From positions 1 through 25,860 of the IMG/VR virus record IMGVR_UViG_3300042564_003941: a stretch of 25,860 nucleotides of DNA; one strand, given 5' to 3'. This stretch comes from a virus. The first letter of the stretch is position 1; each line of letters opens with the position of its first letter. Positions 1 through 25,860 of this stretch are shown here, in pieces. The translations under genes were made by a program, and so were the position numbers. The notes under the pieces were generated by a model, which searched no databases, had not been told where the DNA came from, and worked only from the letters and a program-made list of their open reading frames with translations.

Positions 1-113
1 TAGACTTTTATGTTTCGTTGATACACTTTTCGATACCTCTCTGTTGTCCAGGCGCCGACATTTGTAAACACATCGATGTTATTTGGGTATAAATAAACTG
101 AAATTTGTTGCAT
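1..113 (-). CDS. Partial phage protein, N-terminus only (probable virion protein)
   Basis: An open minus-strand frame starts at ATG 113-111 and runs without a stop off the left edge, giving 37 residues that begin MQQISVYLYPNN and continue with VGAWTTERYRKVYQRNIKV. The composition (aromatic, basic, no low-complexity runs) looks like real protein. The N-terminus resembles, from memory, small structural proteins of marine T4-like phages that carry a YQR.(I/L)K(I/V)Y motif near the start; this is not verified. It is head to head with the plus-strand gene at 143, and a late-type motif lies just upstream at 134-141. The frame is too short to function alone, and the rest lies outside the window. Confidence 0.65.
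   Translation of the reverse strand, partial: MQQISVYLYPNNIDVFTNVGAWTTERYRKVYQRNIKV
88..95 (+). promoter_or_regulatory. T4-type late promoter, exact TATAAATA
   Basis: This is an exact match to the T4 late promoter -10 motif recognised by gp55. Transcription would begin about 6 nt downstream, near 101, giving a leader of about 42 nt for the gene starting at 143. The motif lies inside the start of the leftward partial gene (1-113), and it is one reason to reject the TTG at 83 as the start of the rightward gene. Confidence 0.65.
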
Positions 114-133
114 ACATTAACGGACCTTTAGCA

Positions 134-141
134 TATTTATC
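134..141 (-). promoter_or_regulatory. Late-promoter-like motif GATAAATA
   Basis: Read on the minus strand this is GATAAATA, one mismatch from TATAAATA. Initiation near 128 would give a leader of about 15 nt before the ATG at 113, with an AAAGG ribosome-binding-like sequence in it. It faces the plus-strand late motif at 88-95, so the two predicted transcripts would overlap at their 5' ends. Confidence 0.4.
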
Positions 142-142
142 T

Positions 143-514
143 ATGAGAATCACAGAAAACCTACAGCAGAACTTTCCATTCATATCCGTATTAAATCACG
201 TAGATCAAGAATATGTTGGTATTATAATCAATCAAGATAATCAGATCACCAGTATGTACGACTATTCGTTGATAAAATCAGACCCAGAAAAAAGTAGATT
301 TATAGAACTAGGAGAAGCTTGGTGGTGGGAATCTAACCGTCAAATCCCTATCAGTATCTTTCTTGCTAGAGAAATTTTTACTTATAGATATGCCATACGA
401 AATTTTGCAACCAAAGATATCAAAGTTATACTAGGACCAATTACCAGTCTTAATGACATCATAATCAAACGTGTAAAAAGAAAATCTATTACACTAGTAA
501 GAAGAGTACCCTAA
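143..514 (+). CDS. Conserved hypothetical phage protein, 123 aa
   Basis: The frame is open from TTG 83, but the exact late promoter at 88-95 and the opposing gene starting at 113 make ATG 143 (MRITENLQQNF) the better start. No strong Shine-Dalgarno sequence is visible. The protein contains the segments EYVGIIINQDNQITSMYD, an aromatic block GEAWWWESNRQIPISIFL, and a basic C-terminus with KRVKRKSI. I do not recognise a domain; the pattern resembles small conserved proteins of marine T4-like phages, from memory only. Its stop (512-514) overlaps that of the convergent DnaE-like gene by 3 nt. It is probably a late gene because of its promoter. Confidence 0.75.
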   Translation: MRITENLQQNFPFISVLNHVDQEYVGIIINQDNQITSMYDYSLIKSDPEKSRFIELGEAWWWESNRQIPISIFLAREIFTYRYAIRNFATKDIKVILGPITSLNDIIIKRVKRKSITLVRRVP

Positions 515-1089
515 GAGTATCCGTAACTAATTTGTTCGCAGATCAAATTCATTTGAACAACAATAGCAACGGCATAGGCTGTAGCATGACTTTTCTTAAA
601 GTAATAATCATCAGTCTCTGGTTTTGTCCATACTTCCAACATCACTGTAATCCAATCTTTTCCAATTAAATGCCGTTTAGCTGGACGTATTATTCCCAAC
701 ACTGCTGCTAGTTGTTCTATGCTTTTCGGTTGCATTTCTTTGAGTATAGAACCATGCCCGTTGACATGAAAGAGCAAGCTGGTAAAATCGTCTTGTAATA
801 ACAAATCCCATAATGGTTCCTGATTCATTAGATGTACTAAATGATCTTCATTTTTAATACCGTTATATAATCCAACATTGAGAAAATCTATTTTAAAATA
901 TTCTCTTTGTTCAGCGTCATCATAAGGAACTGCACACAGTCCTGTTAGAGCGTTAACTGGTACTTCGTGAAGATAGACGCCTGTATTATGTTTGACCAAT
1001 CGATTGTTTTCAACGCGGCTGGCTCCCACGTGTTTAAATAATTTTAATGCAGAATCTCTGTCTGTAAAATCTATGTCTATATCAGGCAT
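511..1089 (-). CDS. Miniature DnaE-like protein (family C DNA polymerase palm motifs), 192 aa
   Basis: The start ATG 1089 overlaps the end of the upstream 62-aa gene by 8 nt; the longer upstream in-frame stretch runs through that gene and is rejected. The sequence keeps the order of landmarks of bacterial Pol III alpha. PDIDIDF (residues 2-8) matches E. coli PDFDVDF with catalytic D401/D403. KHNTGVYL (33-40) matches KHAGGVVI. FKIDFLNV (65-72) matches KFDFLGL with catalytic D555. LLFHVNGHGSILKEMQPKS resembles the AVFQLESRGMKDLIKRLQP region, IIRPAK matches FRPGP, and FKKSHATAYAV (164-174) matches FNKSHSAAYAL. So D3, D5 and D68 look like an intact metal-binding triad in a protein about one sixth of normal size, with no PHP, beta-binding or OB domains. 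Polymerase activity is uncertain; it might act as an accessory factor or another nucleotidyltransferase. It lies in the same operon as gp62. Confidence 0.8.
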   Translation of the reverse strand: MPDIDIDFTDRDSALKLFKHVGASRVENNRLVKHNTGVYLHEVPVNALTGLCAVPYDDAEQREYFKIDFLNVGLYNGIKNEDHLVHLMNQEPLWDLLLQDDFTSLLFHVNGHGSILKEMQPKSIEQLAAVLGIIRPAKRHLIGKDWITVMLEVWTKPETDDYYFKKSHATAYAVAIVVQMNLICEQISYGYS

Positions 1090-1270
1090 CTTTACCATCC
1101 CAAACCGCAATTTTTTTCCACTGTAATTTCCCCAAAGTTTCATACGGCACATAAACTTCACCAGTTTCTTTATCAGCCAACATCCACTTGCCTGGACATT
1201 TTGTTTTGATCTTTAGAGTCACTGGTTTAACTAGTTCTTGAGATTCTGTGCCGTCTAATAATTTTCTCAT
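1082..1270 (-). CDS. Small conserved hypothetical protein, 62 aa
   Basis: The ATG at 1270 forms a TAATG overlap with the stop of the upstream 79-aa gene, and its own end overlaps the DnaE-like start, so it is tightly coupled in the operon. The protein is basic, with a central GKWMLADKETGEVYVPYE segment that could form a small beta barrel or SH3-like fold; this is inference only. I see no cysteines in a metal-binding pattern, no signal peptide and no membrane segment. Function unknown. Its place between gp62 and the DnaE-like gene suggests a replication accessory role at most. Confidence 0.75.
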   Translation of the reverse strand: MRKLLDGTESQELVKPVTLKIKTKCPGKWMLADKETGEVYVPYETLGKLQWKKIAVWDGKDA

Positions 1271-1509
1271 TAGTTAAGTCTTGTAGTTTCAAATAATAGC
1301 AAAGGTAAAGTTTCTGCTAAAAACTGTGCATATTCTTCAGCGTCTTCAGCGTCTTCAAATCCGGAAAATTTTACATAAACGTCACTCGAGTCTTCAGCTA
1401 CAACTACTTCAATATCGATGTCGTCTCTTGATATATGTTCTTCATTGTCTTTAAGTTCTTCTTCAACGATTTCTGGTTCCGGCTCTTCTCGTCGTTTTTT
1501 AAAAATCAT
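1270..1509 (-). CDS. Small acidic hypothetical protein, 79 aa
   Basis: It starts at ATG 1509 in an ATGA overlap with the stop of the zinc-finger gene. The N-terminus is MIFKKRREEPEPE, followed by a strongly acidic stretch (residues 9-45), then a segment VYVKFSGFEDAEDAEEYAQFL and a hydrophobic LPLLLFETT near the C-terminus. EDAEDAEE is encoded by a short 9-nt repeat near 1338-1357. The acidic body with a hydrophobic tail recalls small adaptor or transcription-coactivator proteins of T4-like phages, but I cannot assign it to gp33 or any named family. The coupling on both sides argues that it is a genuine gene. Confidence 0.7.
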   Translation of the reverse strand: MIFKKRREEPEPEIVEEELKDNEEHISRDDIDIEVVVAEDSSDVYVKFSGFEDAEDAEEYAQFLAETLPLLLFETTRLN

Positions 1510-2192
1510 AATATTTTTGCCTCCTTAATGACATCTTTTATTAATTCAACATCAGCAGGCAGTGCTTTAAATCTTCTCATCCAAAATTGTGGATCAATGT
1601 ATGGCTCAACAATGGCCAATTGTTCATCATTCATTTTTGTCAACATCTCTTTGCCTGCTTTTGTATTTAACACAAGCCAAGGACTGATTGTGCCTTCTTT
1701 AATGTCATGAGTGGCTCGATTGAGATTGACATAGGCAAAGTAGTGTTCCCATGGTGCATTGTTCACATTGGCCCAATCCATCATGGTTTTGATTGATCTT
1801 TGAATGGCTCCGTCGGCCGGTTCTATTTTTATCAATTCAGAAACATAGGTATCATAAAGTTCATCACGACACCAATGGTCTAGTTTGACACCACTTTTGA
1901 TCACATAGTCTATAAATCTTTCTGGATATATTGGCGATGTGTTGACTAGAAAACTTCCGAATTTAACAAAAGCAGTATAGTATGGACTACTAGCAAAATC
2001 ATCAAAATTTTTATTAGATTTAGTCGATTGGGTAATTTCATAGAATCTCTGATAGGTTAGCAGTCCTGCCTGAACGTGTTTTTCTGTCTTTGACATGTGA
2101 CGACGTTTTTGTTCGCAGACATGAACAAATAGTGTTTTTTCCTTGGCGAAGAGTTTTTCACAGAATTCGCACTTATAATTTAAGTTCTGCAA
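1506..2192 (-). CDS. Zinc-finger hypothetical protein of T4-like phages, about 228 aa
   Basis: The frame is open to ATG 2276, but that would overlap gp62 by 104 nt. TTG 2192 (MQNLNYKCEFC) reduces the overlap to 20 nt and keeps the N-terminal finger, so I prefer it; there is no ATG between it and residue 33. The finger has C8-x2-C11-x12-H24 with C26 or H32 as a fourth ligand (KCEFCEKLF...HVC...RRH). The rest is mostly helical, with aromatic-rich blocks SSPYYTAFVKFGSFLV, KLDHWCRDELYDTYV, WANVNNAPWEHYFAYV and YIDPQFWMRRFKAL. From memory, similar proteins are widespread and unnamed in marine T4-like phages. Nucleic-acid binding is plausible because of the finger and the replication context. Confidence 0.75.
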   Translation of the reverse strand: MQNLNYKCEFCEKLFAKEKTLFVHVCEQKRRHMSKTEKHVQAGLLTYQRFYEITQSTKSNKNFDDFASSPYYTAFVKFGSFLVNTSPIYPERFIDYVIKSGVKLDHWCRDELYDTYVSELIKIEPADGAIQRSIKTMMDWANVNNAPWEHYFAYVNLNRATHDIKEGTISPWLVLNTKAGKEMLTKMNDEQLAIVEPYIDPQFWMRRFKALPADVELIKDVIKEAKIL

Positions 2193-2652
2193 TTTGTTTT
2201 TTATCCCAACCGAGGTCTTGGCAGTATTCTTTGATTTCTTTGTCTGTGGTAATTGTGGCAAGAGTTTCAATATCATTGTGTTTCATATTAGGAAAAAATT
2301 GACTAATTATTTCCTCTTTTTTATTCCTAGATTTTTTTAAAGATATGTATTCGTGAAAGTGTGTTTTTCCATCACCATAGCTGCATAGGCACAACAACAT
2401 CCAAACCAACTTGGGATGTTGTTGTATCACTGCCCAATTCTTATTGTAGATTTCATTTGTGATTTCTACAAAGTGTTCTTGGATTTCTCTGTTAGAACTT
2501 TTGACACCACTGATATAGCGATTTAAATTCCAAAAGTCGCCTTTAATTTCTTTACGACCTTCGTTTGTAGTGGCATCCCAAAGGTCTTTAATCCCTAGAT
2601 CTACTGCAGGAATTATATCTTTAAAAAGGTCTACGTGTTTATTCTTTGCCAT
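2173..2652 (-). CDS. 62: Clamp-loader small subunit, gp62-like
   Basis: T4 gp62 pairs with the gp44 ATPase to load the gp45 sliding clamp. The 159-aa product contains FWNLNRYISGV, a helical REIQEHFVEITNEIYNKNWAVI segment, HPKLVWMLLCLC, and a C-terminal region with FFPNMKHNDIETLA and IKEYCQDLGWDK. This matches my memory of the short gp62 form in cyanophages (T4 gp62 is 187 aa). No ATP-binding motif is present, as expected for gp62. The ATG at 2652 overlaps the end of the 93-aa gene by 14 nt. In T4, gp44 is next to gp62; here the neighbour is different and gp44 is not in the window. The assignment is from sequence pattern, not from a search. Confidence 0.7.
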   Translation of the reverse strand: MAKNKHVDLFKDIIPAVDLGIKDLWDATTNEGRKEIKGDFWNLNRYISGVKSSNREIQEHFVEITNEIYNKNWAVIQQHPKLVWMLLCLCSYGDGKTHFHEYISLKKSRNKKEEIISQFFPNMKHNDIETLATITTDKEIKEYCQDLGWDKKQIAELKL

Positions 2653-2920
2653 TGTTTTTGCTTAAATGATATATTAGTATAGCACGATCTAATACAGATT
2701 GCAAGGCCTCATTTGTCCTAGCGGCTCGACGAATTTTGCCCCAAAGTTGATCTTCTTTCATGTGTTCGTGTAATGGACGACCGTCGTTAGTTCTTGGATC
2801 TATTCTGTTTTCATACTGATACCCAATTAACTTCCGATCAGATTTGCCGGCTTCTCTGGCGTAGATCTCCTCGCCATTGCGTTCGTAGACATACGTAGCG
2901 TCTGGTTTAAGTGTTCCCAT
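2639..2920 (-). CDS. Conserved hypothetical phage protein, 93 aa
   Basis: The frame is open to TTG 2926 (MIMGTL), but ATG 2920 (MGTLKPDATYVYERN) is the more likely start; both overlap the end of the methyltransferase gene (2907). The protein contains LKPDATYVYERNGEEIYAREAG, then IGYQYENRIDPR and a helical C-terminus QLWGKIRRAARTNEALQSVL. From memory, proteins with a LKP.ATY.YER..G..YARE opening are common and uncharacterised in marine T4-like phages. It is coupled to gp62 downstream by a 14-nt overlap. Confidence 0.75.
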   Translation of the reverse strand: MGTLKPDATYVYERNGEEIYAREAGKSDRKLIGYQYENRIDPRTNDGRPLHEHMKEDQLWGKIRRAARTNEALQSVLDRAILIYHLSKNNGKE

Positions 2921-3476
2921 GATCAATTTCTGCCATAATAAAATATTTTTTTATCAGCATTGGTTTTTTCTGTCCTTTGGGGATTTTGGTATGTTCCGAG
3001 TATTTTTCGTCTAAAATTTTATAACCTAAATTTAAAAATTTTTGTCGCCACCATTCTTTAGATTCTAATATTAAGTGAGCATTTCGTCCATCGGGTAAAA
3101 TTAATTTGGCCGGGCTAAGAGCTATTAGATGATAAATGTATCGACTTCTTTTAGAAAGATATTCTAAAGTTTGATCTACAAATTCAGGTTCAATGTGTTC
3201 TAAAACATCTGTAGACATTAGCAGATCCACGTATACACTATCTAGAGAAGAATCAAACTTGCAATTTCCTGGATCATATCCTTGTATTACTTTGTCTGGA
3301 TATTCTTCTTTTAATTTATCTACTAATCTTCCTTTACCGCATCCAAAATCTAAAATGCTGTTAGGTTTGATTTTAGCAATAAAGTCTTCAGCGAATTTTG
3401 GAATTTTAGATCTTTTGCCAAACGGAGTATCGGCATGTATATCTGTTAGAATTTTTTTATATTTGTCGCTGATCAT
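2907..3476 (-). CDS. Class I SAM-dependent methyltransferase, 189 aa
   Basis: Motif I is ILDFGCGKGR (residues 41-50), the glycine-rich SAM-binding loop of Rossmann-fold methyltransferases. YDPG after the second strand and LLMSTDVLEHIEPEF (motif IV region with the DVLEH signature) follow. These features are typical of small-molecule or sugar methyltransferases rather than DNA methyltransferases, and there is no target-recognition domain or DPPY motif. ATG 3476 lies in an ATGA overlap with the epimerase stop. The substrate is unknown; sugar-module neighbours suggest a glycan or a nucleotide-sugar. Confidence 0.85.
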   Translation of the reverse strand: MISDKYKKILTDIHADTPFGKRSKIPKFAEDFIAKIKPNSILDFGCGKGRLVDKLKEEYPDKVIQGYDPGNCKFDSSLDSVYVDLLMSTDVLEHIEPEFVDQTLEYLSKRSRYIYHLIALSPAKLILPDGRNAHLILESKEWWRQKFLNLGYKILDEKYSEHTKIPKGQKKPMLIKKYFIMAEIDHGNT

Positions 3477-4315
3477 TTTACGTTTAATAACTCTTGTATA
3501 GTATATAATTGTTGCATAAAAGGAGACGGATTGTCAAGTACACTTCGCTCAAGATCTCCTGCTCTTCTAGGGCATACTCGAACTTCAAACTCACAGTTGT
3601 TAACTTTTTTATACAAGTTAATCATTTGTTTAACTGTTGTTCCAACTCCGTGACCTAAATTTTCTATTTGGTCAGTTGAATGATCAATTGCTTGTTCGAG
3701 GGCATGACAAATTTCATTGACATGTGTGTAGTCTCGAACAGCAGAACCATCTAGAGTATTATAATCGTCCCCAAACAAATTAAACACTCCGGTCTTTTGT
3801 GCGTTCATTAGATTCCACATTAGGCCGTCAGGATTAGTTGGGTTGATGCCGTCGCTGCCTGTTACGTTATAAAATCTAAATGTAGTAAACGGTATACTTT
3901 GTTCTTTACAATATTGATTTACAATTTCCTCAGAAGCTCTCTTGCTAATACCGTAGGGATTATTCATTGGTCCTGCCGAACCTGTACTGGCGTGTATAAA
4001 TCGTTTGAATTTTAGATCTTGCAGGACTCGCAATGTGCCTAATGTGTTTGTTTGATAATACACTATAGGATTTGTTACACTGCGACCTACAGCTACTTCT
4101 GCTGCCAAATGAATTACACAATCAAATTCAATATCTTCTATAGTCCATTTAAAATATCCCGGCATTGTTATATTGTTCCAGGAAAATCTTTCCATAGCAA
4201 CAACAGGTTTAGACTTATCTAAACCGTATAATTCTAGATCCGTTCTATTGTTTAACAATTTGGTTAGGTGACTGCCGATGTATCCAGAATTTCCTGTTAT
4301 TAATATTTTTTTCAT
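3473..4315 (-). CDS. NAD-dependent sugar epimerase/dehydratase (GalE-like extended SDR), 280 aa
   Basis: The N-terminal ILITGNSGYIG (residues 4-14) is the GxxGxxG NAD-binding motif of extended SDRs. IHLAAEVAVGRSV is the family VIHLAA motif. The active site is visible as STGSAG (from residue 110) and Y121-GIS-K125. RFYNVTGSDG and VRDYTHVNEI match the conserved substrate-binding region of UDP-glucose 4-epimerases. At 280 aa it is shorter than GalE (about 338). It probably interconverts a nucleotide-bound hexose, but the exact substrate cannot be read. It is coupled by ATGA overlaps to methyltransferases on both sides. Confidence 0.88.
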   Translation of the reverse strand: MKKILITGNSGYIGSHLTKLLNNRTDLELYGLDKSKPVVAMERFSWNNITMPGYFKWTIEDIEFDCVIHLAAEVAVGRSVTNPIVYYQTNTLGTLRVLQDLKFKRFIHASTGSAGPMNNPYGISKRASEEIVNQYCKEQSIPFTTFRFYNVTGSDGINPTNPDGLMWNLMNAQKTGVFNLFGDDYNTLDGSAVRDYTHVNEICHALEQAIDHSTDQIENLGHGVGTTVKQMINLYKKVNNCEFEVRVCPRRAGDLERSVLDNPSPFMQQLYTIQELLNVK

Positions 4316-4869
4316 ATAAAATCAAAGATAAGTTCAGGTCCATTCCAATTAGAAAATCTTTCTCTATACCAGTCAGCACTTCGACCTGTGGTACATTTAT
4401 CAGGTTCTAATAATTTTAATTTTTTAGGTTTTACATCCGCAATACCACTTGATTGTAATTCACCTATATAACAAAATTTAGTGGATAATTTTTCTAGGTG
4501 TTCTTTTAATGTTCCAAGATCTTCATCTGGAATAAATCCCAAACATTGTATTAGTATAACACCGTCATACGATCGATCAAGAGAAGGATACTTTTCAAAT
4601 TCTGGCCAACAAGGATCAAATTTAGCGACTTGATTAACTCCTAGATATTTGTCTAAGGTAGTTGCTACACCCGATTCCCATTCTACATCCATTGTGTATT
4701 GACGGCCTTTTCCGCAGCCATAATCTAGTAAAGATCTTGCATTGTGTTTTTCTACAAGTTCTTTAATTTTTTTTGCGTAAGGTATAGTATGGCGACCTGT
4801 CCAAGTTTTATTAGATTTATGATATTCTTTGCCATTTTCTACAATTCTATAATAAGCATCACTAAACAT
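4312..4869 (-). CDS. Class I SAM-dependent methyltransferase, 185 aa
   Basis: LLDYGCGKGRQY (residues 47-58) is motif I and is nearly the same as the LDFGCGKGR of the methyltransferase at 2907, so the two may be distant paralogues. YDGVILIQCLGFIPDEDL fits the motif IV region. The C-terminus contains GRSADWYRERFSNWNG. The start ATG 4869 is preceded by TAAGGA, which overlaps the stop of the FkbM gene. The substrate is not known; the sugar-module context suggests glycan or nucleotide-sugar methylation. Confidence 0.8.
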   Translation of the reverse strand: MFSDAYYRIVENGKEYHKSNKTWTGRHTIPYAKKIKELVEKHNARSLLDYGCGKGRQYTMDVEWESGVATTLDKYLGVNQVAKFDPCWPEFEKYPSLDRSYDGVILIQCLGFIPDEDLGTLKEHLEKLSTKFCYIGELQSSGIADVKPKKLKLLEPDKCTTGRSADWYRERFSNWNGPELIFDFI

Positions 4870-4878
4870 CTCAAGTCC

Positions 4879-5469
4879 TTACCAAGGTTCTACGGGTATA
4901 TTAAATTTTTTAAATTCTTCTATGATTTTATCTTCCCTTGTTTTGTATTTTTCAGGTTCTGAAAACATAGTACTATGCCATTCGATATAGAGTTTATTAA
5001 TAAATTTTAGGCGGCCGTCTGTTATAATTTTTTCTAATGTATCGTATTCAGCGCCTTCGATATCCATCTTCAGTATAACGTAATCATTTTCAGATAAATT
5101 TTGTACAAGCCATTCACTTAAATTTATTGTTGGAACTTCAACTTCTTCAACAAACGGTTTGCTGCCAGCTGGTCTCCATTCGTCTAAGGATACAATACTA
5201 GAGCCTGTTCCTGATCTAGCATCATTCCCATCTTTATCTGTAGACTTTTGAACATTAAATTTTACTTTACCATTTTCGTTGCTTACTGCTGCATGATAGG
5301 CAGTTAGGTCTAAATGTTTGAATCTTGGATTTTCTAAAAAAACTTGATAGGTATAAGGATTAGCTTCCCATGCATATACCTTCCAGCTTGAATCAATATT
5401 ATTAATTTCGATTTGTTTTTTCAAACCTTTTCCAAAATGGCTACCGCAATCTAATAAAACCTTTTTCAT
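4879..5469 (-). CDS. FkbM-family methyltransferase, 196 aa
   Basis: The product opens with VLLDCGSHFGKG (motif I) and WEANPYTYQVF (the E-x-N-P signature after the second strand). It has the FkbM hallmark ILKMDIEGAEYDTL (residues 132-145) and a following LYIEWHS. FkbM proteins are SAM-dependent O-methyltransferases that often act on sugars or polyketides and are frequent in polysaccharide gene clusters. The length is normal for a minimal FkbM domain. ATG 5469 overlaps the upstream stop as ATGA. It is likely to methylate a hydroxyl on the glycan made by this module. Confidence 0.85.
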   Translation of the reverse strand: MKKVLLDCGSHFGKGLKKQIEINNIDSSWKVYAWEANPYTYQVFLENPRFKHLDLTAYHAAVSNENGKVKFNVQKSTDKDGNDARSGTGSSIVSLDEWRPAGSKPFVEEVEVPTINLSEWLVQNLSENDYVILKMDIEGAEYDTLEKIITDGRLKFINKLYIEWHSTMFSEPEKYKTREDKIIEEFKKFNIPVEPW

Positions 5470-6140
5470 AGTGCAGCCTTTTTTGCTTCTTCTCTAGCGA
5501 TCACAGCATCTTTATATTCTTGAGAAGTGATTTGATCTTTTGAACCGCCCTTCCATTGTTTAGAATATCGAGCTTTGTGTCTTGATGCATACCATCCGTA
5601 TGGTCTTAGTTCAAGACTTATTCCGTTATAATTATATATTCCGGGGGCATCGGGTTTTCCAATCTTCTCCCACATCTTGACCCAGGCTATGCTATCGCCA
5701 TGCCATTTCTTTTGTTCTAAATCAAAATATGTAAAACATTCTTCAAAGAAAGGCAGTGAAGATTTTTTTGCTAGGCGCCATGCAGGAGTCATTACTATAG
5801 GGTCATTTCGATGTAGCATACACACATCGGTGGTTAGTTCTGGAAATTCTTGCAGTAACCTAAAATCTGGTTCGATGAACCAATATACCTCATCATCTAC
5901 AGCATCTTTTCGTAAGAATTCAACTATGAGTTTTTCTCGATTGTAGATAACCTCGCTCCTATTATCAACATCATAAAAGTAATTTTCATCGCCCCAGCCT
6001 TCGTGCCCAGTTATTGTTAAATGAATTAATGGAATATTAAATTCTTTTAAATTTTCTCGTAATCCCTTGACTAAATCTTTATAAATTCCCTCGCCGTGCC
6101 AATCGTACCCTACATCAGCATGAAATAATACTGCCTTCAT
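5466..6140 (-). CDS. Putative GT-A-like glycosyltransferase, 224 aa
   Basis: No family is certain. The start MKAVLFHADVGYDWHGEGIY and a central VYWFIEPDFRLLQEFP look like a GT-A fold in which EPD stands at the place of the metal-binding DxD. MTPAWRLAKKSSLPFFEEC and KKWHGDSIAWVKMW follow, with a short acidic/basic tail ending in an Ala/Lys helix (EEAKKAAL). Conserved-looking Trp, His and Asp residues in WHGDS may form the acceptor site. Coupled by ATGA overlaps to methyltransferases on both sides, it is most easily read as part of the glycan pathway. It could also be a non-catalytic sugar-binding protein. Confidence 0.6.
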   Translation of the reverse strand: MKAVLFHADVGYDWHGEGIYKDLVKGLRENLKEFNIPLIHLTITGHEGWGDENYFYDVDNRSEVIYNREKLIVEFLRKDAVDDEVYWFIEPDFRLLQEFPELTTDVCMLHRNDPIVMTPAWRLAKKSSLPFFEECFTYFDLEQKKWHGDSIAWVKMWEKIGKPDAPGIYNYNGISLELRPYGWYASRHKARYSKQWKGGSKDQITSQEYKDAVIAREEAKKAAL

Positions 6141-6745
6141 TGTGTTACCTCCATTGGTATAATGTTTATGTTTTTTAAGAAACTAGTTTTGTCTTGCCAG
6201 AAATCATTAGTATTTTTAACCAGTGCTACACATCTTAAATTATCCATGATTGTGTTTTCTAAGATTGTATAGTTACAGTTTAGAGCAAGATCATTAAAGA
6301 ACTTTTCCGAATAGTAATAATTACAATGATTTGCAAAATGTCCTTGATTTAATGGTTCGATATCGGGTATTAGGTGAATCATTAATCCTCCGATCTTAAC
6401 ACAATCATGCAATATTTTAAAACAATCATATTGACTATCAAACGGTTCAACATGTTCAGTGGTACCTGAATTTGTTACTATATCAAAATATGCAGGCCAT
6501 TCTACAAAGTCTGCTGATTTTGTTAAATCTTTAATTAACGACCCACGGTTACCATTTAGGTCTACAGAAATGTGATGGTATCCCAAATTTGTAAAATATT
6601 CTTTTCCGGTTTTTTCGGATAATCCAGATTTCTTCTTTACAATTTGATCACCTAGTTCTAACATTTTTAGACCTTTAATGTGTGATCCGTAGACTTTTTC
6701 CACAGCTACATTTATAAAATTAATGTAGGAAAGACGCAGTCCCAT
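6137..6745 (-). CDS. Class I methyltransferase-like protein, 202 aa
   Basis: MLELGDQ stands at the motif I position, but the usual G-x-G-x-G is reduced to ELGDQ. It is followed by HISVDLNG (acidic residue after the second strand), DIVTNSGTTEHVEPF, and KIGGLMIHLIPD, which match motifs IV and VI of class I methyltransferases. This pattern resembles the Methyltransf_11/23 group found in glycan clusters. The ATG at 6745 shares one base with the cupin stop (TAATG). The degenerate motif I makes activity less certain than for its neighbours. Substrate unknown. Confidence 0.7.
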   Translation of the reverse strand: MGLRLSYINFINVAVEKVYGSHIKGLKMLELGDQIVKKKSGLSEKTGKEYFTNLGYHHISVDLNGNRGSLIKDLTKSADFVEWPAYFDIVTNSGTTEHVEPFDSQYDCFKILHDCVKIGGLMIHLIPDIEPLNQGHFANHCNYYYSEKFFNDLALNCNYTILENTIMDNLRCVALVKNTNDFWQDKTSFLKNINIIPMEVTQ

Positions 6746-7089
6746 TACTTGTTATATCCAACAGTTTCTCTGGCAATATCGTCATGATCAAATTCTGCCC
6801 AATATAATTCAAAAGCAACGCAGTCAGTGACCGCTTCAAATTGATGGTATTCACCAGGAGCAACTTTTGTATATTGTCCTTCCTTAAGCAATGTCTCATC
6901 GACTAGGTCATAATTATTTTTCCAAACACGAATAATCATCTCACCTTTTTCGACAAAGAACCCATTCCATTTAAATTGATGTTTGTGTTTTGAACACACG
7001 CCACCAGCTGTAGCTTCAATACGATGGAATTCTAATACACCGTTAGCTTCTAACAATTCCGTTTGCCCCCACACTTTGCCTGCTTTCAT
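6745..7089 (-). CDS. Single-domain cupin (sugar-binding/isomerase-like), 114 aa
   Basis: The first cupin motif is visible as SKHKHQFKWNGFFVEKGEMII (two His, the E and the G of the GX5HXH..E..G pattern). The second is PGEYHQFEAVTDCVAFELY. The start VWGQTELLEANGVLEFHRIEA recalls the cupin half of type II phosphomannose isomerases. It is probably an isomerase, epimerase or sugar-binding protein. ATG 7089 is preceded by AAAAAGGA at a good distance, and a late-type promoter motif lies at 7116-7123. It is the first gene of the run of overlapping genes down to position 511. Confidence 0.8.
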   Translation of the reverse strand: MKAGKVWGQTELLEANGVLEFHRIEATAGGVCSKHKHQFKWNGFFVEKGEMIIRVWKNNYDLVDETLLKEGQYTKVAPGEYHQFEAVTDCVAFELYWAEFDHDDIARETVGYNK

Positions 7090-7115
7090 ACAATGTCCTT
7101 TTTAAGTCTGCGCAA

Positions 7116-7123
7116 TATTTATT
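7116..7123 (-). promoter_or_regulatory. Late-promoter-like motif AATAAATA before the cupin operon
   Basis: On the minus strand the sequence is AATAAATA, one mismatch from the T4 late motif. Initiation near 7110 gives a 21-nt leader that contains AAGGA about 7-9 nt before the cupin ATG. It diverges from the exact late motif at 7144-7151. Confidence 0.45.
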
Positions 7124-7143
7124 TAAGTATAATAACCTATCAA

Positions 7144-7151
7144 TATAAATA
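7144..7151 (+). promoter_or_regulatory. T4-type late promoter, exact TATAAATA
   Basis: This exact late motif lies in the 69-bp gap between the cupin and the plus-strand glycosyltransferase. Predicted initiation near 7157 is only 2 nt before the ATG at 7159, and there is no Shine-Dalgarno sequence, so the transcript would be essentially leaderless. Confidence 0.65.
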
Positions 7152-7158
7152 TTGCACT

Positions 7159-7857
7159 ATGACACCATTAAACCTAGAAACAAAAGTTAATAAGAACGGA
7201 TTTCTTCTCACCTGCGACACAAAGTATTTTAATACTTGGGCAAAACCTCTGTTTTTTTCTATAAAAGATAATTGTCCGTGGGCACATATACATTTTCATA
7301 TCTTTGATCCAAACCTTGGAGATTTAGAATGGGCTGTTGCCCACGGATGCACTACTAGCAGTGAAATAACTCCTGCTGAATTCACTAAAGATCTAACAAC
7401 AAAAGCAACATATTGGTGTTTAGCTAGATATTTTAGAGTTCCTGAAATATATGAAGATACTGCTCTTGTAATTAATTTAGATGTAGACAGTGTAATGGTA
7501 AATCCATTATCTGAAAAAGAATTTATAAAAGATCTAAAAACAACCTGGATACCCACTAGAGGAAAAGGTGGACAAATAAAAAGTCTAGCAAGTGCTATGG
7601 GATTTGGTGCAGATAACGGTCGTTATATTTTAGCAAAACGATTTAAAGAAAAATTAAAAGAAGATTTATTTTGGGGTATTGATCAATCAACGCTCAACGA
7701 AATGCTTGCGGCAAACGAAATAACAAAAATGGACCTTCGATACACCGATTACAAATTTGGAAAAAAGGGTCCGTCATATTCGTGGACCGGAAAGGGTGAC
7801 AGAGTTCACTCTGAAATATTTGTAAAAGAAATAAACAAATATAAAAACAGAATTTAA
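7159..7857 (+). CDS. GT-A glycosyltransferase, 232 aa
   Basis: NGFLLTCDTKYFNTWAKPLFFSI at the N-terminus, YWCLARYFRVPEIYED, and the metal-binding VINLDVDSVMV (D108-V-D110) identify a nucleotide-sugar-dependent GT-A enzyme, probably close to GT8. A C-terminal WTGKGDRVHSE may contribute the second metal or donor-binding His. The frame extends upstream to 7063, but the late promoter at 7144-7151 and divergence from the cupin favour ATG 7159. It is a lone plus-strand gene whose stop overlaps that of the convergent SDR gene by 4 nt. The exact late promoter suggests late expression, as for virion or surface decoration. Confidence 0.85.
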   Translation: MTPLNLETKVNKNGFLLTCDTKYFNTWAKPLFFSIKDNCPWAHIHFHIFDPNLGDLEWAVAHGCTTSSEITPAEFTKDLTTKATYWCLARYFRVPEIYEDTALVINLDVDSVMVNPLSEKEFIKDLKTTWIPTRGKGGQIKSLASAMGFGADNGRYILAKRFKEKLKEDLFWGIDQSTLNEMLAANEITKMDLRYTDYKFGKKGPSYSWTGKGDRVHSEIFVKEINKYKNRI

Positions 7858-8450
7858 TTAATTTTAAATTGTGTTACTATCGATGTGCTAGTATTAGAGT
7901 TAACTAATTTTAATATTTCCTCAGCAACATCTTCTGCTTCGTGATAATTTAGGTCTGGATTAATTCTGTGTATGGTCATTGGCGTTTTTGTTCGCTGTGG
8001 GTTGATCAATGAAATAACAATGCTATCAGATTCGAAATAATCTTTAGCCCCTTGCCACAAACTATATAAAGCTGCTTTACTGGCAGCATATACCATGTAT
8101 TCTTTTTTTCCAGAATCATAACACACAGATCCGACCATAATTATAGTAACAGGTTTAACAGGACGATTTGTCATATAGTGACGAATTATTGACCAGTTAC
8201 TACCAAAATTTACAGCCATGATCTTTTCATGCGTGTCTGTGTTAGTTCCAAAAAACCCAGCAGAGTTTATAACAACATCGGGATTTATATCAGATAACAA
8301 TTTTAAAATTTGATCTGCACTTTGTGGCTCAAATAAATTAATATCTTTCCTAGAAATTATTAGTGTTTTATAATTGTTGTTAGATAAAAGACTGGCGGTG
8401 GCAGCACCAATACCGCTAGTGCCGCCAAAAATTACCGCAGTCTTTTTCAT
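7854..8450 (-). CDS. Short-chain dehydrogenase/reductase, 198 aa
   Basis: VIFGGTSGIGAATA is the TGxxxGxG cofactor motif with Gly in the first position. VINSAGFFG matches the NNAG motif. The active site is GSVCYDSG plus VYAASKAAL (YxxxK). SLINPQRTKTPM resembles the NPERTATPM segment that I recall from the reductase part of bifunctional ribitol-phosphate cytidylyltransferase/SDR enzymes (Bcs1/TarJ type), so a sugar-phosphate or keto-sugar reductase is plausible. At 198 aa it is slightly shorter than classical SDRs (about 250). ATGA coupling to the dehydrase gene upstream suggests that it reduces a keto-sugar in the same pathway. Confidence 0.85.
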   Translation of the reverse strand: MKKTAVIFGGTSGIGAATASLLSNNNYKTLIISRKDINLFEPQSADQILKLLSDINPDVVINSAGFFGTNTDTHEKIMAVNFGSNWSIIRHYMTNRPVKPVTIIMVGSVCYDSGKKEYMVYAASKAALYSLWQGAKDYFESDSIVISLINPQRTKTPMTIHRINPDLNYHEAEDVAEEILKLVNSNTSTSIVTQFKIN

Positions 8451-9766
8451 CGAAATAAACTCATAAATCCATCAACTTGTTCTCCGATATAGGCAATTTG
8501 CTCAGGAGTAATAACTGGGCTACATCCGTGAAAGAACGTGTTCTTCATTGTGTATGTTGCCACAGGAAAGTTATCACGTGCATCAGTTGGATTCATTAAA
8601 TGACTATAGGCCGGTTGTAGCATAATATTGCCAGCAAAATAAGGGCGTGTCTGTATTAGATTTTCTTCAAGATAATCAACAATGTCCATCCGAGTAAATG
8701 GGGCACCTTCACGAATAGTCAAGGGAAAAGCAAACCAGCTGACATCTGCTTTTTCTCTAGCTCTAGGTAAGTGGAAAAACTCTTCATACTTTTCATAGAT
8801 TGCAAACAGTAGACTGTAATTACGTTGACGCAAGGCATGTATCTCTGGAAGTTTTTTAATCTGTTCAAGACCCATTGCAGATTGCAGTTCGATTGGTTTT
8901 AAGTTATATCCAATCTCATCGTAGACATATTTGTGGTCAAAAATTTCACCTGGCATTTCTGGAATCCACTCGTTAAATCGTTTTCCACAGGTACCGCACT
9001 TTAACTTGTTTGCTTCTGGACCAACACAGTAACAACCTCGTCCCCATTCACGCAAACTACGCACAATAATTTCTTGCTGAGGATCGTTCATAGCAACAAA
9101 TCCGCCTTCACCCATAGTCATATGGTGGGCTGGATAGAACGAACACGATGCCATTTCACCAAAAGATCCCAATGGCTTATTATCATAGGTAGTGCCTAAA
9201 CCATCACAACAATCTTCTAATAGAATTAGATTATACCTGTTGACTAGTTCCATTACTTTATCCATGTTAGGCGGATTTCCTAATACATGAGCAAAAGTTA
9301 TAATTTTAATGTCTGGGTCACTGGCAAGTATTTGTTCTGCTTGAGTTAAATCAATGTTTAAGGTATCAATTTCAATGTCACAAAATACAGGAGTAAAGTT
9401 ATTTTGTATAGTTGGATTGAGTGTAGTTGGAAATCCTGCAATAGGCATTAATACTTTCGTTCCAGCTGGAAAATTATGACCGCGTTTGGATTTCATAGCA
9501 GCCATCATTAGTAAGTTAGCACTACTTCCGGAATTAGTTAGTACTCCCTTAGTCTTTCCAAATTCTTTAGGAAATGTTCTTTCAAATTGCAGACTGTTAT
9601 TGCCCATAACTAACCAGCCGTTGAGTAGGGCTTCGGCTGCTGCCACATATTCATCGGCATTAAAATAAGGACCGGCATAGTTAACAAAATCTTTGCCGGC
9701 TACCCATGTTTTTTCTGCTTGTTTTTGTTCTATAAGAACGCGAATTTGTTCTAAAATTTCTTTCAT
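8447..9766 (-). CDS. RfbH/E1-type CDP-4-keto-6-deoxyhexose 3-dehydrase (DegT/DnrJ family), 439 aa
   Basis: This is a sugar aminotransferase fold with two hallmarks of the [2Fe-2S] dehydrase branch. First, the PLP-lysine position is replaced by His in YPAHHMTMGEGG (residues 211-222). Second, the cysteines C187, C245, C247 and C257 give C-x57-C-x-C-x9-C, very close to the C-x57-C-x-C-x7-C cluster known for E1 (AscC/DdhC/RfbH); C260 is nearby. TNSGSSANLL (residues 77-86) is the usual phosphate-binding segment. E1 uses PMP and electrons from a ferredoxin-like reductase (E3) to remove the C3 hydroxyl, giving 3,6-dideoxyhexoses. No E3 gene is in the window, so a host reductase may serve. It follows the 4,6-dehydratase with a 3-nt gap. 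Confidence 0.92.
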   Translation of the reverse strand: MKEILEQIRVLIEQKQAEKTWVAGKDFVNYAGPYFNADEYVAAAEALLNGWLVMGNNSLQFERTFPKEFGKTKGVLTNSGSSANLLMMAAMKSKRGHNFPAGTKVLMPIAGFPTTLNPTIQNNFTPVFCDIEIDTLNIDLTQAEQILASDPDIKIITFAHVLGNPPNMDKVMELVNRYNLILLEDCCDGLGTTYDNKPLGSFGEMASCSFYPAHHMTMGEGGFVAMNDPQQEIIVRSLREWGRGCYCVGPEANKLKCGTCGKRFNEWIPEMPGEIFDHKYVYDEIGYNLKPIELQSAMGLEQIKKLPEIHALRQRNYSLLFAIYEKYEEFFHLPRAREKADVSWFAFPLTIREGAPFTRMDIVDYLEENLIQTRPYFAGNIMLQPAYSHLMNPTDARDNFPVATYTMKNTFFHGCSPVITPEQIAYIGEQVDGFMSLFR

Positions 9767-9769
9767 AAA

Positions 9770-10711
9770 TCACCAAATAAAATTATTTCGATAGTACTCA
9801 ACAACTTTTTCTAACTCTTTGTCAAAGTCTGCGTTTGCTGACCACCCTAAGTTTTTTAATTTAGTATCGTCGATACTATATCTTAAATCTTGACCAGGCC
9901 GAATCATGTCAGTTAAATATTTTTCAATTTCTGTATCACCATTCACTAATTTAATAATCTTTTTAACTACTTCAATATTTTTTTCTTCGTAATTACCTGA
10001 TATATTAAAAATTTCGTTTTTAACACCTGATTCAATTATTGTAATAACAGCCCTTGCAGTATCTTCTGCGTGTAACCATGTACGTACAGGAGTACCTTTA
10101 TTATGCAGGTCGATCTTTTTACCAACTGACAAATATTTTACACTTTTTGGTATTAATTTTTCAACGTATTGCCCAATGCCATAATTATTTGTAGGTCTTA
10201 AAATTACATAGGATAAATTGTAAGTCCTGCTCCATGCTAACACCAACATATCTGCTGCGGCTTTTGTAGCACTGTAAGGATTACTTGGTTTTAGTACATC
10301 GTTTTCTGTATGAGATCCTTCGAGAATATCTCCGTATACTTCGTCAGTGCTAAAATGTAATAGGATAGGGGTTCTATGTTTTAATTTTTGATTAATCAAT
10401 TTTAAGAGATGATGAACTCCGTCAATATTTGAATGAACAAAATGATCACTACGTTCTATTGAGTTATCCACATGTGTTTCTGCCGCAGTATTAATGATAT
10501 AGTCACAGTCGTACAACATGTCTAAATCATTTATATCTGATTTAATAAATTTAAAATTAGGAAATTTGTTGAACTCTAAAAGAAATGACTCGTTACTGGC
10601 ATAGGTCATTTTATCTACGCCTATTACATACCATCCTTTGTTTAGGCAATGTCGAGTAACATGAACTCCAATAAATCCTAAACATCCAGTAACATAAACA
10701 ATTTTTTTCAT
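9770..10711 (-). CDS. NDP-glucose 4,6-dehydratase (RmlB/RfbB-like), 313 aa
   Basis: VYVTGCLGFIG is the NAD motif GxxGFIG. NTAAETHVDNSI, FSTDEVYGD (the catalytic Thr-Asp-Glu of dehydratases) and NPYSATKAAADML (YxxxK) are diagnostic for RmlB-type enzymes. RPTNNYG and VRTWLHAED complete the family pattern. It should convert an NDP-glucose to the 4-keto-6-deoxy sugar, the substrate of the E1-type enzyme encoded next. By sequence it looks dTDP-type, while E1 enzymes normally use CDP sugars, so the nucleotide is uncertain. ATG 10711 is preceded by AAAGGA. At 313 aa it is slightly shorter than RmlB (about 350). Confidence 0.92.
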   Translation of the reverse strand: MKKIVYVTGCLGFIGVHVTRHCLNKGWYVIGVDKMTYASNESFLLEFNKFPNFKFIKSDINDLDMLYDCDYIINTAAETHVDNSIERSDHFVHSNIDGVHHLLKLINQKLKHRTPILLHFSTDEVYGDILEGSHTENDVLKPSNPYSATKAAADMLVLAWSRTYNLSYVILRPTNNYGIGQYVEKLIPKSVKYLSVGKKIDLHNKGTPVRTWLHAEDTARAVITIIESGVKNEIFNISGNYEEKNIEVVKKIIKLVNGDTEIEKYLTDMIRPGQDLRYSIDDTKLKNLGWSANADFDKELEKVVEYYRNNFIW

Positions 10712-10741
10712 ACTAGTCCTTTAAACTACACACTTTACTTA

Positions 10742-11248
10742 TCACAAAACTTTGTCTAGTTGTAGTATTTCACTTTGTCTGCTGACTTCTTTGACAAAAT
10801 ATGCACAGGGTGGGTTAGGATCGTCGTGTAACGGCACAGTCAACAACTGTCCGTTTTTCATCTTAGGGAAATACCAGCGTACATCTTGATAAATGTTGAC
10901 TATTTCTATTGGCAAGTATTCACATTTAAATCCCTTTACAGGATTAAAAATAAATGCATCAAATCCACGTTCATTAATACTGGTTAGCGGTAATACTTCT
11001 GGATCCATTCCACAGTCGCGATCTCCGACTATCATACACCAATCCAATGGCATCTGTACTTCGTAGCCTCCAATGTTTAACAATATTGCAGGTGAATTAA
11101 ACGATTCAAGAAAAATCAACGGCATAAAGAAAAAGTCTGGCTCGTTAGGATTTGAATTATCTAATACTGAAAATCTTGTATCTTCATCTACCTCATCTGG
11201 TAATTCGTTTAGATCAAAAGATCTATTGTTTAGTGTTAGTATTTTCAT
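10742..11248 (-). CDS. Conserved hypothetical protein linked to uvsW, 168 aa
   Basis: The product opens with MKILTLNNRSFDLNELPDEV and has IGGYEVQMPLDWCMIVGD, PLTSINERGFDAFIFNP, VNIYQDVRWYFPKMKNGQLL and a C-terminal PCAYFVKEVSRQSEIL. No signal peptide or membrane helix is visible. From memory, proteins with DW.(I/M)VIGD and YQDV.WYFPK.. are widespread in marine T4-like phages, unnamed. ATG 11248 lies in an ATGA overlap with the uvsW stop, so it is co-translated with UvsW. A 30-nt gap separates it from the sugar genes downstream. Function unknown. Confidence 0.8.
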   Translation of the reverse strand: MKILTLNNRSFDLNELPDEVDEDTRFSVLDNSNPNEPDFFFMPLIFLESFNSPAILLNIGGYEVQMPLDWCMIVGDRDCGMDPEVLPLTSINERGFDAFIFNPVKGFKCEYLPIEIVNIYQDVRWYFPKMKNGQLLTVPLHDDPNPPCAYFVKEVSRQSEILQLDKVL

Positions 11249-12699
11249 ATATTGACCTTTGTTATTGCGAAGGGGTACTTCGCTTCTTTGTAAAATTTCT
11301 TACGTTCCGTAAGATGTCTTTTAGCATATTTGCAGGCGCTGGTGATATCCCAGATCTCAACGTGGTCCTTGTCTTCGGCTCTCCGAATACCCCGTCCAAT
11401 GCTTTGTATAACTCGAACAAAGCTCTTTCCGGGCTCAATAAGAACCAGATTAAAAATACGGGGGATATTAATACCCACAGCGGCCACACCGTAAGTCGCC
11501 ACAATAATCTTATCAGAACTAGTTTTAATTTCATCATATTCTTCTTTTCTATCAGTTAATTTAACTGCACCACTGATGAACACACTGTCTGGCAACATTG
11601 CAGTCAATTTGTCGCCTGTGTCGATTCTATTCACTAGCACAAGAGTATTGCCGGACAGAGAAATTTCTTTGATTTTATTTCCTATCCAACTAATGCGATG
11701 ATCGTCAGTGACTAGAAAACTATATTCTTCTTGATAATTACGGAATACCTGCACGTCATTGGTTTGAAGAATATTGATTTGTAAATTGGCCAATACGCCT
11801 TTTTCTTGTAGGTCGTGTGCAGATACTTGATTAATCACTGGGCCTATACTGGCAAGAATACCTTGAAATTCCCAGGCTTCTTTAGGCACAGTACCTGTGA
11901 GCCCCCAGCGTATGGCACAGTTACTGAAATTCTGTGTCAGCAGTTTAGTTAGCACATCGGCCTTGGCCTGATGTACTTCGTCTATGATAATGGCTGCTAC
12001 ACCCTCAATAAATTCTGCCAAACTCAATGTAGCATTATCATAACTTTTCTTATCAAGTACGTTGAGACTTTGCCATGTACAAATAGTATGTGTCTTGCCT
12101 AATTCTTTTCTGTCTCCAAAATATACGCCAACATCTAGTCCAAGATTTCGATAATCTTCCTCAGTTTGTACCACTAGACTTTTGTTAGGTACGATAACCA
12201 TTGTGCGACCATAAGGTTCACACAAATGACTTAGTGTAGCAGTAGTAATGGTCTTGCCTGCACCTGTGGCTACTTCTTGCAAGGCCTGGGTGTTGGCTAG
12301 GAATTTGTTAACCACGTCAAACTGATAATCACGTAGCACAATAGGTGTGCCGGCTTCGGGATGACCTTTAGGCCAAGTCTTGCCTTGGTCTGCCCAGTAG
12401 TTTTCTGTGATAGGTTCGAATTCTATCTTGCTGTGTTGTCTTAGATCTTCTATGAGAATTTCATATCCTGCATCTTCTACTATGGGAAGAATTACATCCA
12501 GATGTGCAAGATATCCAGTACCACCAATACCAAAATAGGTTTTAGTTCCGTCCCATCTGCCTAGTTTGTAAGAAGGCATATGACGTGCGTAAGGCAAATC
12601 AAACTTTAATTTGTTGGCAATCTTTCGACGTGTTTCTACTGCAAGTCCTTCGAACTTGATATTTACTTCGTCTTTAATTATAAGTCTACAAGATGTCAA
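11245..12699 (-). CDS. uvsW: UvsW-like SF2 helicase (recombination / replication-fork helicase)
   Basis: The 484-aa protein has an N-terminal DNA-binding domain (residues 1-95, including MPSYKLGRWDGTKTYFG), a Q-like LRDYQ, Walker A ATGAGKT (144-150), motif II DEVH (240-243), motif III LTGT, and motif VI QSIGRGIRRAED near the C-terminus. UvsW in T4 (587 aa) unwinds R-loops and branched DNA, and moves T4 from origin- to recombination-dependent replication. The start is TTG 12699, overlapping the upstream gene by 14 nt; no ATG or GTG exists nearby, and the N-terminal domain would otherwise be cut. It sits between a putative partner gene and a conserved 168-aa gene. Confidence 0.92.
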   Translation of the reverse strand: MTSCRLIIKDEVNIKFEGLAVETRRKIANKLKFDLPYARHMPSYKLGRWDGTKTYFGIGGTGYLAHLDVILPIVEDAGYEILIEDLRQHSKIEFEPITENYWADQGKTWPKGHPEAGTPIVLRDYQFDVVNKFLANTQALQEVATGAGKTITTATLSHLCEPYGRTMVIVPNKSLVVQTEEDYRNLGLDVGVYFGDRKELGKTHTICTWQSLNVLDKKSYDNATLSLAEFIEGVAAIIIDEVHQAKADVLTKLLTQNFSNCAIRWGLTGTVPKEAWEFQGILASIGPVINQVSAHDLQEKGVLANLQINILQTNDVQVFRNYQEEYSFLVTDDHRISWIGNKIKEISLSGNTLVLVNRIDTGDKLTAMLPDSVFISGAVKLTDRKEEYDEIKTSSDKIIVATYGVAAVGINIPRIFNLVLIEPGKSFVRVIQSIGRGIRRAEDKDHVEIWDITSACKYAKRHLTERKKFYKEAKYPFAITKVNI

Positions 12700-13882
12700 A
12701 TGATGTTGCCCCTTTGGGTAGCGTTGGTTTTATTTCTCCTAGATAAATTACACAAGGATGACTCGACATCCAGTCGTTTACATAGGTATTAGGATTGATA
12801 TATAAGTTATTTGTAACAATAAGTTTAACATCAATATTATCTTTAAACAACCACTTAGACGGTTTATGTTCAAATATAAAAATTTTTCCGTCTTCAACAG
12901 GTCCGCCAAGACCGTTGTCTTTTATCCATTGATTTAATCCACTGTTAGATTCTTTACTTTCCCTAAAACAAATTCTAATATCAGACCTTGAGATTTGGTA
13001 TTTTTCAGAATCTTTTATAAAGTTTTCTAACCACTGTTCTTTGTCGGATGCACGATCTAACACTATACAAATTTTGCCATCTATTTTTTTATATACATCA
13101 AACAATTTTTCGTTGCTATCAATCCAAAAAATATTATTGCTACTTGATGCAATTTTTTCCACAATTTCTTGTGATTTTGAAACAAGTTTTAAAGGAAACT
13201 GCATGGCTTTTGCTAACAACATATCGTGGTAGATATCACCAGTTGAATTTTTTTCAAAGTATGCATCTGCATATTCATTGCTGTTTATCAAGACCAATTG
13301 ATTTTCAAAAATTGTACTGTGAGGTAGAAAATCTTCCTGATTGGCCCATATTTCCTCCACCAATTCTACTGTCTCTAAAAAAGAATCATCTATTTCAAAA
13401 TTATGTTTTTGTAAAAATTCATACAGAGCCACAACGTTGATTTCTGAAAATTTTACTTCTCTCAGTTTTTTCTCTTGGTTCCATTTTGAATGTCTAAAAT
13501 GGTCTTTTTCTGTTGAAAATTCTCGGTCAAATGTTTCTTTCATACTAAACGGGAATTTTAAAAATATCAAAAGTTCTCCAGTCTCATCTTTTTCTACAAA
13601 TATTTTTTTGGTAAGATCTAGTATTCTAAATTCATTTTTCCATACTGGATTTTCAATTTGATCAGAATAGTCAAAATTATATTTTTGTGCTATGACCTTG
13701 TGTTTTTTCAGTATTTTTACAATCAGCCCAGCCTGACTCTGAGTCAACAGTGATCCAGATGATATTAAAGAATAAAAATTATAAGTAGCACTCTGATCTT
13801 GACCTGTCAAGGCAAAGCCGTGGCGTACCATAAGATTGTAAAATTCTAAAAAGATGTCTTCAGTGTATTGATAAGGTACCAT
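12686..13882 (-). CDS. Protein upstream of uvsW, possibly a degenerate SF2 helicase with a HARP-like segment, 398 aa
   Basis: The frame extends to 14002 but would overlap the GT-B-like gene; ATG 13882 (MVPYQYTEDIF) is the likely start, and a consensus promoter is placed just before it. The region LLIFLKFPFSMKETFDREF, followed by a W and R-rich stretch, resembles the FPY...W motif of the HARP domain of annealing helicases such as SMARCAL1. Later, KICIVLDRASDKEQWLENF looks like helicase motif Ia, and the C-terminus resembles an SF2 first lobe, but Walker A and DExH are absent. This is a weak-similarity inference. Overlap with uvsW suggests that the two proteins work together. If not a degenerate helicase, it is simply a conserved protein of unknown fold. 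Confidence 0.7.
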   Translation of the reverse strand: MVPYQYTEDIFLEFYNLMVRHGFALTGQDQSATYNFYSLISSGSLLTQSQAGLIVKILKKHKVIAQKYNFDYSDQIENPVWKNEFRILDLTKKIFVEKDETGELLIFLKFPFSMKETFDREFSTEKDHFRHSKWNQEKKLREVKFSEINVVALYEFLQKHNFEIDDSFLETVELVEEIWANQEDFLPHSTIFENQLVLINSNEYADAYFEKNSTGDIYHDMLLAKAMQFPLKLVSKSQEIVEKIASSSNNIFWIDSNEKLFDVYKKIDGKICIVLDRASDKEQWLENFIKDSEKYQISRSDIRICFRESKESNSGLNQWIKDNGLGGPVEDGKIFIFEHKPSKWLFKDNIDVKLIVTNNLYINPNTYVNDWMSSHPCVIYLGEIKPTLPKGATSFDIL

Positions 13883-13888
13883 TGTTAT

Positions 13889-13917
13889 ATTATAACACCG
13901 ATAATTTTGAAAATCAA
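13889..13917 (-). promoter_or_regulatory. Sigma70-type promoter TTGATT-17-TATAAT before the uvsW operon
   Basis: On the minus strand, TTGATT (13917-13912) is separated by 17 nt from a perfect TATAAT (13894-13889). The predicted start of transcription, about 7 nt further, falls at or next to ATG 13882, so the mRNA would be leaderless or nearly so. The -35 box overlaps the stop of the upstream GT-B-like gene. This would allow host polymerase to transcribe the uvsW operon separately from the glycan module. Confidence 0.6.
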
Positions 13918-14768
13918 CTATGTGCGTGTAATAGATGCTCGATGTGTGTTTGTAATCTAAGAATTGGCGTTCCTTGACCAATTTCTTCCACGGTCCACTC
14001 ACTATGACAGAGTTTTAAAAACCAGTCATCTCGATCGGGCAGTTGAGGATTTTCTAAATTTTTCCATTTTTCACTGACTGGATGTGCCAAACTTGAACTA
14101 TCACAGATTACAGGAACTCCTTTTATAGCTGCCTGCACAGCCGGTCCACTGTTATGATTTATCACACAATGATAATTGTAATTGATATCAAAGTCATCGT
14201 AGCTGTTTTGTATTTTTCTTGGCACTTCAATCACAGCGTCTACGAATTTCTCAAGAATCTGCGATCTTGGGTGGGGTCTAACCACGATTTTTCTATCACT
14301 GTGTTTCTTTATTTCGAGAATGGTTTGTTTGACCCACTGTTCCATTGATGGTTGATCACACCATTGCAAACTAGCACTGTGTTGACAGGCAATTAGAATT
14401 TCTTGCCTTCGATGATGATTTACAGGTTGGAGTGAAACACCTAAAATTTGTGGTCTTGTTAGATCTAAATCTTGTTGATTGCCAAATATACCAAAATTGT
14501 TGATATGATTTAGGCCTACTCGCCAGGTCACTCCTCTTTTTAAATTTCCTACCTCAATAATTATAATAGGTCGGTGATTTTTTGTAAAATTTTCATAGAT
14601 GGACTTATTTGGCCGCATTCTCCCCTGCCATAACACGGACCAAATCACACCTACATCTTCATCCTTGTTCACTACTGAATGTCCTAGCTTTTTTAAGCCT
14701 GCAGAAAAGGCTGCAAACACAGGAGTGCTGTTTAATGCTCCATTTTCTTGATAAATTCTAAAACGCAT
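13914..14768 (-). CDS. GT-B-like putative glycosyltransferase, array member A, 284 aa
   Basis: The C-terminal half carries the family pattern KIVVRPHPRSQ, then NHNSGPAVQAAIKGVPVI (the donor-binding E/A-x-x-x-x-G-x-P region of capsule-type GT-B enzymes such as KpsC/KpsS or CDP-glycerol transferases), and the array's C-terminal box WFLKLCHSEWTVEEIGQG. The N-terminal half (IYQENGALNSTPVFAAFSAGLKKLGHSVV) looks like a GT-B acceptor lobe. It is the most distant member of the five-gene array and is separated from the others by the plus-strand island 14798-16035. ATG 14768 is 29 nt from the divergent plus-strand gene. The substrate is unknown. Confidence 0.75.
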   Translation of the reverse strand: MRFRIYQENGALNSTPVFAAFSAGLKKLGHSVVNKDEDVGVIWSVLWQGRMRPNKSIYENFTKNHRPIIIIEVGNLKRGVTWRVGLNHINNFGIFGNQQDLDLTRPQILGVSLQPVNHHRRQEILIACQHSASLQWCDQPSMEQWVKQTILEIKKHSDRKIVVRPHPRSQILEKFVDAVIEVPRKIQNSYDDFDINYNYHCVINHNSGPAVQAAIKGVPVICDSSSLAHPVSEKWKNLENPQLPDRDDWFLKLCHSEWTVEEIGQGTPILRLQTHIEHLLHAHS

Positions 14769-14777
14769 TTTGTTTGA

Positions 14778-14785
14778 AATAAATA
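14778..14785 (+). promoter_or_regulatory. Late-promoter-like motif AATAAATA before the 14798-16035 island
   Basis: This is one mismatch from TATAAATA. Initiation near 14791 gives only about 7 nt before ATG 14798 (or 16 nt before ATG 14807). It lies in the 29-bp gap between divergent genes and is the only promoter-like element seen for the two plus-strand genes. Confidence 0.4.
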
Positions 14786-14797
14786 TATGAGTATTTA

Positions 14798-15205
14798 ATG
14801 AAACCTATGAACAAATTTATTAAAAGAATTAGTAAATCAAAAAAAAATATTAGAAATATTCTAGTAGTAGGTACCGGTTGGGAGAAATTACCGAATCTTT
14901 GCGATGTTTTCCCTAGCGTGTTTATAATTTCTACCGGCCCGCAGGACTTTCGAAGAAAAAATCTCATATATAAAGAAAGTTTTGATCAAATAGAAACACT
15001 ACCAGACATAGACGCCATTATAATGGATAGAGACCAAGATATACATGTGTCTAAATTGCTTCCTTTGCTTAATAAATATCAATCGGTTATACTAGTTCAG
15101 GGTGTTGAGTTGTTTGCCAAAACAGAATACAAGTTTTTGAAAACATACGGATATGCTGTGGTAGAAATGTTTGGAGATTCACACCTATGGAAAAAAATAA
15201 ATTGA
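14798..15205 (+). CDS. Rossmann-like hypothetical protein, 135 aa
   Basis: The start is ATG 14798 or 14807 (MKPMNKF); neither has a clear Shine-Dalgarno sequence. After a basic N-terminus, IRNILVVGTGWEKLPNLCDVF resembles strand 1 and the glycine-rich turn of a Rossmann fold. VFIISTGPQDF, DIDAIIMDRDQDIHVSKLL and SVILVQGVEL follow as alternating strands and helices. A truncated methyltransferase-like or nucleotide-binding domain is possible, but no catalytic motif can be named. It overlaps the following glycosyltransferase gene by 19 nt, so the pair is likely to be co-translated. Confidence 0.7.
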   Translation: MKPMNKFIKRISKSKKNIRNILVVGTGWEKLPNLCDVFPSVFIISTGPQDFRRKNLIYKESFDQIETLPDIDAIIMDRDQDIHVSKLLPLLNKYQSVILVQGVELFAKTEYKFLKTYGYAVVEMFGDSHLWKKIN

Positions 15206-16035
15206 AAATTGCAGTCGTGACCACCTTTCACGGAGAAGGTCTAGAAAAATATGCACAGAAGATGATTGATACTTTTTGTGTAAATTGGCCCCAAGAAGTA
15301 ATTTTACACATTTATCCAGAAGCGTGTAATCCTGCTATACGTGACCACAATCATGTTACACTGAAACGCCTAGAAGAAATTCCAGAGCTAATGGCATTCA
15401 AAAATCAATGGAAAGATGTTCCTAAAGCTAACGGTGATGTTAGTGCTGACCCAATCCGAAGCAAAAGAAAAGATTCAGGCAAAGGATTTAAATGGCATGC
15501 TGTTAGATTTGCACATAAAGTTTATTCAATATTTGATTGTGCCAAAGAAACAGATGCAGATATATTGATATGGATGGATGCTGATACTATTTGTCACAGT
15601 CCTATTACTATGCAGGACTTGTACAGAATGATTCCTGCAGACTCAGAACTTTGTTATCTTGGAAGAAAAGGCAAATATTCAGAGTGTGGCTTATACTCTA
15701 TGAATTTACGATCTGCAAATGTACAGGCATTCTTAAAAGAATTTCAAAGATTTTATGATCAGGCAGAACAAGGAATTTTTCAGTTAGCCGAATGGCATGA
15801 CAGTTTTGTGTTTGATGCTGTACGTATGAAATTTCCGCAGATGAGGCAACTAGATTGGGCTGCTCATCTACATGACATTCGTCCTAGATTAGGAAGTTCT
15901 CAAGGTGAAGGGCATCCATTGATCAACAGCGAATGGGGTGCTTGGTTAGATCATCTCAAAGGCGGTAGGAAAAATCTTGGTAGAAGTAAACGTGAAGATC
16001 TTAAAGTTCATCGAACTGAAGCATACTGGCGTTAG
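15187..16035 (+). CDS. GT-A glycosyltransferase, 282 aa
   Basis: LKIAVVTTFHGEGLEKYAQ at the N-terminus and DILIWMDADTICHSPI (D131-A-D133, the metal-binding DxD) identify a GT-A enzyme. LCYLGRKGKYSECGLYSMN and WHDSFVFDAV are typical of the acceptor side in this group. DIRPRLGSSQGEGHPLINSEWGAW and a basic C-terminus (GGRKNLGRSKRED) complete it. From memory, similar proteins with VTTFH.AGLEKY starts occur in marine phages. The start overlaps the preceding gene, and the stop overlaps that of the convergent array member B by 4 nt. It probably adds a sugar in the same glycan pathway as the minus-strand module. Confidence 0.87.
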   Translation: MEKNKLKIAVVTTFHGEGLEKYAQKMIDTFCVNWPQEVILHIYPEACNPAIRDHNHVTLKRLEEIPELMAFKNQWKDVPKANGDVSADPIRSKRKDSGKGFKWHAVRFAHKVYSIFDCAKETDADILIWMDADTICHSPITMQDLYRMIPADSELCYLGRKGKYSECGLYSMNLRSANVQAFLKEFQRFYDQAEQGIFQLAEWHDSFVFDAVRMKFPQMRQLDWAAHLHDIRPRLGSSQGEGHPLINSEWGAWLDHLKGGRKNLGRSKREDLKVHRTEAYWR

Positions 16036-16955
16036 ATATATTGTTTAAAAAATTTCCAAGCGGCTCCGGATCTTAGTTCATCAAAATTCCAATGACACAT
16101 ACTAATTTTTTCAATCCATGCCTGCCGTTCTAACATAACTGGATTTTCTATAGCACTAAGGTTAGTATTGGCCACAGCTACCGTTTGACTATGTTGTGGC
16201 ATTGGATCAGTTAAAAAAATTGGAATTCCTTCAATAACACTGGCTACACTAGGACTACTATTGTAAACCACTGTGGCCCAGGCGTTAACTAAATCTTCTT
16301 TAAGATTAGCGTTCACGCTCAGTGATACTGATTTGTGATTTATTTTTAAATAGCTTCCAATTTTTTTATCTCCGGGATGAGCCCTAACAATTATAGGTCG
16401 TTGACTATATTTCCTTATTTCTAAAATAGTTGAGTTCATCCATTGTATAACATCTAGTCCTCTCATGCTCCATCCACCGTTTCTCTGTAAGCAGATTAGT
16501 ATATGATTGCCTTGTGTTCTCCAAGGCTTTAAACTAATATCTAAATCCTTGCTGATCTGTTGCCATCGAGCGGGATTGGTATCTCTATCAAAATAAAATC
16601 CGGTGGTTGGAAATACTCCGTCAAAACTATATCTTAAATAGTGCAGTGGGTTAGACTTGTCTGCGTATAAAAATAAATTGCTATCTACAATTAACGATCT
16701 TTTGTTTGTTGACTTTTGAAGATTCACTGCACTTTGTCTCAGTTGTAGATGCGGTGCAGATTTACCGTGTTCATGAACAAATCCCTGTATCAGTGCTACA
16801 TCACAAGGAATTGCATTCATTCCAGTATGTGCTATTGCAGTATCACCTGACGCAATAACTCCTTGACAAAAATAGTTTAATATCTGCGGCTTCTCCATAT
16901 TATGATTATTGGGTGGTATTCCAGCATAATATGCCACAGCAGTTATATTAGACAC
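16032..16955 (-). CDS. GT-B-like putative glycosyltransferase, array member B, 307 aa
   Basis: The frame is open to ATG 16991, which would overlap the upstream gene by 44 nt. GTG 16955 gives an 8-nt overlap and has AAGGA about 8 nt upstream, so it is preferred. Motifs are HILICLQRNGGW, RPIIVRAHPGDKK, VVYNSSPSVASVIEGIPIFL and the C-terminal box WIEKISMCHWNFDELRSGAAW. These match members A and C to E in order and spacing. The VRAHPG motif is close to the RPHP seen in capsule GT-B enzymes. The N-terminal lobe is diverged. Sugar donor and acceptor are unknown. Confidence 0.75.
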   Translation of the reverse strand: MSNITAVAYYAGIPPNNHNMEKPQILNYFCQGVIASGDTAIAHTGMNAIPCDVALIQGFVHEHGKSAPHLQLRQSAVNLQKSTNKRSLIVDSNLFLYADKSNPLHYLRYSFDGVFPTTGFYFDRDTNPARWQQISKDLDISLKPWRTQGNHILICLQRNGGWSMRGLDVIQWMNSTILEIRKYSQRPIIVRAHPGDKKIGSYLKINHKSVSLSVNANLKEDLVNAWATVVYNSSPSVASVIEGIPIFLTDPMPQHSQTVAVANTNLSAIENPVMLERQAWIEKISMCHWNFDELRSGAAWKFFKQYI

Positions 16956-18042
16956 TGTGATATTCCTTGATAATGCTAAGTGCAGTACCATCTATTAGTT
17001 CATCATATGTAAATTGACAATAGCTGAGCCATGCTAGCCAATCTCCTAGTGGTCCATAATATAAATCGTTGACCTGTGCAAGATTGTTTCTAGTTACAGA
17101 ATTACTCACGTGCTTGTTGAGAGTGATAGCAGGTATACCAGCCCAAATAGATTCCACAGCACTGTTTGAATTGATGCTGACTGTGCAATAGTAGCCTCCA
17201 TTCAACAATGTTTGATAAAGACTGGTGCGTGTTTTCTTATTGATTTTAGATCTAATTTCTATGGGTCGGTCCGTGTATTTTTTTAATTCAGCTATGACAG
17301 ATTCGGTCCAAGATTTTGCTTCTACGTGCATGATACCAGCAGCAAATTCCCCCGGCTCAACAATCAATATTTTTTTACCCTCTTTGCGCCAAGGTCTAGG
17401 AAACTCTGCAAAATTTTTCAATCTATCTGTAGGTGAAATAAATTGATTATTAAAGTGCAGGTGATTCCTTGTGAGTCTGTGCCATTTTTTATTGGGTTCA
17501 ATAAAATTCGTGTATCCGCTATCTATAAACCAAAACGGAAGACTGTTATCAATTTTATCTACAATAATATGTTCATTGCCTACGGTGTTTCTTAACAGGC
17601 AATCTTCTCTACTATCTATGAAATCTTTTCGCCTAATCATAGTTGATGTGGGATCTATTTGTTGCCCAACAGATTTGATAAAATATTGTCGATCACTATT
17701 CATATAGGCGTCGATGATATTTTTGTCACCTAATTTTTCTATTACATATTCTGCTTGTTTATGTACTTGACTAAAATAATTTTTTTTGTAATTTTCTAAA
17801 ACCGTGTTAACTTTACTACGCCATTCTGTAGCATCTGCAGAAACTCCCCTCAACAGTTTTTCTTTAAACTTATCACGAAATTTTTCAATGTCAAATTTAT
17901 GATGATTTTTTTTCTCAAGAATAAAATTTATAGCTTCTGCAGTTTTACGCTCATTTAACTCTATGTGTAAGCAATGATCTTTTAGATCTATAAGACTTAT
18001 AAGATAGTGCGCAAGTTCTTTGTCGTTTACTAATAATTTCAT
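16948..18042 (-). CDS. GT-B-like putative glycosyltransferase with an extra N-terminal region, array member C, 364 aa
   Basis: ATG 18042 is in an ATGA overlap with the stop of member D; the TTG at 18060 is less likely. Residues from about 170 contain FWFIDSGYTN, KKWHRLTRNHLHF, KKILIVEPGEFAAG, RPIEIRSK, CTVSINSNSAVESIWAGIPAITL and the box WLAWLSYCQFTYDELIDGTAL, in the same order as members D and E. The first 170 residues or so are a lysine-rich, helical region without a match in the other members. It may be an extra domain for protein contacts or a divergent acceptor lobe. This member lacks His in the HP motif. Confidence 0.75.
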   Translation of the reverse strand: MKLLVNDKELAHYLISLIDLKDHCLHIELNERKTAEAINFILEKKNHHKFDIEKFRDKFKEKLLRGVSADATEWRSKVNTVLENYKKNYFSQVHKQAEYVIEKLGDKNIIDAYMNSDRQYFIKSVGQQIDPTSTMIRRKDFIDSREDCLLRNTVGNEHIIVDKIDNSLPFWFIDSGYTNFIEPNKKWHRLTRNHLHFNNQFISPTDRLKNFAEFPRPWRKEGKKILIVEPGEFAAGIMHVEAKSWTESVIAELKKYTDRPIEIRSKINKKTRTSLYQTLLNGGYYCTVSINSNSAVESIWAGIPAITLNKHVSNSVTRNNLAQVNDLYYGPLGDWLAWLSYCQFTYDELIDGTALSIIKEYHSV

Positions 18043-18809
18043 TGATTTAATATTTTCCAAGCTGTGCCGTTGGCAATTTCTTCATGAGTAAATTGGCCGT
18101 AGGACAATGTCTTACACATCTTAGTTATGTCTTCTAAGAGTGGTCTATGGGGATTTTTAAGGGTGGACAAATCAGTAGATGCCAATGTGCTAGCCGCGCA
18201 CGGAACTGAAACAAATGCAGGTATACCGTATAATACTGATTCTAAACTTGCAATGCTATTAAAAGAGACTGTGGCGTATACTCCTGTTTCAAAAGCAGAA
18301 TAGATAGAGTATCCGTGACCTCTTTCACTTCGTGTTCCTTTCACTCTAATTTCAATTGGCAAATTAGAATAAGTTTTAATTTGTTCGGTAGTTTCTTCCA
18401 CCCAAGTGTCGCAATCAATGTCATAGTATCTACAGGCTTTTGGATTAGGCAGAACTAGCAAAATTTTCTTGCTATGATTTTTCCATCCTTGCCATACTAG
18501 TCTGGGATCTTGTTTTTGTAATTGTTCCCATCTATTAGAATCTACATTTCTGGGTAATGTATGTTGCAGGTCGTTTTTAACTACTCTATGCCAGATTTTT
18601 TTTCCAGAAGTATTTCCCGGACTAGGAAAATTCCCCAAATAACCAGTATCTATATAATAGAAATCTCTTTGCGTTTTTTGGCATTCAACTATTTCGCTCT
18701 TGCTAGTTACTCCACGAACCACCATGGGTTTGGAAGATTCTTGCATTTTTGTTGTGCAATAATTATTTGAACCCTGTACTAACGATTCTTCTAAAGATAG
18801 TTCTTTCAT
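18039..18809 (-). CDS. GT-B-like putative glycosyltransferase, array member D, 256 aa
   Basis: FYYIDTGYLGNF, KIWHRVVKNDLQH, KILLVLPNPKACRYYDID, LPIEIRVKG, TVSFNSIASLESVLYGIPAFV and the C-terminal box LSYGQFTHEEIANGTAW are nearly parallel to member E, so the two are recent tandem paralogues. The donor-lobe signature (N-S-x-A-S-x-E-S-x-x-x-G-I-P) resembles that of capsule polysaccharide GT-B enzymes. At 256 aa the protein is short for a two-lobe GT-B enzyme (usually over 350), so the acceptor lobe is reduced. ATGA overlaps couple it to E and C. Confidence 0.78.
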   Translation of the reverse strand: MKELSLEESLVQGSNNYCTTKMQESSKPMVVRGVTSKSEIVECQKTQRDFYYIDTGYLGNFPSPGNTSGKKIWHRVVKNDLQHTLPRNVDSNRWEQLQKQDPRLVWQGWKNHSKKILLVLPNPKACRYYDIDCDTWVEETTEQIKTYSNLPIEIRVKGTRSERGHGYSIYSAFETGVYATVSFNSIASLESVLYGIPAFVSVPCAASTLASTDLSTLKNPHRPLLEDITKMCKTLSYGQFTHEEIANGTAWKILNQ

Positions 18810-19597
18810 TGTGTTAATAGTTCCATCGCCTTGCCGCTTTTTAATTCTGAATTGTGAAACTGTCCATAGGCTAGATGACAGCCCCAGGCATACAATTTAT
18901 CTTGATCAGGATAGTAAGGAGTTTGAATCTTACTAATATCTTGAAGACTTACCGGACTTGCTGCGTTTGTAGGAGCAAGAGTAAATGCTGGAATACCATG
19001 AAATATACTTTCTATTGCGGCAACACTATTGTACGTCACTAGAGCAAATACATCATTATCAAGCGCCTGCTGTAGTGTGTCTGTGACAATTCTATCTATT
19101 CTTTTAGGTGCTCGTTCTCTAACTACTATTGGTCTATCGGTATATTCTTTGATTTTTGCAACAGTTTCATTAACCCATTGATCCTTAGTAACTCCATAGA
19201 ATTTGCAAGGTTTTTCATCTGGTGCTGCAACTAATATTTTTCTTCCATCTTTTTTCCAGGGGAGAAAAGTTTTATTAAATTTTTTAAAACGATCGTCGGG
19301 CCTCGAAATAATCTCACTATGTTGCAGATCATTTTTTACTATGCGATGCCACAGTTTCCATCCGTTGGGATTGGATGCAGTTCTTTCATTGCCAAAATAC
19401 CCTGTGTCCATATAATAAAATGTACGCCCGTCTTTCCAGCAACGTTTCATTATTTTATGTTTAAGGATTCCTCTTAGGATAATTGGATCTTGAGAATCTG
19501 CGTAAACAAAATCTTCTGTTGATATTGGTGCAGTCTTGCATCCCAGGGCAAACAAATTAATGTACTCGTCCTCTCCGTCTTTACTTAGAAAAATCAT
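18806..19597 (-). CDS. GT-B-like putative glycosyltransferase, array member E, 263 aa
   Basis: The motifs FYYMDTGYFGNER, KLWHRIVKNDLQH, KILVAAPDEKPCKFYGV, RPIVVRERAPKR, LVTYNSVAAIESIFHGIPAFTL and the box LAYGQFHNSELKSGKAM follow in the same order as in member D. The E-S-x-x-x-G-I-P segment and the upstream N-S are probably nucleotide-sugar-binding, by analogy with capsule GT-B enzymes. It starts in an ATGA overlap with the GT-A gene upstream. As with the other members, activity is inferred and a non-enzymatic role is not excluded. Confidence 0.78.
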   Translation of the reverse strand: MIFLSKDGEDEYINLFALGCKTAPISTEDFVYADSQDPIILRGILKHKIMKRCWKDGRTFYYMDTGYFGNERTASNPNGWKLWHRIVKNDLQHSEIISRPDDRFKKFNKTFLPWKKDGRKILVAAPDEKPCKFYGVTKDQWVNETVAKIKEYTDRPIVVRERAPKRIDRIVTDTLQQALDNDVFALVTYNSVAAIESIFHGIPAFTLAPTNAASPVSLQDISKIQTPYYPDQDKLYAWGCHLAYGQFHNSELKSGKAMELLTQ

Positions 19598-20271
19598 AGA
19601 TTGCGCTGTAGACAGTAATCGGTATAAATGCGTTCACGGTGCCATTCATCTCCCATTGGAGTAGTAGCAAAGTCGTGGAAGCTAGGTGTTCCTAGTGTAT
19701 AGTGCAATAATTTTGCATCTTGGTTTGCACCAAATTCATCGGGTAGCCAGTTCCATACCTTAGGCAATTCCCCAACTAACTCATCAGCGAGCCAAGTAAA
19801 TCTATGAAGTTGGGCGCCTGTAGCAGTTTCAATAAATTCAGGTGTTACTACTTTATTTGCGGCATGACCACAATTCCAAAGAATAACACTTGACCAATTC
19901 TTTCGAGGATAGTTTTCGTTTTTAGCGCCAAGGTACTTTTCTGTCATCTTGGTTTTGTAATCGTGTTTAACTACCATTACTGCTTTACTGTCGTCTCTAA
20001 GAGCCCATAATTTTTCAATATCATCTCGAACTAACATATCGCCATCCATAAAGATTGCCCATCCCTTGTATTCCATTAGATGTGGAACAAGGAAACGACT
20101 GTAGATAAACTGATTACTACCGTCGGTATGCGTTTCTTGATAATCTTGCATGTTTTTTAATGCAAGTGGTGTAATCGAAATTGGTTTACTAGAATGCCTA
20201 ATTATACTGTTAGCGCATACATGATATGCGATAGCTTCTCGATGATCGTAACCGATAAAAATATTAATCAT
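19594..20271 (-). CDS. GT-A glycosyltransferase (GT8-like), 225 aa
   Basis: The frame is open to 20298, but ATG 20271 (MINIFIGYDHREAIAYHV) makes an ATGA overlap with the upstream fusion gene and is the start. IFIGYDHREAIAYHVCANSI, FIYSRFLVPHLM, WAIFMDGDMLVRDD (D76-G-D78 metal site), SSVILWNCGH and LLHYTLGTP near the C-terminus match glycosyltransferases of the GT8-like group seen in phages and in LPS gene clusters. It stands between the cytidylyltransferase fusion and the GT-B-like array, and is translationally coupled to both. Confidence 0.9.
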   Translation of the reverse strand: MINIFIGYDHREAIAYHVCANSIIRHSSKPISITPLALKNMQDYQETHTDGSNQFIYSRFLVPHLMEYKGWAIFMDGDMLVRDDIEKLWALRDDSKAVMVVKHDYKTKMTEKYLGAKNENYPRKNWSSVILWNCGHAANKVVTPEFIETATGAQLHRFTWLADELVGELPKVWNWLPDEFGANQDAKLLHYTLGTPSFHDFATTPMGDEWHRERIYTDYCLQRNL

Positions 20272-21023
20272 TTTCTTTCTATGTCCTCTTCTACACAATT
20301 TTCACCATATTGAATTTCAATAACTCGCAAGGGTTGATCTGTCTCATTGCATAACTTATGCCATTGAGTTGTATTAATATGTATGTGTTGATGTTGTGTA
20401 TATTCGCCTAACAGATCCATGTCTGAGCTGCGATCTATAGTATAGACTGTGGCGGTGCCTTCGGCCACAAACCAATGTTCTGCACGGTCTTGATGACGTT
20501 GCATACTGAGGCAGGTCTTGGGATTGACCGTGAGTTCTTTGAGTTTGACATGATTGTTAACTTCATGCAACACTCGATAGTATCCCCAAGACCGGCCTGT
20601 CTTGGGTGCTCGCCATTCATTAAGTATCCAAGAACTACTATTGGCTTTGTTCTCTCCGCCGACTCCGAACACAAACTCTACATCTTCAAAGACCATTTCA
20701 GGAATGTTATCTTTGGTTCTGTCACCGCCGTTAGCAAATACTATTTTATCTCTAGGAAAAAGTTCCTGTACTTGTCTAATAGCATCTATAGCACTATCAT
20801 CATTGTCGGTAAACTCTATTACTTTGTGTACTTGATGTAAGTTTTCAATAATAGCTTTGCGTTCAGCGGCAGGCATAAATGCTCTGCCTTTTTTACGTGT
20901 GAGCCAAGCATCGCTGTTAATGCCTACAATCAAAAGATTGCCTAATTGTTTTGCGGCTTTAAAATATTCAATATGACCACTGTGTAAGGGGTCAAATCCA
21001 CCTGTAACTAATATTATTTTCAT
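20268..21023 (-). CDS. Fusion of a cytidylyltransferase-like domain and a type II phosphomannose-isomerase cupin, 251 aa
   Basis: Residues 1-125 form a nucleotidyltransferase of the RfaE/TagD type: VTGGFDPLHSGHIEYF holds the HxGH site (H14-S-G-H17), followed by GINSDAW and ANGGDR. Residues 140-250 are the cupin of ManC/type II isomerases: RSWGYYRVLHE, VNPKTCLSMQRHQDRAEHW (metal-binding His/Gln/His), VAEGTATVY, and a C-terminal IEIQYGENCVEEDIER. In ManC the cupin follows a guanylyltransferase of another fold, so this pairing is unusual. It may activate a sugar or polyol phosphate and isomerise it. ATG 21023 follows directly after a 16-nt palindrome; a GATAAATA motif inside it could act as a late promoter. 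Confidence 0.9.
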   Translation of the reverse strand: MKIILVTGGFDPLHSGHIEYFKAAKQLGNLLIVGINSDAWLTRKKGRAFMPAAERKAIIENLHQVHKVIEFTDNDDSAIDAIRQVQELFPRDKIVFANGGDRTKDNIPEMVFEDVEFVFGVGGENKANSSSWILNEWRAPKTGRSWGYYRVLHEVNNHVKLKELTVNPKTCLSMQRHQDRAEHWFVAEGTATVYTIDRSSDMDLLGEYTQHQHIHINTTQWHKLCNETDQPLRVIEIQYGENCVEEDIERK

Positions 21024-21039
21024 GCAGATATTTATCTGC
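21024..21039. repeat. Perfect palindrome abutting the start codon of the cytidylyltransferase fusion
   Basis: GCAGATATTTATCTGC is a perfect palindrome, with arms of 7 nt around TT (self-complementary over all 16 nt). It touches ATG 21023. On the minus strand it contains GATAAATA, one mismatch from the late motif, whose predicted start point is the A of the ATG. A TATAAT lies a little upstream (about 21042-21047). It may be an operator, an mRNA hairpin or chance. Confidence 0.5.
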
Positions 21040-21055
21040 GTATATTATACAGTAT

Positions 21056-21511
21056 TTAAAGACTGGCGTCTTCTAGGCCAGCTGTACGTAGTTTTACAAT
21101 ATTGCTTAACTGCCATTGTTTTATGTCTAGAGCCTTGATAATGCCCAACCATTTGTTGCGTAGCAAGGCAAAATCATTGATAATCTTTTCGAAATCAACA
21201 ACATCAGCTTCGCCTTCGACAAACTTTTCACAGTCTCTAGAGCTTAACTGACGTTGATAGGTTTCAAGATACTTGCGAAAGTGTTGACTGCGGAGTCTAC
21301 GAAGTTCGATATTGAGATATTCTAAAATACCTTCAATTTCTTGAAGTTGGTTAAATCGATTTTCTACAATGCCAGGCATCTGTGCAGAGGCTTTTTCAAT
21401 GTTTCCTGCTACACGGACATCTTGTTTTGCATGAATTAATTCAGCTTCATAATAGGCCACAGCATCTGGGATATTTGAGATATCTTTAGAAACACGATCG
21501 TACCAATTCAT
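21056..21511 (-). CDS. Conserved helical protein of the uvsX operon, 151 aa
   Basis: The ATG follows the upstream TAA directly. The product is almost wholly helical, with NRFNQLQEIEGILEYL, ELRRLRSQHFRKYLETYQRQLSSRD, a central DVVDFEKIINDFALLRNKWLGIIKAL and a C-terminal WQLSNIVKLRTAGLED. Size, charge and place next to uvsX recall the recombination mediator UvsY (137 aa in T4), but the similarity I can see is weak and I do not assign the name. From memory, proteins of this pattern are common in marine T4-like phages. A role in recombination or ssDNA handling is an inference from context. Confidence 0.8.
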   Translation of the reverse strand: MNWYDRVSKDISNIPDAVAYYEAELIHAKQDVRVAGNIEKASAQMPGIVENRFNQLQEIEGILEYLNIELRRLRSQHFRKYLETYQRQLSSRDCEKFVEGEADVVDFEKIINDFALLRNKWLGIIKALDIKQWQLSNIVKLRTAGLEDASL

Positions 21512-21742
21512 TTATTCCTCATCTTCGTAACTATCTTCATCCTCAATCTCTTCTCCGTCAATTGCATAATCAATTGCAGTATCAAGATATGTGTCAACAC
21601 CTTTGAGGCCGTCAAGTACGCTTTCTTTGATACCATAATCTATTAGTGTATTAACAAAATCTGCTGCCACATCTTTACGATGTTTCTCAGGAATGTGTTC
21701 TAACACCAATGTCCAAATATCTGCAATTAAATCTTCTTTCAT
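21512..21742 (-). CDS. Small conserved acidic protein, 76 aa
   Basis: MKEDLIADIWTLVLEHIPEKHRKDVAADFV begins the protein, followed by NTLIDYG and an acidic tail (EEIEDEDSYEDEE). It is short and helical, with no metal-binding or membrane motif. ATG 21742 lies in an ATGA overlap with the uvsX stop, and its stop abuts the start of the 151-aa gene, so all three are co-translated. From memory this is a recurrent, unnamed gene next to uvsX in marine T4-like phages. The acidic tail could mediate contacts with DNA-binding partners. Confidence 0.8.
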   Translation of the reverse strand: MKEDLIADIWTLVLEHIPEKHRKDVAADFVNTLIDYGIKESVLDGLKGVDTYLDTAIDYAIDGEEIEDEDSYEDEE

Positions 21743-22818
21743 TCAGTGACCTCCAAGTCTGGTTCAACTGTAGTAGTTATCTCAGAAGTGGAAATTTCAC
21801 CGTGTTTAGAAATGTCTGCCATTGCAATGTCGAGACCGTCTTTTTCGTTGCGTTCCCAGGCCTTGCGGAACTGTTTGATAATCTCACCGTCTTTGGTAGT
21901 GTAGACAAGACTATTACCTTCCTTCTTGAGCAGACCTTTGGCTTCGAACAAGTCGACTAATCCACTGTATGGACTCATACCTGTTTCATAAGGAATCTCA
22001 ACCTGTACACTTTCAAACGGCTTTGCATAACGAGTTTTCATAATCTTACAAGCTGCACGAATACCTTGTACCGTTGTGGTCTTATTGCCATCTGCATCAA
22101 GTTTCAATTTTAATTTACGCATGGCAACAACAATTGAACTTGCGTAGATAAAACCTTGTCCACCTGATATCTTGTCATCTGGATCAAACATATCTTGACT
22201 TGCGTAGGTGTGATTGGTACATACCATACCAATGTTGTAGGCGCCAAACATATTAACACAGTTGCGAACAAGTGCTGTCAATGCCTTAGGCTTACGGCCC
22301 ATATCACCTTTCATATCACCAGCTTGGAACTGATTAACATCAGTAGGAGTTAACAACATACCCAAGCTGTCTATGATAAACAAGATCTTGGGACGATCTG
22401 CTTCATCCATTGTTTTGTATTCTGCAATAAACTCTGTGATAGTCTTTGCAACGTCATCAATCATGGCCATGTTAAGTTTTAACAACTTGTCTGGACTTGT
22501 ATCAACTCCGAGAGCGTGTAACCATTTTTCATCTAGCGCATTTTCTGTATCAATCAAGATAGGATAAATGCCCTGTGCTTGTGCGTTCTTGACTAGATTA
22601 CCTGAACAGATAAAACTTTTACCTGCACCACTTTCACCCGCAAACACAGTTACCTTGCCTAGTGGAATACCACGATCAAAATATCCACTGATAAGATAGT
22701 TTAATGCGTAGTTGTTTGTACTGACCCAGTCTGTTGGGTCGTTGAAGCCAATACTTAAACCGTCGATAGATTTAGTAATTGACTTTCTAAATTTACTGAT
22801 ATCGAATGCTTTTGCCAT
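21739..22818 (-). CDS. uvsX: UvsX RecA-like recombinase, 359 aa
   Basis: UvsX is the T4 strand-exchange protein that forms filaments on ssDNA with gp32 and UvsY. Walker A is GESGAGKS (residues 61-68), Walker B is ILFIIDSLGML with D150, and a catalytic E lies in DTENALDEKWL (about residues 90-100). FQAGDMKGDMGRKPKALTALVR and NHTYASQDMFDPDDKISGGQGF (the L1/L2 DNA-binding region) match the family. The length is close to T4 UvsX (391 aa), somewhat shorter. The start shares a base with the stop of the 69-aa gene (TAATG). The tail is acidic, as in gp32-interacting recombinases. Confidence 0.96.
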   Translation of the reverse strand: MAKAFDISKFRKSITKSIDGLSIGFNDPTDWVSTNNYALNYLISGYFDRGIPLGKVTVFAGESGAGKSFICSGNLVKNAQAQGIYPILIDTENALDEKWLHALGVDTSPDKLLKLNMAMIDDVAKTITEFIAEYKTMDEADRPKILFIIDSLGMLLTPTDVNQFQAGDMKGDMGRKPKALTALVRNCVNMFGAYNIGMVCTNHTYASQDMFDPDDKISGGQGFIYASSIVVAMRKLKLKLDADGNKTTTVQGIRAACKIMKTRYAKPFESVQVEIPYETGMSPYSGLVDLFEAKGLLKKEGNSLVYTTKDGEIIKQFRKAWERNEKDGLDIAMADISKHGEISTSEITTTVEPDLEVTE

Positions 22819-23027
22819 TATTCACCCTTTGGTAGTTTCTTTGGACTTACAACAATGTCAGTACGACCAATTGCTATAAGCCAAGTGTTTAATCTATTAA
22901 TTATAACAGAATCATCCTTGGGGTTGTCAAATCTAACATCAATGTCTGCTACTGTATCGCCTGTTTGGTCTTCTCTGCTGTTAAAACTTAGAGAGAAGTT
23001 CTCATTAATTTTTTGTACTCTTGCCAT
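22818..23027 (-). CDS. Small conserved protein between gp32 and uvsX, 69 aa
   Basis: ATG 23027 has a strong Shine-Dalgarno (AGGAG, 7-8 nt upstream) just after the gp32 hairpin. The sequence has NENFSLSFNSREDQTG, IDVRFDNPKDDSVIINRLNTWLIAIG and a basic tail VSPKKLPKGE. It has no signal peptide and no recognised domain. The fixed position in the recombination operon makes a role with UvsX or gp32 possible, but the sequence does not show it. Its start region follows the hairpin, so it may be separately regulated. Confidence 0.85.
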   Translation of the reverse strand: MARVQKINENFSLSFNSREDQTGDTVADIDVRFDNPKDDSVIINRLNTWLIAIGRTDIVVSPKKLPKGE

Positions 23028-23040
23028 TATTATTCTCCTA

Positions 23041-23075
23041 AAATGAAAGAGAGTACGAGCGCGGGCTCGTACTCT
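23041..23075 (-). terminator. Hairpin after gp32 (probable partial terminator or mRNA-protecting stem)
   Basis: AGAGTACGAGC (23050-23060) and GCTCGTACTCT (23065-23075) form a perfect 11-bp stem with a 4-nt loop. On the minus strand it is followed by CTTTCATTTT, which is only partly T-rich, and then by the AGGAG of the next gene. It may therefore attenuate transcription from gp32 into uvsX, giving more gp32 than UvsX, or protect the gp32 mRNA 3' end. Confidence 0.75.
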
Positions 23076-23088
23076 TGTCTACAACGAT

Positions 23089-24090
23089 TTACTTTTGACG
23101 GTTACGAATCATGGCAAGGATATCTTGCGCACGACTTGCACTTTCACCAGTAGGTGCTGCTGATGCTGCTGGTGCTGCTGCCTTTACTGCTGGAGTAGCA
23201 GGCTCTTCCCAAGGAGCATCTTCTTCGGCTGCGGCTACTGGAGCGGCTACTGCGGCACGTGGTGCGGCAGCTTTATTGGGATCACCTGTTGCTTGACCCA
23301 TACCTGCTGGTTTGAAGTATTGACCCCAACGATCCATATCATATGCTTCACCGTCAACTGACGCTTCAAACATTTCTTTCATGACCTTGAGCTCGACGTC
23401 TGTTGGCTTCTTGGGCAAGAAGTCGCTGAGATTATGTAATCCAAACTGTTCAATTGCTGCTTTGTCTGCATCGGCAATTGCACGTTCACGACGGCTCCAC
23501 TTTGAGGTAGAGTAGTCAGCAAAACCACCTTTGCTAGTTTTAGCAATACGGAAGTCAACGCCACGCATGTAGTCAGTTGGCAATTCTTCCAACTCTGGAT
23601 CCATCAGTGCTGAACGGATAATTTGATAAATCTGTGGACCGATAATGAATCGACGGATAGGATTCTCTGGAATTCTATCTTCCTTAATAGGATCTTCTAC
23701 CACAAACCCTTGAAAGATGTATGAACGCTTCTTCCAATACTTACGACCCATTTCTTCCAGAGCCTTGTCTTTAAACCAGCCACGAACTTCTGTCAGGATC
23801 GGACAGGCTGTACCGTCGTTGTACATTTCTACACAAGGAACCTGTACCTGCACGGCTCGTGAATCTGTTTCACCTTTGATGCCTGCGAACGGCAATTTGA
23901 TCATTGCACGTTCTACCCAGAAAAACGTATTGGCTGAATTGCCATCGGGTAGCAAACGGATAACCGCTTCTTTGCCTTCTTGCATATTCCAATGTGGGTA
24001 AATTGCGTTGTCTCCACCGCCTGTGGATTGTCCTGTGGACTTTGATTGTGCTTCTTGAAGTTTTGCACGGATTTCTGCGAGAGTTGCCAT
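23089..24090 (-). CDS. 32: gp32-type ssDNA-binding protein, 333 aa
   Basis: gp32 coats ssDNA in replication, recombination and repair. The N-terminus MATLAEIRAKLQEAQSKS and core IYPHWNMQEGKEAVIRLLPDGNSANTFFWVERAMIKLPFAG match the gp32 OB domain, and RKYWKKRSYIFQGFVVEDP is typical of the family. C86-x9-C96 matches the spacing of two T4 zinc ligands (C77, C87), but a third Cys at the expected place is absent, so the zinc site looks incomplete. After residue 265 or so the protein has an Ala/Pro-rich linker with an acidic EEDAPWEE segment, and ends in RAQDILAMIRNRQK. T4 gp32 is 301 aa. ATG 24090 follows an AGGAGG Shine-Dalgarno, and a promoter lies 57-85 nt upstream. Confidence 0.95.
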   Translation of the reverse strand: MATLAEIRAKLQEAQSKSTGQSTGGGDNAIYPHWNMQEGKEAVIRLLPDGNSANTFFWVERAMIKLPFAGIKGETDSRAVQVQVPCVEMYNDGTACPILTEVRGWFKDKALEEMGRKYWKKRSYIFQGFVVEDPIKEDRIPENPIRRFIIGPQIYQIIRSALMDPELEELPTDYMRGVDFRIAKTSKGGFADYSTSKWSRRERAIADADKAAIEQFGLHNLSDFLPKKPTDVELKVMKEMFEASVDGEAYDMDRWGQYFKPAGMGQATGDPNKAAAPRAAVAAPVAAAEEDAPWEEPATPAVKAAAPAASAAPTGESASRAQDILAMIRNRQK

Positions 24091-24119
24091 TTTAAATGCC
24101 TCCTATGTTATGCCTAAAA

Positions 24120-24127
24120 TGTTTATA
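24120..24127 (-). promoter_or_regulatory. Late-promoter-like motif TATAAACA before gp32
   Basis: TATAAACA on the minus strand is one mismatch from TATAAATA. Initiation near 24114 would leave a leader of about 24 nt containing the AGGAGG of gp32. T4 gene 32 also has several promoters of different classes. Confidence 0.3.
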
Positions 24128-24146
24128 TGCCTTATGCACATATGTT

Positions 24147-24175
24147 ATTATGCGCTTTTTATTTAGCAAGGTCAA
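24147..24175 (-). promoter_or_regulatory. Sigma70-type promoter TTGACC-17-CATAAT for the gp32-uvsX operon
   Basis: On the minus strand TTGACC (24175-24170) and CATAAT (24152-24147) are 17 nt apart, each with one mismatch from consensus. Initiation near 24140 gives a leader of about 50 nt ending in the strong AGGAGG of gp32. Its place directly after a terminator supports an independent early transcript for gp32, the 69-aa gene and uvsX. Confidence 0.7.
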
Positions 24176-24210
24176 TGATTTTTTGTTTATTTTTGATTTT
24201 ATTTTGCCAA

Positions 24211-24228
24211 TAAAAAAGCCCAGGGCTT
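24211..24228 (-). terminator. Rho-independent terminator upstream of the gp32 promoter
   Basis: On the minus strand AAGCCCTGGGCTT forms a compact stem with a very small loop, followed directly by a run of six T. It overlaps the stop of the acidic frame ending at 24227 and separates it from the gp32 promoter. Confidence 0.6.
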
Positions 24229-24409
24229 AACCATGGACTTCTTTATATTTGGCCATTGCTCTTTGTCTAGCCAGCCATAATCTAAACTTTACATAGTCTG
24301 ATAGTTCGTCATCTTCAACTAACTTGCCAAACTCTGCGCTTCGTCGATTACGGCCATACGTGACCTCATCGTCTATTATGAGGTCACTGTCGTCTAAATC
24401 AAATTTACT
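24227..24409 (-). other. Coding-like acidic frame without a normal start codon (about 60 aa)
   Basis: The frame reads SKFDLDDSDLIIDDEVTYG, then NRRSAEFGKLVEDDELSDYV, then KFRLWLARQRAMAKYKEVHG, and stops at 24227 inside the terminator. It looks like a real phage protein: acidic start, then an amphipathic basic helix. But there is no ATG, GTG or TTG between the frame's protein-like part and position 24469 (GTG, no Shine-Dalgarno). Upstream, the same frame only gives a Gln/Lys-rich shadow of the Ala/Pro/Lys-rich gene, whose stop lies at 24405. It could be a gene that lost its start when the secreted-protein gene was placed upstream, be reached by a +1 frameshift, or use a CTG start (24421). A 10-bp inverted repeat lies inside it. 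Confidence 0.55.
24360..24387. repeat. Perfect 10-bp inverted repeat inside the acidic frame
   Basis: GTGACCTCAT (24360-24369) and ATGAGGTCAC (24378-24387) are exact inverted copies around an 8-nt loop. In the minus-strand mRNA the stem begins 17 nt after the stop codon of the secreted-protein gene. No T-run follows, so it is not a simple terminator. Confidence 0.85.
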
Positions 24410-24638
24410 TCGCTGGAGCAGCGGCTGGCTTTGCGTCTGCTTTAGCTGGCTCTTTCTTAGCAGGCTCACTTTTTGCAGGCTTTTTCTCTTCCTTCTTGGC
24501 TTCAACCTTAGCTGGTGCTGCTGGAGCACTTGCTGCGGCAGCTGGTGCTGCTGGCTTGGCTTCTTCTTTCTTGGCAGGTGCTTGTGCAAATGCTGATACT
24601 GCGAACACGGTAGCGAGGATTGCGATTGCTGATTTCAT
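24405..24638 (-). CDS. Small secreted Ala/Pro/Lys-rich protein, 77 aa
   Basis: MKSAIAILATVFAVSAFAQ is a textbook Sec signal peptide with an AFA-Q cleavage site. The mature part (about 58 aa) is a low-complexity run of Ala, Pro, Lys and Glu (PAKKEE, KPAAPAAAA, KKEPAKADAKPAA). It is disordered and could span or bind the periplasm or peptidoglycan. This type of exported Ala/Pro/Lys-rich protein is common in Betaproteobacteria, from memory. ATG 24638 has AAGGA about 10 nt upstream. A TATATATA at 24682-24689 on the minus strand could be a weak late promoter. No counterpart in T4 is known to me; it may be host-derived and act at the periplasm. Confidence 0.8.
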   Translation of the reverse strand: MKSAIAILATVFAVSAFAQAPAKKEEAKPAAPAAAASAPAAPAKVEAKKEEKKPAKSEPAKKEPAKADAKPAAAPAK

Positions 24639-24729
24639 TTTAAAGTTTCCTTTTGGTTAAGTAGGAATTTCTACCCCTACATATATATAACGCGGTAGCC
24701 TGTGAATTCGTTGACAATCAATTTAGCCA

Positions 24730-24752
24730 AAAGAAAGGGCACCTAAGTGCCC
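24730..24752 (-). terminator. Rho-independent terminator after the large acidic gene
   Basis: GGGCAC (24737-24742) and GTGCCC (24747-24752) form a 6-bp GC-rich stem with a CTAA loop (TTAG on the minus strand). On the minus strand TTTCTTTT follows the stem. It lies 20 nt after the stop of the gene ending at 24773. Confidence 0.75.
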
Positions 24753-24772
24753 GATCTGTTTAGCATTAAATT

Positions 24773-25860
24773 TTAATAGCCTGCCAATTCTCTAATACGA
24801 GCAAGTTCTGCAATCTGCGGATCTTGCTGTTGTGGTGCCATTCTTTCTACCATTTTGCGAGCAACCATTTCTGCTTGTTCACCAAACTTCTTGCCTACCA
24901 TAATAGCAACGCCTTCTGGGCCTTTAGGGAATGTACCTGATTCACGATCATAAAATGTATGAACAAATTCTGCTAACTCTTGAACATCCATTTTAGACTG
25001 CATGCCTCGCTGTGCTAATGCTCTAGCACTATCTCGGCCTGTTCTGTTAGGATTGTTGGGCTTTTTAAAATTTGACTTTTCATCATCTGCATCCCAAGGA
25101 GGAGAATTGTCGTCATCATCTTTTTTAGATGGTTCAGTATCAGCTTCCCCCATACCTAGTTCTTGTTTTCTACGTGCTAGCCCAGCGGAACTGGTTGGCG
25201 ATTTTGTTTGTTCGTCATCCATATCCTTGGTGCTCATTTTCCAATCATCGTCACCTTTGGCTTTTCGCATAAAAGCAGGAACATCGCTTTTATTTGGACC
25301 ATCGGATCCCTCTTGTGGTGCTTCTGGCGCTGTTATATCACCCCCTTGGTCAGTCGCCGGCGCTTCACCTTCTGGTGGAACAAAATCTCCGAAGTCTAAT
25401 TGTTCTAGAGTATCGGGCGCATTTTGCTCTAACCATTCTTTTATCAGACCTCTTACACAGCTGTCTGGATCTTGTTTTGATTGTTCTTTAATTTCTTGAA
25501 ACAATTGTGGATCTTCAATTATGCCTTTAAGGCTTTCGATAGCGTTTGTGCCATCTACACCTGCTGGAAAATGTTGTCCTACTAATTCTTGTAATTCTCT
25601 TACTGCTGCTGATTTTTCTTCTTGATCTTCGCTAGCAATTGCACTAGCTTCGCCTAGTCCCATTGCCCAAGTTTCAAACCTAGCAAATGGATCATTGTAA
25701 TTTGCAGCAACCTCGTTTTCTACTACGTCTGGTTGCGTCATTTCGACTATGTCGTCATAGCCTATTTCGTTTTCTTTCATTATTCTATATAGAACAGGAA
25801 ATACTGATTTGATATCTTCTTTGAAATTTCTTACTGTAAATTGATCTGTGTACTGTTCTA
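24773..25860 (-). CDS. Large acidic T4-like protein of unknown function, partial at the right edge
   Basis: The frame is open to the window edge: before the M at 25780 it reads EQYTDQFTVRNFKEDIKSV and then FPVLYRIMKENEIGYDD with no stop, so the real start lies outside and at least 361 residues are present. Domain order: a helical region (FARFETWAMGLGEA), a segment HFPAGVDGTNAIESLKGIIED, a disordered acidic middle (residues about 135-245 of the in-window 335, with PPEGEAPATD, KKDDDDNSPPWDADDEKS), and a C-terminal module LAEFVHTFYDRESGTFPKGPEGVAI ending in ELARIRELAGY. From memory, proteins with FP.G.DGTNA and FYD...TFPKG.EGV are common and unnamed in marine T4-like phages. The charged, disordered middle would fit a scaffold or virion protein, but no role is shown. 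A terminator follows. Confidence 0.85.
   Translation of the reverse strand, partial: EQYTDQFTVRNFKEDIKSVFPVLYRIMKENEIGYDDIVEMTQPDVVENEVAANYNDPFARFETWAMGLGEASAIASEDQEEKSAAVRELQELVGQHFPAGVDGTNAIESLKGIIEDPQLFQEIKEQSKQDPDSCVRGLIKEWLEQNAPDTLEQLDFGDFVPPEGEAPATDQGGDITAPEAPQEGSDGPNKSDVPAFMRKAKGDDDWKMSTKDMDDEQTKSPTSSAGLARRKQELGMGEADTEPSKKDDDDNSPPWDADDEKSNFKKPNNPNRTGRDSARALAQRGMQSKMDVQELAEFVHTFYDRESGTFPKGPEGVAIMVGKKFGEQAEMVARKMVERMAPQQQDPQIAELARIRELAGY

Follow-up and report, generated by a model that had tools for sequence, protein, structure and literature searches.

The analysed stretch of viral DNA (the window; 25,860 nucleotides of IMG/VR record IMGVR_UViG_3300042564_003941) encodes five homologous minus-strand proteins, A to E, which are best read as sequential, non-interchangeable enzymes building a phage glycan. 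In the explanation that we favor, and that we hold as a whole with about even confidence, A-E are divergent glycosyltransferases of the clan that contains the retaining Kdo transferases GT99, GT107 and GT140. Together with a GT8 glycosyltransferase, an NTP-transferase/cupin protein and a GT-A-like protein, they would form one module for glycan assembly, most likely yielding a short oligosaccharide attached to the virion proteins of the phage itself. The window virus is a T4-like phage.

Results

All five minus-strand ORFs that an earlier note on this DNA had called were confirmed (5/5). The module comprises the following genes:

20268..21023, minus strand: cytidylyltransferase-like domain (PF01467, 4e-14) fused to a mannose-6-phosphate-isomerase-type cupin (PF01050, 1e-21)
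19594..20271, minus strand: GT8 glycosyltransferase (PF01501, 1.2e-8), the operon's first glycosyltransferase, with an ATGA overlap with E
18806..19597, minus strand: E, 263 aa, Kdo-transferase-like GT-B protein (AF2 model, Foldseek, motif tally); base slot D64, QXXXD slot P126..P130, R160-x-R162 replacing (K/R)XHP, S191, E196, C-terminal E251/G255
18039..18809, minus strand: D, 256 aa, paralogue of E (BLASTP, motif tally); base slot D54, nucleophile slot A125, R155-x-K157
16948..18042, minus strand: C, 364 aa counted from ATG 18042, paralogue with a conserved N-terminal extension; base slot D174, nucleophile slot A234, R264-x-K266
16032..16955, minus strand: B, paralogue (AF2 model, Foldseek, motif tally); numbered on the 319-aa ORF, base slot D103, Q169, nucleophile slot G173, R203-x-H205-P
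15187..16035, plus strand: GT-A-like protein with a DAD motif, convergent, weak PF00535
14798..15205, plus strand: small partner gene just upstream of the GT-A-like gene, with no family match
13914..14768, minus strand: A, 284 aa, paralogue (BLASTP A-B, motif tally); base slot E72, Q129, nucleophile slot S133, R164-x-H166-P

The operon runs in the order NTP-transferase/cupin, GT8, E, D, C, B, with junctions that overlap by 4-8 bp, and A lies nearby. Orthologues and junctions indicate that C likely starts at ATG 18042 instead of TTG 18060, and that B likely starts at GTG 16955 (its ORF opens at 16991), with an 8-bp overlap with C. The NTP-transferase/cupin protein is the probable supplier of activated sugar. 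The module sits between the recombination genes uvsW and uvsY and does not adjoin structural genes. A late-promoter scan with TATAAATA gave 76 matches against 69 expected, a chance level, and a scan for sigma-70-like sites was also at about chance level. No tandem repeats were found in the array region; its four A or T runs of 8-9 (13.8-21.1 kb) are ordinary at ~36% GC. A cyanophage identity was considered and rejected, with no PF00124 found.

We compared the proteins by all-against-all BLASTP with a search space of A-E only. Within this set, the strongest match was D-E (3e-54), followed by C-E (8e-35), C-D (7e-25), B-C (3e-16), A-B (3e-15), A-E (2e-10) and A-D (1e-6). A-E are real homologues, as had been proposed from their shared order of motifs. 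Near-invariant features were the DTGY/DSGY segment, the R of WHR, (I/V)(R), NS......G(I/V)P and the C-terminal (F/W)...E(L/I/M)..G box, and a profile built from A-E and their nearest named-phage relatives picked up >600 ORFs in related loci. The DTGY/DSGY segment, earlier assigned to C, D and E, is real and also occurs in A (as EVGN) and B (as DSNL). D and E, described as close tandem copies, are the best-matching pair but share only 36% identity; their synonymous sites are near saturation, and the D-E dN/dS was therefore set aside. The N-terminal extension attributed to C is genuine and length-conserved, with commonest trimmed lengths of 363-370 aa in 64 distinct orthologues.

None of A-E matched Pfam, NCBIfam or PHROGs above cut-off, and 0/5 scored above the Pfam gathering score for PF05159 (Capsule_synth). 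DUF6716, a "putative glycosyltransferase" family and not PF05159, gave a weak match in 28/70 family members. Family profiles searched against the sequences of solved structures returned nothing meaningful, and weak Pfam matches to zinc finger, Rap1 and Ral-binding families were judged to be chance.

The AF2 models of B and E were confident (pLDDT 92.4 and 95.4, respectively). Their top PDB matches in Foldseek were GT99 WbbB, GT107 KpsC and GT140 KrkA (probability 1.00, E-values to 1e-8 and 2.7e-6). WbbB was the top match of B and KrkA a high match of E, and all PDB matches of the E model below 1e-3 (26/26) belonged to GT99, GT107 or GT140. TM-scores against the solved enzymes were modest (0.36-0.56), with a whole-chain rmsd of 7-12 Å. 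When the phage family was compared by profile with KpsC/KpsS relatives, the probability was 94.7-95.8% (E-value ~1e-8); the control, ten unrelated window families, gave <2% throughout. The profile alignment paired the phage Asp/Glu-x-Gly with EDG, Q with the Q of QXXXD, and R-x-HP with K-x-HP. The models of B and E and the profile comparison thus place the family in this clan: B and E are predicted to have its modified GT-B fold, and A, C and D would share that fold by homology. This agrees with the earlier note's view of GT-B proteins related to capsule-type enzymes; the five did not fall into separate known families, and the modelled B and E share one fold neighborhood.

We tallied active-site motifs over 224 phage sequences from clades A-F. 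The nucleophile Asp of QXXXD was missing in every clade (0/224 sequences), and its slot never held Asp or Glu; it was Ser in A (36/36), Gly in B (48/48), Ala in 40 and Ser in 3 C sequences, Ala, Ser or Thr in D, Pro in E (42/44), and Ile, Lys or Val in F. The general-base slot held Glu in A (36/36) and Asp in B (48/48), C (43/43), D (40/41) and E (44/44). Only clades A and B retained the Gln of QXXXD, and the CMP-binding motif (K/R)XHP was present in 100% of both. In C, D and E, Lys or Arg replaces the His of this motif; clade F has neither the Asp of QXXXD nor an intact HP, with the Pro often retained. The base-slot acid, the R of R-x-H, the S of NS and the Glu at the ribose-binding position were near-invariant in C, D and E. 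In GT99 and GT107 the general-base acid is Glu. The nucleophile lies 93-97 residues from the base-slot acid in two-module KpsC relatives, and Glu66 and Asp160 of E. coli KpsC are 94 residues apart; this spacing suggests that the phage base-slot acid is the counterpart of KpsC Glu66. Since A-E lack an intact QXXXD, we rejected the view that the array consists throughout of active Kdo transferases.

KpsC, the GT107 beta-Kdo transferase of the capsule linker (PF05159), shares with A-E the GT-B fold match, the ~95% profile alignment, an acid at the general-base position and the NS motif, and K/R-x-HP with A and B only. The use of paralogous modules for different linkages in one pathway, two of them in KpsC, would be a further likeness. 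Unlike KpsC, all five phage proteins have lost the QXXXD nucleophile Asp, and C, D and E have lost HP; they are also single-module proteins of ~255-365 aa, arrayed up to six and below Pfam PF05159 detection. The nucleophile missing in A-E likewise separates them from WbbB and KrkA. KrkA keeps QTLND (PMC12887879) and has a variant of the (K/R)XHP motif.

We found 46 distinct phage loci with complete islands in which the orthologous copies (2-6 per locus) keep one order; 38 of these loci had the E-D-C-B-A set. The GT8, NTP-transferase/cupin and GT-A genes were each present in 46/46 of these islands and the small partner gene in 42/46. Copy number thus varies between related phages, as the earlier note had anticipated: C, D, A and F may be present or absent, and the minimal pair found together is E and B. 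Across dozens of phages, the orthologues of each copy group in a clade of their own. dN/dS was 0.05-0.10 in all five (0.05-0.08 in C, D and E), and A-E are under purifying selection. It is an uncultivated giant bacterial virus, with dozens of relatives, that carries this row of enzymes in fixed order; the phage collection held no genome near-identical to it.

Family members homologous to A-E by profile were found in named phages (Mosig_00187/00185, CcrColossus gp127/gp128, CcrSC gp170/gp171 and an unannotated ORF of ct7QV12), where they are annotated as hypothetical or not at all. Mosig, CcrColossus and CcrSC have two copies each and ct7QV12 one, unlike the array of five or six. As in the window, a GT8 partner accompanies the family in Mosig and the Caulobacter phages, and a GT-A-type partner in Mosig and ct7QV12. 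In CcrColossus the GT8-like protein is gp129. Unlike A-E, the copy of the podovirus ct7QV12 has intact QXXXD, RXHP and NS..E. The ct7QV12 gene adjoins the terminase, the genes of the Caulobacter jumbo phages come after a tail-protein gene, and in a prophage (L233) a related cluster is flanked by the major capsid gene on one side and connector/tail-tube genes on the other.

We observed family homologues in 65/162 SAR11 (Pelagibacterales) genomes, including an orthologue of B at 51% identity in SAG-MED31. In these bacterial chromosomes the family occurs as one gene or two, unlike the phage array. A 320-aa type keeps QXXXD, R-x-HP and NS..E, unlike A-E; another type, a stand-alone gene, lacks the Q, the nucleophile Asp and HP. 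GT8 also adjoins family members in SAR11, the prophage and a further locus (L232), and two SAR11 loci (L206/L207) have the order GT8, family, GT-A, family. SAR11 cells carry the family without a phage nearby, an arrangement that suits a cell-surface role.

Discussion

In the proposed pathway, the NTP-transferase/cupin protein would make or edit an activated sugar, GT8 and the GT-A protein would add early residues, and E and B, followed by D, C, A and F, would add or branch further residues before the glycan decorates the virion. Because the nucleophile is gone and the Asp/Glu base is kept, we propose that this base activates the acceptor directly in a one-step, probably inverting transfer. Donors of A and B would probably be CMP-sugars, since the HP motif is kept; C, D and E may use another donor, since Lys or Arg stands in place of His. 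A search of 16 related contigs for a CMP-sugar synthetase (PF02348) found none, so any CMP-sugar donor would have to come from the host. Each copy has an active site of its own that all its orthologues share, which fits the earlier suggestion that each copy may add a different residue, and would also fit a different linkage. Some copies could also be non-catalytic partners.

The virion appears a more likely target than the host surface or DNA. The same enzymes might alter the host surface polysaccharide during infection and block adsorption of competing phages (superinfection exclusion), which we regard as a serious but less probable explanation. It is the published reading for GT8-rich pelagimyophage clusters (PMC7029224) and jumbo cyanophages (PMC7824862); SAR11 chromosomes encode proteins related to the family and to its partners GT8 and GT-A, and the characterized clan members build capsule or O-antigen. 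However, the related clusters of the prophage, the podovirus and the Caulobacter phages, unlike that of the window, sit among virion genes, and the conserved part of the module has no recognized polysaccharide export or flippase gene. We consider it rather unlikely that C, D and E (and F) act as pseudo-enzymes, holding acceptor or donor for A and B as the true transferases, in a scaffolded complex where few of the proteins are active. These copies lack both the QXXXD Asp and HP, the overlapping operon suggests coupled expression, and E and B are the co-occurring minimal pair; yet the near-invariant base acid, Arg, Ser and Glu and the low dN/dS of C, D and E suggest that the nucleotide site is still used, and SAR11 retains a stand-alone gene with the same losses.

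Virus glycosyltransferases are often DNA modifiers, and a T4-like phage with this module between DNA-recombination genes could use it to hypermodify its DNA against host nucleases, as T4 does with its alpha- and beta-glucosyltransferases. We regard this as very improbable: the 16 related contigs (fragments, up to 238 kb) have no PF00303 thymidylate synthase/hydroxymethylase gene, the fold neighbors are polysaccharide enzymes with no DNA glucosyltransferase among the matches listed, and cells carry homologues. Least probable is the earlier note's own reading, a recent expansion within one lineage that serves to switch antigenic or receptor glycans. The 2-6 copies among related phages, with C, D, A and F present or absent, would suit it, but the data largely refute it. 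Dozens of phages carry the copies as separate orthologous clades and in one fixed order, so a recent expansion is not supported; switching finds no support because dN/dS is low, tandem repeats are absent, and the copies are ordered and overlapping, not shuffled.

For the preferred virion-glycan module, we tentatively suggest an origin in double-displacement (covalent-adduct) Kdo transferases. Loss of the nucleophile in all phage copies, with retention of the base, may have produced one-step inverting enzymes with new donors, giving five or six dedicated enzymes for a virus-specific virion glycan, from a gene pool shared with SAR11 surface-glycan loci. The pelagimyophage and jumbo cyanophage LPS-type clusters likewise combine sugar-nucleotide enzymes and glycosyltransferases in T4-like phages, and the passages considered from those reports describe no paralogous Kdo-transferase-like array (PMC7029224, PMC7824862).

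Many aquatic phages carry glycosyltransferase clusters, and one conserved, testable module is now defined: GT8, NTP-transferase/cupin, GT-A and 2-6 Kdo-transferase-like proteins. Smaller versions occur in the cultured phages Mosig EXVC030M (on Pelagibacter) and CcrColossus (on Caulobacter), in which the question of virion versus host surface can be addressed directly. Some family members have the covalent nucleophile and others lack it, which makes it possible to study by experiment how an unusual retaining mechanism arose. An unannotated gene present in ~40% of the sampled SAR11 genomes is also assigned to a functional class.

Fold and active sites of the array proteins

The five minus-strand genes of the array, A to E, were found where an earlier note had placed them, with likely corrected starts for C (ATG, 18042) and B (GTG, 16955). 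The homology it had claimed among them was far above chance (D-E, 3e-54; C-E, 8e-35; B-C, 3e-16; A-B, 3e-15). None was recognised in curated family libraries, where the nearest trace was a weak match to DUF6716 ('putative glycosyltransferase') in 28 of 70 relatives. AlphaFold2 models of B (pLDDT 92.4, pTM 0.88) and E (pLDDT 95.4, pTM 0.90) were searched against the PDB with Foldseek. The first 26 matches of B, and all 26 matches of E below 1e-3, were enzymes of the retaining Kdo transferase clan, WbbB (GT99), KpsC (GT107) and KrkA (GT140); TM-scores of both models to the solved enzymes were moderate. Profile-profile alignment of the family with KpsC/KpsS-type PF05159 members, drawn from alphaproteobacteria, gave 94.7-95.8% (E about 1e-8), and ten other window families used as a control all gave <2%. 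We consider homology of A to E and their membership in this clan very probable. The BFVD matches of the B model included at least four proteins of the giant algal virus Tetraselmis virus 1, which suggests, on this predicted fold, that a eukaryotic virus has its own, separate set of paralogues.

In published enzymes of the clan, the QXXXD Asp is the covalent nucleophile, a Glu is the general base and (K/R)XHP is the CMP motif (PMC9587256, PMC10148158, PMC12887879). We observed no acidic residue at the nucleophile slot in any phage clade from A to F, F being an extra copy in some related phages. The slot held Ser in A (36/36), Gly in B (48/48), Pro in E (42/44), Ala or Ser in C, Ala, Ser or Thr in D, and Ile, Lys or Val in F. 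The phage clades differ from the clan's Kdo transferases in lacking this Asp. An acid at the base slot is shared by A to E, within the DTGY segment noticed earlier: every A sequence has Glu there, and those of B to E have Asp with few exceptions. HP was invariant in A and B, with Lys or Arg replacing His in the other four clades (C to F). These four always carried the ribose-position Glu, which A and B have lost. We therefore place A to E in the clan by fold, but the motif that defines Kdo transferases excludes them from that group. The whole signature was retained in the ct7QV12 podovirus copy and in 320-aa SAR11 homologues, so the family covers both intact and altered active sites. The change would have been nucleophile loss rather than gain, and an absent nucleophile with a retained base could permit one-step transfer.

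Module composition and age of the array

The window, one IMG/VR record of 25,860 bases, comes from a T4-like phage; among its genes are those for UvsX, a UvsW-like helicase and a gp32-like protein. Its UvsX is nearest to those of jumbo phages of the CBB, GAP32 and Atu_ph07 kind; related contigs reach 238 kb, and no near relative was found in the phage collection. The array sits in an island bounded by UvsY (assigned by position and size) and UvsW. ATGA overlaps link NTP-transferase/cupin, GT8, E, D and C, and C and B overlap by 8 bp. Islands at 46 distinct loci with UvsY and UvsW both in view, from scans limited to the best 80 loci per query and skewed toward close relatives of E and B, held 2-6 family copies. 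Twenty-six had the order E-D-C-B-A, another 12 had an extra inverted F between B and A, and one had an extra forward F; the remaining loci had 2-4 copies. Since GT8, NTP-transferase/cupin and a convergent GT-A gene each occurred in 46/46, the minimal module comprises these three plus E and B (one locus lacks E).

Sugar-nucleotide genes follow farther downstream, among them an epimerase, a DegT aminotransferase, a dehydratase and several methyltransferases including FkbM; this set differs among related phages. A 438-aa protein without a family (12686-14002) adjoins UvsW in most related loci, with a median identity of 44% versus 82% for UvsW. On the strand opposite the array, 7063-7857 (+) encodes a GT-A-like protein with a DVD motif and no Pfam match; no homologue was found in any of 79 related viral loci ≥12 kb.

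The earlier note had proposed a lineage-specific expansion, possibly serving glycan switching. In the tree, each of A to E instead formed its own orthologous clade spanning many phages, with median identities to the window copy of 56-76% within clades versus 36% between D and E. These clades, together with a dN/dS of 0.05-0.10 within them and the absence of tandem repeats from the region, argue against a recent expansion and against switching. Dedicated, sequential roles for A to E are probable.

SAR11 homologues

Family members were present in 65/162 Pelagibacterales genomes, versus 6/385 sampled Alphaproteobacteria and 4/398 sampled Pseudomonadota, both samples containing the seed genome. 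One SAR11 gene is a B orthologue:

L164:7992-8900, B orthologue in SAR11 single cell SAG-MED31, 51% identity to window B

This orthologue suggests gene exchange with SAR11, which does not in itself prove host identity. The gene is single, stands among chromosomal housekeeping genes and adjoins guaA, with no other module genes nearby; it may have moved between phage and host, or may be an artefact of assembling a single-cell genome. Many SAR11 genomes (L181, L184-L203, L205, L211-L220) have, close to purH, a ~255-aa member without Q, nucleophile Asp or HP; its island also contains TPR-sulfotransferase and 2OG-oxygenase-like genes, and its flanks vary among genomes.

Neighbourhoods and glycan target

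GT8 and family members occurred together in Pelagibacter phage Mosig, Caulobacter jumbo phages, two SAR11 genomes (L206 and L207), another alphaproteobacterium (L232) and one prophage (L233):

L233:5059-9225, prophage glycan cluster: two family genes, GT9-like, FkbM methyltransferase, GT8-like

The prophage cluster separates the major capsid gene from the head-tail connector and tail-tube genes; that of ct7QV12 precedes terminase, and that of the Caulobacter phages follows a large tail-protein gene. These positions among virion genes are the main support for the virion as the glycan target, a reading to which we give even chances and which a large-phage paper names as one option. Modification of the host surface is less likely; published accounts of phage glycosyltransferase clusters propose it for host O-antigen (PMC7029224, PMC7824862). 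DNA as the target is very improbable. We found no description of an A-E-type array or its clan in the accessible parts of published accounts of such clusters. Between its two family genes Mosig carries a sulfotransferase gene (L006:14321-14938), a hint that the glycan may be sulfated, and a SAR11 locus likewise has a sulfotransferase near its family gene.
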